A model generated the notes under the pieces. That model did no database searches. It was not told the DNA's origin and worked only from the letters and a program-made list of their open reading frames with translations. Below, one piece after another: positions 1 through 64,000 of a DNA stretch of 64,000 bases (position 1 is its first letter; each line of letters begins with the position of its first letter). Both the position numbers and the translations under genes were made by a program. This stretch comes from Sulfuriflexus mobilis (GTDB lineage Bacteria; Pseudomonadota; Gammaproteobacteria; AKS1). The DNA lies in contig NZ_AP018725.1 of assembly GCF_003967195.1 (NCBI RefSeq), forward strand, positions 2,418,001 through 2,482,000, in the 5' to 3' direction.

Positions 1-85
1 CCAGGGCTGGGCCGACTGGCGGACTAGGATTCGCCGCGCCTGCAGCAACCTGTAGCTTTACGTAGGCTTCAATCTTCTTTGCCAT
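1..85 (-). CDS. rplK: Ribosomal protein L11 (N-terminal fragment, cut by window edge)
   Basis: The reverse strand reads [16 protein letters not shown], then a PSPPVGPAL stretch, the conserved N-terminus of ribosomal protein L11, which binds 23S rRNA in the GTPase-associated centre. Only about 28 codons are inside the window and the gene runs off the left edge. The ATG is at 83-85, preceded by an AGGAG ribosome-binding site at about 93-97. Position after nusG is the usual secE-nusG-rplK order, so the fragment is secure despite its length. Confidence 0.93.
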
Positions 86-110
86 GTTAGTACTCCTAAA
101 GTGGGTACAA

Positions 111-142
111 GCGCCTGATACTTACGGACCAGGCTCCCCTGT
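111..142 (-). promoter_or_regulatory. Possible L1-type autoregulatory leader upstream of rplK
   Basis: The transcript strand ahead of rplK contains a GGGGAGCCTGG block, then a short loop and CAGGCGC, able to form a CCTG/CAGG stem. This resembles the L1-binding leader that represses the rplK-rplA mRNA in enterobacteria. The resemblance is by eye and the stem is short, so this is tentative. Confidence 0.35.
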
Positions 143-242
143 TAATACAATTGATAACGACCGAGGTAACTATCAATCTCGTTATCCCTTAATAACGGCA
201 CAAAAACATAAGTTACTTCGTAACTGAGTTTTTGCGCCTTCC

Positions 243-279
243 TCGAAAAGGGTTAAAACAACGTTTTAACCCTTTTCGA
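243..279. repeat. Perfect 17-bp inverted repeat at the end of nusG
   Basis: Positions 243-259 pair perfectly with 263-279, leaving a 3-base loop. The right arm contains the nusG stop codon (266-268). There is no T-tract after it on the transcribed strand, so it is not a classical intrinsic terminator. It may act as an RNA processing or attenuation element between nusG and rplK. Confidence 0.8.
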
Positions 280-799
280 CCTGCCCGAATTCAAGTTCGA
301 CCGGGGTAGAACGACCAAAGATCAGGACTGCTACACGCAGCTTGCTCTTCTCGTAGTTGACTTCCTCAACCACGCCGTTGAAATCATTAAATGGCCCATC
401 GGTAACACGAACCACTTCGCCTGGCTCAAACAGCACCTTCGGCTTCGGCTTATCAACACCTTCCTGCACGCGATTAAGAATGGCATTGGCCTCTTTCTCG
501 CTGATCGGTGCTGGGCGGTCACTGGTGCCGCCAATAAAGCCCATCACCTTCGGCACATCTTTCACCAGATGCCAGGTGTCGTCGTCCATTTCCATTTCCA
601 CCAGTACATAACCGGGGAAAAACTTGCGTTCTGACTTGCGCTTCTGGCCCTCACGCATTTCCACAACTTCTTCAGTCGGCACCAGGATCTCGCCAAACTT
701 ATCTTCCATGCCAGCGAGCTTGATGTGCTCGACAAGCGAACGCTTGACGGCATTTTCAAAACCCGAATAGGCATGTACTACGTACCAACGCTTAGCCAT
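266..799 (-). CDS. nusG: Transcription termination/antitermination factor NusG
   Basis: NusG travels with RNA polymerase, promotes processivity and Rho-dependent termination, and couples transcription to translation through S10. The 177-aa protein has the usual length. The N-terminal NGN domain begins [13 protein letters not shown] and carries [10 protein letters not shown]; the C-terminal KOW domain is seen at about residues 125-160 ([14 protein letters not shown]). It sits 16 bp after secE in the standard order. Its stop codon lies in a strong inverted repeat. Confidence 0.98.
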
Positions 800-815
800 G
801 AAATATATTCCTGCC

Positions 816-1154
816 TTAACCGATCAGTTTTTGTACTAACCACGCCAGAAACGAGTCAAAGCCCCAGAGGATCAACGCCACTATAATCACCATGGCGATA
901 ACCGTCAGGGTCATCTGTACTGTTTCCTTACGTGTCGGCCAGACAACCTTACGTACTTCGACGCGCGCATCCTGGATAAATGCCCAGGCATCGCGACCCG
1001 CAGTTGTCTGCAAAGCGACGACCATAGCCACAATTGCCATTACCAGAACACCAACGACACGCAATACCATCTGCTGGTCGGCGAAATAATAAAAGCCTGT
1101 TATGCCTGCACCCAGAATAAGCAGTGCGAAAAGCATTTTAATTTTGTCTGCCAT
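816..1154 (-). CDS. secE: Preprotein translocase subunit SecE
   Basis: SecE is the small clamp subunit of the SecYEG translocon in the inner membrane. The 112-aa protein has three hydrophobic segments, at about residues 7-25, 34-50 and 84-108, as in the three-span gammaproteobacterial form. The conserved cytoplasmic amphipathic stretch [15 protein letters not shown] at about residues 66-80 is diagnostic. It lies between tRNA-Trp and nusG and is probably co-transcribed with nusG. Confidence 0.97.
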
Positions 1155-1192
1155 GCCTTACGTAACCTTGTTGCCGTCCGTTCAAACCATTC

Positions 1193-1268
1193 TGGCAGGC
1201 CAGGAGGGAATCGAACCCCCAACCCTCGGTTTTGGAGACCGATGCTCTGCCAATTGAGCTACTGGCCT
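1193..1268 (-). tRNA. tRNA-Trp (anticodon CCA)
   Basis: A 76-nt cloverleaf with an encoded 3' CCA. The acceptor starts AGGCCAG and closes with CTGGCCT; the anticodon loop reads CTCCAAA, giving CCA. The T loop is GGTTCGATTCC. It lies between tuf and secE, as in many gammaproteobacteria. Confidence 0.97.
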
Positions 1269-1292
1269 ATTACCTTGTTGCTGGTGATGCAC

Positions 1293-1322
1293 AAAAGAGC
1301 GCTCGCGGCACGAGCGCTCTTT
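1293..1322 (-). terminator. Rho-independent terminator after tuf
   Basis: A 12-bp perfect stem (1294-1305 with 1311-1322) with a 5-base loop, 21 bp after the tuf stop. It is followed on the minus strand by a short T run. It would separate tuf from tRNA-Trp/secE transcription. Confidence 0.75.
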
Positions 1323-1343
1323 ATGCAATTTTAAAAACCAGCT

Positions 1344-2534
1344 TTACTCTATGATCTTCGCGACGACGCCGGCACCCACGGTGCGGCCACCTTCACGAAT
1401 TGCAAAACGAAGACCTTCTTCCATCGCAATCGGTGCGATTAGGGTCACGGTCATCTTAACGTTGTCACCCGGCATCACCATCTCGATACCTTCCGGCAGG
1501 TCACAGGCACCTGTGACGTCGGTGGTACGGAAGTAGAACTGCGGACGGTAGCCGTTGAAGAACGGGGTATGACGACCGCCTTCATCTTTGCTCAACACGT
1601 AGACTTCGGCTTCAAACTTGGTGTGCGGCTTGATGGAACCCGGCTTACACAGTACCTGGCCACGTTCTACGTCTTCACGCTTGGTGCCTCGCAGCAAGAT
1701 TCCAACGTTGTCACCGGCCTGACCCTGGTCAAGCAGCTTGCGGAACATTTCAACACCGGTACAGGTGGTGGTCACGGTATCTTTGATACCGACAATTTCA
1801 ATTTCTTCACCCACCTTGACGATGCCGCGCTCGATACGACCGGTCACCACGGTGCCACGTCCGGAGATGGAGAAGACGTCTTCCACCGGCATCAGGAAGT
1901 CACCGTCTACGGCGCGTTCCGGCAGTGGAAAGTATTCGTCCATGGCGGCGACCAGCTTGAGGATGGACGGGGCACCAATTTCGGAGGTGTCGCCTTCCAG
2001 GGCCTTCAGCGCGGAACCGCGGATGATCGGGGTGTCGTCTCCCGGGAAGTCGTACATGTCGAGCAGTTCACGAATTTCCATTTCGACCAGTTCGATCAGT
2101 TCTTCGTCGTCGACCATGTCGGCCTTGTTCAGGAATACGACGATGTGCGGGACGCCAACCTGACGCGACAGCAGGATGTGCTCACGGGTCTGGGGCATGG
2201 GGCCATCGGCGGCACTACAGACGAGGATCGCACCGTCCATCTGCGCCGCACCGGTGATCATGTTCTTTACGTAGTCAGCATGGCCCGGGCAGTCAACGTG
2301 GGCGTAGTGGCGGTTCTCAGATTCGTACTCAACGTGTGAGGTCGCAATCGTAATACCGCGCTCGCGTTCTTCCGGGGCGTTGTCGATTTCGTCAAACGCC
2401 TTGGCTGTTCCGCCCATCGCCTCTGCCATGACCTTGGTGATCGCCGCCGTCAGTGTCGTCTTACCATGGTCAACGTGACCAATCGTTCCCACATTTACAT
2501 GCGGTTTCGTTCGTTCAAATTTTTCCTTGGACAT
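1344..2534 (-). CDS. tuf: Elongation factor Tu
   Basis: EF-Tu is the GTPase that delivers aminoacyl-tRNA to the ribosome A site. The 396-aa length is normal. The P-loop [10 protein letters not shown] is at about residues 18-27, DCPGHADYV at about 80-88 is the G3 motif and NKADMVDD is G4. Domains 2 and 3 are complete and the C-terminus is [10 protein letters not shown]. It follows four tRNA genes, matching the tufB locus of enterobacteria. An additional tuf copy elsewhere in the genome is possible but cannot be seen here. Confidence 0.98.
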
Positions 2535-2654
2535 GGATACTCTCCAACCTTTTATCTACGTCGGCCACTTGCGTGAACGCCGACACTGGTTTCACATAAA
2601 ATAACTAATTCTTTACTATTCAAGCCCGCTACCCGGTAGCCAGCTTGTCGTATC

Positions 2655-2730
<76 letters not shown>

Positions 2731-2786
2731 CAAACTTTTCTGAGCCAGCCCCGGAACCCTCAACAGGCCCCCTGTCCTTATATATA

Positions 2787-2860
2787 TGGAGCGGGTGATG
2801 GGAATCGAACCCACGTATTCAGCTTGGAAGGCTGAAGTTCTACCATTGAACTACACCCGC
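2787..2860 (-). tRNA. tRNA-Gly (anticodon TCC)
   Basis: A 74-nt cloverleaf starting GCGGGTGTAGTTCAATGG and ending CCCGCTCCA. The anticodon loop CTTCCAA gives TCC. It is the glyT position of the cluster. Confidence 0.97.
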
Positions 2861-2939
2861 GCTGTTCTACACTATGTCCGCAAACTCACCACGTCTCACT
2901 GGTATTCTCATTCCTTTGCGCTAACCTTATCCTTATATA

Positions 2940-3024
2940 TGGTGGAGGGGGGTGGATTCGAACCACCGAAGGCGGAGCCGTCAGATTTACAATCTGATCC
3001 CTTTGGCCACTCGGGAACCCCTCC
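2940..3024 (-). tRNA. tRNA-Tyr (anticodon GTA)
   Basis: An 85-nt class II tRNA with a long variable arm (GGCTCCGCCTTC region). It starts GGAGGGGTTCCCGAGTGG and ends CCTCCACCA. The anticodon loop TTGTAAA gives GTA. It is the tyrU position of the cluster. Confidence 0.97.
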
Positions 3025-3150
3025 AAAAATAAGCCGCCTATTCTGCTTGAGAATCGGGACGCTGTCAATCGCGTTTATGCTGAAAACCGCATCAGGACTG
3101 ACGCGGCGGCAGATGGTCATGCCGCCGCGATGCAACGGCATGCCCGGAAT

Positions 3151-3226
3151 TGGTGCCGGAGAAAGGAGTCGAACCCTCGACCTTCGCATTACAAGTGCGC
3201 TGCTCTACCAACTGAGCTACTCCGGC
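3151..3226 (-). tRNA. tRNA-Thr (anticodon TGT)
   Basis: A 76-nt cloverleaf starting GCCGGAGTAGCTCAG and ending CCGGCACCA. The anticodon loop CTTGTAA gives TGT. It is the first tRNA of the thrU-tyrU-glyT-thrT-tuf transcription unit. Confidence 0.97.
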
Positions 3227-3291
3227 GTTGCCATACTGGCCTGGCAAGGCGGGCATTCTAATGAAAACTGCGAGCGGATACCACCGCATTT

Positions 3292-3957
3292 TTAAGAACA
3301 ATTCCGCTCATGCATCGCGATACCACCATATTGTTGTTGCAGGGCATCGACGATGGCCTCTGGCAGTGGCGGCCGATTCGGGCTGCTGAAATCAAGCCAC
3401 AAGCCGCTGTTTTCCCTGTAATTTTCCTCTTTCACGGGATTCAGACCCAAGGCACTGATACGTGCATAATGCTGCTCAGCCGAGTCATGACTGCGGAAAA
3501 AACCCAGTGAGATGGCATTCTTTTTTGGTCCGGTGGAGACAATCTGGAAATCTTTGATGCCGCGCGCCTTGAGCATTGCCGTGACCTCTCTCGCCTCATC
3601 CCGGCTCAGCAAAGGCGGGATATAAACCCAGTATCCTGTCAGTTCACGCCGCGTGCCTTCACGCTGCTGGGTGGCCAACCCGAGACCAGCAAGGGTCTCG
3701 TTGGCCTCTCGTGCCCCCGCCTCGCTGACAAAGGGCCCGAGGGAATAACAGGCCACGCCAACAAAGGTCACCCTTGGTGCGACCCGCTCGTTTGCCGGCT
3801 CCAGGGCAGGCGTGTCGGGCTGTTCGGCGAGCAATACCAACTGTTTCCCGCTAAGCGGGCTGACCCTGGCCGTATCGCCAAACGGCTCTGGCTGGGTTTG
3901 CAGCCAGGCAAACACGAACAGGTTTAACAGCAGCAGGCCAAGAGTGAGGTATTTCAT
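3292..3957 (-). CDS. SPOR-domain protein, membrane anchored
   Basis: A 221-aa protein with an N-terminal hydrophobic segment (about residues 3-19, LTLGLLLLNLFVFAWLQ) and a C-terminal SPOR-like fold at about residues 70-190 (CYSLGPF, GYWVYIPP, ISLGFFRS). SPOR domains bind denuded septal peptidoglycan, so a division or envelope role is likely but not shown. It overlaps the end of coaX by 4 bp, suggesting translational coupling in a birA-coaX-SPOR operon. Confidence 0.75.
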   Translation of the reverse strand: MKYLTLGLLLLNLFVFAWLQTQPEPFGDTARVSPLSGKQLVLLAEQPDTPALEPANERVAPRVTFVGVACYSLGPFVSEAGAREANETLAGLGLATQQREGTRRELTGYWVYIPPLLSRDEAREVTAMLKARGIKDFQIVSTGPKKNAISLGFFRSHDSAEQHYARISALGLNPVKEENYRENSGLWLDFSSPNRPPLPEAIVDALQQQYGGIAMHERNCS

Positions 3958-4700
3958 AGCTGTTCCGCCACCAGCGCCAAGCCCTCTAACACCAACATCG
4001 GCTCATGTTCGACCTCGACCGCCAACAAGGGCAGGATATTCTCGGCATCACCTCCTGTGAGCAGGCAGGTTACGGGCTCATCCAGCTCCTTTTCCATATC
4101 GGTACAAACGCGGTCAATAAAGGCCACCACGGCATACAGTGAACCTCCTTCGACTGCCCCGGCGGTATCACTCGCCAGAAAACCGTTATGCATTGATTTT
4201 GTAGGAAATTCCTGAACACCATGGGCACCTGCATAAAGGGCCTCACGCATCATGCCGAGCCCCGGCACGATCAAACCACCAAGGTGTTGCCCGGAGCTGG
4301 CCATGACATCGACCGTAATGGCTGTGCCGCAATCGATAATACAAACCGCCTGCCTGCTTATCTCATACGCCGCTAACAGGGCCAGCCAGCGATCCACGCC
4401 CAGGCGCGCCGGTTCCTTGTAGGCATTTCGTACCGCGCCAAAGACCTCGCGACTTGTGGCATATTGCGGCAATAGCCCCCAGGTCTGTTGTAACCATGTT
4501 TCCAGCGCCCCGGCCATGTCACTGCCGGCAACATTGCTCACCCACACCGCCTCCGGCCGTGGCAAGTCTTGCCAGGCCTCGTCAAAGACCTCGGCCAGGT
4601 CCTCATCGGCGTGCAGTGCCTCACCCGCATCACAAAGTTGACCGTCATCAAGCCCAGACCACTTGATAAAACTATTGCCGATGTCGAGTAACAGAATCAT
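3954..4700 (-). CDS. coaX: Type III pantothenate kinase
   Basis: CoaX phosphorylates pantothenate in the first step of coenzyme A synthesis. The start MILLLDIGNSFIKW (ATG at 4698-4700) gives 248 aa, the usual length, and places the phosphate-binding DIGN motif at the N-terminus. A longer in-frame start at 4748 would overlap birA and add unrelated residues. ASKHA-fold motifs are visible: RLGVDRWLALLAAY and the adenosine site CIIDCGTAITVD. It follows birA with a 19-bp gap. Many gammaproteobacteria use CoaA in this locus instead. Confidence 0.93.
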   Translation of the reverse strand: MILLLDIGNSFIKWSGLDDGQLCDAGEALHADEDLAEVFDEAWQDLPRPEAVWVSNVAGSDMAGALETWLQQTWGLLPQYATSREVFGAVRNAYKEPARLGVDRWLALLAAYEISRQAVCIIDCGTAITVDVMASSGQHLGGLIVPGLGMMREALYAGAHGVQEFPTKSMHNGFLASDTAGAVEGGSLYAVVAFIDRVCTDMEKELDEPVTCLLTGGDAENILPLLAVEVEHEPMLVLEGLALVAEQL

Positions 4701-4719
4701 GTCATTGTGCCCCGGGCCA

Positions 4720-5688
4720 TTATCGACTGCGTAAACTGACTTCGCCACAATTGAAACGCTGCACCTTGCCGGCCAGTTCCAGTAACAGGGCCCCTTGCGA
4801 GTCTATGCCACGTGAAATACCCGTGATGCGACGTTCGTCTGGTAACAGCAAATCTACCTGTTTACCTGCATGCACATCATAATCCTGCCAGTCTTCAAGA
4901 TAGACGGTGATCCCGCCTTGTTCACAGGTCTGACAGACGCGTATCAACTCCGACAGGACCGCGACCGCCAGGGCATTTCTCGATACCCGGGAGTCGGCAC
5001 ACTGCTGCAGGTCAGACCAGGGCTGGTCGATATGCGCGGCGGCCGCCCCCGGCATACGCACGTTCAGCCCCACTCCGATCACGACCTGGCTCGGGCCGCC
5101 TGTCTCACCGCGCATCTCGATGAGGATACCGCCAAGCTTGCCCGACGCCGCAACTATATCATTCGGCCACTTTAACTGGACAGACGGGATACCCAACCCC
5201 TCCAGGGCACGCATGACCGCCACCCCCGCCGCCAGACTCAGACCGGACAGCGACGCCGCATCAAGGGAAAAATGCCAACCCAGGGATAGATAAAGATTCG
5301 CCGCAAACGGTGACAGCCAGGCCCGGCCACGTCGCCCGCGACCGGCATGCTGATATTCCGCCAAACAGGCCCGGGCATGCCAGTCGGTCCGCTGCATCAG
5401 CCAGGCATTGGTGGAATCCAGCTCAAGCTGCAGGTCGAGCTTGATACCGGCCTCTTGCGCCACACCGTGCAGACCGGCCAGGATCGTCTCAATACAGAGT
5501 AAATCGAGTGCCTCGCTGAGGCGATAGCCCTTGCCTTGCACGGCATGCACATCCAGGCCCAGTGCCTCGAATTGCTGCAGGGTCTTCCAAACGGCACTAC
5601 GCGTCACGCCCAGTTGCTGTCCCAGTTCTTCCCCGGAATGAAAGCGACCATCGGCAAGTTGTTCGAGCAAAGGACGGAGCAAAGACAT
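4720..5688 (-). CDS. birA: Bifunctional biotin-protein ligase / biotin operon repressor
   Basis: BirA activates biotin to biotinyl-AMP and attaches it to carrier proteins; with its N-terminal domain it also represses biotin synthesis genes. The start MSLLRPLLEQLADG (ATG at 5686-5688) gives 322 aa. A winged helix-turn-helix is at about residues 5-60 (GEELGQQLGVTRSAVWKTL), the catalytic GRGRRGRAW loop at about 115-123 and KWPNDI in the ligase core. The C-terminal SH3-like domain is present. A 30-residue upstream extension with no family similarity was left out. Confidence 0.95.
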   Translation of the reverse strand: MSLLRPLLEQLADGRFHSGEELGQQLGVTRSAVWKTLQQFEALGLDVHAVQGKGYRLSEALDLLCIETILAGLHGVAQEAGIKLDLQLELDSTNAWLMQRTDWHARACLAEYQHAGRGRRGRAWLSPFAANLYLSLGWHFSLDAASLSGLSLAAGVAVMRALEGLGIPSVQLKWPNDIVAASGKLGGILIEMRGETGGPSQVVIGVGLNVRMPGAAAAHIDQPWSDLQQCADSRVSRNALAVAVLSELIRVCQTCEQGGITVYLEDWQDYDVHAGKQVDLLLPDERRITGISRGIDSQGALLLELAGKVQRFNCGEVSLRSR

Positions 5689-6111
5689 GCTCAGATTATA
5701 ACATGCGCACCCATCGGCTATGTGTATAAACGCTGCCTGCCAGGGATATCTCCCCGTATATCGCCAGCGCGCTGACACTCGGGCCGGATCGAACGGCTAT
5801 GTAGTGGCAACGACGCTGACACGGTGCAACCGGATGAACCCTTGTCTCAATTTGTCCGACGTACCCGGCGGAACACAAAACCCTGTGACGATTTTTGTGA
5901 CGATTTTTTTGCATTCTGAAAAAATATCCCTACAAAGAAGTTTTTTTCTTTCACAGCAATTAATTAAGTACTGTCTTATATAGTGGCCGGTAAAACGTCA
6001 ATATTTTGTATATAGGCACTGCCTGGGCAGATTGCTAAAATCACAAGCTGTAAATAAATACCTGTTTGACAGGACGCCTGATTTTATGAGACTTGTCACC
6101 GAGGAGGTAGC
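5689..6111. other. Intergenic region, 423 bp, AT-rich
   Basis: This stretch separates the birA start from the small gene at 6112 and must hold divergent promoters. It is AT-rich from about 5880 on. The only clear structure is a 12-bp perfect tandem repeat at 5884-5907 followed by a T run. I could not assign a -35/-10 pair or a known RNA family with confidence. Confidence 0.6.
5884..5907. repeat. Two perfect copies of TGTGACGATTTT
   Basis: A 12-bp unit is repeated head to tail without mismatch (5884-5895 and 5896-5907) and followed by more Ts. The spacing is 12 bp, not the 11 bp of Pho boxes, so it is not counted as one. Confidence 0.75.
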
Positions 6112-6312
6112 ATGCAAGTAGGTAGTGCAAACAGTAATCTGATAGTACAACTTTCACAGGCGTTACAGTCTTCTGCCCAGCATACCGTTCGCCAGATTCA
6201 AGTCGTACAGTCGGATATCCAATCCGCAAAAGATCAGGTTCTGAAAAGTGCTGTACAACAAACCGTCAATTCCGCAGAACTCAAGGGACGCCTGATCGAC
6301 GTCACCGTTTAA
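6112..6312 (+). CDS. Small 66-aa protein of unknown function
   Basis: A strong ribosome-binding site (GAGGAGGTAG, 7 bp before the ATG) supports translation. The protein is hydrophilic, Gln/Ser/Val-rich and predicted largely helical (SQALQSSAQHTVRQIQVV, AKDQVLKSAVQQTV), with no signal peptide, membrane segment or cysteine. It is somewhat like short putative motility proteins of the YjfB type in composition, but I do not recognise it. It stands alone with its own upstream region and is convergent with the peptidase gene. Confidence 0.7.
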   Translation: MQVGSANSNLIVQLSQALQSSAQHTVRQIQVVQSDIQSAKDQVLKSAVQQTVNSAELKGRLIDVTV

Positions 6313-6314
6313 AT

Positions 6315-7502
6315 TTAAAATGCGCGTCGGTAACGGCGCGCATTCTTCTGCAAACGATCACGTGTCGTTTTCCAGGGGTCTGCCCACGGCAGATTGCTTC
6401 TCATCAGGGCTTTACACAGCGTTAATTCCCCCGCGATATCCGACAGGTGCACAAACTCCGGTGCCGGTCCCCGTGGCCTCGCACAGTCCGGCCCGCCTTC
6501 ATAACCCTCGTTATGGTAATTACCCAGCGGGATAGAAATGCCCACTGTAGGGATCCCCCAGGCGGTAGCGGCCGTGGCCTCACAGGCGCCGCCATCCATG
6601 ACCCGACGTTGATGGGCAGCCGGTAATACGCGTTCGGCCAGTTGGCTGAGTACCTGCAGTCCCCCGGCATCAAAGACCGTGCGCCGGTCCCCCAGTCTCA
6701 CTACCGGTCCCTTGCCGATGACGGCACCTGGCAGGGTCCGCGAGGCCTCAAGGCTCACTGCGAGCAGTGGTCGTTTTGCCTTCGCCAGGTAACCGGACTC
6801 GAAATGCTTAACGGCACCGACAAAACCCACCTCTTCGCCGCGTGTCAGCAGACCAATAAAAGGGACGTCGCCACCGCGACGGCGGGCGGCCCGTAAACTA
6901 CGCGCTGTCTCAAGGATGGCAAACACCCCCACCAGATCATCGGCAGCACGGGTGTACAGACGTTGTCCCTGTTTCCAACAGGGGGCTCGAAAGGCAAAAC
7001 CACCATAGAGTTTATTGGCGGCAGGCCGGTGCGTAGCGATGCAATCCTTGTCGAGGGTCACTTCTGCCGTCGCGATAGCGTAGCGCCCGCTATTCAGTAT
7101 CGGCTTGCCGAGTTTGCCCTGCCCCAGGTCCGCCTCTGCCGTCGCCAGCCAGACCCGGCTACCGGCCAAGTGACGCAGCGGTGAACCCCCATACCAACGT
7201 ACGGCCAGGCGGCGCGCCGACAGCCACTCCACGCCATGAAAGCCCGGGTGGTCCATGTGGGCGATAAAGAAGCGTACGGGTTCCGCGTTATGTTGCCTGA
7301 GCAAGGCCCGGTATTCCCGCACCGAACCGACACCGACAATGCGATTACCGTGTTCATCAACACACCAGGGGGTCTTGGCCGCATCCAGCTGCGCCTCGAC
7401 CTCACGCATAACATGGTGTTCACAAAACGGCGCCGTGGAACAGGCCAACAGTTTCAGCAGACGTTGATAGGCCGCCGGGGCAAGAGACACGGATGGGTGC
7501 AT
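6315..7502 (-). CDS. M42/M28-like zinc aminopeptidase
   Basis: The 395-aa protein has clan MH peptidase features: AHMDHPGFH at about residues 81-89 (first metal His/Asp), RAADDLVGVFA at about 185-195 (bridging Asp), TRGEEVGFVGA at about 219-229 (catalytic Glu-Glu) and GNYHNEGYEG near 328-337 (last metal His). It would remove N-terminal residues from peptides in the cytoplasm. No signal peptide is seen. It is longer than typical M42 enzymes and the substrate cannot be told. Its 3' end abuts the small gene at 6112-6312. Confidence 0.8.
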   Translation of the reverse strand: MHPSVSLAPAAYQRLLKLLACSTAPFCEHHVMREVEAQLDAAKTPWCVDEHGNRIVGVGSVREYRALLRQHNAEPVRFFIAHMDHPGFHGVEWLSARRLAVRWYGGSPLRHLAGSRVWLATAEADLGQGKLGKPILNSGRYAIATAEVTLDKDCIATHRPAANKLYGGFAFRAPCWKQGQRLYTRAADDLVGVFAILETARSLRAARRRGGDVPFIGLLTRGEEVGFVGAVKHFESGYLAKAKRPLLAVSLEASRTLPGAVIGKGPVVRLGDRRTVFDAGGLQVLSQLAERVLPAAHQRRVMDGGACEATAATAWGIPTVGISIPLGNYHNEGYEGGPDCARPRGPAPEFVHLSDIAGELTLCKALMRSNLPWADPWKTTRDRLQKNARRYRRAF

Positions 7503-7545
7503 AGAAGATAACCGCGATGATTAACAATACCGCTACAGTATCGTC

Positions 7546-9252
7546 TCAGGCTGATTCAGTACAGACCTGTTCCGCGTTATCCACCAGGGGTAACTCAAAC
7601 CAAAATAATGAACCCTGGTTCGATTCAGTGTGATAATGGATCTCACCACCCATGTAATGGAGCAGTCGCCGACAGACCGCCAGGCCAACACCTGCACCTT
7701 CATCATCTTTGACCCGCTCAGCGGAATGGATAAAGGGTTCGAAGAGTTTTTGCTCTATATCCTCCGCGATTCCGTGACCATCATCACTGACTTCAACATA
7801 GACCATCTTTTGCCGCTTCTCGATCCGTATCCTGACCTGCTTGCGGGCATACTTGAAGGCATTCGATAACAGGTTGTTTAACACTTTCGATAATTGTTCT
7901 GCGTCTGCATGAAGTGCCAGCGGCGCATCGGGGAATATCGTCTCCACCTGAATCCCCCGTTGCTGACGACGCTCGTCCATCTGGCAAAGACTGTCAGCGA
8001 CCAGGTTAACGACATCCACTTCCTGGATGCTTAAAGATAACTCACCGGACTCCATTTCCGATAAGGTCAGTACTTCTTCGATTAATTCCAGCATGTGGCC
8101 ACTCGCCTGCATGATCTCCCTGACGTAGGCATGGGACTCATCGTCAAGTTCAGCTTTCTTATTCACTTCAAGCAATTGCGAAAAACCCATAATCGCGTTC
8201 ATCGGCGTGCGTAACTCATGACTCATACGGGAAAGGAAATCAGATTTGGCATGACTGGCCCGTTCAGCGGCATCCTTCGCCACAAACATCTCATCCATAG
8301 CCTTGTTTCTGGCGCGGATTTGTCTACGCAATTCAAGATTCAAGCCTTGCAAACTGTGAGTACGTTCTGCCACCTGCCTTTCCAGTTCACTCAGCAGATT
8401 GACCTTCAATCTCTCCGTGCGCATGCGTATTATCTCTGCCGCACTTCGCGCGGCAAATGTCTCCATCAGGGGAATAACAAAATCTGCTTGTTTCAAGGGC
8501 GTATCATTTAATAACACCAGATGCCCGAGTATCGTGTTATCACTATCACGCAGTGGCACACCGTAATAACAGTTCACACCCATCGCCGGAAAGTCGGGGG
8601 TTTCAGGAAACACCTCTTGCAGGTTATCGGGGAAATAACAACTCTCACCTTCCATCAGGCTCTCACAGGGGGAACCTTTTATGGCATAGGTAAAATTTTC
8701 AGCCAGTCGATCAAACTTCCAGAATGCCAGCGTCGTGGCCAACTTATTATCATCATTTCCACACTCGGTGATAAAGGCACACTTCACCGCCGCCGCGCTG
8801 GCCAGGTAACTCACCAGCGAGGCAAAATAGTCCTCGGATTTGACTACTGCCGTGCCTACTGCCAGTTCCTTCAGCGCGGATTCAAGTGACTGAATACGTT
8901 CGGACTGCAGGTTCTGGGGGTCGGTCTCAAGGGTACAGCGCAGCAAAATACAGCGCCCCTGATCGACATCTTCATAAACGGCTGCATAGGCCCGGCAAAT
9001 CTGTCCATTTTTCAATTCCAGTTCATGCTGGCTAAAGGTCCTGCTGTTAGCCCAATCATGCAACAGGCTATGCAGGCGTGCCCGCTCCATCGCCAAATGA
9101 CCCTGTAAGGGTTGTTGCAACAGCGAGGCCGCAGGGCAGGCAAACAACCGCTCGGCGTGCCGGTTCACGGCCAGCACCTGACCGCGGCTATCGAGTAGCA
9201 ACATTGCCTCGTTAAAGGCCTGGGAAAAGCTTTCGAAATGACTGCCTGACAT
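7546..9252 (-). CDS. PAS-domain sensor histidine kinase
   Basis: The protein (about 568 aa from the ATG at 9252) has an N-terminal PAS domain (AFNEAMLLLDSRGQVLAVN), a GAF-like central region with cysteines (CESLMEGESCYF), a coiled coil at about 300-340, a HisKA domain with SHELRTPMNAIMGFSQ, and a HATPase domain (LSNAFKYA, DDGHGIAEDIEQ, GAGVGLAVC). No membrane segment is seen, so sensing is cytoplasmic. TTG and GTG starts 8 codons upstream are possible. No response regulator is adjacent, so its partner is unknown. Confidence 0.88.
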   Translation of the reverse strand: MSGSHFESFSQAFNEAMLLLDSRGQVLAVNRHAERLFACPAASLLQQPLQGHLAMERARLHSLLHDWANSRTFSQHELELKNGQICRAYAAVYEDVDQGRCILLRCTLETDPQNLQSERIQSLESALKELAVGTAVVKSEDYFASLVSYLASAAAVKCAFITECGNDDNKLATTLAFWKFDRLAENFTYAIKGSPCESLMEGESCYFPDNLQEVFPETPDFPAMGVNCYYGVPLRDSDNTILGHLVLLNDTPLKQADFVIPLMETFAARSAAEIIRMRTERLKVNLLSELERQVAERTHSLQGLNLELRRQIRARNKAMDEMFVAKDAAERASHAKSDFLSRMSHELRTPMNAIMGFSQLLEVNKKAELDDESHAYVREIMQASGHMLELIEEVLTLSEMESGELSLSIQEVDVVNLVADSLCQMDERRQQRGIQVETIFPDAPLALHADAEQLSKVLNNLLSNAFKYARKQVRIRIEKRQKMVYVEVSDDGHGIAEDIEQKLFEPFIHSAERVKDDEGAGVGLAVCRRLLHYMGGEIHYHTESNQGSLFWFELPLVDNAEQVCTESA

Positions 9253-9362
9253 AACCAACCAGAAAGGAGACACCAATATGCAAATGTCCCAACATTATCA
9301 AGCTTTTGCAAGAAACCTTAGTTGGCTTATGTATTAAAAAACCAGGAGAAGAATATGGGATA

Positions 9363-9929
9363 TTAACGCCGGCAGACGGCCGCACTGACCACCGACCAGG
9401 CCTCATCCAGACGACTCTCAGGCAATGCCGGGCGAAGGAAACCACTGAGCCGCTCATAGACCTCGTCGACCATGCAAACGCCCTCCGGCAGACCCTTGGG
9501 GAAATGTCCACGGCGTGTAAACACCACCTGCCCGGTCACAGGGATATCGCCGGCCAGGGCCTGCACGGCTTGAATGCGTGCGGGCAGTTCCAGTAAGGGA
9601 TTATTGAACTTGTGACTTTTCACGCCAATTAACTGGGTCCATTCATTAATGGACTCACCACCAAACAGGTTGCCCGTGTAATCACGGATATCGAGCACCA
9701 GCAAACCTCCATCGGTGAGCAGCAGGTAGTCGATCCAGACCTCGCCATCGACGCTATCCGGCACGAGGATATCGGCCAGGCTGTCTCGTGACAGGTCACG
9801 GATCAGCTTGTGTATCTGGCGGGCATGCTGGCTACGCCTCAGGTAGCGCAACAACATCACAACCAGCAACAAGACGCTGACAACTGCCAGGCCGATGAAA
9901 AGCCACATCATATTTTGTTCACTCAACAC
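9363..9929 (-). CDS. Membrane-anchored NERD-domain protein
   Basis: A 188-aa protein with one N-terminal transmembrane segment (about residues 8-28, MWLFIGLAVVSVLLLVVMLL) and a NERD-type (nuclease-related) domain: VDGEVWIDYLLLTDGGLLVLDIRDYTG, followed by the GESINEWTQ region. NERD domains resemble restriction-like nucleases, but no activity is established for this branch. It is 51 bp before the next minus-strand gene's end and may share an operon with the genes upstream. Confidence 0.75.
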   Translation of the reverse strand: MLSEQNMMWLFIGLAVVSVLLLVVMLLRYLRRSQHARQIHKLIRDLSRDSLADILVPDSVDGEVWIDYLLLTDGGLLVLDIRDYTGNLFGGESINEWTQLIGVKSHKFNNPLLELPARIQAVQALAGDIPVTGQVVFTRRGHFPKGLPEGVCMVDEVYERLSGFLRPALPESRLDEAWSVVSAAVCRR

Positions 9930-9980
9930 AGGGATGTCGTTCTGTCTGTCTAAGGGGAGTCGCAGTATAACAGTTAACCA

Positions 9981-10652
9981 TTACATCAGTCCGGCCGCCC
10001 CGGCAATCTGGTGCAGGCGCTGCCAGGCCTGCGGCGCCTCGTGGCCCTCTTGCCGGCAAGCATCCAACAGCTTCTGTGCCGCGCTGTGCAGGTAGAGGAT
10101 TTGTTCGGTATCGAATAATTGCAGGGCCATAGCCAGTTCTTCCTCATCACAGCTGAGCAAGGTCGGGGCAAGACTGTCAGGGTCTATTGGTGAATCCGGG
10201 CGCAACAAGTCCGCAACCAACGGATACTCGAGCAGGGCCATATGCATCTGCCGGGCCTCGGTCTCCTGTTCGATCTCCGACAGGGCCTGCGGGTCGTTAG
10301 CGGCGCCGGCACGCACGGCGCGCATCAGCACGTCGATTAATTTCAGTAATGATTGTTGTGCCTGCCGGTTATCACCGGCCAGCCCTGCGGCCTGTTCATA
10401 GAGTTTATCGGCGCCTTGTTTTAGCTCAAGGATGATATCACTTTGCACATTGGCATCGAGATGTACCGCCTTCTCAAACAGGGTACGAAAGGCCTCCGTA
10501 AAGGCTGCCGCCTCTTCGGCATCCGCCCTCTGCGCGGCCTGCAACTGCTCAGCGCTAACGCTACGTTTGCCCTCGGGGTACAGGGGGTTATCATGCCGAC
10601 GTTGCAAGTCACGCTCACGACAACCCGGACGCTGACTAAAATTCAGATACAT
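9981..10652 (-). CDS. Hypothetical 223-aa helical protein
   Basis: I do not recognise a family. The sequence is Ala/Gln/Glu/Leu-rich and predicted mostly helical, with no signal peptide or membrane segment. It could be cytoplasmic and act as an adaptor, but nothing in the sequence fixes a role. It lies 20 bp after the SCP2-like gene on the same strand and 51 bp before the NERD gene, so the three may form an operon. Confidence 0.65.
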   Translation of the reverse strand: MYLNFSQRPGCRERDLQRRHDNPLYPEGKRSVSAEQLQAAQRADAEEAAAFTEAFRTLFEKAVHLDANVQSDIILELKQGADKLYEQAAGLAGDNRQAQQSLLKLIDVLMRAVRAGAANDPQALSEIEQETEARQMHMALLEYPLVADLLRPDSPIDPDSLAPTLLSCDEEELAMALQLFDTEQILYLHSAAQKLLDACRQEGHEAPQAWQRLHQIAGAAGLM

Positions 10653-10672
10653 TAACGCTATTCCCTGACGGT

Positions 10673-11086
10673 CTAACGGGTGAACTCAGTCTTCAGCTTG
10701 CCCATTAATTCAAAATGACGCAGAAAGGGTTTGGCCATATTCGGATAACGGATCATCTGCCGGTAATCCCCGGCGACAAAACTGAGTTTTCCGGTCGAGA
10801 TCGAGACACCGAGTTTGTCGAAACCAAACCCCTCAGTCAGCCATTCTTTCCAGGCATCGACCTCGGCACGCAGGTCCCAGTCCAGCGCCTGGCCCTGGAA
10901 TTCACCGGCATAGACCACACGCCCTTCCTTGACCTCGACAATTCCCACGGGTTTTTTATCGCCGACACAACCAAAACCAATACTGGAACTAAAACCCGCC
11001 TCGGAAAGATTTTCGACCATGTCACGGTCGGCATTCCATAGTTTGGCAAAGGACTTCATCCACTCATCAGAAAACAACTTGGCCAT
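10673..11086 (-). CDS. SCP2 sterol-carrier-like domain protein
   Basis: A 137-aa cytoplasmic protein with the layout of bacterial SCP2-like proteins: a helical start (SDEWMKSFAKLWNADRDM), strands around SIGFGCVGDKKPVGIVEVKEG and a closing helix after KLSFVAGDYRQMIRY. The SCP2 fold binds lipids or other hydrophobic ligands, but the bacterial members mostly lack known functions. It is the first gene of a minus-strand set with 9981 and 9363 and is divergent from the rhodanese at 11288. Confidence 0.65.
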   Translation of the reverse strand: MAKLFSDEWMKSFAKLWNADRDMVENLSEAGFSSSIGFGCVGDKKPVGIVEVKEGRVVYAGEFQGQALDWDLRAEVDAWKEWLTEGFGFDKLGVSISTGKLSFVAGDYRQMIRYPNMAKPFLRHFELMGKLKTEFTR

Positions 11087-11287
11087 TTCAACCCCTTAAT
11101 TTATGTATATTTTTGTTGGTAATTCTACCAGAAGACCGCCTGCCGCCCACTGCCTTTCTGTATCCGAGTGTAGCCATCCTGCACCATCCAGCCCCCTGAA
11201 ATCCAGAGTAAAACACGCGGGCATTGAGTATTAGAAGACACTTATATATTATAACAGGCTTGAATACAGAGTTTTGGAGCAATACGT

Positions 11288-11614
11288 ATGTATATCAACG
11301 AAATCGATGTCGGTGAGCTGGTGAATTTATTGGAAACCGATGCCGGGCAACTGGAGGTCATCGATGTTCGCGAGGCCCCGGAAATCGTCCACGGTGCCAT
11401 CCCCAATGCCCGCCATATCCCCATGGCGACTATTCCCTTGCGCCTGCAGGAAATCAGCGCAGACAAGCAGGTCGTGCTGGTGTGTCGTAGTGGTGCCCGT
11501 TCCGGCCAGTGCTGTGCCTGGCTGATGCAAAATGGCCGCGACAACGTCATCAACCTGCGTGGTGGTATGATGGCCTGGACCCGCAGTGGTCTGCAATTGG
11601 GTAAAACCGCTTAA
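11288..11614 (+). CDS. Rhodanese-like sulfurtransferase (cytoplasmic)
   Basis: A 108-aa single rhodanese domain. The active-site loop is CRSGARS at about residues 67-73, with the conserved VIDVREAPEIVHGAIPNA near the N-terminus. Cys67 would carry persulfide. There is no signal peptide, so it acts in the cytoplasm, possibly in thiosulfate or persulfide handling (GlpE/PspE-type). It is followed after 4 bp by an unknown gene, and both precede nadA. Confidence 0.9.
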   Translation: MYINEIDVGELVNLLETDAGQLEVIDVREAPEIVHGAIPNARHIPMATIPLRLQEISADKQVVLVCRSGARSGQCCAWLMQNGRDNVINLRGGMMAWTRSGLQLGKTA

Positions 11615-11618
11615 TTTA

Positions 11619-12044
11619 ATGATAGGCTTGCTGAAAAGGCTTTTCAGTACCACCGATAACACCACGGTCATCGAGGCCAGTGCCCAGGCGGTGCTACCCT
11701 TTCTACGCAGCAGCCACCAGGCGGTGGAACTGCGCGCCTTCATGACCCCGCGCCTGCATACCCTCATATACTGTTTCGCCTATGGTGCCCTCGAGGTCGA
11801 GGCACTGGAACGCGACATGAACGAGACCCAACAGCTCGCCGCCCTGTTCCAGTTGCTCAAGGGCCTTTCCCAACTCGAGACCCGGGATGCCAGTGCCCTG
11901 CTCAACAACTGCATGACCGCCATGCAGGCGGACGAAGGCCGCAGCTTTGTCCTCAGCGGCAGCCATGCCTACCGCGCCTGGCAGGAGGCCGACCCCGGCG
12001 CAGCGAGACAACTGGCCGAAAAGCTGCATAGCCTCAACTTGTGA
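11619..12044 (+). CDS. Hypothetical 141-aa protein
   Basis: The start MIGLLKRLFSTTDN (ATG at 11619) follows the rhodanese stop by 4 bp, so the two are likely co-translated. An in-frame start 33 bp upstream would overlap the rhodanese. The protein is helical (AVLPFLRSSHQAVELRAFM, FQLLKGLSQLETRDA), without signal or membrane segments. I do not recognise a family. Confidence 0.7.
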   Translation: MIGLLKRLFSTTDNTTVIEASAQAVLPFLRSSHQAVELRAFMTPRLHTLIYCFAYGALEVEALERDMNETQQLAALFQLLKGLSQLETRDASALLNNCMTAMQADEGRSFVLSGSHAYRAWQEADPGAARQLAEKLHSLNL

Positions 12045-12127
12045 GCACGGGAACTACCCCCGATGGTATATAATCCTCGCTCAAGCAAGCTGATTAAATA
12101 GCCAAATACTGGCTAACCGAGATCCGG

Positions 12128-13189
12128 ATGCCCATCACTACTCACATGCCCGCTGTCGATCACGATACCGTACGCCGTGCTGCGGCCGAGGCCGCCGATA
12201 TCGCCTACTCCATCCCGCCAATCAGTGATACTGAGCGCCAGCAACTCAAGGCGCGCATCCACGAGCAACTGGTGAAACAGGACGCGGTGCTGGTCGCCCA
12301 TTATTATGTCGATGCCGAGTTACAACAACTTGCCGAGGAGAGCGGTGGGTACGTCTCCGACTCGCTGGATATGGCACGCTTTGGCCATGAACATCCTGCC
12401 AGCACCCTGGTCGTTATCGGCGTGCGCTTCATGGGTGAAACCGCCAAGATCCTCAACCCTGAAAAGCGTGTCCTCATGCCGGACCTGCGCGCCACCTGTT
12501 CCCTCGATATGAACTGTCCGGCCGATGAGTTCAGTGCCTTTTGTGATCAATATCCCGACCACACCGTCGTCGTCTATGCCAATACCAGTGCGGCAGTGAA
12601 GGCCCGTGCCGACTGGATGGTGACCTCGGGCAGTGCCGTCGCCGTGATTGAACACCTGCTGAAAAAGGGTGAAAAGATCATCTGGGGCCCGGACAAACAC
12701 CTGGGCCGTTATATCGAAAACCTCACCGGTGCCGAGATGAAGATCTGGCAAGGCAGCTGTATCGTGCACGAGGAATTTCGTGCCCTTGAGTTAAAGCAGC
12801 TAAAAGCACAACACCCTGAGGCCGCCGTGCTGGTGCACCCCGAATCGCCTGAGGCGGTGATCGCCCTGGCCGATGTGGTCAGCTCGACCACGGGACTTAT
12901 CAGGGCCGCCGCCGAGATGGACAACCCCAGTTTTATCGTCGCTACCGACAATGGCATCTTCTACAAGATGCAAAAGGCGGCACCGGGCAAAACCCTGATC
13001 GAGGCACCGAATGCCGGTATCGGCGCGACCTGCCAGAGCTGTGCCCACTGCCCATGGATGGCCATGAACAATCTGCGCAATCTTGCCGAGGTACTGGAGA
13101 CGGGGGCTAACGAAATTCACATCGACAAGCCCATCCGCGACCGCGCCGTGAAATCCATCCAACGGCTGCTCGACTTTAGTCAACGCTAA
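12128..13189 (+). CDS. nadA: Quinolinate synthase A
   Basis: NadA condenses iminoaspartate with dihydroxyacetone phosphate to quinolinate in de novo NAD synthesis, using a [4Fe-4S] cluster. The 353-aa protein has the three-fold domain layout: [36 protein letters not shown] with cluster Cys, and [13 protein letters not shown] near residues 301-313 with further Cys. It stands alone; nadB and nadC are not in the window. A TATAAT at 12069-12074 may be its -10 element. Confidence 0.97.
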
Positions 13190-13197
13190 CCCCCTGG

Positions 13198-13237
13198 CTG
13201 TCATCAAACTGTCAAGGCGGTTTCATCTCGTCGTCAT
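13198..13237 (+). promoter_or_regulatory. Tandem Pho box upstream of the OlsB-like gene
   Basis: Four PhoB half-sites stand at exact 11-bp spacing: CTGTCAT (13198), CTGTCAA (13209), GTTTCAT (13220) and TCGTCAT (13231). The first pair is nearly the consensus CTGTCATAAAACTGTCAT. The array ends 51 bp before the ATG at 13289, right for PhoB activation of that gene. Confidence 0.85.
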
Positions 13238-13288
13238 CTCAAAACACTACCTTTATTAGTTAGTGTTTGACAGCGAGGGGAAATCGCT

Positions 13289-14134
13289 ATGGGCAGTAGT
13301 CACTTTGATTATGCAGATATGGCCAGAGGTACGCATCAGGATACACACACACTGCACGCATCTCTGGTGAATTCGATCATCGATATCCGCCAGACATTTA
13401 CATTACGCCGGTTTGTGACCGCGGGAAGCCACTCAAGCCCCCATCACGCGACAGAAGCGTTTTTTGAACGGGACAACTTTGATGTGCATAGTCGGCATAT
13501 CGTCGTCAAGGATGGGCGACAGGTAGTGGCCACCGCAAGGCTCTGCACGCGTGAACATGCGGAAGAAATCGGGCGCTTCTATTCGTCCACAAAATTCGAT
13601 ATCGGGCCTATCATCTCCCAGACCGGAAACCTGCTCGAACTCAGTCGTATCAGTATCCACCCTGACTATCAGGACGGTACCGCATTACAAAGCTTATGGC
13701 AGGGTATCACGCAGTTCTGTGACGATAAACGGATTGACCAGCTGATAGGTAATGTGGGCATCCCGCTGAAATATGCTTACACTCAGGCAGTGATAGATAC
13801 ACTCCGGCGACACTATCCGGCAGGTAAACACCAGCATGTCCAGCCTCGTGTGCCACTGACACACATGCAGGTACCGCAGGCGACCAGTGCCATCATGCCA
13901 CTATTGCTACAGAGCTACCTGCAGCGGGGCGCACGCCTTTGGGGGCCGCTCACTGGGATGCCGCGACCAACAGCGCCGAGCTGTTACTCATACTCGGGCC
14001 CAGCCAACTCAACAAGGCACAAAACCGCAACTTCGCCTAAGCAGAAAGATACACCTTTAAAATTGCTCAGCGCTGATATGCCGTACGTCTTTGCCTTTGA
14101 CCAGGTAGATCACGTATTCGCATATATTGCTTGA
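13289..14134 (+). CDS. OlsB-like GNAT acyltransferase, probably frameshifted near its end
   Basis: Residues 1-218 match the hemolysin/OlsB acyltransferase fold that N-acylates ornithine for ornithine lipids: FYSSTKFDIGP, LLELSRISIHPDY, SLWQGITQFC and PLLLQSYLQRGARLWG. After the five Gs at 13941-13945 the frame gives unlike residues and runs 78 bp antisense into phoU. One extra G would instead give WGAAHWDAATNSAELLLILG and a TAA at 14038-14040, the normal C-terminus (250 aa), 16 bp short of phoU. Start MGSSHF follows a GAGGGG site. Phosphate control comes from the Pho box; whether this is OlsB itself or another acyl-ACP transferase is unproven. Confidence 0.8.
   Translation: MGSSHFDYADMARGTHQDTHTLHASLVNSIIDIRQTFTLRRFVTAGSHSSPHHATEAFFERDNFDVHSRHIVVKDGRQVVATARLCTREHAEEIGRFYSSTKFDIGPIISQTGNLLELSRISIHPDYQDGTALQSLWQGITQFCDDKRIDQLIGNVGIPLKYAYTQAVIDTLRRHYPAGKHQHVQPRVPLTHMQVPQATSAIMPLLLQSYLQRGARLWGPLTGMPRPTAPSCYSYSGPANSTRHKTATSPKQKDTPLKLLSADMPYVFAFDQVDHVFAYIA
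13941..13945 (+). other. G5 run, probable frameshift site in the acyltransferase
   Basis: Reading with six Gs restores a family-like C-terminus and a stop at 14038-14040. It may be a true mutation, phase-variable slippage or a sequencing/assembly error in the homopolymer. Confidence 0.75.
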
Positions 14135-14752
14135 ACGGTCACCGATGCGCTCCAGCGCGCGCGCCGACCACATCACGTCCAGCGACCAGGGGATAGAACG
14201 CGGGTCTTCCATCATATAGGTGATGAGCTGGCGCATGATGCTCTCATACTGGGTATCGATCTTGCTGTCCTTGAGCCAGACCTCGGTCGCCGCCGCCGGG
14301 TCCATACGCGCGAAGGCATCGAGTGCGCCGTGCAGCATTTGCTTTACCTGCTCACCCATGTTCTCGATGCTACCGGTGAGGCTAGAGGATTTATCCTCAC
14401 CACTATGGCGCAACATCATTTTGGCAAATCGCTCGGCCTCATCACCGATACGTTCCAGGTCGGTAATGGTCTTGATCACGGCCATGATCAGGCGTAGGTC
14501 ACTTGCGGCGGGCTGACGACGGGCAATGATCTGGGTGCACTCTTCATCAATAGAGACTTCCATTTCATTGACCAGGTAGTCACGCCCAATAACCTGTTCG
14601 CCGAGCTCCATATTACCGTCGACGAGCGCCTGCAGGGCGTCATTGAGTTGCTGCTCGACCAGGCCACCCATGGTGAGGACGCGGTTGCGCACATCCTCGA
14701 GTTCGCTATTGAACTGTTGGGAAATATGTTTGCCGAGATCGTTCTTTTCCAT
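14057..14752 (-). CDS. phoU: Phosphate signalling protein PhoU
   Basis: PhoU is a cytoplasmic helical protein that links the Pst transporter to PhoR and damps Pho signalling when phosphate is plentiful. The 231-aa protein has two PhoU repeats, with metal-binding motifs such as ERIGDEAERFAKM at about residues 96-108 and ERIGDRSSNICEYV at about 206-219. It is the last gene of pstC-pstA-pstB-phoU, 29 bp after pstB. Confidence 0.97.
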   Translation of the reverse strand: MEKNDLGKHISQQFNSELEDVRNRVLTMGGLVEQQLNDALQALVDGNMELGEQVIGRDYLVNEMEVSIDEECTQIIARRQPAASDLRLIMAVIKTITDLERIGDEAERFAKMMLRHSGEDKSSSLTGSIENMGEQVKQMLHGALDAFARMDPAAATEVWLKDSKIDTQYESIMRQLITYMMEDPRSIPWSLDVMWSARALERIGDRSSNICEYVIYLVKGKDVRHISAEQF

Positions 14753-14781
14753 GCTGTGCCTCTCTTGTTGTTCTTTCCGTC

Positions 14782-15618
14782 TTAACCGTAACGACCGGTA
14801 ATATAGTCTTCAGTTTGTTTCTTTTCCGGATTAGTAAATAGCGTCTTGGTATCGTTGACCTCGATCAACTCTCCCAGATACATGAAGGCCGTGTAATCTG
14901 AAACACGCGCCGCCTGTTGCATATTGTGTGTCACAATCACGATCGTGTAACGACTCTTCAATTCGTAAATCAATTCTTCGATCTTCAGTGTCGAGATCGG
15001 GTCGAGTGCCGAAGCCGGTTCGTCAAGCAACAATACCTCGGGTTCAATCGCAATGGTACGCGCGATCACAAGACGCTGCTGCTGACCACCGGACATACTC
15101 AGCGCATTATCATGCAGGCGGTCCTTCATCTCATCCCATAGCGCGGCACCCTTGAGGGCGTTCTCTACGGCCTCGTCCAGGGTGCGACGGTCCTTGATAC
15201 CCTGCAGACGCAGGCCATAGGCGACATTTTCATAAATGGTCTTCGGAAACGGATTGGGCTTCTGGAACACCATCCCTACATGACGACGTAGCTCGGCCAC
15301 ATTCACCGATTTGGCATAGATATCGTCTTTCTCAAGCAAGACCTCACCCTCGATACGCACGCCATCAACGAGGTCATTCATGCGGTTAAAGCAGCGCAAC
15401 AGCGTCGACTTGCCACAACCACTCGGGCCGATAAAGGCCGTCACCCGATGTTTCGGGATCAGCATATCGATGTCCTTCAAAGCCTGCGAATCACCATAAT
15501 AGAGGTTCAGGCCCTTTGTCTCGATACTGATCTGCTCGTCGGCCAGACGCTTCACCGCCTCGTTACGGCCAAGGGCATCCATATTGATGCCATGGGTGAT
15601 GGTCGTTTTATCCTGCAT
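14782..15618 (-). CDS. pstB: Phosphate ABC transporter ATP-binding protein PstB
   Basis: PstB is the cytoplasmic ATPase that powers phosphate import through PstA/PstC. The 278-aa protein has the Walker [17 protein letters not shown] at about residues 64-79, the signature [18 protein letters not shown] and the Walker [15 protein letters not shown]. An N-terminal extension of about 30 residues precedes the ABC core, as in many gammaproteobacterial PstB proteins. The gap to pstA is 42 bp. Confidence 0.98.
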
Positions 15619-15660
15619 GCTTCAATCCCATTATCTTTAAATACAGCTTAAATACAGCAT

Positions 15661-17325
15661 TTAATCCAGCGCCTTGTACTTTTCGCGCAGGTTATTGCGA
15701 ATCCAGATCGCCGTCAGGTTCAACACCACGATCACGGCAACCAGCAACAGCGCCGTCGCGTACACCAGCGGCCGGGCCGCCTCGACATTCGGGCTCTGGA
15801 AGCCGACGTCATAGATATGGAAACCGAGGTGCATGAACTTGCGGTCCAGATGCAAAAACGGTGCGTTCATATCCAGCGGCAGTGAGGGTGCCAGCTTGAC
15901 CACACCGACCAGCATCAGCGGCGCCACTTCACCGGCGGCACGCGCCACGGCGAGGATCATACCGGTCATAAGTGCCGGGCTGGCCATCGGCAAGACGATA
16001 CGCCACAGGGTCTCGGCCTTGGTCGCTCCCAGCGCCAAGCTACCCTCACGGATTGAACGCGGGATACGTGCCAGGCCCTCTTCCGTGGCAACGATCACCA
16101 CCGGCAGGGTCAGTAATGCCAGCGTCAGCGAGGACCACAACATCCCGCCCGTGCCAAAGGTTGGTGCCGGCAGGGCCTCGGGGAAAAACAACTGGTCGAT
16201 ATTACCACCGAGGAAGTAGACGAAAAAACCCAGGCCGAAGACGCCATAGACAATCGATGGTACCCCGGCGAGGTTGTTGACCGCGATACGGATAATGCGC
16301 GTGACCGGCCCCTGCTTGGCATACTCACGCAGGTAGACGGCGGCGATGACACCAAACGGTGTGACCAGGATCGACATAATGATGACCATGAGCACGGTGC
16401 CGAAGATGGCCGGGAAGATGCCACCCTCGGTATTCGCCTCACGCGGCTCATCACTGACAAACTCCCAGAGCTTTTCGGCATAGTGGAGGCTCTTGGCGAA
16501 CACGCCCATGGCATTCGGTCGGTAGGCACGCACAACCTTGGACAGCGGCACGTCGACCTCACGGCCATCTGACACCCTCACGACTATACTGTCCCGTTCG
16601 ATATCCTGATACATCGTGTCGAGCTGTTTTTGCAGCACCAGGTATCTCTCGTTCAGAACCTCACGTCGATGCTCAATATCTTTATAAGGGCCCGCTGCCT
16701 TCACGCCATCGAGTTCAAGCCGGCGCTTTTCAAGGCGCAGTGCTTCAATCTGATAATTGATGGCACCGATATCACCGCGTTGTATATCACGGATATCGGC
16801 AAAAACCTGATTGGTTCGTTCGAGACGTTCCATCAACACATCCCAGGCGGCGTTACCTTCAGCAATGACCTTGTCCTGCTGTTTTACCGCGACCAGATAG
16901 CCATAGAGGTTACCCCATTCACGGCGTTCAATGGCGAGCAGGGCCTCCGGGCGTTGCTCACTGACGATATCAGGACGGTTGACCCAGCGAAAATCCAGCC
17001 CGCCGATATCACGGTTACCGATCTTCAGCAGCAGGCGCTCTACCGTCTCCACACCTTCAGCGACCTTGGCACCTGAACCACGTATGCGTTCCGCCGAGAC
17101 ATCCTCACGGCCCTGCGCCTCACCAATGAGACGCACAATCCGGTTATCCGCCTCGCGGTGCTCGATCTCTAATATATCGGCTGGCCAGAAGTAACCCAGA
17201 CCACGCAAGGCGATCAGGATCAGCAGGCCAAACACCATGATCAGACTGGTACTCACTGCGGCGGCACTCAGCCATACCCAGGGAGAACCACTCTTGAACC
17301 AGCTTTTGATTGAAGGCTGTGCCAT
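15661..17325 (-). CDS. pstA: Phosphate ABC transporter permease PstA (long form)
   Basis: One half of the phosphate channel in the inner membrane. At 554 aa it is about twice the length of E. coli PstA. A first transmembrane segment (about residues 17-42) is followed by a hydrophilic, largely helical and coiled-coil region (about 45-295, with NQVFADIRDIQRGDIG and LEKRRLELDG) probably in the periplasm. The permease core with its EAA loop (EGSLALGATKAETLW) fills the C-terminal half. It follows pstC by 9 bp. Confidence 0.95.
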   Translation of the reverse strand: MAQPSIKSWFKSGSPWVWLSAAAVSTSLIMVFGLLILIALRGLGYFWPADILEIEHREADNRIVRLIGEAQGREDVSAERIRGSGAKVAEGVETVERLLLKIGNRDIGGLDFRWVNRPDIVSEQRPEALLAIERREWGNLYGYLVAVKQQDKVIAEGNAAWDVLMERLERTNQVFADIRDIQRGDIGAINYQIEALRLEKRRLELDGVKAAGPYKDIEHRREVLNERYLVLQKQLDTMYQDIERDSIVVRVSDGREVDVPLSKVVRAYRPNAMGVFAKSLHYAEKLWEFVSDEPREANTEGGIFPAIFGTVLMVIIMSILVTPFGVIAAVYLREYAKQGPVTRIIRIAVNNLAGVPSIVYGVFGLGFFVYFLGGNIDQLFFPEALPAPTFGTGGMLWSSLTLALLTLPVVIVATEEGLARIPRSIREGSLALGATKAETLWRIVLPMASPALMTGMILAVARAAGEVAPLMLVGVVKLAPSLPLDMNAPFLHLDRKFMHLGFHIYDVGFQSPNVEAARPLVYATALLLVAVIVVLNLTAIWIRNNLREKYKALD

Positions 17326-17334
17326 GTCTATGCC

Positions 17335-19578
17335 CTACAGGCTGCTGTACTTACGACGCAGACGCTGGCGCACCAGCTCGGCGATCGTGTTAAAGAAAAA
17401 CGTGAACATGAACAATACCAGTGCCGCAAGGAACAGCACGCGGTAGTGAGTGCTGCCAACCTCTGATTCCGGCATCTCCACGGCGATATTCGCCGACAGG
17501 GTACGCATGCCCTCGAAGATACTGAAATCCATCACCGGGGTATTACCCGTGGCCATGAGGACGATCATGGTCTCACCGACAGCGCGACCAAAGCCGATCA
17601 TAATCGCAGAAAAGATACCCGGACTGGCAGTGAGCAGGACCACACGCCACATGGTCTGCCATGGTGTCGCGCCGAGTGCCAGCGAGCCGTGCGAGAGTTG
17701 TTTCGGTACGCTAAAGATCGCATCCTCGGCAATCGAGAAAATGGTCGGGATCACAGCAAAGCCCATCGCCAGGCCAACGACCACGGCATTACGCTGGTCG
17801 TAGCCAATGCCGAGGTCATTGCTCAACCAGGCGCGCATGTCGCCCTTGAACAACCATTGTTCCAGTAGCGGGCTCATGGCAACAGAGAGCCAGCCAATCA
17901 GCAAGATCACCGGCACCAACAGCAGCGCCTCCCAACCCTCCGGGACGCGGTGACGCATGGCAGATGGCAGACGCGTCCATAGCCAGGCCACGAGCAGCAC
18001 GGCCAGCGGCATGATCATAAGCAGGCTGAAGATCCCCGGCATATGGGTCTCGACGGCCGGCGCCAGCCACAGCCCCGCGAGGAAGCCGAGGATCACGGTC
18101 GGCAGGGCCTCCATGATCTCGATACTCGGTTTGACCAGGCTGCGCATGCGCGGGGCCATGAAATAGGCCGTGAAGATAGCCCCCATAATTGACAGCGGCA
18201 CGGCAATCAACATGGCATAAAAGGCGGCCTTGATGGTACCAAAGGAGATTGGCATCAGACTGAATTTCGGCTCAAAGTCATTCGAGGCCGATGAAGACTG
18301 CCAGATATAGTCCGGTTCCGGGTAACTCTCGTACCAGACCTTGCCCCACAGCGAATTCCATGAGATCTCGGGGTATTCATTCTCTACATGCCAGAAGTGT
18401 AACTGCCCCGCCTTGTCTTCCAGCAACAAGGCATTGGCCCGTGGCCCGAAGGCGAGGCGTGACAGACCCACCTCGGCAACACGGGTAGTCAGAACCTTGT
18501 GCCCGGCGGTGGTATGAAAAATGTTCAGACCACCCTGGTCATCGGCAGTGGCAAAACCTTTGCGATTGTGTTCTATAGCGATGGCCCGCAGGCTCAAACC
18601 GGCATTATCAAACTGGCGGATACGGGTCAGAACGGTATTATTTTCGGCATCACGCACCGGGAACCACTGCGTCACGGTGCCGGCAGAATCGGCCACCAAC
18701 AGGGAAATACTGCCGGTAAGAAAGCCGATGTCGACAACCTCACGATCACCCTTCAATAGATCATAGCGTTGCAGGATAGTCGGCGCCTCGCGGTCACTGA
18801 TATCGTATTGCACCAGTTGCCCACTGCGATCAGCGGCATAGAGCAGGCGCTGATCACTGTCCATGAGTAAAAACTCAATCTCAAAACCCGCCGCAGGTAG
18901 CTCGACACTCTCGCGTAGCAGCTCGGTATTCTCGTCATCATCCAGCGCCGAGCCTTGCTTGGTAAAACCCGTTAACAACAGACGACCATCGGCGGTCACC
19001 GCGGCGACACTGTGCTGTTCCTCACCCAGTTGGAAGGCCACTAGCTCCAGTGCCTGACCGGCGTCATCGATCAATAACGGCTGCTCACCGAGTGGGTACT
19101 CGATCATCGGCGTGATCAGTCGCTGGTCATTGGGAAAACTGCTGCGATATCGATGCCGGGCGACCAGCAAGCGTCCATCGTTCAGGCCATAACCCACCAC
19201 AGGCAGGGCCGGGCTGACGACATGAAAACTGCTCAACTCGTCGGCAGCCAGCGGCAGGTCGATACTTTTGATGACCTGTCCGTCTTCCGTGTCAAAAAAG
19301 ACTGCCTTGCCGGCCGTCGTGAAACGTACCCCGATCTCGGCCTGTTCCTCCATGGCCAGGTGCAGGGTCTGGCCCTCGCCGGGCAGGGCATAGTGACCGC
19401 CGGCCGCCGCTGTGGCAGAGGCAAACATGGGCATCACTACGTAAAATAAATAAAAGAAGATCAACAGGATAGCGATAATCACACCGACCCCACCAATACC
19501 CACGAGGTGCCGGAGCAGGTGATCCTTAAGATCCCGCCAACGCTGATGGGTGCTGCCTGAGGTCGCTGAAATTGACAT
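17335..19578 (-). CDS. pstC: Phosphate ABC transporter permease PstC (long form with beta-propeller-like domain)
   Basis: The partner permease of PstA. At 747 aa it is more than twice E. coli PstC. After one membrane segment (about residues 33-54) comes a roughly 390-residue, strand-rich region with repeated short units (DGRLLLTGFTKQG, DRSGQLVQYDI, DQGGLNIFHTT) like a WD40 propeller, expected in the periplasm. The permease core starts at about residue 450 and has the EAA loop HGSLALGATPWQTMW. A Pho box lies only 22 bp before the ATG, and no clear ribosome-binding site is seen. Confidence 0.95.
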   Translation of the reverse strand: MSISATSGSTHQRWRDLKDHLLRHLVGIGGVGVIIAILLIFFYLFYVVMPMFASATAAAGGHYALPGEGQTLHLAMEEQAEIGVRFTTAGKAVFFDTEDGQVIKSIDLPLAADELSSFHVVSPALPVVGYGLNDGRLLVARHRYRSSFPNDQRLITPMIEYPLGEQPLLIDDAGQALELVAFQLGEEQHSVAAVTADGRLLLTGFTKQGSALDDDENTELLRESVELPAAGFEIEFLLMDSDQRLLYAADRSGQLVQYDISDREAPTILQRYDLLKGDREVVDIGFLTGSISLLVADSAGTVTQWFPVRDAENNTVLTRIRQFDNAGLSLRAIAIEHNRKGFATADDQGGLNIFHTTAGHKVLTTRVAEVGLSRLAFGPRANALLLEDKAGQLHFWHVENEYPEISWNSLWGKVWYESYPEPDYIWQSSSASNDFEPKFSLMPISFGTIKAAFYAMLIAVPLSIMGAIFTAYFMAPRMRSLVKPSIEIMEALPTVILGFLAGLWLAPAVETHMPGIFSLLMIMPLAVLLVAWLWTRLPSAMRHRVPEGWEALLLVPVILLIGWLSVAMSPLLEQWLFKGDMRAWLSNDLGIGYDQRNAVVVGLAMGFAVIPTIFSIAEDAIFSVPKQLSHGSLALGATPWQTMWRVVLLTASPGIFSAIMIGFGRAVGETMIVLMATGNTPVMDFSIFEGMRTLSANIAVEMPESEVGSTHYRVLFLAALVLFMFTFFFNTIAELVRQRLRRKYSSL

Positions 19579-19599
19579 GCCGCAAGGGTAGCTCGCTTA

Positions 19600-19617
19600 T
19601 GTGACAGGAATATGACA
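19600..19617 (-). promoter_or_regulatory. Pho box upstream of pstC
   Basis: On the minus strand the site reads TGTCATATTCCTGTCACA: two near-consensus PhoB half-sites 11 bp apart (TATGACA at 19611 and TGTGACA at 19600 on the plus strand). Its edge is 22 bp before the pstC start, so the transcript leader must be very short. Confidence 0.85.
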
Positions 19618-19690
19618 ATCCGAGCAGCCCGACACGCGCTTGTCATAAATCGGCGGCACGCCGCGGCCCCATTTGCTATCCGCCTTGCAT

Positions 19691-19716
19691 AAAAAAACCC
19701 CGCCAGGCGGCAGGGT
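19691..19716 (-). terminator. Terminator after the porin gene
   Basis: A GC-rich hairpin (GCC/GGC and CCC/GGG arms around 19698-19715) followed on the minus strand by seven Ts. It lies 64 bp after the porin stop and separates it from the pstC promoter. Confidence 0.75.
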
Positions 19717-19779
19717 CAATATTACGACGACGGGCTTCCCTGCCCAAACTTCTCCTATTAGAGGGGTGTCGACAGGGTC

Positions 19780-21033
19780 TTAAAAATCGATCTGGGCACG
19801 CATGGCGAAGATGTTTGGATCATCATCCACACCGGCGACCTCGGCATCAACATCGATGTAGTTGGCCATGATGCGTACATTCGGGTTCACATACCAGTTC
19901 AGACCGAGGGTCAGGTTATCTTCTTCCCCACCCTGGATGGCGCCGTCGTCCAGGTCCAGCGTGCTGTAACGCACCGCCAGTTCCCAGGCACCGCTCTTGG
20001 CCTTCGGCTTGACCCGACCAAACTTGCCCTTCTTGGCACTATAAGGACGTGACTCACCGGTGAGGAAGTAGCTGGCCGTGAGGTAGGCACCATCAAAATC
20101 GGCATCATCAAAACCACTTTCACGTGACACGTCGACTTTCAGGTACTCACCCTGCAGGGAGAATGGGCCAAACACGGCGGCGGCTTCCAGGCCGAACTTC
20201 TCGATGTCTTCAACGTTGCTGATGCTGCCGGTATCGATGATGCGGGTACCGGTGGCATGGAACTCCGGACGCTGACGGAAACGAACGACATCAGCATCAT
20301 CGAGAGGCTCTTCATGGGCAACCGCGGCACCAAGGTGAATGGCACGGGTCTTTTCTGCAATCGGAGCGAAGGTCACACGGGCACCGAGACCATAACCTTC
20401 CTGGCCGTCCTCATTATCCTCAGAGTTACCACCGTAAATACTCGCCGCGGCACTCCAGTTATTGCCGCCCTTGTTGATACCGACACCGATACGGTGACTG
20501 GTAGCAAATACGGTTGGCAATGAACGCTCCATGAAGGTGATGTACTTGGAACTGGTCAGCTCTTCCAGACTGATTGGCTGCTTGAAGTTACCGATGGTGA
20601 CACCCCAGGGCTTGTACTTGAGGTAGGCATCCTTGATGGCCAACGCATCATCAGAGTAATCAACCTGCACCTTGTAGCCCCAGTCACGGTAGAGAGTGCC
20701 CTTGGCGAACATGCGCAGGCGACGGAATTCGGTACCGGAATCGTGCTTGGAAACATCTTCATCCACATAACCGGCATCAACCATGACACGCCCCCCAAAC
20801 TGGAAGCTAAAGTCACCGTCTTCACTCTTGGCCTTGATGCCACCCTTGGTGCTGATCTGAGTGCCGGAATTTTTACCATATTGTTTCTTTAATTCCTGAT
20901 GTTGTTGCTTGCTGATGACACCATTTTCCAGCAACACCTCCAGCAATTCTTTGTCACCGGCCTCTGCAGGCAGACTCATGGTGGCCAGCATGGTGGCCGC
21001 CGCGAGGGTAGACAGTTTTTGATTCATTTTCAT
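19780..21033 (-). CDS. Phosphate-selective porin O/P-type outer membrane protein
   Basis: The start MKMNQKLSTLAAATMLATMS (ATG at 21033, GGGAG about 10 bp upstream) gives 417 aa with a signal peptide ending PAEAG. A short helical coiled-coil segment (VISKQQHQELKKQYG) precedes an OprO/OprP-type beta-barrel (FQFGGRVMVDAGYV, ending in IFAMRAQIDF with the terminal Phe of outer membrane porins). It sits between pstS and pstC and has its own Pho box, so phosphate or polyphosphate uptake across the outer membrane is likely. An upstream in-frame extension to 21180 has no coding character. Confidence 0.9.
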   Translation of the reverse strand: MKMNQKLSTLAAATMLATMSLPAEAGDKELLEVLLENGVISKQQHQELKKQYGKNSGTQISTKGGIKAKSEDGDFSFQFGGRVMVDAGYVDEDVSKHDSGTEFRRLRMFAKGTLYRDWGYKVQVDYSDDALAIKDAYLKYKPWGVTIGNFKQPISLEELTSSKYITFMERSLPTVFATSHRIGVGINKGGNNWSAAASIYGGNSEDNEDGQEGYGLGARVTFAPIAEKTRAIHLGAAVAHEEPLDDADVVRFRQRPEFHATGTRIIDTGSISNVEDIEKFGLEAAAVFGPFSLQGEYLKVDVSRESGFDDADFDGAYLTASYFLTGESRPYSAKKGKFGRVKPKAKSGAWELAVRYSTLDLDDGAIQGGEEDNLTLGLNWYVNPNVRIMANYIDVDAEVAGVDDDPNIFAMRAQIDF

Positions 21034-21090
21034 TGTCAAGCTTCTCCCAAGAAGTACATATAAGTTTGAGCAGCTATTCTCTAAAACAGA

Positions 21091-21119
21091 TGTGACAACT
21101 CTGTGATAACAATATGAAG
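21091..21119 (-). promoter_or_regulatory. Pho box upstream of the porin gene
   Basis: Plus-strand half-sites TGTGACA (21091), TGTGATA (21102) and TATGAAG (21113) are spaced 11 bp apart. The array lies 58 bp before the porin ATG. Confidence 0.8.
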
Positions 21120-21181
21120 CTTGTGTGTATAAATTATTACGCGCTGATGACAGTAAGCTTGCAGACAACAAAGACAGCAAT

Positions 21182-21208
21182 AAAAAAGCCCCGCCAGGGC
21201 GGGGCTTT
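21182..21208 (-). terminator. Rho-independent terminator after pstS
   Basis: An 11-bp perfect stem (21185-21195 with 21198-21208), GC-rich, with a 2-base loop as drawn, followed by a T run on the minus strand. It lies 39 bp after the pstS stop. Confidence 0.88.
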
Positions 21209-21246
21209 CATAATCCATTCCATGAATGGATATACTGGCATACAGA

Positions 21247-22218
21247 TTACTTAAGCCTGGCCAGTTCCTTTTCCACAATCTTGTTTGATAGCGGGATGTA
21301 GCCATCCTTGATGACAACCTGCTGACCCGCCTTGGACAAGACCATCTTCACAAACTCACGCTCCAGCGGGGCCAGCGGCTTGTTCGGGTGCTTGTTCACG
21401 TAGACATACAGGTAACGGGACAGCGGGTAGCTACCATTCGCGGCATTGTCGGCGGTTGCCGGGATGAACGCTGTGCCCGCCTTCTTGGTCAGAGGCACGG
21501 CCTTTACGCCCGAGGTCTTGTAACCAATACCGGAGTAGCCAATGCCATTGATAGAGGCCGTTACTGACTGCACTACCGAGGCGGAACCGGGCTGCTCATT
21601 AACGTTGGACTTGAAGTCACCCTTACAGAGGGCCTTCTTCTTGAAGTAACCATAGGTTCCGGAGACGGAGTTACGGCCGAAGATCTGGATATCACGGCTG
21701 GTCCAGGCGCCACGCAGGCCAAGCTTGCCCCAGCGACTAACATCTTCATCGGCTCCACACTTGCGGGTAGATGAGAATACCGCGTCCACTTGCGGGATGG
21801 TCATACCTTCAATCGGGTTGTCTTTGTGTACATAAACGGCCAGGGCATCAATAGCGACACGAATCTCGGTAGGCTTGTAACCATGTTTCTTTTCAAAGGC
21901 CTCAAGTTCCTTGCTCTTCATCTTACGGCTCATCGGGCCGAAGTTAGAGGTGCCTTCAGTCAATGCGGGCGGCGCAGTAGAAGAACCGGCTGCCTGGATC
22001 TGCACATTTACATTTGGATAGACCCGCTTGAACTCTTCAGCCCAAAGCGTCATCAGATTGGCGAGCGTATCGGAACCGACACTGGAAAGGTTACCGGATA
22101 CACCACTGGTGCGTGTATAAGTCGGCAGTGATGGGTCAAGCTTGGAGTCGGCCAATGCAGAACCCGCCATAAATGGCACGCTGCACAAACTAACCAAGGC
22201 AATTAAGGTTTTCTTCAT
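21247..22218 (-). CDS. pstS: Phosphate-binding periplasmic protein PstS
   Basis: PstS captures phosphate in the periplasm and delivers it to PstCA. The 323-aa protein has a signal peptide (residues 1-23, ending GSALA) and the phosphate-binding features [13 protein letters not shown] at about 47-59, [12 protein letters not shown] and [11 protein letters not shown]. It belongs to the PstS branch found with long PstA/PstC. A terminator follows it and a tandem Pho box precedes it, so it can be made in excess over the permease. Confidence 0.96.
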
Positions 22219-22293
22219 TTCTGTTTACTCCTTAGAACAAGAATATCTCGACGATTGCTTATCTATACTACTGTATACAGTTTCATTAATTCC

Positions 22294-22333
22294 CATGACA
22301 GCTTGGTGAATGATATATGACAGTTTTATGAAA
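22294..22333 (-). promoter_or_regulatory. Tandem Pho box upstream of pstS
   Basis: Plus-strand half-sites CATGACA (22294), GGTGAAT (22305), TATGACA (22316) and TATGAAA (22327) are spaced exactly 11 bp. The distal end overlaps the last codons of phoR (stop at 22326-22328). The array begins 76 bp before the pstS ATG. Confidence 0.87.
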
Positions 22334-23639
22334 CTTTTTCTGTGACTGTGACAATCTGTTCAGGGGGGAAATCACAGCGGAACACACTGCCCTGACCGAC
22401 CTGGCTTTCTATGTGCAAGTGGGCACGGTGCCGTTGCAGGACATGCTTGACAATGGCCAGCCCCAGACCCGTGCCCCCGCTATGCCGGGAACGGCCGACA
22501 TCGACACGGTAAAAACGCTCGGTGAGGCGATCAATATGTTGTGTCGGGATACCTATGCCGGTATCACGTACGGCGAAGTGTGCGCCTTCATCATCGCGAC
22601 ACCACGACAGGCTGATCTCGCCGCCGGCGGGGGTATAATTCACTGCGTTGAATACCAGATTGGAGAAGGCGCTACGCAGCTCTTGATCATTACCGGTGAT
22701 AAATAACTCGTCATCACACTCCAGGCTGATCTGTTGATTCTTGTAACCGCTCAGACTGCGTGCCTCCTCCAGCAGCATCTTTAATAATTGCGCGACATTA
22801 ACCGCCTCATGGCTCGCCGTGTACTTCTTCTCGGACTCGAGGCGGGATAGCAGTAATAAATCGCCGATAATACTTTGCAGGCGGGAGGCCTGTTCACTCA
22901 TGCGCACAACCACATCATCGAATTCATCGCTATCACGGTTATCCGCCTCGGCAAACAATTCCAGGTAACCACTGATAACAGTCAACGGGGTGCGCATTTC
23001 GTGCGAGACATTAGCAACAAAATCGCGACGCATTTCTTCCAGGCGCTGCATATGGGTGATGTCACGAGCAATCAACAGACGTTGATCGGTACCATAGGCA
23101 ACCACGCGTATCGAAAGTGTCCGGCTATCATCAATGGGCGAGAGCAGCGTCAAGGGCTCTTCAAACTCTGCCCGCAGCATGTAGTTCACCAGGGCCGGGT
23201 TGCGAATCAGGTTCAATATGCGCTGTCCCAGGTCATGGGTGGTATGTATGCCGAGCAGGCGCGTGGTGGCACTGTTACACCACTCTATGGACCCCTCGTT
23301 ATTTAACACCACAATGGCATTGGGCAGGGCCTGCGATGCCTCCTGGAAACGGCTCAGGCGTGAGACCAGGCGTTTATGCCGCCGCCTGTTGCGCTGACGG
23401 AAGCGGTGCAACTGAATAAATATCTCTTCCCAGATGCCGCTACTTTGCGGCGACTCACCGCTCAGGCGCTTTTCTATCCAGCGGCCCAGCTTGGCCAGGT
23501 TATGGATGTGCCAGGCCAGGTAGAGGAGGCTGACCAGCAACAGCCAGGAGAAGAAGTTTCCGAATAGTCCACTCAGTACCAGGGCGACACCGGCCAGCAA
23601 TCCCATGCGCCAGATTTCTTCTACCCAGAATCGATTCAT
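22326..23639 (-). CDS. phoR: Phosphate regulon sensor histidine kinase PhoR
   Basis: PhoR controls PhoB phosphorylation in response to the state of PstSCAB-PhoU. The 437-aa protein has two membrane segments within residues 12-45, a Lys/Arg-rich linker, a PAS domain at about 95-195 (ALPNAIVVLNNEGSIEWCN), HisKA with ANVSHEMRTPLTV (His213) and a HATPase domain ending TGLGLAIVKHVLQRH. The order phoB then phoR with a 2-bp gap and the adjacent pst genes make the assignment firm. Confidence 0.97.
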   Translation of the reverse strand: MNRFWVEEIWRMGLLAGVALVLSGLFGNFFSWLLLVSLLYLAWHIHNLAKLGRWIEKRLSGESPQSSGIWEEIFIQLHRFRQRNRRRHKRLVSRLSRFQEASQALPNAIVVLNNEGSIEWCNSATTRLLGIHTTHDLGQRILNLIRNPALVNYMLRAEFEEPLTLLSPIDDSRTLSIRVVAYGTDQRLLIARDITHMQRLEEMRRDFVANVSHEMRTPLTVISGYLELFAEADNRDSDEFDDVVVRMSEQASRLQSIIGDLLLLSRLESEKKYTASHEAVNVAQLLKMLLEEARSLSGYKNQQISLECDDELFITGNDQELRSAFSNLVFNAVNYTPAGGEISLSWCRDDEGAHFAVRDTGIGIPTQHIDRLTERFYRVDVGRSRHSGGTGLGLAIVKHVLQRHRAHLHIESQVGQGSVFRCDFPPEQIVTVTEKVS

Positions 23640-23641
23640 TA

Positions 23642-24334
23642 TCAGTTCCGTACAGAGAAGCGGTAACCTGCGCCGCGCACGGTTTGCACCAGGTTGTCAT
23701 GTCCACCTGGGGCCAGCACCTTACGCAGGCGGCGGATATGTACATCGACGGTACGTTCTTCAATATAGACGTTGTTGCCCCATACCAGGTCGAGTATCTG
23801 CGCACGACTGTATACACGCTCGGGGTGAGTCATGAAGAAATGCAGGATACGAAACTCGGTTGGACCAATCTCCAGTGCCTCATCATTGGCAAATACACGA
23901 TGACTATCCGGCTCGATACGCAGGCTCTCCACTTCTACCGGTTCATCCGATAATTGTGGCTGGGTACGACGCAATACCGCCTTGATACGCGCATTCAGTT
24001 CCTTCGGTGAAAAGGGTTTGCAGACGTAGTCATCGGCACCGACTTCAAGTCCCTTGACACGGTCATCTTCCTCGATACGCGCCGTCACCATGATCACCGG
24101 GATATCCCTAGTCAGATCTTCACGCTTGAGTTGGCGTACCAGTTCGACACCGCTTTCGCCCGGCAACATCCAGTCCACCAACATCAGGTCCGGTAATTGT
24201 TCCTTGATAGACTCTCTCGCCTCGCGCGTATCGGCGGCCTCGCTGACCGTGTAACCGAACTTACTCAGGGCCAGACGCAACATCTCGCGAATCGGTGCTT
24301 CGTCTTCAATAAGCAATATGTGAGGTTTTGCCAT
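23642..24334 (-). CDS. phoB: Phosphate regulon response regulator PhoB
   Basis: PhoB binds Pho boxes and recruits sigma-70 polymerase when phosphorylated. From [18 protein letters not shown] (ATG at 24334; another ATG is 2 codons upstream) the protein is 230 aa, as in the family. The receiver has the acidic IEDE and phospho-acceptor VDWMLPG; the C-terminal winged helix carries [15 protein letters not shown]. It is autoregulated through the Pho box at 24398. It is probably the regulator for all Pho boxes in this window. Confidence 0.97.
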
Positions 24335-24397
24335 ATTCATGCTCGCCAGTCTGCCAGGCAACGAATGATTACCTGGGAAGCGATTCTATGTCCGGGA

Positions 24398-24415
24398 TAT
24401 GACAATTCTGTGACA
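24398..24415 (-). promoter_or_regulatory. Pho box upstream of phoB
   Basis: Minus strand TGTCACAGAATTGTCATA: two half-sites 11 bp apart, 58-64 bp before the phoB start. This predicts autoactivation of phoBR. Confidence 0.82.
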
Positions 24416-24443
24416 TGCAGAAAAGTTCTGTCACAATTCGACG

Positions 24444-24623
24444 TCAGGGCATCGACAAGCTGTCGCCATAAAAGGTCTGATAGTACTCGCGCATGGCAGC
24501 CTCAAGTTCTACGAGCTTGCGTGCATAGGCCTGTGGCCGGGCCTCTTTTAACACGGCACCCGGCACACCACTGGTCTCGGCACGCAGGCGACGAATCTGT
24601 GCGTCCAGTTCGTTCACCGTCAT
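24444..24623 (-). CDS. Hypothetical 59-aa helical protein
   Basis: The start MTVNELDAQIRRLRAE (ATG at 24623) has AGGTAGCAGGA upstream. The protein is mainly helical (YARKLVELEAAMREYYQTF), with no cysteines or membrane segments. It follows the gene at 24652 by 28 bp on the same strand. No family is recognised. Confidence 0.6.
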   Translation of the reverse strand: MTVNELDAQIRRLRAETSGVPGAVLKEARPQAYARKLVELEAAMREYYQTFYGDSLSMP

Positions 24624-24651
24624 TCCTGCTACCTCCGAACCCTCATAGTCG

Positions 24652-24888
24652 TTAAAAGGCCTTGTCGGTTTCGAGCAGGATATCCCCCTGTTCATGCCGG
24701 GGGATGACCAGGTCCAGGCACTGCCAGTCTTCGATGCTGATGGTCTGGGTGGCACCTTCAACATACTCGAGCAGTATCAACTCGATGCCCTCGTGGCCCA
24801 ACATGACCATTTTGACCTTCATCAGCTTGCCGGTACGATTGATGTACCAGTAACCGGGCAGGGGTTGTTGCAAATCCAGATTATCCAT
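24652..24888 (-). CDS. Hypothetical 78-aa protein
   Basis: A small soluble protein starting MDNLDLQQPLPGYWYINRTG with a strand-rich layout (KLMKVKMVMLGHEGIELILL, TQTISIEDWQCLDLVI). A GTG start 4 codons upstream is possible. It precedes the 59-aa gene on the same strand. A GTTAACAATTGTTAAC palindrome lies 48 bp upstream. Function unknown. Confidence 0.6.
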   Translation of the reverse strand: MDNLDLQQPLPGYWYINRTGKLMKVKMVMLGHEGIELILLEYVEGATQTISIEDWQCLDLVIPRHEQGDILLETDKAF

Positions 24889-24935
24889 TGCTCTCGTCAC
24901 TCAGGGTTAATTGGCGAGCCCGTTTATTAACGGGA

Positions 24936-24951
24936 GTTAACAATTGTTAAC
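24936..24951. promoter_or_regulatory. GTTAACAATTGTTAAC palindrome
   Basis: A perfect 16-bp palindrome that is also a 10-bp direct repeat of TTAACAATT. Near-copies occur at 41481-41496 (upstream of rsd) and 33684-33699. It lies between the divergent genes at 24888 and 25169. The binding protein is unknown. Confidence 0.4.
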
Positions 24952-25168
24952 AATTTGGATTTTAAGCGGCTAACCCTCGTCTGGCAAAAATTTCTCTGTA
25001 TACCCTGCCAGCTATAGGCTATCCCGGCCCCCAATCTACCCCTATCCATATGTTTCATAAAGAAATTATGTTTTTTTCACGATTCTGTCTCGCGGGCGAG
25101 ATAATCCCCCTTGTCATGCGGGGTTACGCGGGCGAAAATGCCCGACTTTTAATATAGGCGAAGACGCT

Positions 25169-25513
25169 ATGCCAGACGCAGTGGACATCTTTGACGTCAC
25201 CGAGGACAATTTTAGTGAGCGGGTCGTGGCCGCCTCACGACGACAAGCCATCATGGTCGACTTTTGGGCCGACTGGTGTCCGCCCTGCCGTGCCCTGACC
25301 CCGGTGCTGGAGAAACTCGTCGCCGAGGCCGATTGCCGGGTAAGACTGGCCAAGGTTGAGGTCGATGACAATATGCACCTGGCCGGCCACTATGGCCTGC
25401 GTGGCTTCCCGACCGTGATCCTGTTTAAGGATGGCGAGGAACGTGGTCGTTTCAGTGGTTTCAAACCCCGTGCCGAGATCGAAGACTTCATCGCCCAACA
25501 GCTGCGGTCTTAA
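25169..25513 (+). CDS. Thioredoxin-like protein with WCPPC active site
   Basis: A 114-aa cytoplasmic thioredoxin fold: IMVDFWADWCPPCRALTPVL at residues 28-47 with the redox pair Cys37/Cys40, and the cis-Pro loop GFPTVILFKDG. The active site is WCPPC rather than the WCGPC of TrxA, and the N-terminal strand FDVTEDNFSERV is typical. The variant should shift redox potential. It is convergent with the GDCCVxC gene, overlapping it by 4 bp. Confidence 0.9.
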   Translation: MPDAVDIFDVTEDNFSERVVAASRRQAIMVDFWADWCPPCRALTPVLEKLVAEADCRVRLAKVEVDDNMHLAGHYGLRGFPTVILFKDGEERGRFSGFKPRAEIEDFIAQQLRS

Positions 25514-25737
25514 ACCTCGCTACAACAACCACGCTGGTTTTCCAGCTGGACCGGTGGACACGGTACTGAGCCATAGGAACAAAATACACAGCAATCACCC
25601 GGTTTCGGTTTTAGCAGTGTTCCACAACCCTTGCATGGGTAAAACCACTGACAGGCGTCGGTCGGCATGGTCTCGGTCTCACGATGACCACACTGCGGAC
25701 AGGTCAGGGTCGATTGCAGAATAACTTTATCGTTCAT
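25510..25737 (-). CDS. Cys-rich GDCCVxC-domain protein under a mer-type operator
   Basis: A 75-aa soluble protein with 11 cysteines: a zinc-ribbon-like CPQC/C-C-KGC set and the motif GDCCVFCSYGSVPCPP. This family is found beside mer genes and includes selenocysteine forms; here the positions are TGC, TGT and TGT codons with no in-frame TGA. The only gene downstream of the mer-type promoter at 25772-25803, it is probably induced by Hg(II) or a related thiophilic metal. A metal-binding or transfer role is inferred. Confidence 0.85.
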   Translation of the reverse strand: MNDKVILQSTLTCPQCGHRETETMPTDACQWFYPCKGCGTLLKPKPGDCCVFCSYGSVPCPPVQLENQRGCCSEV

Positions 25738-25771
25738 GATGATACCTGCTCATGTTTTCTGACTGTGAGCA

Positions 25772-25803
25772 AGTGTAAGGGCCGTACCGCGGTACGGAGT
25801 CAA
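25772..25803 (-). promoter_or_regulatory. mer-type operator/promoter
   Basis: On the minus strand: -35 TTGACT, a perfect 16-bp palindrome CCGTACCGCGGTACGG (25782-25797), and -10 TACACT, with a 20-bp spacer. Over-long spacers spanned by such a dyad are the mark of MerR-activated promoters, and TTGACTCCGTAC matches the classical mer operator. It is between merR and the GDCCVxC gene. Confidence 0.9.
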
Positions 25804-25808
25804 GCCGC

Positions 25809-26210
25809 TTAGGGCTTGTTGAGGCTATCGATGATCGGACAGGCGGCCGTCGTCGCGTGCCCCTGACAGGACCGCAGCAGGTGTTCCAGGGTCTCGGCCA
25901 TCGCCGTGAGGTCATGGATACGAGCATGAATGCTCTGCAACTTCTGGCCCGCGATCTCCTGGGTCTGCTGGCAATCGGCATTATCCAGCAGTAACAGCTC
26001 TTTTATCTCATTCAGGGTAAAACCCAGTTCCTTGGCCCGGGCAATAAACTGCAGGCGACTGAGGGCCTGCCCCGGGTAAACGCGATACCCCTCCGCGGGT
26101 TTCGGCGGTTCTTCCAGCAAGCCGATGCGCTGATAATAACGAACCGTTTCAACACCGACCCCCGCTTCGCGGGCGAGCCGGCTAATGGTCAATGCGGGCA
26201 TACTAAACAC
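25809..26210 (-). CDS. merR: MerR-family regulator with mercury-type cysteines
   Basis: A 133-aa protein with an N-terminal winged HTH (LTISRLAREAGVGVETVRYY, GYRVYPGQALSRLQFI) and a dimer helix. Three cysteines fall where MerR binds Hg(II): in DNADCQQ, in LLRSCQGH and in TAACPIIDSL near the C-terminus. This argues for Hg or a related metal rather than Zn, Cu or redox sensing. Unlike classical merR it is co-directional with its target, upstream of the operator, and no merT, merP or merA follows. Confidence 0.85.
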   Translation of the reverse strand: MFSMPALTISRLAREAGVGVETVRYYQRIGLLEEPPKPAEGYRVYPGQALSRLQFIARAKELGFTLNEIKELLLLDNADCQQTQEIAGQKLQSIHARIHDLTAMAETLEHLLRSCQGHATTAACPIIDSLNKP

Positions 26211-26250
26211 CTGTTATCGTCAGCCATGACTATAACATTCCTGGCGACAA

Positions 26251-27900
26251 CTATTTAAAGGCATTCACCATGGTCTGCAGGGCATCACTCTGCGTTGCGG
26301 TATGTTCTGCCAGGACCATGGCCTGTTGAGAATCCGTTGCCGTTTGTATAGATAGACCGGAGATGGCATCAATACTGCGCACGATCTCCTCGCTCACTGC
26401 AGTCTGCTGCTCCACCGCACTGGCTATACACTGGTTGGTCAGGTTAATCATGGCCAGAGCCTCATCGATCCCGTTAAGCACACGATTCGCCTCGCGGGCG
26501 TGTGTCATGCAGTCAACGGACGCCTCACGCCCCTTGTCCATGACCACAACCGCCTCGCTCGCGCCTTGCTGGAGTTCCTGGATGATCACCTGTATCTCAC
26601 GCGTCGAGGCCTCGGTGTTACCCGCCAGCACCCGGACCTCGTCGGCGACCACGGCAAAGCCCCGGCCCTGCTCACCGGCACGGGCCGCCTCGATCGCCGC
26701 ATTCAATGCCAGCAGGTTGGTCTGCTCGGCAACACCACTAATGGTCTCGAGTATCTTGTTAATGCCCTGGGCCTGCTGGTTGACACTGCGAATCACCTCA
26801 CTGGCCTGTTCCACCTCACTGGCCTGTTCCACCTCGCTGGACAAACCCTCCATGGTATCGACCACCCGCTGCACCACCACACGCCCTTCACCGGCCTGGG
26901 TAACGGCGCCCCCCGTGGACTCTGAGGCCTGATGGGCGTTACCGGAGACTTCCCTGACTGCCGCCGACATCTGCGACATAGACAAAGACACATGTTCAAT
27001 GCCTTGCTGTTGCTGCTGCATGCCCTGGTAGTTTTCTTCTGCAGCCAGTAGCAGACCGGCAGCTGAGTTATTTAATTGTCGGGTCGAATCCTTGATCCTG
27101 TCGACCAGCGCCTGCATTGCCGACATAAACACATTAAAACTGTCCGACAGGGCTGCCAGTTCGTCCTTTGAGTTGATCGGCAGGCGGTAACCCAGATCGC
27201 CCTGGTTATTGCGCACATCCGCCGCGACAGCGGTAATCGACTTGACGACCCGGTCCAGGGGATTGAATACCATACGCCCAATCAACCAGAAAAATATCAC
27301 GGCAAGGACAAGCGTGACCACGACCAGTACCACCATCACGTTCCGGCGCTCTGCAGCCATATCATTATGTATCTGTGCCAGTGTGGCATCGCGCTTGACC
27401 CACACTGCGGCCACGATCTCGCTGAGAATGCGTACGGGTTGACGGTCCATGCCGCGCACGTACTTGTCGGTGGTGATGTGCGGCTTGTGCTCGGCCAGTT
27501 TGTATACTGGCAAAGCCGTACGATAGCGCTTGCCCATTTCCTCATGTGCATGGGAAAAGGCCAGTATCTTTTCATACAATTCCTGATCGTCTTCCAGTTC
27601 CAGCAACAGTTCATCGACCAGTTCACGGGTTCGGCGCTCCTGCTCATTAAAACCGCCCAGGTGCTTGTCATACAGGGCATCATCATAACCACGCAGGAGG
27701 ATATTCTTCCATTCCTGTACCTGGGTCTTGAACTCCACCTGCGCCCGCAAAGCCAGCGACATCTGCCTGGCATTGGCATTATTCACCTCATCCGCCTCGG
27801 TAAAGGCGGCCTCATAATGTTTTGCGATTAACATCATGGCCACAAGAAAGACAACGATCGATGAAATGAATATCGTAATCAGTTTACCCTTGATGCTCAT
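26251..27900 (-). CDS. Methyl-accepting chemotaxis protein
   Basis: A 549-aa transmembrane chemoreceptor: first membrane segment at about residues 8-26, a helical periplasmic sensor of about 155 residues, a second segment at about 190-208, HAMP, and a full signalling domain with the hairpin tip [32 protein letters not shown] (cited from about 391). It overlaps the EAL-GGDEF gene by 4 bp (ATGA) and is probably co-translated with it under a Pho box. An 18-bp tandem duplication at 26796-26831 adds six residues (EQASEV) to the coiled coil. Confidence 0.95.
26796..26831. repeat. Perfect 18-bp tandem duplication inside the chemoreceptor gene
   Basis: The unit cctcactggcctgttcca is repeated without mismatch (26796-26813, 26814-26831). 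In protein this gives [15 protein letters not shown]. Six residues do not fit the seven-residue heptad of the receptor coiled coil. Confidence 0.85.
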
Positions 27901-29744
27901 AACAGACCCTCCTGTCCGTCGGTTTTGGGTGGCGTAGCAAAGGCCCGCTGTACACGCCGCTCAATGAACAGGCTGTTGCCAACTATATTCTTGGCATGAT
28001 GCTTGGCATGGCTGGCCAGCTCGGCGATATCGGCATGAGAAAGATACTGTTCAGGGTTCACCATAATGACGCCAATCGACAGGCTCATAATCGGGTAGAA
28101 TTTTTCATCCCCATCCCGGGATATGGCAAGTATTCCGCCTCGCTCATTATCCGTATGGTTATAGAACTTGACTATCTCCTTCTCAAAACTGCGCAGGATG
28201 TTATTACAGCGTTCTGCCCAGTTATCACTGAGAAAAATAACGATAAAATCATCACCCCCAACATGACCAATAAAGTCTCCAGATGTATCGATATGCTGGG
28301 AAAGGATATCGGCGATCAACTTTATTACCTGGTCCCCTTTTCCATAACCATAGACGTCGTTATACGGTTTAAAGTTATCAATATCGCAATAGGCCACGGC
28401 AAAGCGACTTTCGCCGAGCATCAATTCATCCAGCCTTTCGTAAATCGGCACATTGCCCGGCAACAGGGTTAGGGGATTGGCATAGCGGGCATTACGTATT
28501 TGCAGCTTGGTGATCTTGCGTAACAGGTCCAGGACCTTGCCAAGGCCTCTGTATTCACCGCCTTCGACAATAATAAAGTCCGCCTCGAGCTGCGACTTCA
28601 TGCTGTCGGTAACCAGTTTACTAACTTGTTCGATGCCCCACTGTTTTTCCACAATCACCACTGATTTGTCGGCAATATCAATAACGGATTTGTTTGCATA
28701 CAGTGAACGTCCATACTGGGTCGAAAAGGTTGCAAGCAGCTGGTTGCGACGAATCAGCCCCAGGGCCTTATTATTGTTATCGACAACCGGGATTGCTGTC
28801 AGCGATTCATTTTCATGAAACAACTGGTGTGTCGCATCCAGGGTTGTGTCAGGGCGCACATGTGCAGTTTGCACCAGCAGATCCGCGACACTTTCGGACG
28901 TTTGCTTCAGGTGTTTCTTGCATTCATGTGATACTGCGCACTGAAACAGCTTGCCGGGGATTACATAAGGGGGCGATTCGGCAGGACGAGCGAAGTAATA
29001 GCCCTGGCCAAAGGGGATACCCATGGCCGAGATCGTTCGACACTCGTCCTGGGTTTCTATGCCCTCGGCTATAACCTTGCAATCAAGTCCCCGTGCGATG
29101 TCTACAATCGAGCGCAGGAAGGATTGCTTGACCTTGTCTTCATGGATGTTCTGGATAAAATGCCGATCGACCTTGACATAATCCGGGCGCAGTTCGGACC
29201 AGGTACGCAAGCCTGAGTAACCGGCGCCGAGGTCATCAATGGCGATCTCAAAGCCCATTGTCTTGTAATGATCAATCGCCTTACGCATGACCTCAAAGTC
29301 ATACAGGGGATACTGTTCGGTCAGTTCGATGACCACATTCTCAGGTCTGATACCAATCTGATTAAGTATCTCCAGGGTCAGGCCTGAACGGTGTTGTGGT
29401 CCGAGCAAACTTTGCGGGGTGGCATTGAGAAACAACTTGCCCTGCAAGCGCCTGGACTGAAAACCCTTGATGCCACACTTGCGGCATAACATATCCAGTT
29501 CATTCAGCCTGTCTTCACGTATGGCCATATCAAATAGTGTGACCGGACTATGGAAGGCGCTGTCTGAAGGCCCCCTGATCAGGGATTCATAACCGTAGAT
29601 GGTCTGCTGATTCAGGTCGACAATGGGCTGGTATATAGCCGTCAGAGATTCTGTTTCAAGAATATCCAGGAAGACCAGGCTTATCCAATCAGCATCCTGC
29701 TGTGCATGCTCCATGCACAGTTCGTTAGTGCATTGGCTAGTCAT
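27897..29744 (-). CDS. EAL-CBS-GGDEF c-di-GMP turnover protein
   Basis: A 615-aa cytoplasmic protein. The EAL phosphodiesterase domain (about residues 25-270) keeps the catalytic set: YGYESLIRG (ESL in place of EAL), [29 protein letters not shown] and [13 protein letters not shown] pair spans about 280-400. The C-terminal GGDEF domain has GGDDF and [12 protein letters not shown]. Both making and breaking of c-di-GMP are possible. CBS domains suggest control by adenine nucleotides. It heads an operon with the chemoreceptor and has a tandem Pho box upstream. Confidence 0.93.
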
Positions 29745-29798
29745 GGCAAATATTCCTATAAAAGTGTGGTTTTATAGGCAGCCATGATCGGCACAAGC

Positions 29799-29838
29799 AA
29801 TGACAAACAGATGTCAGTTATATGACAAAATTATGAAA
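29799..29838 (-). promoter_or_regulatory. Tandem Pho box upstream of the EAL-CBS-GGDEF gene
   Basis: Plus-strand half-sites AATGACA (29799), GATGTCA (29810, weak), TATGACA (29821) and TATGAAA (29832) stand at exact 11-bp steps. The last pair is the same as in the pstS box. The array begins 55 bp before the start codon. Confidence 0.75.
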
Positions 29839-29906
29839 TATCCTCTCGCCTGGCAGCCGCAACAAGCGATATGGTCATAAGACTGTCACACAGGGGAGAT
29901 TTCTCT

Positions 29907-30359
29907 TTAATGCCCCGGGAATATCGTACGACTGATATTTTCTTCCGTCGGGTCGGTGATCTGGCTCAATGCCACGACCTGGTCAGCGGCCTCCTTGACG
30001 ATAGCATCGAGCTTGCCCACCAATTCGGGATTGTGTGGTGCGTTTTTCTGTTCCACCATCCTGAACAACTGCATCTGGTTAAGAAAATTATTCAGGATAT
30101 GCTGTGTGGCACGTGAGGTCTGCATGAACACCTGGATGCGTTGTTGCTCTTTTTCCAGTAAGCGCTGGGTGTTGTGGCAGGCATAAAAGCCAAACCCTAT
30201 CACCAGCAGGGCGATAACCGTGCGCATGTATATCTCGTTCGGATCGGTCGGGATAAGCGCAAACGCTTCACCAAAGACAATAGTGTGAACCCAGGATTCA
30301 ATCACCCAGTAGAGTATGGCGACGAAAAAACCTATGCGTCTGTATTTTCCAGCTTGCAT
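29907..30359 (-). CDS. Two-span membrane protein with a DHp-like helix
   Basis: From MQAGKYRRIGFF (ATG at 30359, AGGTGG upstream) the protein is 150 aa with two membrane segments (about residues 10-30 and 45-65). It then has a cytoplasmic helix, SRATQHILNNFLNQMQLFRM, that resembles the His-containing dimerisation helix of histidine kinases, but no ATP-binding domain follows. A longer start at 30428 is possible. Function unknown; a kinase-like scaffold or phosphotransfer role is speculation. Confidence 0.65.
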   Translation of the reverse strand: MQAGKYRRIGFFVAILYWVIESWVHTIVFGEAFALIPTDPNEIYMRTVIALLVIGFGFYACHNTQRLLEKEQQRIQVFMQTSRATQHILNNFLNQMQLFRMVEQKNAPHNPELVGKLDAIVKEAADQVVALSQITDPTEENISRTIFPGH

Positions 30360-30494
30360 GGACCACCTGTTATCTAAAAATATCATCACAAGGATCGGCG
30401 ACCTCGTCGCACACCCAGCCAGTAACAATGGAAAAGTCTAGCAAAATGGTCGTGTTTGTATAGAAACCGCTGTATAGCAACGGAAATGGAGCCT

Positions 30495-30863
30495 TTATAT
30501 CGGTGTCAGGACAATCAGGAACCAAACCAGGAGGGCCAGCACCAGTGACAGGAATACGGCGGCCGAGGCAATATCTTTGGCACGCCCGGCGAGTTCATGC
30601 CATTCATCACCGAAGCGGTCGACCACGGCCTCGATGGCCGAGTTCAGTAATTCCGTGATCATGACCAGTAGCCATGCACCAATCAACAAGGACCGCTCTA
30701 TCGGGCTGGCCGTGAGGTAAAAGGCCAGTGGCACAAGAATAAGGCCCAGCCACACCTCCTGGCGGAAGGCCTGTTCATTCCTGTACGCGGCGCGCAGGCC
30801 AACCAGTGAATAACCGCAGGCCTTGTAGAGGCGATCAAAAGGATTATTGGGGGCCTTCTTCAT
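30495..30863 (-). CDS. dgkA: Diacylglycerol kinase
   Basis: DgkA phosphorylates diacylglycerol at the inner membrane, recycling it to phosphatidate. The 122-aa protein has the small three-span form with the conserved ITELLNSAIEAVVDRFGDEWHELAGRAKD stretch (about residues 64-92, quoted in part: TELLNSAIEAVVDR). It overlaps the glycosylase gene upstream by 20 bp. Confidence 0.96.
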   Translation of the reverse strand: MKKAPNNPFDRLYKACGYSLVGLRAAYRNEQAFRQEVWLGLILVPLAFYLTASPIERSLLIGAWLLVMITELLNSAIEAVVDRFGDEWHELAGRAKDIASAAVFLSLVLALLVWFLIVLTPI

Positions 30864-31428
30864 GACGACTTCCTGATGGTTTCTTGTTCAATTGATCTCG
30901 CAACACCCTGACCTTTTTATACCAGGCCACCAGGTCATCGAGTGAATAACGGGCATTGGCCGGGCTCGGGTTCGGCGTGACCATCACGCGTGATTTGCCG
31001 ATGCGCAGTGGTTGCAAACCCCAATCAATACCGTCGACCTTTTCACCCGTGTACTTGAGGTAATTCTTGTAGGCCACCTTGCCGTGAAACCAGCAAATGC
31101 GCGGCTGATACCTGAGTAATTTTTCTTTCAGCAGCGGTGCCCCGTGTCGGTAGTCACTGGCACGCAACTGCGCGACCCCCGCTGTCGGCGGTTTAACGAC
31201 ATCCGTAAAACCAAAACGATACGTCCCCAGCAGGCGTTGCAGGGCCACCGCCCCGGGCTGCAAGGGTTCATCCACCAGCCCCGAGGCGTTTAGTGCCTTC
31301 CAGAAACGGTTTTGTGGGTTACCATAATAACACTGTACGCGTATGGAATAGGGTGAGGGGTTACTACCAATCGAGACAATATCGAGGTCTTCCGCCAGGT
31401 AGTCAGGTAATGTTTCCATTTTTTCCAT
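30844..31428 (-). CDS. Mug/TDG-like mismatch-specific DNA glycosylase
   Basis: A 194-aa protein of UDG family 2, which removes uracil or thymine from mismatches. It has the N-terminal motif SIGSNPSPYS (about residues 20-29), then GNPQNRFWKALNASGL, and the C-terminal VTPNPSPANARYS minor-groove loop. GSNPS replaces the GINPG of E. coli Mug, so substrate range may differ. It ends in a basic tail after the fold and overlaps dgkA. Confidence 0.85.
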   Translation of the reverse strand: MEKMETLPDYLAEDLDIVSIGSNPSPYSIRVQCYYGNPQNRFWKALNASGLVDEPLQPGAVALQRLLGTYRFGFTDVVKPPTAGVAQLRASDYRHGAPLLKEKLLRYQPRICWFHGKVAYKNYLKYTGEKVDGIDWGLQPLRIGKSRVMVTPNPSPANARYSLDDLVAWYKKVRVLRDQLNKKPSGSRHEEGPQ

Positions 31429-31462
31429 TCTTCTCCCACACTACGGCCTTGCCATCAGCCAT

Positions 31463-31918
31463 ATGAAAACCCTAGCAATGAAGCCTTTCTGGGAACACAA
31501 GAGCCTCGCCGAGATGAACGCCGAAGAGTGGGAATCCCTCTGCGATGGCTGCGGCCGCTGCTGCCTGCACAAACTCGAAGACGAGGACTCGGGGCAGGTC
31601 TACTTTACCAGCGTCAGTTGCCGTTTACTCGACAGCCACAGCTGTCGCTGCCAGCGCTATACCGAACGCCTCCGCTACGTCCCAGATTGTATCGTACTCG
31701 AGCCATCGCAATGCCTCGACTCAACGGCACTGCCCAGTAGTTGTGCCTACCGTCGTCTCGCCGAAGGGCGGCCCCTGCCCGACTGGCACCCCCTGCTCTC
31801 CGGCGACCCGGAGTCCGTGCACCGGGCCGGGATGTCGGTGCGTGACCGCGTCATTAATGAAACCCGGGTTGCCGAAGAGCAACTCGAGGACTACCTGCTC
31901 GACTGGCCGGATAACTAA
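31463..31918 (+). CDS. ycgN: YcgN-family cysteine-cluster protein (UPF0260)
   Basis: A 151-aa protein matching YcgN: WESLCDGCGRCCLHKLEDED at about residues 24-43, a second Cys set (SCRLLDSHSCRCQRY) and SCAYRRLAEG. The CxxC and CC clusters are likely to bind iron-sulfur or zinc, but function is unknown. MKPFWEHKSLAEM five codons in is an alternative start. It ends convergent with the ROK kinase, overlapping it by 4 bp. Confidence 0.9.
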   Translation: MKTLAMKPFWEHKSLAEMNAEEWESLCDGCGRCCLHKLEDEDSGQVYFTSVSCRLLDSHSCRCQRYTERLRYVPDCIVLEPSQCLDSTALPSSCAYRRLAEGRPLPDWHPLLSGDPESVHRAGMSVRDRVINETRVAEEQLEDYLLDWPDN

Positions 31919-32811
31919 GGCCATAACCAGGCGGCACCACGCACCCCGCTCGAGTCGCCGTGTTGAGGGGGACGCAAGGCGGTCAGCACCTGGTCAGAAA
32001 ACACCCAGGCCGGCCATAACGCGGGCACATCGGTGTACAGACTCTCAATATTCGACAGCCCGCCGCCCAGGACGATCACCTCCGGGTCGAGGAGGTTGAT
32101 GACATGGGCCAGGGCACGGGCCAGGCGCTGTTTATAGGTCAACAGGCTGGCCTGGCAATCGGCATCCCCCTCGCCCGCCCGGCGGAGCAATTTCTCGACC
32201 GAACCCAGGGTCTGGCCGGTGTGTTGCGAATGCCGCGCCAGCCAACCCGGTCCGGATAAATAGGTCTCAATGCAGCCCTGCCGCCCGCAATAACACTCGG
32301 GACCCGGCCACTCTGCCGAAGTCGGCCAGGGCAAGGGGTTATGCCCCCACTCACCAGCGATGGCATTCGCCCCCTCGAGGATCTGGCCATTGATGACCAC
32401 CCCGCCGCCGGTACCCGTCCCCAGGATCACGCCAAACACGCTACCAGCCCCGGCCGCGGCGCCATCAATCGCCTCGGAGAGGGCAAAACAATTGGCATCG
32501 TTGGCCAGGCGTACCTTGCGCTGCAGGGCTGCCTCGAGGTCCTGTTTGAGCGGCTGACCGTTCAGACACACCGAGTTCGCATTCTTGACCCGCCCGTCGC
32601 GCGCCGAAACAGCCCCCGGCATGCCGACCCCAACCGTAGCGGTCTGTGCCAGCGCAGCCTCGGCGGCCTGTACCAGTTCGGTAATTGCCTTGACTGTAGC
32701 CGTGTAGTCTCCTTGTGGCGTAGCGATACGCCGACGTAAGCACTCACTTCCATCTTCGTCGAGGGCGACGATCTCTATCTTCGTCCCACCCAGATCGATA
32801 CCTAGCCGCAT
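31915..32811 (-). CDS. ROK-family sugar kinase (fructokinase-like)
   Basis: A 298-aa cytoplasmic kinase. It has the ATP-binding IDLGGTKIEIVALDEDG, the ROK zinc site ECYCGRQGCIETYLSG at about 178-193 and the catalytic region EWGHNPL with its His. It is close to Mak fructokinase and NagK by layout; the sugar cannot be fixed from sequence alone. It stands alone. Confidence 0.9.
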   Translation of the reverse strand: MRLGIDLGGTKIEIVALDEDGSECLRRRIATPQGDYTATVKAITELVQAAEAALAQTATVGVGMPGAVSARDGRVKNANSVCLNGQPLKQDLEAALQRKVRLANDANCFALSEAIDGAAAGAGSVFGVILGTGTGGGVVINGQILEGANAIAGEWGHNPLPWPTSAEWPGPECYCGRQGCIETYLSGPGWLARHSQHTGQTLGSVEKLLRRAGEGDADCQASLLTYKQRLARALAHVINLLDPEVIVLGGGLSNIESLYTDVPALWPAWVFSDQVLTALRPPQHGDSSGVRGAAWLWP

Positions 32812-33244
32812 CGTCTCACCACTTTATTCATTGCGCTGTCGAGCATAAAAACGCATCTTCCCAAATCAGCTGGTCCTTTGTATTTTCTGTCTCTTAACGT
32901 ATGAGAACAAGCCACCCTGGTTATCCATCGCGTAAGCATTTTCCTACAATCTTCATCGGCATTTCACTACACCTCACCGGGAGTATAAAGAGTATCTTTA
33001 AGATTCAATCTTGCACGGGGGGAGAGGGGAATGCCCGGCAAGATAGGTATGGATACAGTGCCTCGGCAGGGACGCGCCGAATGAGGAAGAAATTCAGGCA
33101 CGCGATTCACTTGCTGCGCGTCTGTCTGCACCCCCCAATCTCCCACCACTGACCGCAACAATCCAGCATACCTTGCGACGGGAATAGGTAGTCTTGGGCC
33201 TGATGGCCAAATCCGCTTGCAGCCTGTCTACACGTCAACCCGAC
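32812..33244. other. Intergenic region, 433 bp
   Basis: Between the ROK kinase start and the end of the gene at 33245. No gene with coding character, hairpin terminator or known RNA was seen. A 14-bp sequence TAACGTATGAGAAC at 32895-32908 recurs at 33634-33647. Confidence 0.5.
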
Positions 33245-33598
33245 TTAATTCAGATACAGCGTCTTTTGTGCCGATTGGCGTGAGGCCCGTTTCAGCATCG
33301 CCTTCAGATGAACCGTGTCCATACGCGACTCTTCAACGAGGTTCAGGAGGTCCCATTTCAGGAATTCGAGCGGCAACGACCCTGCCCATTTGCCCTCTTC
33401 GGGAGTGTCTGCCCGCGCGGTCTCGTAATCCCGCAGCACCTTGATGAGTTCGCAGACATACAGTTCAATGGCCTCCATGCGCTCGAGTAGCGATCCGGCA
33501 ATTTCATTACCTGCTGAAATCTGCACATGATTACCTACATCAATGGCCTCATCGTCGATCAGGGACAGGGTCTCTCTCATTTCTGCGTAACGGCTCAT
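33245..33598 (-). CDS. Hypothetical 117-aa helical protein
   Basis: The start MSRYAEMRETLSLIDDEA (ATG at 33598, AAGGTGG upstream) is preferred; an in-frame start at 33691 lacks support. The protein is helical and acidic (NEIAGSLLERMEAIELYVCE, LEFLKWDLLNLVEESRM). No family recognised. It is divergent from the DnaJ-related gene at 33727. Confidence 0.65.
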   Translation of the reverse strand: MSRYAEMRETLSLIDDEAIDVGNHVQISAGNEIAGSLLERMEAIELYVCELIKVLRDYETARADTPEEGKWAGSLPLEFLKWDLLNLVEESRMDTVHLKAMLKRASRQSAQKTLYLN

Positions 33599-33683
33599 AG
33601 GGCGGCCACCTTGTGTAAAGTTGCATGGCAACGTAACGTATGAGAACTCTAGCAAACTATGCTTACACCAAGGTTTCATCAGC

Positions 33684-33699
33684 GTGAACAATTGTAAAC
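33684..33699. promoter_or_regulatory. GTGAACAATTGTAAAC, relative of the 24936 palindrome
   Basis: An imperfect version of the GTTAACAATTGTTAAC motif, located between the divergent genes at 33598 and 33727. Weak evidence on its own. Confidence 0.25.
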
Positions 33700-33726
33700 A
33701 GACAACCTCGTATATTTACCTAAGCC

Positions 33727-34332
33727 ATGTCAGGTAATTCTGGCAAGTGGCCGGACCATAACGGCATAGAAGACCCCTTCCTGCGGCAGTTGTGTGATAT
33801 TTTACGCGCGCACCCGGCCGGCATCAGTGAGTATGAACTCTTCAATGCCCTCGCCGAACAGGGCAAGGCAGAATATGATCGCAGTGCCTGGCAATCCGAA
33901 CATGCCCTGTTCTGTCGCCACTTTCTGTTATTTAACGCCCTTTACCGGCTTCGCGAACAACTGCATACGCAGCAATGTGCGCAGATAGAGATCAGCGCCC
34001 TGAAGATTTGCCTGTCTGAATGGCAGGCCAGTGAACGCGGTCTGCCTGCCGAGGGCGACCTGCTACGCGAGTTTTATCTCGACATTACGCAACTGGAAAA
34101 GATGTCCGCTGATGATGTTAAAAACATGCTTGGCGATTTCTGGTCAGGCTTTTATTCTAATGAGAGTCGCCGCGAAGCCCTGTCTGTGCTCGGTCTCGAA
34201 GACCCGGTCAGCAATACCGACATCAAACAACATTATCGCCGGCTGGCCATGCAGCACCACCCCGATCGCGGCGGCGATGACGAACAACTCAGCCGCATCA
34301 ATGCCGCAATGAATATCCTCTCACGCGGCTAA
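33727..34332 (+). CDS. DnaJ-related protein
   Basis: A 201-aa protein with a helical N-terminal DNAJ-related domain (LRQLCDILRAHPAGISEYEL, LFCRHFLLFNALYRLREQL) and a C-terminal J domain with the HPD motif in MQHHPDRGGDDEQLSRINAA. J domains stimulate Hsp70 ATPase, so it likely serves DnaK with particular clients. The family is common in gammaproteobacteria; clients are unknown. Confidence 0.88.
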   Translation: MSGNSGKWPDHNGIEDPFLRQLCDILRAHPAGISEYELFNALAEQGKAEYDRSAWQSEHALFCRHFLLFNALYRLREQLHTQQCAQIEISALKICLSEWQASERGLPAEGDLLREFYLDITQLEKMSADDVKNMLGDFWSGFYSNESRREALSVLGLEDPVSNTDIKQHYRRLAMQHHPDRGGDDEQLSRINAAMNILSRG

Positions 34333-34412
34333 ACCGCACCGCTGTCATGGCAACTGCTGCTGGACAGCAAAGACCTTCGCGGCCAATCCCGTAGTCAACT
34401 TAATGCGAGACT

Positions 34413-35495
34413 TCAGTCTACGACACAGGCTGGCAGACGCAACCAGAATGTCGCCCCTGGTCCCTCGTTGTTGCTGACGCCAATCTCCCCCTTGTGCAGT
34501 TGGACAAAGCGGGCGCAGATTTTCAGCCCCATCCCGGAACTGATTTCACCGCCGGTAGGGCGATTACTCAGACCGATATATTGATGAAAAACGCGGTCTA
34601 TCTCCTCAGGCAGAAAACCCGGGCCCTCATCACAGACCTCGATCAAGACCTCACCGGCTTCCTTCCTGGTGCGCACGCAGGTCGTCGTCCCTGGCTGGCT
34701 GAACTTGATGGCATTGCCAATCAGGTTCGCCAGCACCTGCTCAATACGCATAGCATCGACGTCTATCTCCACCAGTTTTTTATCCAGGTCGGTTGTCAGC
34801 CTAACCCCCTTGCGCCGGGCATAGCCATTGTCCTGTTCAATCAACTTCATTATCAGGGCATGGATGTCCACACCGGTTTTGAACAAGCGGATATTGCCAT
34901 CATGGATAACCTGCAAGGCGAGAAAATCTTCGGTGATCTGTTTCATGCTCTCGGCTGAGGTCTTAATCAGCGAGCAGGCCTCATGGAAATCCTCAGCCAG
35001 ATTTTCTTCCTTAAGTCTGTCTCCCATAACCGAGACCACATCTGTAATCAGGGCCACGTTCTTTCTCAGGTCATGACTGGTGATACCAAGAAATTCACTA
35101 TTCTGATCAGCCAGGCGTTTAAGTGTTAGTTGCGTATTCACACGTGCCTGCACCACGCCAAAATCAAAGGGCTTGGGCACAAAATCATTCGCCCCCATCT
35201 TCAGAGCCTTAAGCACAAAATCACTCTCGGATAGTGCCGTCACCATGATGACCGGCAATTCCACCATTGAGTAACGCTCACGGATCCATGCCAATACTTC
35301 GAAACCATCAATCACCGGCATCATCACATCCAGCAAGACCATGTCGATGTGCTCACGTTCAATGATGTCCATGGCCTCACCACCATTTTCTGCCGTCAGG
35401 ACATGGCTACCCAACCGCTCGATAACCTGTCTCATCAGCAGACAGATATCTTCATCATCTTCAACGACAAGAATACTGGATGTTTGTCCGTCCAC
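34413..35495 (-). CDS. Receiver-kinase hybrid signalling protein
   Basis: A 360-aa protein with an N-terminal receiver (VVEDDEDICLLMRQV, phospho-acceptor in LLDVMMPVIDG) and a C-terminal kinase: a DHp helix with GITSHDLRKNVALITDVV and a HATPase domain with LIGNAIKFSQPG, CDEGPGFLPEE and GMGLKICARF. The H box reads HDLRKN in place of HELRTP. No membrane segment. The N-terminal receiver suggests it is downstream in a relay. Confidence 0.88.
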   Translation of the reverse strand: MDGQTSSILVVEDDEDICLLMRQVIERLGSHVLTAENGGEAMDIIEREHIDMVLLDVMMPVIDGFEVLAWIRERYSMVELPVIMVTALSESDFVLKALKMGANDFVPKPFDFGVVQARVNTQLTLKRLADQNSEFLGITSHDLRKNVALITDVVSVMGDRLKEENLAEDFHEACSLIKTSAESMKQITEDFLALQVIHDGNIRLFKTGVDIHALIMKLIEQDNGYARRKGVRLTTDLDKKLVEIDVDAMRIEQVLANLIGNAIKFSQPGTTTCVRTRKEAGEVLIEVCDEGPGFLPEEIDRVFHQYIGLSNRPTGGEISSGMGLKICARFVQLHKGEIGVSNNEGPGATFWLRLPACVVD

Positions 35496-35530
35496 CCTCT
35501 TCCCTTTTTATTATTACTGTCTTTAAATAA

Positions 35531-35959
35531 CTAACACTGTTCCCACGGCAGATTATGAAATCGCCAGCCACCGAGGGCACTGCGATGATGCTGTTCATCC
35601 AGATCGCCCTCAAAGCCATCGAGAACATTATAGACTTCCGTAAAGCCATCCTTAATCAGGTGTTCACCGGCTTCGAGAGAACGCTTACCACTACGACAAA
35701 TAAGGATCACCGGTGCACAACCCACATCATCATGACAGGAGACACCGCCCAGGAGCAGCTTACGCACATCAGTAGTAAAGTGTGGATTGATTGTCCAGTC
35801 AGGTTCATCGATCCAGGGAAGACTAATCGCCCCCTTGGGGTGACCGACAAACAGGAATTCCATATTTGAACGCACATCCACCAAAATGGCGCGATGCTCA
35901 TCCTCCAGCTTCTGGTAAGCCTGTGTTGGCGTCAGTGAAATAATCTCGGTCTGTGCCAT
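35531..35959 (-). CDS. Rhodanese-like protein
   Basis: A 142-aa cytoplasmic single rhodanese domain, with AILVDVRSNMEFLFVGHPKG and the active-site loop CRSGKRS at about residues 89-95. It is longer than GlpE by an insert (WTINPHFTTDVRKLLLGGVS) before the active site. It stands 35 bp before the hybrid kinase on the same strand. A role in persulfide transfer is inferred from the family. Confidence 0.88.
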   Translation of the reverse strand: MAQTEIISLTPTQAYQKLEDEHRAILVDVRSNMEFLFVGHPKGAISLPWIDEPDWTINPHFTTDVRKLLLGGVSCHDDVGCAPVILICRSGKRSLEAGEHLIKDGFTEVYNVLDGFEGDLDEQHHRSALGGWRFHNLPWEQC

Positions 35960-36045
35960 TGCCTTCCCCGCTAGTTTTATTCTTAACTCTATGCACTATG
36001 GCAAAAAAAGCCCGGGGATACCAAATAATCGACGTTTATGCCGGC

Positions 36046-36076
36046 AAAAAAAACGGGGCCCGGCAATGGGCCCCGT
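36046..36076 (-). terminator. Rho-independent terminator after the exported protein gene at 36103
   Basis: A 9-bp perfect GC-rich stem (36053-36061 with 36068-36076) and 6-base loop, followed by eight Ts on the minus strand. Confidence 0.88.
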
Positions 36077-36102
36077 TGCAGACAAACCATAATAGAAAAA
36101 GC

Positions 36103-36996
36103 TTAATTACCGCCTGCGGCCTGCTGTAGAGATTCCTCAATGGCGTCCGGGGCATCGTTAATGTGCATAAAGGTGCCCATGTCCAGGTCCGGGAAGTTCA
36201 CGGCAATACGGAACTTGGCATGCAGTGCATAAACATTACCGCCACTGACCAGCAGTTCGTACGGCAAGTGAGCCGTCTGCTTGACAGGCGCCTTATCGAT
36301 GATCTTCATAATGTGCTCATCACCGGCCGGCGCACCGCCGATGGCAACACCGAAAACCGTCTGCTGCTTACCCGGTATATCAACGCGATAGACCTTTGCC
36401 GTATTGCCTTTACCCGCTGCCAGATTCATTTCAACGGCCCTGAGGGCGGCCTCGTAGGAATCATGTTCTGCGAGTTTATTGTGGTCATCAAAATAGGGCA
36501 TAAAGACCATGAAGTGGTAATTATTCAACTGATTGGCCTTCCAGCCCGGGGCCTCTGAACCAAATGCCCGTTGCATACCCAATGCCTTTTCCAGCCCCTG
36601 ACGTACCCCCGACAGGTCTGCCTGCATACGGTAGGCCTCAGCCATCCAGTCCGGGTTAAAAAACGAGACCTGTGTCTTGCCGCCAACCTTGGTCACGGCA
36701 ACACGCACTACGGCACCATAACCACCAAACTCGGTACTGGCCGCAGCGGCCTTTAGCGCGGCATTCGTCGCGGCGATGACCACGGTATCCGCATAAGGGG
36801 AGTAGCTGCCTACCAGCTCAAAACCAGCGGCCTTAAGTGCCGCCTTGGCCCGTTCAGCCGTGGCATTCACATTACCTTCAGTTTCTGATGCCAAAATATA
36901 GGGGTACAACCACTTGTCTTCAGCCTGCGCGACCCCCGCCAGGGTAATCAAAGACAAAAAGGCTGTCACAATAAAAGACCATCTCATTCGTTGCAT
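36103..36996 (-). CDS. Exported 297-aa protein of unknown function
   Basis: A signal peptide (residues 1-25, ending GVAQA) is followed by a soluble periplasmic protein. One segment (AERAKAALKAAGFELVGSYS) looks like DUF302-type beta-alpha units; others (NNYHFMVFMPYFDDHNK, KVYRVDIPGKQQTVFGVAIG) I do not recognise. No cysteines are found in the mature part. It has its own terminator and stands alone between the rhodanese and the DsrE-like gene. Confidence 0.75.
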   Translation of the reverse strand: MQRMRWSFIVTAFLSLITLAGVAQAEDKWLYPYILASETEGNVNATAERAKAALKAAGFELVGSYSPYADTVVIAATNAALKAAAASTEFGGYGAVVRVAVTKVGGKTQVSFFNPDWMAEAYRMQADLSGVRQGLEKALGMQRAFGSEAPGWKANQLNNYHFMVFMPYFDDHNKLAEHDSYEAALRAVEMNLAAGKGNTAKVYRVDIPGKQQTVFGVAIGGAPAGDEHIMKIIDKAPVKQTAHLPYELLVSGGNVYALHAKFRIAVNFPDLDMGTFMHINDAPDAIEESLQQAAGGN

Positions 36997-37267
36997 GGGG
37001 ACTACCTCATTAAGAATATTATTATTCGAGCACCGATTATGACAACCGCGGCCTTAACCACAAGCCCCCTGCCTGGGCGAAAAACTGACAACACTCGAGG
37101 TTTTATGACTAGGCTAATGATTCATTAGACTTTTATTGTATTATTAAATCCTTATTAAAATTTCTAATTATAGGTAATAAACTTTCCTGATAATCAGGCC
37201 TGATTGCTGGAACTTGTTGATTAAGCACACATCAACACGCATCATCTCATTCATAGGCGGACCTATT

Positions 37268-37762
37268 ATGCGCAGCTTTAAACGAATTGCCCACTGGACC
37301 TTACTGGGCCTCGCCCTGCTTTTTGGCAGTTATCGCCTGTTTGCCTCCGGTCTCGAACTTGACGAGGTTTTGTTATTATCCGAGGCCCCACCCGGGGTTG
37401 TCTTTGAGATCGTCAGCGGCGATAACGACTACCTGCGCTGGGCCATTCCTGCCGTGCAACAACACATCCAGCAACTGCGCGAGCGCTTCCCCGAACTGCC
37501 TGTTGCCGTTGTTACCCATGGCAGGGAGCAGTTTGCCCTGACCCGCGACAAACAAACCCAGTATGCCAAGGTCCATCGTGGTATTCAGTCACTGGTCAAG
37601 GATAATGATGTCAGCGTCCATGTTTGTGGCACCTATGCCGAACGACATAACGTCGACGAGAATGAATTCCCCGATTACATTAACGTCTCCGCCGCAGGCC
37701 CGGCGCAGATCAATGATTACCGCCAACTCGGCTACCTGTTGATAAAACTGAAGCGTCCATGA
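37268..37762 (+). CDS. Exported DsrE/DsrF-like protein
   Basis: From MRSFKRIAHWTLLGLALLFG (ATG at 37268, GGCGGACC upstream) the protein is 164 aa with a signal peptide or anchor. The mature part has the DsrE-like fold layout (VVFEIVSGDNDYLRWAIPAV, LPVAVVTHGREQFAL) and a Cys in VSVHVCGTYAERHN, at the position where DsrE-type proteins carry sulfur. Cytoplasmic DsrE relays sulfane sulfur; this one would act outside the membrane. It overlaps the next gene by 4 bp. Confidence 0.78.
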   Translation: MRSFKRIAHWTLLGLALLFGSYRLFASGLELDEVLLLSEAPPGVVFEIVSGDNDYLRWAIPAVQQHIQQLRERFPELPVAVVTHGREQFALTRDKQTQYAKVHRGIQSLVKDNDVSVHVCGTYAERHNVDENEFPDYINVSAAGPAQINDYRQLGYLLIKLKRP

Positions 37763-38034
37763 AGCCCTGTTTAGCTCGGCACAGCGCGATCCCCCTTGCC
37801 CTGCTCCTGCATTCGGGCCTGGTCAGTGCCGAACAGCCCTTTACGATCGATGAACTTGAACGTCGCCCGCAGGTGGCAGACTGTCGAATTTTTGAATTCA
37901 CCTGCGCGACCTGTGGTCATATCATTGACAGTGAGCAGTGGGACGAGCAGAACCGTTTAATCAGCGATGTCGAGGCCTGTGAAAAACAACGTATTAAAAC
38001 ATCAGGCCACAACCCGCCTCCGTCCAGCAATTGA
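37759..38034 (+). CDS. Small exported Cys protein coupled to the DsrE-like gene
   Basis: A 91-aa protein with a signal peptide (about residues 1-24, ending GLVSA). The mature part has four cysteines: DCRIFEFTCATCGH and VEACEKQ. Start and the previous stop overlap (ATGA), so it is co-translated with the DsrE-like protein and may work with it. I do not recognise a family. Confidence 0.7.
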   Translation: MKPCLARHSAIPLALLLHSGLVSAEQPFTIDELERRPQVADCRIFEFTCATCGHIIDSEQWDEQNRLISDVEACEKQRIKTSGHNPPPSSN

Positions 38035-38121
38035 CCGGCCATGGAGTGAGGCGTAACGTAGCCGGCCTCTGGCTGTTCCAGAACCAATAAATAACCAATA
38101 AATAGGGAGAAGTAACAACAC

Positions 38122-38880
38122 ATGAAAGCCCGTATGATTAAAACCGGCCTGGCGACAGCGAGCCTGTTCCTCGCCAGTAGTCTCGCCTTTGCCGCAGCTG
38201 CCGGCAAACCCCACTGGGGCTATGAGGGCCATGAAGGTCCTGCACACTGGGGCGACCTCGCCGCAGAATACGCCACCTGCAAGACCGGCAAGAGCCAGTC
38301 ACCGATCAATATCAGCGGCGCCAGGCCTGCCCAGCTGGCTGATATCCGGTTCAGCTACCAGCCCACTACCCTGGACGTCGTCAATAATGGCCATACCATC
38401 CAGGTTAACTATGCCGCTGGCAGTAGTATCGAAGTCGGTGGCAAGCAATACCAGCTGCTGCAATTCCACTTCCACAGCCCGAGCGAACATACCGTTGACG
38501 GTCAGCCTTATGACATGGTTGCCCACCTCGTCCACCAGGCCGGTGATGGCCAACTCGGCGTGATCGGCGTACTCATGAAAAAAGGCAAGGCCAATCCGGT
38601 GATTGATGCCATTTGGGCCAGCTTGCCCACACAGGCCGGTGAGCACAAACAATCTGATACGCAGCTCAATGTTGCCGATCTGTTACCTGCCAAGCAGAGT
38701 TTCTACAACTACAGCGGCTCACTGACCACACCACCTTGCAGTGAGGGCGTGAACTGGATGGTGATGCAGGCACCGGTTGAAGTCTCAGCCGAACAGGTTG
38801 CGGCCTTCACCAATATCTTCAGCAAGAGCGTGCGCCCGGTACAGCCCCTGCATGAACGCCTGATTCACCTTAGTCAGTAA
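38122..38880 (+). CDS. Alpha-type carbonic anhydrase, periplasmic
   Basis: Catalyses CO2/bicarbonate exchange with Zn. The 252-aa protein has a signal peptide (residues 1-24, ending LAFA) and all alpha-class marks: HWGYEGHEGPAHWGDL, SQSPINI, the zinc ligands in LLQFHFHSPSEH and MVAHLVHQ, and SLTTPPCSEGVNW. Export is normal for bacterial alpha enzymes. A terminator follows. In an autotroph it could help bicarbonate supply. Confidence 0.97.
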   Translation: MKARMIKTGLATASLFLASSLAFAAAAGKPHWGYEGHEGPAHWGDLAAEYATCKTGKSQSPINISGARPAQLADIRFSYQPTTLDVVNNGHTIQVNYAAGSSIEVGGKQYQLLQFHFHSPSEHTVDGQPYDMVAHLVHQAGDGQLGVIGVLMKKGKANPVIDAIWASLPTQAGEHKQSDTQLNVADLLPAKQSFYNYSGSLTTPPCSEGVNWMVMQAPVEVSAEQVAAFTNIFSKSVRPVQPLHERLIHLSQ

Positions 38881-38901
38881 ATTTTGCTGTTCACTAATAA
38901 A

Positions 38902-38925
38902 AAAGGCCGGTCAGTGACCGGCCTT
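38902..38925. terminator. Bidirectional terminator between carbonic anhydrase and typA
   Basis: A 12-bp perfect inverted repeat (38902-38913 with 38914-38925), with A and T runs on both sides, serving both convergent genes. Confidence 0.9.
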
Positions 38926-38935
38926 TTTATATGCT

Positions 38936-40750
38936 TTATGCTGAGCGGCTGCTGCGTTTACGCTCATGCTCCTTAAGGAACTTTTTACGTATACGGATAT
39001 GGTTCGGCGTCACTTCCACCAGTTCATCTTCATCAATAAACTCTAGCGCCTGTTCCAGGGTCATGCGAATCGCCGGGGTGAGGACAATATTCTCATCGGT
39101 ACCCGAAGCGCGTACGTTGGTCAGCTGCTTGCCCTTGAGCGGGTTCACGACCAGGTCATTGGCACGTGAATGAATACCAATAATCATGCCTTCGTAGACT
39201 TCCTCATTCGGGCCGATAATCAAACGACCTCGTTCCTGCAGGTTGAATAACGAAAAGCCGAGTGCCTTACCCATGCCGTTGGAGATCAACACACCTCGGT
39301 TACGTTGACCAAAGTCACCGCCCTTGATCGGTCCATAGTGGTCAAACACACTATAGATCAGACCCGTACCCTGGGTAGCGGTCAGGAACTCGGTGCGAAA
39401 ACCGATCAGGCCGCGTGCCGGGATGATAAAGTCGAGGCGCACCCGTCCCTTGCCATCCGGTGACATGTTCTTCAGTTCAGCACCACGAGTACCCAGTTTC
39501 TCCATAACCGTACCCTGGTGCTGTTCTTCCACATCGGCAGTCAGCTGCTCGAAAGGCTCACAACGTACGCCATCGATTTCCTTAATGATCACCTCTGGAC
39601 GTGAAACGCCCAGCTCAAAACCTTCGCGACGCATGTTTTCAATAAGAATCGACAGGTGTAATTCACCGCGCCCGGAAACGCGGAATTTGTCCGGGTCTTG
39701 GGTATCCTCTACACGCAGGGCGACGTTATGTTTTAGCTCACGGTCAAGGCGCTCACGTATCTGGCGGGTGGTGACAAACTTGCCATCCTTACCTGCAAAC
39801 GGTGAGTTATTGACCTGGAAGGTCATGTTCACGGTCGGCTCATCAACACTCAATGCCGGCAGGGCCTCGACATGATTCGGGTCACAGAGCGTATCGGAGA
39901 TATCGAGCCGTTCCATGCCGGTAAAGGCAATGATGTCACCGGCATAGGCCTCAGGGACTTCGATGCGCTCAAGGCCAAGGAAACCCAATACCTGTAAAAT
40001 ACGGCCATTACGGCTCTTGCCTTCACGGTCGACCACGGTCACCGGGCTATTGGTCTTGACCTTACCGCGCGTAATACGGCCAATGCCGATAATGCCGACA
40101 TAGCTATTGTAATCGAGCTGACTGACCTGCATCTGGAACGGCCCATCAACATCGACCTTGGGTGGCTGCACATGCTTGATGACGGTTTCGAACAGCGGCG
40201 TCATATCACCCTCCCGAACATCCGACTCCAGCCCGGCAAAACCATTCAGCGCCGAGGCATACACGACCGGGAAGTCGAGTTGTTCATCGGTGGCACCGAG
40301 GCGATCGAAGAGATCAAAAGTCTGGTCGACGACCCAGTCCGGGCGTGAACCATCACGATCGATCTTGTTGACGACGACAATCGGCCGCAGGCCACGTGCC
40401 AGTGCCTTCTGCGTCACAAAACGTGTTTGTGGCATCGGCCCTTCGCGGGCATCGACGAGTAACAGCACGGAATCGACCATCGACAGCACGCGTTCAACCT
40501 CGCCCCCGAAGTCGGCGTGCCCCGGGGTGTCGACGATATTAATGCGCTGGCCCTGCCAACGGATAGCGGTGTTCTTGGCAAGGATCGTGATGCCACGTTC
40601 CTTCTCCAGGTCATTGGAGTCCATCACCCGCTCCTCGAAATCACCACGGCTTTCCAGTGTCCCGGACTGCTGCAGCAACTTGTCAACCAGGGTGGTCTTG
40701 CCATGGTCAACGTGGGCGATAATGGCGATATTACGAATTTCTTCTGTCAC
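38936..40750 (-). CDS. typA: Ribosome-associated GTPase TypA/BipA
   Basis: TypA is a translational GTPase that helps 50S assembly under stress and cold. A GTG at 40750 with GGACGG upstream starts [20 protein letters not shown], aligning with E. coli TypA and giving 604 aa; an ATG 10 codons upstream is less likely. Motifs: [40 protein letters not shown], and the EF-G-like and C-terminal domains. It is divergent from the helical gene at 40912. Confidence 0.96.
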
Positions 40751-40911
40751 GATATTTTCCGTCCTGCCGGAGGCCTGCATGAAAGCGGCGCATTATAGCG
40801 GAAACTCTCTGCCAGGGTATTTATAAAAAGGCTAATGTTTCAATCCCCCGTACCGATATGCAGGAAACCCGCACCACACGCATAAATACTGTATATAAAT
40901 TAGGTGATTAT

Positions 40912-41460
40912 ATGGAACGCCCCAACAATGCCCAGGCCTCCTGTGCCCAAAATCCCGACCTTGACTGGAGCCAGGTACGCGAGACCGTCCTGATGTTGAA
41001 CCTGGCCATGACCCGGATGACCCACGCCATGCGGGATGGCGACGAATCGGTCGATCACCTAAGCCGCTCATTCACCGAAATGGTCGGCCACGTCAAATTC
41101 ATGCAGGATAGTGTTACGGCCATGGTCGCAGATGACACCCGCAATAACCTGCTCGATCACTGCACGGCGATCCGTGGTCAGGTAGATTCCGCGATTATGG
41201 CCTTTCAGTTCTATGACCGCCTTAGCCAACGTATGCAGCATGTCTCCAACAGCCTTGAGGCCCTGTCGAAACTGGTGGAAAGCCCACAGCGCCTCTACAA
41301 TCCCATCGAGTGGAAGGCCCTGCAGGAACTGATCCGCGCCAATTACACCCTGGACAGCGACAAGGCCATGTTCGAGGCCCTGCTTCAGGGCAAGAGTATT
41401 GAAGACATTATGAAACAGGCCTGCAGCGAGGCCGAAGAAAATGATATTGAATTGTTCTGA
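40912..41460 (+). CDS. Helical protein, possibly chemotaxis-related
   Basis: From MERPNNAQASC (ATG at 40912) 182 aa, all-helical: long heptad stretches (VDHLSRSFTEMVGHVKFMQD, MAFQFYDRLSQRMQHVSNSL) and an acidic tail ending DIELF. The FQFYDRLSQRM segment is like the FQDLTGQ segment of CheZ-type phosphatases, but I cannot confirm homology. It precedes rsd and cheV on the same strand. Confidence 0.6.
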   Translation: MERPNNAQASCAQNPDLDWSQVRETVLMLNLAMTRMTHAMRDGDESVDHLSRSFTEMVGHVKFMQDSVTAMVADDTRNNLLDHCTAIRGQVDSAIMAFQFYDRLSQRMQHVSNSLEALSKLVESPQRLYNPIEWKALQELIRANYTLDSDKAMFEALLQGKSIEDIMKQACSEAEENDIELF

Positions 41461-41480
41461 GACCGGGACTGAACAGGAAA

Positions 41481-41496
41481 GTTAACAAATATTAAC
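41481..41496. promoter_or_regulatory. GTTAACAAATATTAAC, relative of the 24936 palindrome
   Basis: It matches the 24936 motif with its 3' flank at 17 of 20 positions (GTTAACAA-NNN-TTAACAATT). It is 93 bp before the rsd ATG. Confidence 0.35.
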
Positions 41497-41588
41497 AATT
41501 GCTTAGATACTTATGATGCCATGAAACATTAACAAATGACTGGCTTCGGGGTATGCTAGCGTCACCTAAGACAAAATGTTGACAGCGC

Positions 41589-42047
41589 ATGGATGTAAGC
41601 GAACACAACCTCACACGTGATGAACGCCGGACACGCTCCCGCAGCATTGCTGAACAGCTCAAGGCCGAACGCGCCGAGGTGCTGATAAATTTCTGTCGTG
41701 TGGCCGGTATCGAAGCCTACGAGACCCCGGGCCAGCAAGCCAGCCAGGAAGAATGCCTGCGAGACTTTTGCCAGATCATGGTCGATTATCTGGCCGCCGG
41801 GCACTTCGGCCTTTATCAACGTATTATTGATGGGCAGGAACGTCGCCAGCACATCTGCACCCTGGCCGAGGAACTCTACCCGCAAATTGCTAAAACCACT
41901 CAGTTGGCCCTCGATTTCAACGACAAGTATGAACATGAAGGCGAAGAGTCCTTTAACGAGGAATTTTCTGAGGACCTGTCAACGCTTGGCCAGGCCCTGG
42001 CCACGCGTATCGAGCTTGAAGATCGCCTGTTTAAGGCCATGAATTAA
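41589..42047 (+). CDS. rsd: Regulator of sigma D, Rsd/AlgQ family
   Basis: Rsd/AlgQ binds the housekeeping sigma factor RpoD and frees core polymerase for other sigmas. The 152-aa protein matches by length and by LINFCRVAGIEAY, LRDFCQIMVDYLAAGHFGLYQRI (about residues 56-78, quoted in parts) and the closing RIELEDRLFKAM. It stands between the helical gene at 40912 and cheV. Confidence 0.92.
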   Translation: MDVSEHNLTRDERRTRSRSIAEQLKAERAEVLINFCRVAGIEAYETPGQQASQEECLRDFCQIMVDYLAAGHFGLYQRIIDGQERRQHICTLAEELYPQIAKTTQLALDFNDKYEHEGEESFNEEFSEDLSTLGQALATRIELEDRLFKAMN

Positions 42048-42211
42048 ACCCGGTTTCCTGCCTAAAACAACACCGGTAGAGGGTTTTTCGCCCAAGTAAC
42101 AAGCTGTTTTCCCCTGTGATTATATTCGTCTTACTAAAATCCTAAATATTTTCTTTCATCTGTCGATAGCACTAGGCAGATATCAAAATTATTGTGGATT
42201 AGAGAAATCAC

Positions 42212-43168
42212 ATGGACACACTCATTCAATCTGTTGACCAACGTACACGCCTGGCCGGTGCCAATCGGCTCGAAATTTTGCTCTTCAGCCTCGGTAAGGA
42301 TTCCCATACCGGCCGTGAAGAGGTCTTCGGTATTAACGTTTTCAAAATACGTGAAGTCATGCACGTGCCGGAGGTCACCCATGCACCGGATATGCCACCG
42401 GGTGTGAAGGGTATGGTCAGCCTGCGTGGGCAGATGATCCCGGTCGTTGACATGGCGCATTTCTGTGATCTCGATGTTGAAACCAAGCCGAGTGTGCTTA
42501 TCGTCACCGAATTCAATCGCAGTACCCAGGGCTTTCTCGTTCACTCCGTGGAACAAATCCTGCGTATGGAATGGAATGAGATCAAAGTCCCACCACCCAT
42601 GCTGGCCAACCGCCTTGGTGGTCTGGTGACCGCCGTCACCGAATTACCCGATAAGCGCATCGTTATGATCATCGATGTCGAGAAAATACTCGCCGAGACC
42701 GAGCTGGAGCAGGATGATTTGACCCGGTTTGAGGGGGTGGAAAGTTTTGGGCGTGACGCGACCGTGCTGTTTGCTGATGACTCCTCCGTCGCCAGAAAGC
42801 AGATTGCCATGACACTCGACACGCTGGGCATTAAACACCTGAGCGCCAAAAATGGTGAAGAGGCCTGGGCACGTCTGGAAGAAATCGCCGAACGTGCCAA
42901 GGCCATGAACGTACCGGTGTATGACCTCGTACAACTGGTATTAACCGATATTGAGATGCCGGGCATGGACGGCTACGTGCTGACCCGCAAGATTAAGGAT
43001 GATAAACGCTTCGCTGGCATCCCCGTGGTCATGCATTCATCACTCTCGGCTGATGCCAATATCACTATCGGTAAATCAGTCGGTGTCGACGCCTACGTGC
43101 CGAAGTTCGACCCACGAGAACTGGCCAAGACACTGGAACCCTTTATCAAGATCAAGACAGCCGACTAG
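42212..43168 (+). CDS. cheV: Chemotaxis protein CheV (CheW-receiver fusion)
   Basis: A 318-aa cytoplasmic coupling protein. An N-terminal CheW domain (about residues 15-165, ILLFSLGKDSHTGREEVFGI, GMVSLRGQMIPVVDM) joins receptors to CheA; a C-terminal receiver has FADDSSVARKQ and the phospho-acceptor VLTDIEMPGMDGY, ending with YVPKFDPRELA. CheV tunes or adapts receptor arrays. No cheA is nearby; two chemoreceptor genes are elsewhere in the window. Confidence 0.95.
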   Translation: MDTLIQSVDQRTRLAGANRLEILLFSLGKDSHTGREEVFGINVFKIREVMHVPEVTHAPDMPPGVKGMVSLRGQMIPVVDMAHFCDLDVETKPSVLIVTEFNRSTQGFLVHSVEQILRMEWNEIKVPPPMLANRLGGLVTAVTELPDKRIVMIIDVEKILAETELEQDDLTRFEGVESFGRDATVLFADDSSVARKQIAMTLDTLGIKHLSAKNGEEAWARLEEIAERAKAMNVPVYDLVQLVLTDIEMPGMDGYVLTRKIKDDKRFAGIPVVMHSSLSADANITIGKSVGVDAYVPKFDPRELAKTLEPFIKIKTAD

Positions 43169-43215
43169 GCTTCTATTTGCCCCGACCTGGCTACTGCCTG
43201 AATCATCACGTCCTT

Positions 43216-43425
43216 TTAATAATGCGGGGGCGGCGGCTCGTCGGAGGGTTTCATCATCGGTGAAGGCTGCCCGGCGCGCACCGCTTTCTTGAGTTGTTCA
43301 ATATCCACCAACAGGCTCTCGATCAGCTTTTGTTGCGTGGCCATTTCATCACTCATACTTTGCAATGCCGCTTCCTGGTAGGCCAGTTTGGTTTCCAGTT
43401 CTGTAATACGCGGATCCATCTTCAT
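43216..43425 (-). CDS. slyX: SlyX family protein
   Basis: A 69-aa coiled-coil protein: ITELETKLAYQEAALQSM, DEMATQQKLIESLLVD, and the Pro-rich tail DEPPPPHY that marks SlyX. Function unknown. It is the next gene after uup on the minus strand. Confidence 0.93.
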   Translation of the reverse strand: MKMDPRITELETKLAYQEAALQSMSDEMATQQKLIESLLVDIEQLKKAVRAGQPSPMMKPSDEPPPPHY

Positions 43426-43437
43426 CCCCCTGCTGGC

Positions 43438-45318
43438 TTATGCCTCTTCCAGTGCTTCCCAGCGCTTATAGGCCGCGGCCAATTCTGCTTCTATCGCTTG
43501 CATGCGCTCAGTCGCGATTGCAATCTTGTCTGCTGGCTGCTGATAAAAATCCGACTGCGCCATTTGTTGTTGCAATTGTTCCATCTCCGCATCCAGTTGT
43601 TCAATCTGCAGCGGTAGTTGCTCTAACTCCTGCTGCTCTTTATAACTTCGCTTGCGCGGTTTGCTGACTGGCTGGGTGGGCTGTGCTTTGCTATCGGCCT
43701 GTTTGGGTTTTTCCTGCCCGGCTTTGTTCACCTGACGCTGACGTAACCAGTCATCATAGCCCCCCACATACTCGGCGACCCTGCCATGGCCCTCAAACAC
43801 CAGCGTACTGGTGACGACATTATTAATAAACTCACGGTCATGGCTGACCAGCAGGATGGTCCCGGCATAGTCCATCAGCAGGGACTCAAGTAATTCGAGG
43901 GTATCGACGTCGAGGTCATTGGTCGGCTCATCGAGGACCAGTACGTTGGAAGGCTTGGTGAAGATACGTGCCAGCAACAGGCGGTTGCGTTCACCACCCG
44001 AGAGCGCCTTGACCGGGGTGCGGGCCCGCTCAGGGCTGAACAGGAAGTCCTGCAGGTAACTGATGACATGCCGGCTATTGCCATTAATGATGACATTATC
44101 GGCACCATCGGCAACGTTATCCTGTACCGACTTTTCCGGGTCCAACTGGGCGCGCAGCTGATCGAAGTAGGCCACATCCAGCTTGGTACCGATACGTAAC
44201 GTACCTTGCTGGGGTTCCAGCTTGCCCAGTATCAGGTTGAGTAGGGTTGTCTTGCCACAACCATTCGGACCGATGATACCGATTTTGTCGCCACGTATAA
44301 TCGTCGTGGAAAAATCCTTTATGATCGGTTCACCATCCCATGCATAGGAAAGATGCTCCGCTTCGATAACAATGCGCCCGGAAATCGCCGCATCATGCAC
44401 GCGTATCTTCGCCTGTCCCATTTCATTACGCCGCGCCGAAAATTCCTTGCGCATTTTTTCCAGCGCCCGTACCCGACCTTCGTTACGCGTACGGCGGGCC
44501 TTGATACCCTGGCGTATCCAGACCTCTTCCTTGGCCAGCTTCTTGTCAAACTCGGCTTCCTGATTGGCCTCGCTGTCGAGCAGGGCCTGCTTACGCTCAA
44601 GGTAAAGGTCATAATTACCCGGCCAACTGGTCATGCGACCACGATCCAGTTCAATGATCCGGGTCGCCATGCGGCGCAGGAACATACGGTCATGGGTGAT
44701 AAAGATCAACGTGCCTTTATAATTAAGCAGGAAGTCCTCTAACCAGGCGATCATCTCAATATCGAGGTGGTTGGTCGGCTCATCGAGCAATAACACATCG
44801 GGTTCGGCAACCAGTGCCTGCGCGAGCAAGGCGCGTCGTTTCCAGCCACCAGAGAGTGAAGCAAACTCAACATCGGCATCCAGTTGCAGGCGCGACAACA
44901 CGGTATCAATACGCTGCTGCAATGACCAGCCATGCTGGGCCTCCAGCGCATGCTGGATACGCGACATTTCATCAATCAGGGAAGGGTCATCGGCCACACG
45001 CTCGATGATGTGATGGTAGTCTTTGAGTATTTCACCAAGGCCACCGAGACCGCCGGCAACAACATCATAAACCGACCCCGTCAGACCCTGTGGCACATCC
45101 TGCTCAAGGCGACTGACCCGGGTGGCCGGGTCAATATGGTAGGTGCCTTCATCGGCCTGTATTTCATGGGCCAGCACCTTGAACAGGGTCGATTTACCGG
45201 CGCCATTACGCCCAACCAAACACAGGCGCTCACCCCGATCGACCTCCAGGTCGACCTTTTCCAGGATCGCCGGGCCACCAAAACTCAGGCCAATACCGTG
45301 CAGGGAGATGACGCTCAT
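43438..45318 (-). CDS. uup: ABC-F ATPase Uup
   Basis: A 626-aa soluble ABC-F protein with two ATPase domains: Walker A GRNGAGKSTLFKVL (first) and GPNGCGKTTLLNLI (second), signatures LSGGWKRRALLAQAL and LSGGERNRLLLARIF, and no membrane domain. The C-terminal coiled coil (about 555-620, QLDAEMEQLQQQMAQ) is the DNA-binding tail that distinguishes Uup. The family acts on ribosomes or on branched DNA. It overlaps the upstream gene by 4 bp. Confidence 0.93.
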   Translation of the reverse strand: MSVISLHGIGLSFGGPAILEKVDLEVDRGERLCLVGRNGAGKSTLFKVLAHEIQADEGTYHIDPATRVSRLEQDVPQGLTGSVYDVVAGGLGGLGEILKDYHHIIERVADDPSLIDEMSRIQHALEAQHGWSLQQRIDTVLSRLQLDADVEFASLSGGWKRRALLAQALVAEPDVLLLDEPTNHLDIEMIAWLEDFLLNYKGTLIFITHDRMFLRRMATRIIELDRGRMTSWPGNYDLYLERKQALLDSEANQEAEFDKKLAKEEVWIRQGIKARRTRNEGRVRALEKMRKEFSARRNEMGQAKIRVHDAAISGRIVIEAEHLSYAWDGEPIIKDFSTTIIRGDKIGIIGPNGCGKTTLLNLILGKLEPQQGTLRIGTKLDVAYFDQLRAQLDPEKSVQDNVADGADNVIINGNSRHVISYLQDFLFSPERARTPVKALSGGERNRLLLARIFTKPSNVLVLDEPTNDLDVDTLELLESLLMDYAGTILLVSHDREFINNVVTSTLVFEGHGRVAEYVGGYDDWLRQRQVNKAGQEKPKQADSKAQPTQPVSKPRKRSYKEQQELEQLPLQIEQLDAEMEQLQQQMAQSDFYQQPADKIAIATERMQAIEAELAAAYKRWEALEEA

Positions 45319-45698
45319 GATGCTAACTCACTCAGGGCCGCTTCGAGAGCGGCTTCATCGATAGGAAAGGGGATGGCCTTGACGTGTGGGTTACCGCCAT
45401 GCAGGCGCTCAAATTGCGGGGCATATTCTTTTTCATAAAATACCACGATGGTCGGCGCGATCTGCAGACGTTCTACCGTGGCCAACAGGGATTCCAGACT
45501 GCTGGTGCGATCACGAAAATCCGACTGAAAATTAAACTCGGCGACGATCGCGGCGGGCGGGCGCCGTTTCAGCATCGCCATGGCCTTGCGCATCTGGTGT
45601 ACGGTCTCGACCCGGTAACCCAGACGGGTATAAAGCGGCTGCAGGTTCTGATAACCCCCGACCTCAACAATCGACATCAACCACTTGTCTTCGGCCAT
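45315..45698 (-). CDS. Degenerate receiver-like protein upstream of uup
   Basis: A 127-aa protein with alternating strands and helices like a response-regulator receiver (RLGYRVETVHQMRKAMAMLK, PPAAIVAEFNFQSDFRDRTS, HVKAIPFPIDEAALEAAL), but the usual acidic pocket and phospho-acceptor Asp are not seen: AIVAEFNF stands where LLDxxMP would be. It ends by overlapping uup (ATGA), so it is translated with it. Function unknown. Confidence 0.6.
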   Translation of the reverse strand: MAEDKWLMSIVEVGGYQNLQPLYTRLGYRVETVHQMRKAMAMLKRRPPAAIVAEFNFQSDFRDRTSSLESLLATVERLQIAPTIVVFYEKEYAPQFERLHGGNPHVKAIPFPIDEAALEAALSELAS

Positions 45699-45918
45699 GC
45701 CGATATTCCCCTACTCTCAATAGTTCTACCCACGGAGCCAGTACGACTCTGTTCAAGCGCCGCATCATACCTGATCTCGCTAACAGATTGGCATTTGCGA
45801 GCCATCAACTATTATGAGAGGGTAGTCGCTAGACCTTATTTGCCGCAATCACTGGCCCGATCGTGTCATAGGGGCCCGTCCCGGCTTACCACAACTAAAA
45901 ACAAAGGAACGCTGACTG

Positions 45919-47571
45919 GTGAAGGCCTCAGACCTGTTTGTAAAATGTCTGGAAACCGAGGGTATCGAATATATCTTCGGCGTCCCCGGCGAAGAGAATG
46001 CCGACTTCATGATGTCGCTGGAGAAGTCGGAACAAATCAAATTTATCCTCACCCGCCATGAACAGGGCGCGGCCTTTATGGCCGAGGTCTACGGCCGACT
46101 GACCGGCAACCCGGCCGGTTGCCTGGGCACACTCGGTCCCGGTGCCACCAACCTCATCACCGGCGTTGCCGATTCAAACATGGACCGTTCACCGATGCTG
46201 GTGCTGACCGGCCAGGGCGCCTCGACCCGCCTGCATAAGGAATCACACCAGGTCATGGACGTGGTCGCCATGTTTAAGCCGGTCACCAAGTGGGCGCAGA
46301 CCATCCTGCACGCGAACAACATTCCCGAGATCGTACGCAAGGCGGTGCGCCTGGCCCGTACCGAAAAACCCGGCGCCTGCCATATCGAACTGCCGGAAGA
46401 CATCGCCAAGCACAATACCGATGAAAAACCGATGACGGTGCAACGCTTCCGCCGTCCGGTTGCCGACGACAAGGTCGTTGATCAGGCCTTTGCCAAGATC
46501 AAACAGGCCAAACACCCGATCATCATTGCCGGCAACGGCTGTATCCGCAAACGTGCCAGCAAGCAGCTACGTGATTTTTGCGAGAAGGCCCGCATCGGTG
46601 TTATCAGTACCTTTATGGCCAAGGGCTGTGTTGATATGGATGCCGACTATTGCCTCTACACCGTTGGCCTGCAGGCCAAGGACGTGGTCGCCTGTGCCAT
46701 TGATGCGGCCGACCTGGTTATTACACTCGGTTATGACATGGTCGAGTACCACCCGCACCTGTGGAACAAGTCTGGTGACAAGGAGATCGTCCACATCGAT
46801 TTCCTGCCTTGTGAAATCGACTCGCACTACCACCCGCAGACCGAGGTGGTCGGCGACCTCGCGCATACCCTATGGATGCTGAATCAGCGTGTTGATGCCA
46901 ATGGCGGCCTGGGTTTTGACCTCAAACAACAAGCAGCGACACGCCGCGACATCATCGCTGAACTGGAACTGCATAAAGACGATGACAGTGTCGGCAAACT
47001 CAAACCACAGAAGGTACTCTGGGATGTGCGCCAGCTTATGGGCGCGCAGGACATCCTGCTTTCCGACGTCGGTGCCCACAAGATGTGGATCGCCCGCCAC
47101 TACCAGTGCCATGAGCCGAATACCTGCCTGATCCCGAACGGTTTCTGTTCGATGGGCTTCGCCCTGCCCGGTGCCATCGCCGCTGCCATGGTTCACCCGG
47201 ATCGCCGCATCCTCGCCATCTGTGGTGACGCCGGCTTTATGATGAACGTACAGGAAATGGAAACGGCACGCCGTTACAACGTCAATATTGTCATCATGGT
47301 CTGGGAAGACAAGGAGTACGGCCTGATCGCCTGGAAGCAGCAAAACGAGTTCGGCCACCATACCGACCTGTCCTTTAATAGCCCTGACTGGAATCAGCTT
47401 GCCGATGCCTTTGGCTGGCGAGGCCATGTGGTCGACAAGACCAGTGGGCTAATCCCGACGCTGGAATCGGCCTTTAATGAAGATGGCCCCAGCCTGGTCG
47501 TGGTACCGATCGACTATGCCGAGAACATGAAACTCACGGAACGCCTCGGTAATATTTCTTGTCCCATTTAA
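45919..47571 (+). CDS. ThDP-dependent acetolactate synthase-like enzyme
   Basis: A 550-aa enzyme with the three ThDP domains: FGVPGEENADF and the catalytic Glu in TRHEQGAAFMAEVYGRL, a central FAD/ADP-like domain (IIAGNGCIRKRA), and the ThDP motif GDAGFMMNVQEMETA. It is closest to catabolic acetolactate synthase (AlsS/IlvB). The GTG start at 45919 has AAAGGA upstream. No small regulatory subunit (IlvN) follows; instead come an aldehyde dehydrogenase and an FMN oxidoreductase. The real reaction is uncertain. Confidence 0.85.
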   Translation: MKASDLFVKCLETEGIEYIFGVPGEENADFMMSLEKSEQIKFILTRHEQGAAFMAEVYGRLTGNPAGCLGTLGPGATNLITGVADSNMDRSPMLVLTGQGASTRLHKESHQVMDVVAMFKPVTKWAQTILHANNIPEIVRKAVRLARTEKPGACHIELPEDIAKHNTDEKPMTVQRFRRPVADDKVVDQAFAKIKQAKHPIIIAGNGCIRKRASKQLRDFCEKARIGVISTFMAKGCVDMDADYCLYTVGLQAKDVVACAIDAADLVITLGYDMVEYHPHLWNKSGDKEIVHIDFLPCEIDSHYHPQTEVVGDLAHTLWMLNQRVDANGGLGFDLKQQAATRRDIIAELELHKDDDSVGKLKPQKVLWDVRQLMGAQDILLSDVGAHKMWIARHYQCHEPNTCLIPNGFCSMGFALPGAIAAAMVHPDRRILAICGDAGFMMNVQEMETARRYNVNIVIMVWEDKEYGLIAWKQQNEFGHHTDLSFNSPDWNQLADAFGWRGHVVDKTSGLIPTLESAFNEDGPSLVVVPIDYAENMKLTERLGNISCPI

Positions 47572-47592
47572 CAATATAAAGGAAACAGTCGC

Positions 47593-49029
47593 ATGACCGC
47601 ACACTTCCCGCTCATGGTCCCAGGTGCCTCGGCCGATGGCAAGCTGGAGGTACAGGCCCCGTTTGACCGCAGCACCATCGCCACGGTCGATGTAGCCGGT
47701 GCCTCAACGGTTGAGCAGGCCTTGAGTACGGCCTATGCCCTGTTCCGGGATCGGGATGCCTGGCTGCCTGCACCGCAGCGTATCGAGATCCTTGAGGGTG
47801 TTGTTGAGATCATGCGTGAACGTGCCGAAGAACTGGCCGTGGAGGCCGCCCGTGAAGGCGGTAAACCTCTCATTGATTCACGCGTCGAGGTCGGCCGCGC
47901 CATAGACGGTGTACGTAATTGTATTGACTGTATCCGTGACAACCACGGTGAAGAGATCCCGATGGGCATCAACCCCGCATCGATGAACCATATGGCCATG
48001 ACCCACCGCGAACCGATCGGCGTGGTTGTCGCGGTCAGCGCCTTTAACCATCCGCTGAACCTGATTGTGCATCAGGTCGGCCCGGCCATCGCCTCCGGCT
48101 GTCCGGTCGTGATCAAACCTGCCGGCGATACCCCCTTATCCTGCCTGCGTTTTGTCAGCATATTGCGCGAGGCCGGTCTGCCTGCCGAGTGGTGTCAGGC
48201 CGTCGTGATTTCTGACCGCGATGTCGCAACAAGTCTTGTCACCGACAGGCGCGTCGGCTTTTTCAGTTTCATTGGCAGCGGCAAGGTTGGCTGGCAGCTG
48301 CGTAGCCAACTGGCCCCCGGCGCACGCTGTGCACTCGAGCACGGCGGTTCGGCACCGGTCATTGTTGAGCCGGATGCCGACCTGGATGATGCCCTGCCGT
48401 TGCTGGCCAAGGCCGGCTTCTATCATGCCGGCCAGGTCTGCGTCTCTGTACAACGTGTCTATGTGCACCGTTCCATCGCCCGCCGGGTCGCTGAGGGCAT
48501 TGCCGAACTCGGTAACAAGATGGCCATTGGCGACCCAACGTCTGCAGATACCGATGTCGGCCCGCTGATTCGCCCCGCCGAAGTCGAGCGCGTGCACAAA
48601 TGGGTTGAAGAGGCCATTAGCCAGGGTGCCGAAAGGCTCAGTGGTGGCAACAAGATCGGCGAGACCTGTTATGCCACCACGGTACTGCTCGATGCCCCGG
48701 ATGATGCCACCATCTCTCGTAACGAGGTGTTTGGCCCAGTGATCCTCGTCTATAGCTACGATGACATGGACGATGCCCTGGCCCGTGCCAACGCCCTACC
48801 TGTGGCCTTCCAGGCGGCCATCTTCACCAAAAATCTTGATCGTGCCATGCGTGCCTACCGTCGTTTCGATGCCTCGGCCGTCATGGTCAACGACCATACC
48901 GCCTTCCGTGTCGACTGGATGCCGTTTGCCGGCCTGCGCGAATCGGGGCACGGTGTCGGTGGTATCCCGCATACCTTCCGCGACATGCAGGTCGAGAAGA
49001 TGCTGGTGATCCGCAGCCCCGAGTTATAG
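47593..49029 (+). CDS. NAD(P)-dependent aldehyde dehydrogenase
   Basis: A 478-aa ALDH: cofactor-binding SAFNHPLNLIVHQVGPAI, FIGSGKVGWQL, the general base in LEHGGSAPVIVE, the catalytic Cys in GQVCVSVQRVYVH and NEVFGPVILVYSYDD. It follows the ThDP enzyme by 21 bp and precedes the glutamate-synthase-like gene by 74 bp, so the three are probably one operon. The aldehyde is unknown; a product of the ThDP enzyme is possible. Confidence 0.9.
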   Translation: MTAHFPLMVPGASADGKLEVQAPFDRSTIATVDVAGASTVEQALSTAYALFRDRDAWLPAPQRIEILEGVVEIMRERAEELAVEAAREGGKPLIDSRVEVGRAIDGVRNCIDCIRDNHGEEIPMGINPASMNHMAMTHREPIGVVVAVSAFNHPLNLIVHQVGPAIASGCPVVIKPAGDTPLSCLRFVSILREAGLPAEWCQAVVISDRDVATSLVTDRRVGFFSFIGSGKVGWQLRSQLAPGARCALEHGGSAPVIVEPDADLDDALPLLAKAGFYHAGQVCVSVQRVYVHRSIARRVAEGIAELGNKMAIGDPTSADTDVGPLIRPAEVERVHKWVEEAISQGAERLSGGNKIGETCYATTVLLDAPDDATISRNEVFGPVILVYSYDDMDDALARANALPVAFQAAIFTKNLDRAMRAYRRFDASAVMVNDHTAFRVDWMPFAGLRESGHGVGGIPHTFRDMQVEKMLVIRSPEL

Positions 49030-49103
49030 TCAACGTTCTCATCCTGATCTGTCCAGCTCGATAACAGATCAGGCTAACAGGGTGTTATTACAGGGAGTCC
49101 TTT

Positions 49104-50588
49104 ATGCCGGACAGTCGTTATATGCTCCTCGCCGTGGAATACATGGCGTATTTCTTCATCTTTGTTGCCGGCCTGATTGTGATGGCTGTGATCATCACCT
49201 TCATTGTCGATGTTACGCAACGCAAACAGGCTATCCGTCGCAACTATCCGGTCGTTGCCCACTTTCGGTACGCCTTTGAAAGCCTCGGCAAATTCTTTCG
49301 CCAGTACTTCTTTGCCATGGACCGTGAAGAGATGCCCTTTAACCGTGCCGAACGTTCCTGGGTCTACCAGGCCTCCAAGGACCTCGACACGACACGCGCC
49401 TTTGGTTCCACCCGCTCCCTCAGGGAACCCGGCACACTCTTGTTCGTGAACTGCCCCTTCCCTGTGCTCGGTGAAGATGCCGCGCAACCCGAGGCACTGA
49501 GTATTGGACCTTATTGCCGCCAACCCTATACGACGAGTTCGCTCTTTAATATCTCCGGCATGAGTTTTGGCGCGATCTCCAAACCCGCCGTACTGGCGCT
49601 GGCCAATGGCGCACGTGCGGCCGGTTGCTGGATGAACACCGGCGAGGGCGGCCTGTCACCCTTGCACCTGGAGGGTGGCTGCGACCTGGTCTTTCAGATC
49701 GGCACGGCGAAATACGGTGTCTGCAATGCCGCGGGGTTATTCGACGATGACAGACTGCGCAAGGTTGCGGCCCATGAGCGAGTACGCATGTTCGAGATCA
49801 AACTGTCACAGGGTGCCAAACCCGGCAAGGGCGGCATCCTCCCCGGTGCCAAGGTTACTGAAGAGATCGCCGCGATCCGTGGAATCCCGGTCGGTAAGGA
49901 CTCCATCAGCCCAAACCGCCACATCGAGGTCGATAATATCGAACAGCTGCTCGATATGATTCAGCACGTGCGCGAGGTTACCCACAAGCCAGTCGGCATT
50001 AAGATGGTACTCGGCGCCTATGGCTGGCTGGATGAGCTCTGCGAGCTCATTCATGCCCGTGGCAAGGAGTCGGCACCTGATTTTATTACCATCGATTCCG
50101 CCGACGGTGGCAGTGGCGCGGCCCCCATGAGTCTGCTCGATTACATGGGCCTGCCGCTGAAAGAAAGCCTGCCCATGCTGGTACGCTGCCTTGAACGCCA
50201 TCACCTAAAGGAACGTATTCGCGTCATCGCCTCGGGGAAACTCATCACCCCCGCTGAGGCCGCCTGGGCCCTGTGCGTCGGCGCGGATTTTATCACCTCG
50301 GCACGTGGCTTCATGTTTTCACTCGGTTGCATCCAGGCCCTGCAATGCAACAAGAACACCTGCCCTACCGGCATCACCACACATAACCCGCGCCTGCAAA
50401 AAGGCCTCGACCCCCGGGTAAAGGCCGTGCGTGTGGAAAACTATGTCCGCAACATCGTCCATGAGATTGGTGTCATTGCCCATTCCTGTGGCGTACATGA
50501 ACCACGCGAACTGCGCCCCTTCCATGCGCGGGTAGTCATTGATAATGGCCATTCCATCTCGCTGGAGGAGTTGTACCAGGACCGCTGA
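49104..50588 (+). CDS. FMN-binding glutamate synthase-like oxidoreductase, membrane anchored
   Basis: A 494-aa protein with one N-terminal membrane segment (about residues 11-34, MAYFFIFVAGLIVMAVIITF) and a glutamate synthase central/FMN domain: FNISGMSFGAISKPA, NTGEGGLSP, DFITIDSADGGSGAAPM and the 3Fe-4S site CIQALQCNKNTCPTGI. It lacks the amidotransferase and GXGXG parts of GltB, so it is not a full glutamate synthase. It is the third gene of the ThDP-ALDH set. Confidence 0.88.
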   Translation: MPDSRYMLLAVEYMAYFFIFVAGLIVMAVIITFIVDVTQRKQAIRRNYPVVAHFRYAFESLGKFFRQYFFAMDREEMPFNRAERSWVYQASKDLDTTRAFGSTRSLREPGTLLFVNCPFPVLGEDAAQPEALSIGPYCRQPYTTSSLFNISGMSFGAISKPAVLALANGARAAGCWMNTGEGGLSPLHLEGGCDLVFQIGTAKYGVCNAAGLFDDDRLRKVAAHERVRMFEIKLSQGAKPGKGGILPGAKVTEEIAAIRGIPVGKDSISPNRHIEVDNIEQLLDMIQHVREVTHKPVGIKMVLGAYGWLDELCELIHARGKESAPDFITIDSADGGSGAAPMSLLDYMGLPLKESLPMLVRCLERHHLKERIRVIASGKLITPAEAAWALCVGADFITSARGFMFSLGCIQALQCNKNTCPTGITTHNPRLQKGLDPRVKAVRVENYVRNIVHEIGVIAHSCGVHEPRELRPFHARVVIDNGHSISLEELYQDR

Positions 50589-50650
50589 ATTTCATGGCGA
50601 CTGCGGGTATAATGTCGCGCCTTTGTCGACGCTAAATAATAGGACTATGC

Positions 50651-50854
50651 ATGAACGACGAACAGGTCGAGCTGCAAAACCGGATCGAGCAACTCAAACT
50701 CGAGCATCGCGACCTTGATGAGGTTATCAGCCGTCTGCATGAACAGGGCCTGGCCGATCAATTACAGTTACGTCGCATGAAAAAGCGCAAACTTGTTATC
50801 AAGGACATTCTGCAACGATTGAAGAGTCAGCTCATCCCCGACATGGACGCATAA
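50651..50854 (+). CDS. YdcH-like DUF465 protein
   Basis: A 67-aa helical hairpin protein with the DUF465 layout: QNRIEQLKLEHRDLDEVISR, then LRRMKKRKLVIKDILQRL. The family is widespread and of unknown function. It lies 62 bp after the FMN oxidoreductase. Confidence 0.88.
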   Translation: MNDEQVELQNRIEQLKLEHRDLDEVISRLHEQGLADQLQLRRMKKRKLVIKDILQRLKSQLIPDMDA

Positions 50855-51021
50855 AAAGGCATTGATGATCGCGAATTGTTGAAGGATGAATTAAAAAACC
50901 CGCGCGGAGACACCGAAGTCGCGAAGAATCACAGCACCTTTTCCTGCAAACCTACTTGGTCTTAGCGATGGATGAAGCCAATAAGTTGATCCTCTTTCCG
51001 ATCGTCAATCATTAATCCAGG

Positions 51022-52071
51022 CTATTCACCTTGCAGGGCGGTAAACAGACCATCCAGGGCACGGGAGAGTTTTTCTGAACGCCTCGGGTTACGCAGACCG
51101 GCAAACAGCGGCTCGCGCATACCGGGAATAAACATCAGGTCGGCCAGCATCGCATTAAAGACTTCCTGGCCGTGGGCATTGTCGGCAAGCCCCTCGAGAA
51201 ACAGCAGGCAGGTGTCCTCCTCCTTCAGGCTATCCCAGGCGCGGGCAGCAATCGCGGCAAGCAACTCGATTTCCCTGCCCTGCTCCCCCGCCAGTAATTG
51301 CTGCAGGACCTGGCGACGCTGCGCCGTATCACTAAAGGAAACGCCGCGACAAATCGCAGTTTGCAGGGCCAGTGATACCGGCCCCACTTGTAATCGCGCC
51401 TGCAGGGCCTGTAGCACATTAACAGGCAGGCTGACATTCTCCAGGGCGTGGCAGAGGGGGATCAAGACCTCCTCGGGTAATTCGGCAATGGCCTTGCCGA
51501 GCAGGGCGGCATTATCCACCTCATCGAGGCGTAAGGCGAAGTCGGCCAGGCCTTGCAGACCGATAAAGGCCCATTGCTCAAAACCGACCTCGCCCTGCAT
51601 ATACTCGCGGGCATGCTGGTAATACTTCGAGGCCGGCAGATGCAGTGTTTTCGCGGCACACGCATTAAATACGGCCATGCGGTCTTCGCGCGGCCGAAAT
51701 ACGAGGGGATTGTCTTCCATGATGTTCGGCGGCTCGGCCTTATCCGGGTCCAGCCGGGCCTCGGCGATCTCGAGCAGGCGCCGCAGAAAACCATCACGCG
51801 CCACCTGCATGAGTTTTCCTTGTTCATCCAGTGGCAGGCGCAAAAACCAGATCGCCTGCTCAGCCTGTTCATGCTGCGTATCAGCGGACGGCCAGAAGAT
51901 GATCGCCAGCCAGGCACTACGCTGCAAGGGCAAGGCCCAGGGACGCTCCAGTTTCTCGAAGGCGACGAACTCGTCTACCGGTACCTCAATAATTCGCCGT
52001 CCCAGCTCAAAGACCCGGAACTGGTTACCGGTCTGACGGAGGAAATCTGCGAGAGTATGGATAGCTTGCAT
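51022..52071 (-). CDS. DUF3549 family protein
   Basis: A 349-aa soluble protein matching the DUF3549 family of gammaproteobacteria: LADFLRQTGNQFRVFELGRR, FVAFEKLERPWALPLQRSA and a long helical C-terminal part (LLGKAIAELPEEVLIPLCHA). No cofactor motif. Function unknown. Confidence 0.85.
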   Translation of the reverse strand: MQAIHTLADFLRQTGNQFRVFELGRRIIEVPVDEFVAFEKLERPWALPLQRSAWLAIIFWPSADTQHEQAEQAIWFLRLPLDEQGKLMQVARDGFLRRLLEIAEARLDPDKAEPPNIMEDNPLVFRPREDRMAVFNACAAKTLHLPASKYYQHAREYMQGEVGFEQWAFIGLQGLADFALRLDEVDNAALLGKAIAELPEEVLIPLCHALENVSLPVNVLQALQARLQVGPVSLALQTAICRGVSFSDTAQRRQVLQQLLAGEQGREIELLAAIAARAWDSLKEEDTCLLFLEGLADNAHGQEVFNAMLADLMFIPGMREPLFAGLRNPRRSEKLSRALDGLFTALQGE

Positions 52072-52084
52072 AACACTGACTCTG

Positions 52085-52113
52085 AAAAAAACGACCCCGC
52101 CATAGCGAGGTCA
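52085..52113 (-). terminator. Terminator after the PC4-like gene
   Basis: An 8-bp stem (GACCTCGC with GCGGGGTC, one G-T pair) and 4-base loop at 52093-52112, followed on the minus strand by seven Ts. Confidence 0.7.
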
Positions 52114-52159
52114 TAATACAACATCGTTCTAACCGATGGCCGATGCGGTCGGCCCGGTA

Positions 52160-52450
52160 TTATTCTTCCGCAATCCATTCCTCGAGGGCGGCAATGATGC
52201 TTCGGGCCTGATCAGCACTGGAGATATTGAACTTGGACTTCTGGAAATATTCCCCATTGCGTTTCTGGTAACGGCGGATGGTGAACTTGGGGGCAGCGTA
52301 TTCTTCCTTGCGCTTATCCCAGTCCTGATACTTGTACATGATGGTGGACCAGGCCCCCTTGGTCAGTACTTTCTTATCAAGCTGTTTTACCAACACCTGT
52401 CCATCTTCGGAATATTCAATGGAAAGGTCGTCAACTGTCGTCTCGGCCAT
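52160..52450 (-). CDS. PC4-like nucleic-acid-binding protein
   Basis: A 96-aa protein whose second half, KFTIRRYQKRNGEYFQKSKF then NISSADQARSIIAALEEWI, has the strand-helix layout of transcriptional coactivator PC4/YdbC ssDNA-binding proteins. The first half is short and charged. The assignment is by pattern only. It is followed by a terminator. Confidence 0.6.
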   Translation of the reverse strand: MAETTVDDLSIEYSEDGQVLVKQLDKKVLTKGAWSTIMYKYQDWDKRKEEYAAPKFTIRRYQKRNGEYFQKSKFNISSADQARSIIAALEEWIAEE

Positions 52451-52511
52451 GATCTACGGGTATCCTGTGGTTAATAAACTTTCGGCAAGAGTAACAGAAC
52501 CAGGCCGAATG

Positions 52512-53030
52512 TTAATAGCCTGCCACGAACAGGCGGGCACGCAAGCCCCATTCCGAGGTGTAGCCGACCTCAACATCGGCGATCTGGCCTTCTGCATCAA
52601 TGATATAACTGGCCGGGAAGCCTCGCACCCCATAGAGGTTGGCCAGTTCGCCGTCTTCATCCACCAGTACCGGGATCTTTAGGTCCTGCTCCTGCACATA
52701 AGCCGCTACCGCCGCAGCATCCCCCGACTGACTGGCGAGACTGATAACCGGGTAATCCTTGGCGATGGATTCAATCGACCCCTGTTCAAAGCGACAAATC
52801 GGACACCAACTGGCCCAGAAATGTACCAGCACCACCTGCCCTTGGTAATCGGCCAGACTAAGCTGGCGTCCATCGAGGAGTTGTCCGGCGATTAACGGCG
52901 CGGCGCCCTTGGGGGCATGACGGGCCTGCCAGGCCTGCACGGCAGAGAAGACGATCAGGATAAGGATGACCTGGATAAGCAGCGGGCGCCAGAAACGATG
53001 ACGCCCACGGGTGGGCTTGGCTGATGACAT
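52512..53030 (-). CDS. TlpA/ScsD-like membrane-anchored thioredoxin
   Basis: A 172-aa protein with an N-terminal anchor (about residues 15-34, LLIQVILILIVFSAVQAW) and a periplasmic thioredoxin fold: LVHFWASWCPICRFEQGSIE with Cys79/Cys82 and the cis-Pro loop VRGFPASYIID. The WCPIC site and layout are like ScsD/TlpA proteins that reduce or form disulfides outside the membrane. The electron partner (DsbD/ScsB) is not in the window. Confidence 0.88.
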   Translation of the reverse strand: MSSAKPTRGRHRFWRPLLIQVILILIVFSAVQAWQARHAPKGAAPLIAGQLLDGRQLSLADYQGQVVLVHFWASWCPICRFEQGSIESIAKDYPVISLASQSGDAAAVAAYVQEQDLKIPVLVDEDGELANLYGVRGFPASYIIDAEGQIADVEVGYTSEWGLRARLFVAGY

Positions 53031-53062
53031 GGACGGCCATGATACGGATAAACCCGGCTAAT

Positions 53063-53476
53063 TCAATCCGGGTTGGGAAAGTCACTGGCGTTTTTGCTGA
53101 TCCACTCCATCGCCGCCTGCTCTGCATCCAGCTCCCGTCCCTGTTCGAGCCTGACCTTGCGCCGATAGTGCTCAATATGACAGACCTGCTCGACCATTCT
53201 CATGGTATAGAGGTCCGCACTATTCATAAACTCAACCCCCATGTCATAGCCATTGTCGGTCTCACGACTCCATACGACCCGGGCACGCACTCGCGTATCC
53301 CGATTAGGCATATTCACACGCAAGTCAACAATCGTCCCTGGCAAGAGACTGGCCTGACTCCTGAAACTCAGGCCGCCGTGGCTAATATTAATCAACATCT
53401 CAGGACTACCTTCCGGGTTATTATCCGGACTGACATCAATGGGGATATCAGAGGGGTGCCTGATGAAAGACCGCAT
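53063..53476 (-). CDS. PilZ-domain protein
   Basis: From MRSFIRHPSDIPIDV (ATG at 53476, AAGGA 8 bp upstream) the protein is 137 aa. PilZ c-di-GMP contacts are present: RSFIR (RxxxR) and NISHGGLSF (D/NxSxxG), then RVRARVVWSRE and YDMGVEFM. It can be expected to bind c-di-GMP; its target is unknown. It is one of two c-di-GMP genes in the window. Confidence 0.87.
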   Translation of the reverse strand: MRSFIRHPSDIPIDVSPDNNPEGSPEMLINISHGGLSFRSQASLLPGTIVDLRVNMPNRDTRVRARVVWSRETDNGYDMGVEFMNSADLYTMRMVEQVCHIEHYRRKVRLEQGRELDAEQAAMEWISKNASDFPNPD

Positions 53477-53551
53477 GCATACTGTCCTTTTATTGCCAAT
53501 TACTTTCAGCATAGACAAATGTGATGCGCTTGACTATATCGCCCCTGAAAC

Positions 53552-53579
53552 AAAAAACCCTGCATAAGCAGGGCTTTTT
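53552..53579 (-). terminator. Terminator after the cold shock gene
   Basis: A 6-bp stem (CCCTGC/GCAGGG) with a 4-base loop, flanked by A and T runs, 19 bp after the csp stop. Confidence 0.8.
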
Positions 53580-53598
53580 GCCGTCCGGGGTAAAAGAC

Positions 53599-53802
53599 CT
53601 ATTGCGGGACGACGTTAGTCGCCTGCAGGCCCTTGGGACCCTGTTCAACATCGTAGTTCACACTCTGACCTTCAGCCAGAGATTTGAAACCGTCGCTCTG
53701 TACAGCAGAGAAATGTACAAACACATCATCGCCGCCTTCGTTTGGTTCAATGAAACCAAAACCCTTGGAGTCGTTAAACCACTTCACCTTTCCTGTTGCC
53801 AT
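53599..53802 (-). CDS. Cold shock protein (CspA family)
   Basis: A 67-aa OB-fold RNA chaperone: [20 protein letters not shown] with RNP1, DVFVHFSAV with RNP2, and [18 protein letters not shown]. Full length. AGGAAATAATT stands before the ATG. The 198-bp upstream space to the gene at 54001 could hold the long leader typical of csp genes. CspA/CspC/CspD subtype not fixed. Confidence 0.96.
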
Positions 53803-54000
53803 AATTATTTCCTCGTCTATAACTGGGCTTCCATGCAGAACGAAAGCGGCATTGCATTACCGTAGTTGGTAGATATTGCGTGTAGCCCATACCTCGTTTC
53901 TGCAATACGCCGAGTATATCCCCTAATTCCACCCTATTGCCAATAAGGAAATGCTTAAATAAGCAATACCTAATGTAATGAAAATGCCATGAAAAAAAGA

Positions 54001-54333
54001 CTAACTTGCCGTCAGTTGTGCGGCTGTGACCGGCTGGCCCTCGAGCAACTGTAGCAATAACGGCAACAGGTTTTCACACTGGTGTTGCTCGACATAATAG
54101 TGCATCGCCGCCTTCAGGTGCGCACGCAGGCGACGACTGATCTCTGCATACTTTCCGCCATGCGCGGTAAAATCGGTTTCAAGTTTCTCGGCCGCATCCA
54201 TGAGTGCCTGACGGGCGACCTGCGCGCATTCCGAACCGCCCGGCGGATAGGCCGTCTCGGCGTATTCACGGATGGCGATAGACAAAACGTCCTGCAAGGC
54301 TGCTGGGCATTCAATGCGAAGGGGCCTGGCCAT
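54001..54333 (-). CDS. Hypothetical 110-aa protein downstream of trxC
   Basis: A helical protein (LQDVLSIAIREYAETAYPPG, AHLKAAMHYYVEQHQCENLL) with no signal or membrane segment. It begins 4 bp after the trxC stop, so it is the last gene of htpX-trxC-hypothetical. No family recognised. Confidence 0.65.
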   Translation of the reverse strand: MARPLRIECPAALQDVLSIAIREYAETAYPPGGSECAQVARQALMDAAEKLETDFTAHGGKYAEISRRLRAHLKAAMHYYVEQHQCENLLPLLLQLLEGQPVTAAQLTAS

Positions 54334-54337
54334 AGGG

Positions 54338-54772
54338 CTAGAGCTGTGAGCGTAGCCACTGGCTAAGCGTATTCAGGTCCATCGCCCCGGCCTGGCGGGC
54401 GACTTCACGCCCGCCTTTAAACAGGGCCAGGGTCGGGATACTGCGTATGCCGAATTGCCCGGCCAGCTGCTGCTCAGCCTCGGTATTGACCTTGGCGACG
54501 CGCACCTGCGGTTCGAATTGTGCGGCGGCCTGTTCGAAGACCGGCGCCATCATCTTACAGGGGCCACACCAGGGTGCCCAGAAGTCCACCAGCACCGGAA
54601 TGTCACTGCGGCCGATATGCACCTGGAATGTGGCTGCCGTCAGTTCCAATGGCTTGGCCACAAACAGCGGCTGTTTGCACTTGCCACAGTAGGGTGCCTG
54701 ACTGAGGCGCTCTGCTGGTACACGATTGATGCCGGTGCAGTGCGGGCAAACGATATGTTGTGCATTCGACAT
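54338..54772 (-). CDS. trxC: Thioredoxin 2 (zinc-binding)
   Basis: A 144-aa thioredoxin starting MSNAQHIVCPHCTGINRVP (ATG at 54772). An N-terminal zinc finger (CPHC, CGKC) precedes the thioredoxin fold with VLVDFWAPWCGPCKMMAPVF and SIPTLALFKGG. TrxC reduces disulfides in oxidative stress. An upstream in-frame extension to 54937 lies inside htpX and was rejected. It is 10 bp after htpX. Confidence 0.95.
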   Translation of the reverse strand: MSNAQHIVCPHCTGINRVPAERLSQAPYCGKCKQPLFVAKPLELTAATFQVHIGRSDIPVLVDFWAPWCGPCKMMAPVFEQAAAQFEPQVRVAKVNTEAEQQLAGQFGIRSIPTLALFKGGREVARQAGAMDLNTLSQWLRSQL

Positions 54773-54782
54773 AATGATGACC

Positions 54783-55667
54783 TTAGCGCATGGCGCGCAG
54801 TGCGGCGATACGCTCGCTGATGGGTGGGTGTGACCTGAACAGGTCGCGCATACTACCGGGCTTGCCACCATTGATACCAAAGGCAGCCAGTTGGTCAGGC
54901 AAGGGGCCGGCACCACTGGCGGCATGCAGGCGTTCAAGTGCCGCGATCATTTTCTCGCGCCCGGCCAGTTGCGCGCCACCGGCATCGGCTCGGTATTCAC
55001 GCTGGCGACTGAACCACATGACGATCATCGTCGCGAGGATGCCGAGCATGAGTTGCGCAATGATCGAGGTAATGTAAAAGGCCGGACCATGCCCGCGTTC
55101 CACCTTGAAGACAATACGGTCGACGAGGTGGCCGATAACACGTGAGAAGAAGATCACAAAGGTGTTCACCACCCCCTGGATCAGGGTCAGGGTGACCATA
55201 TCACCATTGGCAATATGACTGACCTCGTGCGCAAGCACTGCCTCGACTTCATCGCGATTCATGTTACGTAGCAGGCCGCTACTCACCGCAACCAGTGCCG
55301 CATCCCGACGCATACCCGTGGCAAAGGCATTCGGCTCGGCGGTATCAAAGATACCGACCTCAGGCATGCCAATGCGCGCCATCTCGGACTGGCGGCGTAC
55401 CGTATTGACCAGCCAACGCTGCTCTTCGCTGCGCGGCTCAGTGATCATCTGCACGCCCATCATGCGCTTGGCCGTCCACTTGGACAGGGCCAACGAGATC
55501 AGGGAGCCACCGAAACCAAATATCGCGGAAAATATCAGTAACGCCTTAAGGTCCAGGTCCACTCCTTGCTGATCGAGCACGCTTTCGATGCCGAGTAATT
55601 GCAGGACCGTGCCAAGCACCAGCAGGATGGCCATGTTTGTGATTAAAAACAGAAAGATGCGCTTCAT
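54783..55667 (-). CDS. htpX: Membrane zinc protease HtpX
   Basis: HtpX degrades damaged inner-membrane proteins. The 294-aa M48 protease has two N-terminal membrane segments (about 5-25 and 38-60), the zinc site [15 protein letters not shown] at about residues 143-157, two further membrane segments and the third ligand region in [15 protein letters not shown]. The layout matches E. coli HtpX. It is first in an operon with trxC, fitting an envelope/redox stress unit. Confidence 0.96.
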
Positions 55668-55779
55668 GGATATACCCTGGTAATTAAATCCAAGTCCTTA
55701 TATGGGGCGAACGGCAAGCCCTTTCAAGCCCATCGGCCCCGGTCTGGCAGCTGTTCAGGCGGGCCTGAGCCGGTTTACG

Positions 55780-56028
55780 TCAGATGCGCGGCGCATCTTT
55801 ATCCGGGGGCATTTGCAGGTAGAAACCCTGTTCCACGAGCAGGCGTTGTACCTCTTCGAGATCGGCATTCACCAACTTGCTGCGACTGCCCAGGTCCAGT
55901 TCCATGACCAGCTCCAGTTCGCCGAACATCGTTAACAAGGCCTTCGGTACGCGGGCGAAGTCATCCGCCTTCTCTACATATAAAAATGACTCGGGCTTAC
56001 GCGGCCCCTTGTAGATCGCACAATGCAT
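55780..56028 (-). CDS. ycgL: YcgL-domain protein
   Basis: From MHCAIYKGPRKPESFLYVEK (ATG at 56028) 82 aa, matching YcgL: FARVPKALLTMFGELELVME and EVQRLLVEQGFYLQMPP. Its start shares one base with the stop of the amidotransferase gene (TAATG). YcgL has been connected with RNase D activity in some gammaproteobacteria; here the role is not known. Confidence 0.92.
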   Translation of the reverse strand: MHCAIYKGPRKPESFLYVEKADDFARVPKALLTMFGELELVMELDLGSRSKLVNADLEEVQRLLVEQGFYLQMPPDKDAPRI

Positions 56029-56753
56029 TATCGGTCCTTTAGCGGCGGCTCGTTCAGACCTGCCAGCCAATGTTCAAACAGGCTATCGGCGAGGCGGTGC
56101 AGGGCCGGGATACGTGTCTCGAGATTGTGGCTTATCTCAGCATGCGCCTGATTACAGACGCCGCCTTGCGCAATGTCACCGGCATATAACTTCACCCACT
56201 CCTGCACCATCTCGGCGGTGACCTCAATGTGGAATTGCAGCGCCAGGCTCTTGCCGCAGGCATAGGCCTGGTGCGGGTAACAGGCGCTGCCCAGGAGCAA
56301 CTCGGCACCCGGCGGTAAACTGAAGGTATCACCATGCCAGTGAAAGGCCAGCGGTTCATCCGGTAAATCCGTCAGGGCACGGATCCCACTCGCGCCGTTA
56401 ACCCAATGCAGGGGATGCCAGCCGATCTCCTGGCCGCTCGAACCCTTACTCACCGTGCCACCGAGTGCCTTGGTCAATAACTGGCTGCCCAGGCACACGC
56501 CCAGCATCGGCACCCCGGCCTGATGGGCACGCTGGATGAGGTCGATTTCATCATTGATCCAGGGCAAGGGGTCATTCACGCTCATCGAACCGCCCATGAA
56601 CACCAGACCGGCGACATCATCAAACGCCGTCGGCACGGCATGACCGTCATCAATACAGACGACCTCGTAAGGCCATTGCAGGCGCTCAAGTATGGCGCCG
56701 AGATAGCCGGGCCCCTCACAGGCGATATGGCGGAAAAATCGGATCGGCTTCAT
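56028..56753 (-). CDS. Class I glutamine amidotransferase-like protein
   Basis: A 241-aa protein with the triad: nucleophile in MLGVCLGSQLLTKALGG (Cys about 92), and His/Glu in LALQFHIEVTAEMV. It is of the stand-alone GMP-synthase-like type (GGSMSVNDPLPWINDEIDLI) and may act on a glutamyl compound rather than as a GuaA part. It is coupled to ycgL. Confidence 0.88.
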   Translation of the reverse strand: MKPIRFFRHIACEGPGYLGAILERLQWPYEVVCIDDGHAVPTAFDDVAGLVFMGGSMSVNDPLPWINDEIDLIQRAHQAGVPMLGVCLGSQLLTKALGGTVSKGSSGQEIGWHPLHWVNGASGIRALTDLPDEPLAFHWHGDTFSLPPGAELLLGSACYPHQAYACGKSLALQFHIEVTAEMVQEWVKLYAGDIAQGGVCNQAHAEISHNLETRIPALHRLADSLFEHWLAGLNEPPLKDR

Positions 56754-56797
56754 GTTTACTATCCATCTCTGCGAATCATGGCACTATAATACAGGTT

Positions 56798-57334
56798 ATG
56801 CCTAACCGACTCACATCCCTGCGCACGCTCCTCCTGTCGCTGTTATTGACCTTAAGCGGCTGTGTGGTCCTGCCGATTCACCCCGACAGTATCGAGGACC
56901 CGGCCCTGCTCGAGATCAAGACCGTCTTTGCCAACACGGTTGCAGAAACCCTCAACGACCCCGAACAGCAATGGACCAGCGGCTGGCTCGGCAATATGTG
57001 GGTCAATTTCCACGGCGATAATAACCGTGGGCTATGTTACGAATGGAAGTACCGCATCCATGCCGGGGTGAAAAAAACCGTGGCACGGGTTGGCTGGCGA
57101 ACCACGGGTATTGTCATCAACCAGGGGGCCGAACACGAGCATCATGCCGTGGTTGTATTTGACCCGACACGTGTTGGTAAAAAAGACCTTCTCTCCACAC
57201 CCCGCAACCAACCCGCCTATGTCCTCGACGCCTGGCGACAGGGAAAGGCCGACATTTACCACCTCGCTGACTGGCTGCAACTACCGCAAACCTTAACGGT
57301 TGCGGCAGAAATCATCCCCATATCCACGCCCTGA
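56798..57334 (+). CDS. Putative lipoprotein
   Basis: A 178-aa protein with a signal peptide and lipobox LTLSGC (lipid Cys at about residue 22). The mature part is mixed alpha/beta (NMWVNFHGDNNRGLCYEWKY, GWRTTGIVINQGAEHEHHAV), with no recognised family. It is divergent from the amidotransferase gene. Confidence 0.75.
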   Translation: MPNRLTSLRTLLLSLLLTLSGCVVLPIHPDSIEDPALLEIKTVFANTVAETLNDPEQQWTSGWLGNMWVNFHGDNNRGLCYEWKYRIHAGVKKTVARVGWRTTGIVINQGAEHEHHAVVVFDPTRVGKKDLLSTPRNQPAYVLDAWRQGKADIYHLADWLQLPQTLTVAAEIIPISTP

Positions 57335-57565
57335 ATCACTCTCGGACTTCTCCCGGCTGTTGAAGCCTCAGCTCCGGCAACAAGTAGCCAATATCCATGT
57401 GAATACTGTCTAAATACTTTATAAGATAGGCCGTTGCGGACGAGTTTATCTAAAGTTTGCCTTTGATCAGACGATAGCTTCGGTAGGTGGCTGTAAGAAT
57501 ATTTTTACATAAATTCAGGTTTACCACCCCCTGTACACAACACTCGTCTTAAGGAGACATTCAAC

Positions 57566-57985
57566 ATGAAAAGATTTGTATCCACATTGTTCACCGCATT
57601 CTGTGGCCTCGCGCTCATGACATCGGTGCAGGCGGCAGGCAAGGTCTCGCCGACCAGTGTCGATGGCGCCAAGACCGTGAATGCCGCAGAGTCGAAGGCC
57701 TTATTCGACAAGGGCGTTGTTTTCCTTGATGTCCGCTCAGACAAGGACTGGAATGCCGGCCGTATCCCTGACGCCATTCATATCGAGCTAAAGAAGCAGC
57801 TCAACGAAGACAGCATGGCTAAAGAAATCAAGAAAGGTGATGAAGTTGTTATTTACTGTAATGGCGAGAGTTGCCTGCGTAGTTCGAAGGCCGCTGCCAA
57901 GGCAGTGGGCTGGGGTTACAGCAAGGTCTACTACTTCCGCGATGGCTACCCTGCCTGGAAGGCCGCCGGATACCCGGTTGAGTAA
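57566..57985 (+). CDS. Periplasmic rhodanese
   Basis: A 139-aa protein with a signal peptide (residues 1-23, ending SVQA) and a rhodanese domain: VVFLDVRSDKDWNAGRIPDA and the active-site loop CNGESCLRSS (about residues 95-104). Two cysteines in the loop differ from the CRSG type. It probably handles sulfane sulfur outside the inner membrane. It is 34 bp before the chemoreceptor gene. Confidence 0.9.
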   Translation: MKRFVSTLFTAFCGLALMTSVQAAGKVSPTSVDGAKTVNAAESKALFDKGVVFLDVRSDKDWNAGRIPDAIHIELKKQLNEDSMAKEIKKGDEVVIYCNGESCLRSSKAAAKAVGWGYSKVYYFRDGYPAWKAAGYPVE

Positions 57986-58019
57986 ATAACTGACAAGTTT
58001 TAAAGGAACAGGAATTATC

Positions 58020-59891
58020 ATGAGCCTGCGTGCAAAAATCACCATCGGTGCCATCATTGTCACACTCCTGGTCTCGATCACCCAGATCGCTACCAGCCTG
58101 TTATCACAGGGGCATATCGAAAACATGTTCGCCGATGCCACGATTACCGGTAAATCCGTGCTGTGGAAGAAGATCATCGCCAGTCAGATGGAGAAGATGA
58201 TCCCCGGCACATCGGCACTGGCACGTGACCGTGCAACGCGTAAGGCCCTGCTCAATAAGGACACCGTGGCACTCAAGGAAGGTGCCACGACCACCTTCAA
58301 CTTGTTATCTGCCTCCAATGTCATTTCCCGGATGCAGATTGTCGGCCTTGAAGGCGAGGTGATGTTTTCCGCACCCGGCAGCTTCCAGGGCAAAACAAAA
58401 AAATTACTTGTCACGCAGGCTATCCAGGAAGGCAAGATCGTGCGCGGCCTTGAACGTGATGATGACGGACGGCTTATGGCCGTGGTTGCATTCCCGCTCA
58501 CTATGCGTGGCAAGCCTATTGGTGTAGGGGTATTTGCGCGCAACCTGCAGGACGCCATTGAAGATTTCAAGATCAATGACTATTCAGAGATAATCATTGT
58601 CAGTGAGGCAGGCGACAGTGAATACAGCACCACGCCGGATTATCTTGCGAAGCTCAATATTGAATTACCCGCCCTGGGCAAGAGCAGCTTGCAAAGGGTC
58701 AACATGGATAAAACTATCGATGCCGTGAGCATACTGCCAATCATTGATAATAATGGTATAGCGCTTGCCCATCTGATTAGCGCCAAGGATTATACTGAAC
58801 AATATACTGCACGTCAGAGCACCAATATGCTTGCCTATGGTTTGACCGCGGCAATAGTCATCATCGCCCTGACTGGCCTGTACTTCTATATGCGCTATAT
58901 GCTCAAACCACTCAACGCAGTCGTTAGCAATCTGAACAAGATTGCTGCGGGGAACCTGACTGATGATATTGAAGTCACCTCAAATGATGAAATTGGTCAA
59001 TTGCAGTATGCCATGCATCAGACCACTGTACAGTTACGCGATATTATCCAACTCATCAACATTATCTCCGGACGGCTTGGCACATCCTCCAATGAGATGG
59101 TCTCTATTACCCAGACAACACAAAGTAGCATCCAGGAGCAACAATCCGGCATTGCGCAGGTCGCTACGGCTATGAACGAAATGTCGGCTACCGTAATCGA
59201 AGTGGCACGAAATGCCCATAGCGCTGCCGAGGCGGCACATAATGCCGATAATGAAGCCAACAATGGTCAAACCGTAGTCAATGCCACTATCAGTTCCATT
59301 CAGCAACTTGTTAATGAAGTTGAAAATGCCAGCGATGTGATTAATGAAGTCCGTAGTGATAGCGATGCCATTGGTACCATCCTGGATGTCATTCGCGGCA
59401 TCGCTGAACAAACCAATCTACTCGCCTTAAATGCCGCAATTGAGGCGGCCCGCGCGGGTGAACAGGGGCGTGGTTTTGCCGTGGTTGCCGACGAAGTCAG
59501 GACACTGGCCAGCCGTACCCAGGAATCAACCAATGAGATTCAGGGAATGATAGAAAAATTGCAATCCGGTATTCGCAATGCGGTAACGACTATGGAACAG
59601 AGTCGCGAGCGGGCCGGGCAGACGGTTGAGCAGGCCAGCAAGGCTGACCAGTCACTGCAAACTATTACCAGTTCTGTCAGCACCATTAATGACATGAATA
59701 CGCAAATCGCCAGTGCTGCAGAACAGCAAACAGGCGTCGCCGAAGAGATCAACCGTAATGTTGTAGAGATCAACCATATATCAGAAAGTAATGCCGAGGG
59801 GGCTAACCAGATACTGGCCGCCAGTGAAAACCTGAATCGCCTGACAGACGAACTAAATAGTGTCGTTCATCGCTTTCAAATTAGTGAATAA
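58020..59891 (+). CDS. Methyl-accepting chemotaxis protein
   Basis: A 623-aa chemoreceptor with a first membrane segment at about residues 8-28, a periplasmic sensor of about 240 residues with a Cache-like layout (MQIVGLEGEVMFSAPGS, DGRLMAVVAFPLTMRGKPIG), a second segment at about 275-297, HAMP, and a complete signalling domain ([20 protein letters not shown]). It may be co-transcribed with the periplasmic rhodanese. Ligand unknown. Confidence 0.95.
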   Translation: MSLRAKITIGAIIVTLLVSITQIATSLLSQGHIENMFADATITGKSVLWKKIIASQMEKMIPGTSALARDRATRKALLNKDTVALKEGATTTFNLLSASNVISRMQIVGLEGEVMFSAPGSFQGKTKKLLVTQAIQEGKIVRGLERDDDGRLMAVVAFPLTMRGKPIGVGVFARNLQDAIEDFKINDYSEIIIVSEAGDSEYSTTPDYLAKLNIELPALGKSSLQRVNMDKTIDAVSILPIIDNNGIALAHLISAKDYTEQYTARQSTNMLAYGLTAAIVIIALTGLYFYMRYMLKPLNAVVSNLNKIAAGNLTDDIEVTSNDEIGQLQYAMHQTTVQLRDIIQLINIISGRLGTSSNEMVSITQTTQSSIQEQQSGIAQVATAMNEMSATVIEVARNAHSAAEAAHNADNEANNGQTVVNATISSIQQLVNEVENASDVINEVRSDSDAIGTILDVIRGIAEQTNLLALNAAIEAARAGEQGRGFAVVADEVRTLASRTQESTNEIQGMIEKLQSGIRNAVTTMEQSRERAGQTVEQASKADQSLQTITSSVSTINDMNTQIASAAEQQTGVAEEINRNVVEINHISESNAEGANQILAASENLNRLTDELNSVVHRFQISE

Positions 59892-59897
59892 ACCTGC

Positions 59898-61472
59898 CTA
59901 GGCCTGTTCGAAATAGTGTTTGAGGTAGTCATCCAGACTCTCCTTATCCTCGGCCTCGCGTTCCTGTTGCTGTAACAGGGACTCCTTAACGGCCAGGTCA
60001 AGCAACTCCTTATGCGCAGTATCCGTAGTCAAGTTGCTGAAGTATTCATGGTGCTCATGGGACTTGCGTTGGGCAAAATGATAAAAACCTTCGCCGTTAT
60101 CCCGCATCTCGGCCAGCATACGTGCCGAGGGGGTTAGCGCCGGGTCAAGCACGGCGGCACGCTGCTGTGCCAGTGCCCGCGAATAGGGTTTGTCTGGCAG
60201 GGAATTATCCATGTACTCACAGACCGCCTGCATTGCCTCGCAAATCTCAAGCCCCCAGTCACGCAGACTGATCTCACCATCACGGCGCACAAGCATCAGC
60301 CCGGGCTCACGGCCGCGGTGGGCGACGTTAAGTTCATTTTGATCAATGGCAACACGCTCTTCGGCATTAATGAGTGGACTGTCCTGTAACAGACAATACA
60401 ACATCAGGGCCTCGAGGAAGTACAGTTGGGTTTCGTTAATACCCAGTGGCTCGAAGGCATTCACATCAAGCGAGCGCAGTTCGATGTAACGCACACCTCT
60501 GCGCCGGAGGGCCAGCACCGGCATCTCATTCTTTTCGGTGATCTGCTTGGGGCGTACGGTACTGTAATATTCGTTTTCAATTTGCAGAATATTGGCATTC
60601 AGTTGCCGGTATTTACCGTCCACCTTGACACCAATCTTTTCATACTCGGGACACGGTGTGTTGATCGCACACGTCAGGCTCTCGGCATAACTGGCCAGGC
60701 TATCGTAATTGGCCTTGATACCCGTTTCGTTTTCCTTGTTATTCTGGTAACCAATATCGCCCATGCGTAGCGAGGTCGCATAGGGTTCGTAATAGGTATT
60801 CTCGTCAAACTCACTCAAGGTAGTGGGTTTACCGGCAAGAAAGGATTTGCATACTGCGGGTGAGGCACCAAATAAATAGGGTACCAGCCAGCCGATACGC
60901 TGCAGGTTCCGTAACATAGAAAAGTAACTGGCAGAGATGAAATCACCCAGGGCTTGTTGATCGGCAATAGCAGCCTGGTATTGCGGCCAGAATGCGTCGG
61001 CAAAGGAAAAATTATAATGGACCCCGGCAATGACCTGCATCACCCGGCCATAACGGTAGCCGAGACCACGACGGTAAATGGTCTTCATCATCCCCGCGTT
61101 GGAATGACCGTATTGTGCGATGGGTATACTTGTCTCGCCAGCCACCACGCAAGGCATGCTGGTGGCCCAGAGGATTTCTTCGTCAAGTTTCTTATAAACA
61201 TACTGCTGTACATCACCAAGGAAGCCCAGCGCCTCAGCCACTCGTGTGAATGGTGGGGTAATAAACTCCAGCAGGGCCTCGGAATAATCCGTTGTGATAT
61301 AGGGATGGGTCAATGCCGAACCGAGCACGGCCGGGTGGGGGGTATTGGCAATACCACCGTCCCTGTTGACGCGCAAAGTTTCTTTCTCCAGACCGATGAG
61401 ACTCTGGTTGAGTAACTGACTGTCTACAGTCTTAACCAGTTTGTGTAAGCGTTGTGTGTAGTGCGATGACAA
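59898..61472 (-). CDS. gshA: Glutamate-cysteine ligase
   Basis: GshA makes gamma-glutamylcysteine, the first step of glutathione synthesis. The 524-aa protein matches the gammaproteobacterial type: LIGLEKETLRVNRDG, HPYITTDYSEALLEFITPPF, GVHYNFSF and RYIELRSLDVNAFEP. The reading frame has no ATG near the N-terminus; TTG at 61472 starts SSHYTQRLHKLVKTV. gshB is not in the window. Confidence 0.96.
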   Translation of the reverse strand: MSSHYTQRLHKLVKTVDSQLLNQSLIGLEKETLRVNRDGGIANTPHPAVLGSALTHPYITTDYSEALLEFITPPFTRVAEALGFLGDVQQYVYKKLDEEILWATSMPCVVAGETSIPIAQYGHSNAGMMKTIYRRGLGYRYGRVMQVIAGVHYNFSFADAFWPQYQAAIADQQALGDFISASYFSMLRNLQRIGWLVPYLFGASPAVCKSFLAGKPTTLSEFDENTYYEPYATSLRMGDIGYQNNKENETGIKANYDSLASYAESLTCAINTPCPEYEKIGVKVDGKYRQLNANILQIENEYYSTVRPKQITEKNEMPVLALRRRGVRYIELRSLDVNAFEPLGINETQLYFLEALMLYCLLQDSPLINAEERVAIDQNELNVAHRGREPGLMLVRRDGEISLRDWGLEICEAMQAVCEYMDNSLPDKPYSRALAQQRAAVLDPALTPSARMLAEMRDNGEGFYHFAQRKSHEHHEYFSNLTTDTAHKELLDLAVKESLLQQQEREAEDKESLDDYLKHYFEQA

Positions 61473-61587
61473 AATACCGGCATCCAGTCGAACAGAACCA
61501 TCAGCCCTGTTCAGAAATCGTTATATGAGTGGGGGATTCTATACTGACTGCATGGGAGATTCATCCCTGCGAGTAATGCGGCGAATA

Positions 61588-61833
61588 CTAGCCAAGTCGT
61601 GCATCGGCCAGGAGTATCACTGTATTTCCTTCAGCCTCTTCCGTCTCTACCATGCGACGCGCACTGCGCATGGCCTCCATACGGTTCTCATAGGTGGCAA
61701 TATACAATACCGTGCCATCGAGCCTGTGTGCCATGGTATAGCCATAGCTCTCCTCGCGCACCTCAATGACGTGCGTACCGGCAGGGTATTTTTTATTTTC
61801 TATCTTTACCTTCACGACCTGGTTTATCCTCAC
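61588..61833 (-). CDS. Hypothetical small protein
   Basis: About 81 aa from a GTG at 61833; GTG at 61815 or 61887 are alternatives and no ATG is available. The core YPAGTHVIEVREESYGYTMA and AMRSARRMVETEEAEGNTVI gives a strand-helix layout. It lies between gshA and the BASS transporter. No family recognised. Confidence 0.5.
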   Translation of the reverse strand: MRINQVVKVKIENKKYPAGTHVIEVREESYGYTMAHRLDGTVLYIATYENRMEAMRSARRMVETEEAEGNTVILLADARLG

Positions 61834-61989
61834 TTCTCGCTTATATAAAGCTATCGACCAGAAACAACAAATATTTAGCCCTTGCACATGAACATTTAGC
61901 CTTATTAGTCAGTATGTTAGATTCCATGACAGGGGCGCTACGGCGCGAATTGTAGCACCTCCACGGCCTTTGCAAGTAGTGGCGTTCAC

Positions 61990-62892
61990 ATGACCCGCAC
62001 ATTGTTTCCCCTCTTCGCCATTGGCCTCTCACTAATGGCCTGGTGGCTACCTGCCCCCTTCATGGCGCTAAAACCGGCGATTGTGCCCCTGCTGGCCGTC
62101 ATCATGCTGAGTATGGGGCTGAGCCTGCGGTTTGAGGACTTCAGTCGTACCCTCAAACGGCCGTGGCTCATTGGCCTGGGTATGCTCCTGCAATTTGGCA
62201 TCATGCCCCTGGCCGCCTACCTGATTGCCCGGCAACTGGGCCTGGCAATGGAGCTGCTGGTGGGCATGGTGCTGGTAGGTGCCAGTGCCGGCGGTACGGC
62301 CTCGAACGTGATCTGTTACCTCGCTAAGGGTGATGTGGCACTTTCAATTACCCTGACGACGGTCTCGACCCTGCTTGCCGTCATCGCCATGCCGGGCCTG
62401 ACCTGGCTGTACCTCGGGCAAAGCATCCCGGTGCCTTTTGTCGAAATGCTGGTCAGTATAATAAAGATTGTCATCCTGCCTGTGCTGCTGGGTGTAATAC
62501 TGAACCGCTTCTTGCACCGGGCGTTGAAAAAGATTCAGTTCCTCTTTCCTGTCATCGCCGTCAGTGCCATTGTTGTGATCATCGCCATTATCGTTGCCCT
62601 CAACAGTCAGCGCCTGGCACAGGTTGGCCCCGCCCTGTTACTCGCTGTGGTCCTGCACAACCTTATCGGCCTGCTTGCCGGTTATGGCATCGCCGGCCTG
62701 CTGGGCTATGATGCGCGTATCCGTCGCACCCTGGCGATTGAAGTGGGTATGCAGAATTCCGGACTGAGTGTGGCACTGGCAATTAAATACTTTTCTGCTG
62801 CGACGGCACTACCCGGCGCATTATTCAGTATCTGGCACAATATTTCCGGATCACTACTTGCCAGTTGGTGGACTCGCAAACACAGGAAATAA
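61990..62892 (+). CDS. Bile acid:sodium symporter family transporter
   Basis: A 300-aa inner-membrane protein with about nine or ten hydrophobic segments and BASS-family marks: VGASAGGTASNVICYLAKGD (the sodium-site loop), LAIEVGMQNSGLSVALA. Members carry organic acids with sodium; the substrate is unknown. The gene stands alone. Confidence 0.9.
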   Translation: MTRTLFPLFAIGLSLMAWWLPAPFMALKPAIVPLLAVIMLSMGLSLRFEDFSRTLKRPWLIGLGMLLQFGIMPLAAYLIARQLGLAMELLVGMVLVGASAGGTASNVICYLAKGDVALSITLTTVSTLLAVIAMPGLTWLYLGQSIPVPFVEMLVSIIKIVILPVLLGVILNRFLHRALKKIQFLFPVIAVSAIVVIIAIIVALNSQRLAQVGPALLLAVVLHNLIGLLAGYGIAGLLGYDARIRRTLAIEVGMQNSGLSVALAIKYFSAATALPGALFSIWHNISGSLLASWWTRKHRK

Positions 62893-62911
62893 ATGCCTCA
62901 GCCTTGTCGCA

Positions 62912-63352
62912 TCAATTTTGCTGGGTATCGATGTGCCAGTCATAAGCACAATCAAGATGAATACGCACCGCAACAATACTGGTGATGCCGTCTTCCAGCA
63001 TGGCGGCCAGAGGCGTACGATTTCCAAAACGGTTATTAACGCGATTCATCCAGGTACTGCCTGCTGAATAATTACAGGGGTTAGAGGTGCGCAGTGCATC
63101 CTCGATTCCCAGCAGGTGATCAATATACTCCACCACCCGCGGTTCATCCGGTAAAAAAGAAGAACCCTGGCGCCAGCTACGCACCTGACGACGGCGGGTT
63201 TCATCCGCCACACCAAGTAGCCGGATCTGATCCGAATCGGCAACCTTCCAGTCATCGAGCAAGGCAATAATATTGCGCGTGAAGTGTATACGCTCTTCTT
63301 CACTCATGGATTGAAAAGGGGACGGCTGGACGGTGTTATCACTATTACTCAT
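62912..63352 (-). CDS. MbcA/ParS/Xre antitoxin-like protein (DUF2384)
   Basis: A 146-aa protein with an HTH-like N-terminal part (IIALLDDWKVADSDQIRLLG, RRRQVRSWRQGS) and a C-terminal DUF2384-like part (YIDHLLGIEDALRTSNPCNY, NRFGNRTPLAAMLEDGITSI). This fold is best known in RES-Xre antitoxins, but no RES toxin gene is next to it. It may be a stand-alone regulator. Confidence 0.75.
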   Translation of the reverse strand: MSNSDNTVQPSPFQSMSEEERIHFTRNIIALLDDWKVADSDQIRLLGVADETRRRQVRSWRQGSSFLPDEPRVVEYIDHLLGIEDALRTSNPCNYSAGSTWMNRVNNRFGNRTPLAAMLEDGITSIVAVRIHLDCAYDWHIDTQQN

Positions 63353-63452
63353 TATCTGTTACCGAATCATCTTTAACTAAAAATCGGCGTCTGAGTGTAA
63401 CACATCCCGACACGGCATCGGCGATAGCCGTACGCATGATAGGTGATTAAGC

Positions 63453-63992
63453 CTAGACGTGCAGAAATTTCCGGATTTTGGCGATCGTCGAACCGGGATA
63501 GTTCACGCCCGTGCCTCCCAGACCACAATAGCCATTCGGGTTTTTCGCCAGATATTGCTGGTGATAATCCTCAGCATAATAAAACTCGGGCGCCGGCAGA
63601 ATTTCAGTGGTAATGCCATCACGACCTGCCGCGGTCAGTTCTTTCTGAAAGATCTCTTTTGAGGCCTGGGCCTGTTGCAACTGCTCGTCACCGTAGCAAT
63701 AAATCCCGGAACGATATTGCGTACCGCTGTCATTGCCCTGCCGCATACCCTGGGTCGGGTTATGGGCCTCCCAGAAAATCTTGAGTAATGTGTCATAGCA
63801 GATCTTGTCCGGGTCAAACACAACCAACACGACTTCGTTGTGTCCAGTCATGCCACTACAAACCTCTTTATACGTAGGGTTAGGTGTGTAACCGGCCGCA
63901 TACCCTACCGCCGTGCTGTAGACGCCATCGGCTTGCCAGAATTTTCGCTCTGCACCCCAGAAACAGCCCAGGCCGAACATCGCCCGTTGCAT
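63453..63992 (-). CDS. msrA: Peptide methionine sulfoxide reductase A
   Basis: MsrA reduces methionine-S-sulfoxide in proteins. The 179-aa protein has the active-site [13 protein letters not shown] at residues 7-19 (nucleophile Cys10), [19 protein letters not shown] and GHNEVV, and [12 protein letters not shown] with a resolving Cys. It is complete, with its start 8 bp from the window edge. Confidence 0.96.
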
Positions 63993-64000
63993 ACCCTTCG

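Follow-up and report, generated by a model that had tools for sequence, protein, structure and literature searches.

Gene organization of the locus

Within the window, the whole 64,000-nt stretch of the Sulfuriflexus mobilis genome that we analyzed, a predicted PhoB-binding array lies on the minus strand upstream of two overlapping genes, one for a predicted c-di-GMP phosphodiesterase (here called rapA-like) and one for a transmembrane chemoreceptor.

29799–29838, minus strand: predicted PhoB-binding array, four half-sites with an 11-bp period, conserved before homologues
29838–29832, minus strand: half-site 1, TTTCATA
29827–29821, minus strand: half-site 2, TGTCATA
29816–29810, minus strand: half-site 3, TGACATC
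29805–29799, minus strand: half-site 4, TGTCATT
29784–29789, minus strand: candidate −10 element, GATCAT, at the same offset from the last half-site pair as the TAnnnT of homologous promoters
27897–29744, minus strand: rapA-like gene, 615 aa, predicted c-di-GMP phosphodiesterase from its EAL-CBS-GGDEF domains, alignment and model
26251–27900, minus strand: transmembrane chemoreceptor gene, 549 aa, with periplasmic sensor, HAMP and MCP signalling domain
26800–26835, minus strand: perfect 18-bp tandem duplication (GAGGTGGAACAGGCCAGT twice), lengthening the N-terminal arm of the chemoreceptor's signalling hairpin by six residues
23642–24361, minus strand: phoB, the presumed regulator (TIGR02154 above cut-off)
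22326–23639: phoR, after phoB (TIGR02966 above cut-off)
22295–22333, minus strand: Pho box of pstS, the comparison promoter, with the four-half-site layout of the rapA-like box

The rapA-like ATG is at 29744, leaving 54 nt between the last half-site and the gene. At the other end, the rapA-like stop codon TGA (27899–27897) and the chemoreceptor ATG (27900–27898) share the sequence ATGA at 27900–27897, an overlap that had been described in the initial annotation. Just upstream of the rapA-like promoter, a gene for a small putative membrane protein occupies 29907–30428 on the minus strand; its product has no Pfam match, and no counterpart was found in three genus mates.

A predicted PhoB-binding array upstream of the rapA-like gene

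The initial annotation had placed half-sites at 29799, 29810, 29821 and 29832, and these positions are the low ends of the four minus-strand 7-mers, spaced by exactly 11 bp; all of its coordinates are correct. It had also equated two of the half-sites with those of the pstS box, and indeed half-sites 1 and 2 are TTTCATA and TGTCATA in both arrays. We scored half-sites with a weight matrix, its weights set by hand after the general consensus of E. coli; the scores have meaning only relative to one another, and every control used the same weights. With this matrix, the rapA-like box is the top four-site array on both strands of the window, followed by the pstS promoter at 22333 and then an array at 13199. 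When 10 Mb of sequence was simulated with matching trinucleotide composition, arrays of three or four half-sites that scored as well did not occur. The pattern TKTCATNNNNNTGTCAY has six matches in the 3.11-Mb genome, compared with one for the reversed control pattern; three of the six are within the pst/pho region of the window, and one precedes a phoU-like/pit gene pair elsewhere.

The promoter thus described has direct half-sites, an 11-bp period and, in place of a −35 element, a candidate −10 element at a fixed distance, although the −10 match itself, GATCAT, is weak. The same offset holds GAAACT in the pstS promoter and TACCTT in the 13199 promoter. A further Pho-like pair, GGTCATAAGACTGTCAC, is located at 29873–29889 on the plus strand, ~35 bp upstream of the rapA-like box, and no plus-strand gene lies behind it.

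Pho boxes were also seen before other genes of the genome. The array at 13199–13237 (plus strand) has four half-sites and precedes a gene at 13289–14134, between nadA and phoU, whose product matches PF13444 and scores below the cut-offs of the OlsB models. This arrangement suggests that ornithine lipid is synthesized by an OlsB-like acyltransferase in phosphate starvation. A strong Pho box, TGTCATAAAAATGTCAT (locus L135:1242–1258, genome 3042241–3042257), also stands before a gene pair encoding a PhoU-like protein (PF01865) and a Pit-type transporter (PF01384); Pit-type transporters are commonly regarded as a low-affinity system.

The box and its spacing are conserved before distant homologues

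We found homologues of the rapA-like protein over nearly its full length in 33 of the 313 good-quality gammaproteobacterial genomes sampled, the closer ones with 42–53% identity. The named homologue set includes many Pseudomonas, Halomonadaceae, Oxalobacteraceae, Shewanella, Methylobacter and Desulfobulbus; one homologue, from Marinobacterium sedimentorum (locus L105:6001–7719), has one in-frame stop codon within the matched stretch. For 86 non-redundant homologues, we scored the sequence upstream of the gene, with a stringent cut-off of at least 13.4. A half-site pair reaching this score at 11-bp spacing on the strand of the gene was found in 42 of them, while the other spacings from 7 to 20 bp gave 0–3 of the 86, the reverse strand gave 3 and shuffled sequences averaged 0.25. 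The half-site spacing, on whose conservation before orthologues the initial annotation had staked its proposal, is therefore kept. The aligned hits also share a TAnnnT motif 27 bp after the start of the half-site pair, which is where the −10 element of a PhoB-dependent promoter is expected. At a score of 13, the number rises to 46 of 86, in contrast to 1 of 24 for the upstream regions of chemoreceptor sensor-domain homologues, which served as a control.

No box was found for 31 of the 86 homologues, indicating that not all of the family is under Pho control. Most subgroups of the tree have the box and some do not, among them the relatives of Desulfobulbus and the majority of those of Gallionella; it was therefore lost or gained several times. 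Many Pseudomonas homologues have three half-sites as compared with four in S. mobilis. Since three genus mates, whose dgkA identity to S. mobilis is only 62–63%, carry neither the rapA-like nor the chemoreceptor gene, they are uninformative for conservation.

The rapA-like protein as a member of the RapA family

The rapA-like protein comprises an EAL domain (residues 29–254), a CBS pair (about 286–412) and a GGDEF domain of the GGDDF type (425–586). Pfam detected CBS once, and the AlphaFold model (mean pLDDT 84.5, pTM 0.47) has two CBS-like α/β units between EAL and GGDEF. Among the matches listed in a comparison of this model with PDB structures, all are EAL domains, and the EAL part superposes on EAL proteins of solved structure (232 residues aligned with 6ij2, Z 28.1, rmsd 2.1). 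The domain calls of the initial annotation are correct; membership in the RapA family had been missed.

In Pseudomonas fluorescens Pf0-1, the c-di-GMP phosphodiesterase RapA is controlled through a Pho box and is required for detachment at low phosphate (PMC3032545). In the published model, PhoB~P binds a Pho box upstream of rapA, RapA depletes c-di-GMP, LapG is freed from LapD and the biofilm detaches (PMC3032545). PA3258 of P. aeruginosa has the EAL-CBS-GGDEF layout, and its homologous phosphodiesterase is RapA of Pf0-1 (PMC12900916); PA3258 is not among the PhoB targets given in the main text of a P. aeruginosa binding atlas. Homologues from the P. fluorescens group (loci L062 and L074, from strains other than Pf0-1) match the rapA-like protein at ~43%. 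Because PA3258 provides the layout and the homology to RapA, and RapA in turn is Pho-controlled, the rapA-like gene is, judged by its sequence, best filed with the RapA family, by way of homologues rather than of the Pf0-1 RapA sequence itself. The order EAL-CBS-GGDEF, the complete EAL catalytic residues and the upstream predicted PhoB box are all found in S. mobilis.

The ten EAL active-site positions checked, E53, N107, E140, E143, D170, D171, K191, E227, E230 and Q247, are invariant in 39 sequences. The motif of the GGDEF domain is GGDDF across the 39 homologues, save one GGDDY, and no RxxD I-site precedes it in the rapA-like protein or in the eleven homologues inspected. An active diguanylate cyclase carries GG(D/E)EF, from which the rapA-like protein departs. 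The complete EAL catalytic set together with the family-wide GGDDF points to c-di-GMP breakdown, and the simplest reading is a phosphodiesterase with a regulatory GGDEF domain and CBS pair; Caulobacter PdeA has an allosteric GGDEF domain of a comparable sort. Low phosphate would thus most likely lower c-di-GMP.

The chemoreceptor partner

The chemoreceptor has a helical periplasmic sensor domain of ~160 aa with the motif FKxQVQEWKNxLLRG. Sequence comparison of this domain with Pfam and the PDB gave no convincing hit, and 4HB_MCP_1 is matched weakly by two relatives. A single-sequence AlphaFold prediction gave a four-helix pattern with a pLDDT of 65, which is too weak for a structure search. 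The same sensor domain is also present in open frames that do not have the chemoreceptor signalling part (loci L137, L139 and L141), some of which continue into an apparent histidine kinase or GGDEF/EAL output. CtpH and CtpL of P. aeruginosa are chemoreceptors used under low phosphate (PMC4926252), and the S. mobilis protein has no NCBIfam match to either. The studied fragment of CtpH, residues 60–214, is about as long as the S. mobilis sensor domain, whereas the sensor domain of CtpL, at 286 residues (PMC4926252), is much larger, so that the S. mobilis protein does not fit the CtpL type of phosphate chemoreceptor. None of the aligned homologous chemoreceptors has the duplication, and since six residues do not fit the heptad, signalling may be altered and the insertion may impair the chemoreceptor.

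Members of the RapA family do not, as a rule, have a chemoreceptor gene as neighbour. A chemoreceptor gene lies within 6 kb of the homologue in ~14 of 110 homologous loci, in mixed and mostly other orientations. In Sideroxydans (locus L090), a different chemoreceptor gene is located 8 nt downstream of the homologue on the same strand, the only such locus seen, and there is no clear Pho box. This arrangement suggests that the pairing of a phosphodiesterase with a chemoreceptor may arise more than once.

A probable RapA-type circuit in phosphate starvation

Taken together, we consider it likely that the locus is a RapA-type phosphate-starvation circuit, in which PhoB would switch on the rapA-like phosphodiesterase and the chemoreceptor, c-di-GMP would fall and cells would leave surfaces. 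Low phosphate would be sensed by Pst/PhoR, and PhoB~P would bind the array at 29838–29799 and activate a promoter with its −10 element near 29789, from which the rapA-like gene would be transcribed. The chemoreceptor would be expressed along with it by translational coupling through the ATGA, co-transcription being presumed. The EAL domain is predicted to hydrolyze c-di-GMP to pGpG, with the GGDDF domain and the CBS pair most likely acting as regulatory, nucleotide-binding parts. The drop in c-di-GMP would then make LapD let go of LapG and relieve a brake on flagellar motility, so that cells leave surfaces, and the chemoreceptor would supply a direction signal.

Homologues of LapD and LapG are encoded by neighbouring genes; both exceed the cut-offs of Pfam (PF16448 and PF06035) and fall short of the NCBIfam equivalog cut-offs. 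With three flagellins also encoded, outputs for both dispersal and swimming are available in the genome. No match to the LapA retention module (NF033682) was found in the genome.

The strong box, the box and its spacing before distant homologues, and the characterized relative RapA together give good support to Pho control of a c-di-GMP enzyme. That the array is a chance occurrence or a site for another protein is very improbable: about one third of the homologues have no box and the PhoB site is itself predicted from sequence, but the score, the specificity for spacing and strand and the fixed distance to the −10 element all speak for PhoB. It is also unlikely, though less so, that the box is real and the protein is a diguanylate cyclase or a switchable bifunctional enzyme, in which case phosphate starvation can raise c-di-GMP. 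The GGDEF domain is not obviously decayed, as D454, N462, D463, G496, G497 and D498 are kept in all 39 homologues; on the other hand, the canonical E at the fourth position is replaced by D throughout the family, the EAL active site is complete, and RapA, the characterized member, depletes c-di-GMP.

The initial annotation had proposed that phosphate starvation shifts the c-di-GMP level and taxis together. The c-di-GMP part is well supported, given the strong conserved box and RapA, while for taxis the evidence is the ATGA overlap, and joint Pho control of taxis is plausible, if unproven. A reading that we place somewhat below an even chance is that the box usefully controls the phosphodiesterase alone and that the chemoreceptor is an incidental, possibly defective passenger, which fits with the first half of the RapA-type explanation. 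The rarity of chemoreceptor genes near the homologues, the control in which the upstream region of only one of 24 sensor-domain homologues reaches 13, and the non-heptad duplication in one arm of the signalling hairpin all favour such a passenger, but the overlap couples translation of the chemoreceptor to the upstream gene, and the Sideroxydans pairing, 8 nt apart on one strand, likewise speaks for a partnership.

Implications for the Pho regulon

The proposed RapA-type circuit agrees with that of Pf0-1 in the EAL-CBS-GGDEF layout (via the homologue PA3258; PMC12900916), the upstream Pho box, the phosphodiesterase residues and the presence of LapD and LapG, upstream of which RapA works. It differs in the ATGA-overlapping chemoreceptor gene downstream, in having four half-sites where many Pseudomonas homologues have three, and in the LapA retention module, which was not found. 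PhoB control of c-di-GMP metabolism is also shared with Vibrio cholerae acgAB, known to us from their description as genes for c-di-GMP metabolic enzymes (PMC12351708). Given the RapA family match and the chemoreceptor partner that is not conserved, the S. mobilis locus is mostly the known RapA circuit, met in a new organism and extended by one component, and what is new is the measured breadth of Pho-box conservation and the chemoreceptor partner.

RapA had been described as the route by which a single soil pseudomonad leaves the biofilm at low phosphate. The occurrence of the box with its exact spacing before distant homologues, from Halomonadaceae, Oxalobacteraceae, Shewanella, methanotrophs and others, suggests a general proteobacterial response, and the chemoreceptor operon makes it possible to test whether dispersal and taxis are linked under phosphate starvation. 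We tentatively propose, as a broader idea that we consider less likely than not, that in gamma- and betaproteobacteria the control of EAL-CBS-GGDEF phosphodiesterases by PhoB may be an ancient and widely distributed part of the Pho regulon, to which S. mobilis may have added a chemoreceptor with an uncharacterized sensor, so that one promoter would both release and steer cells in phosphate starvation.
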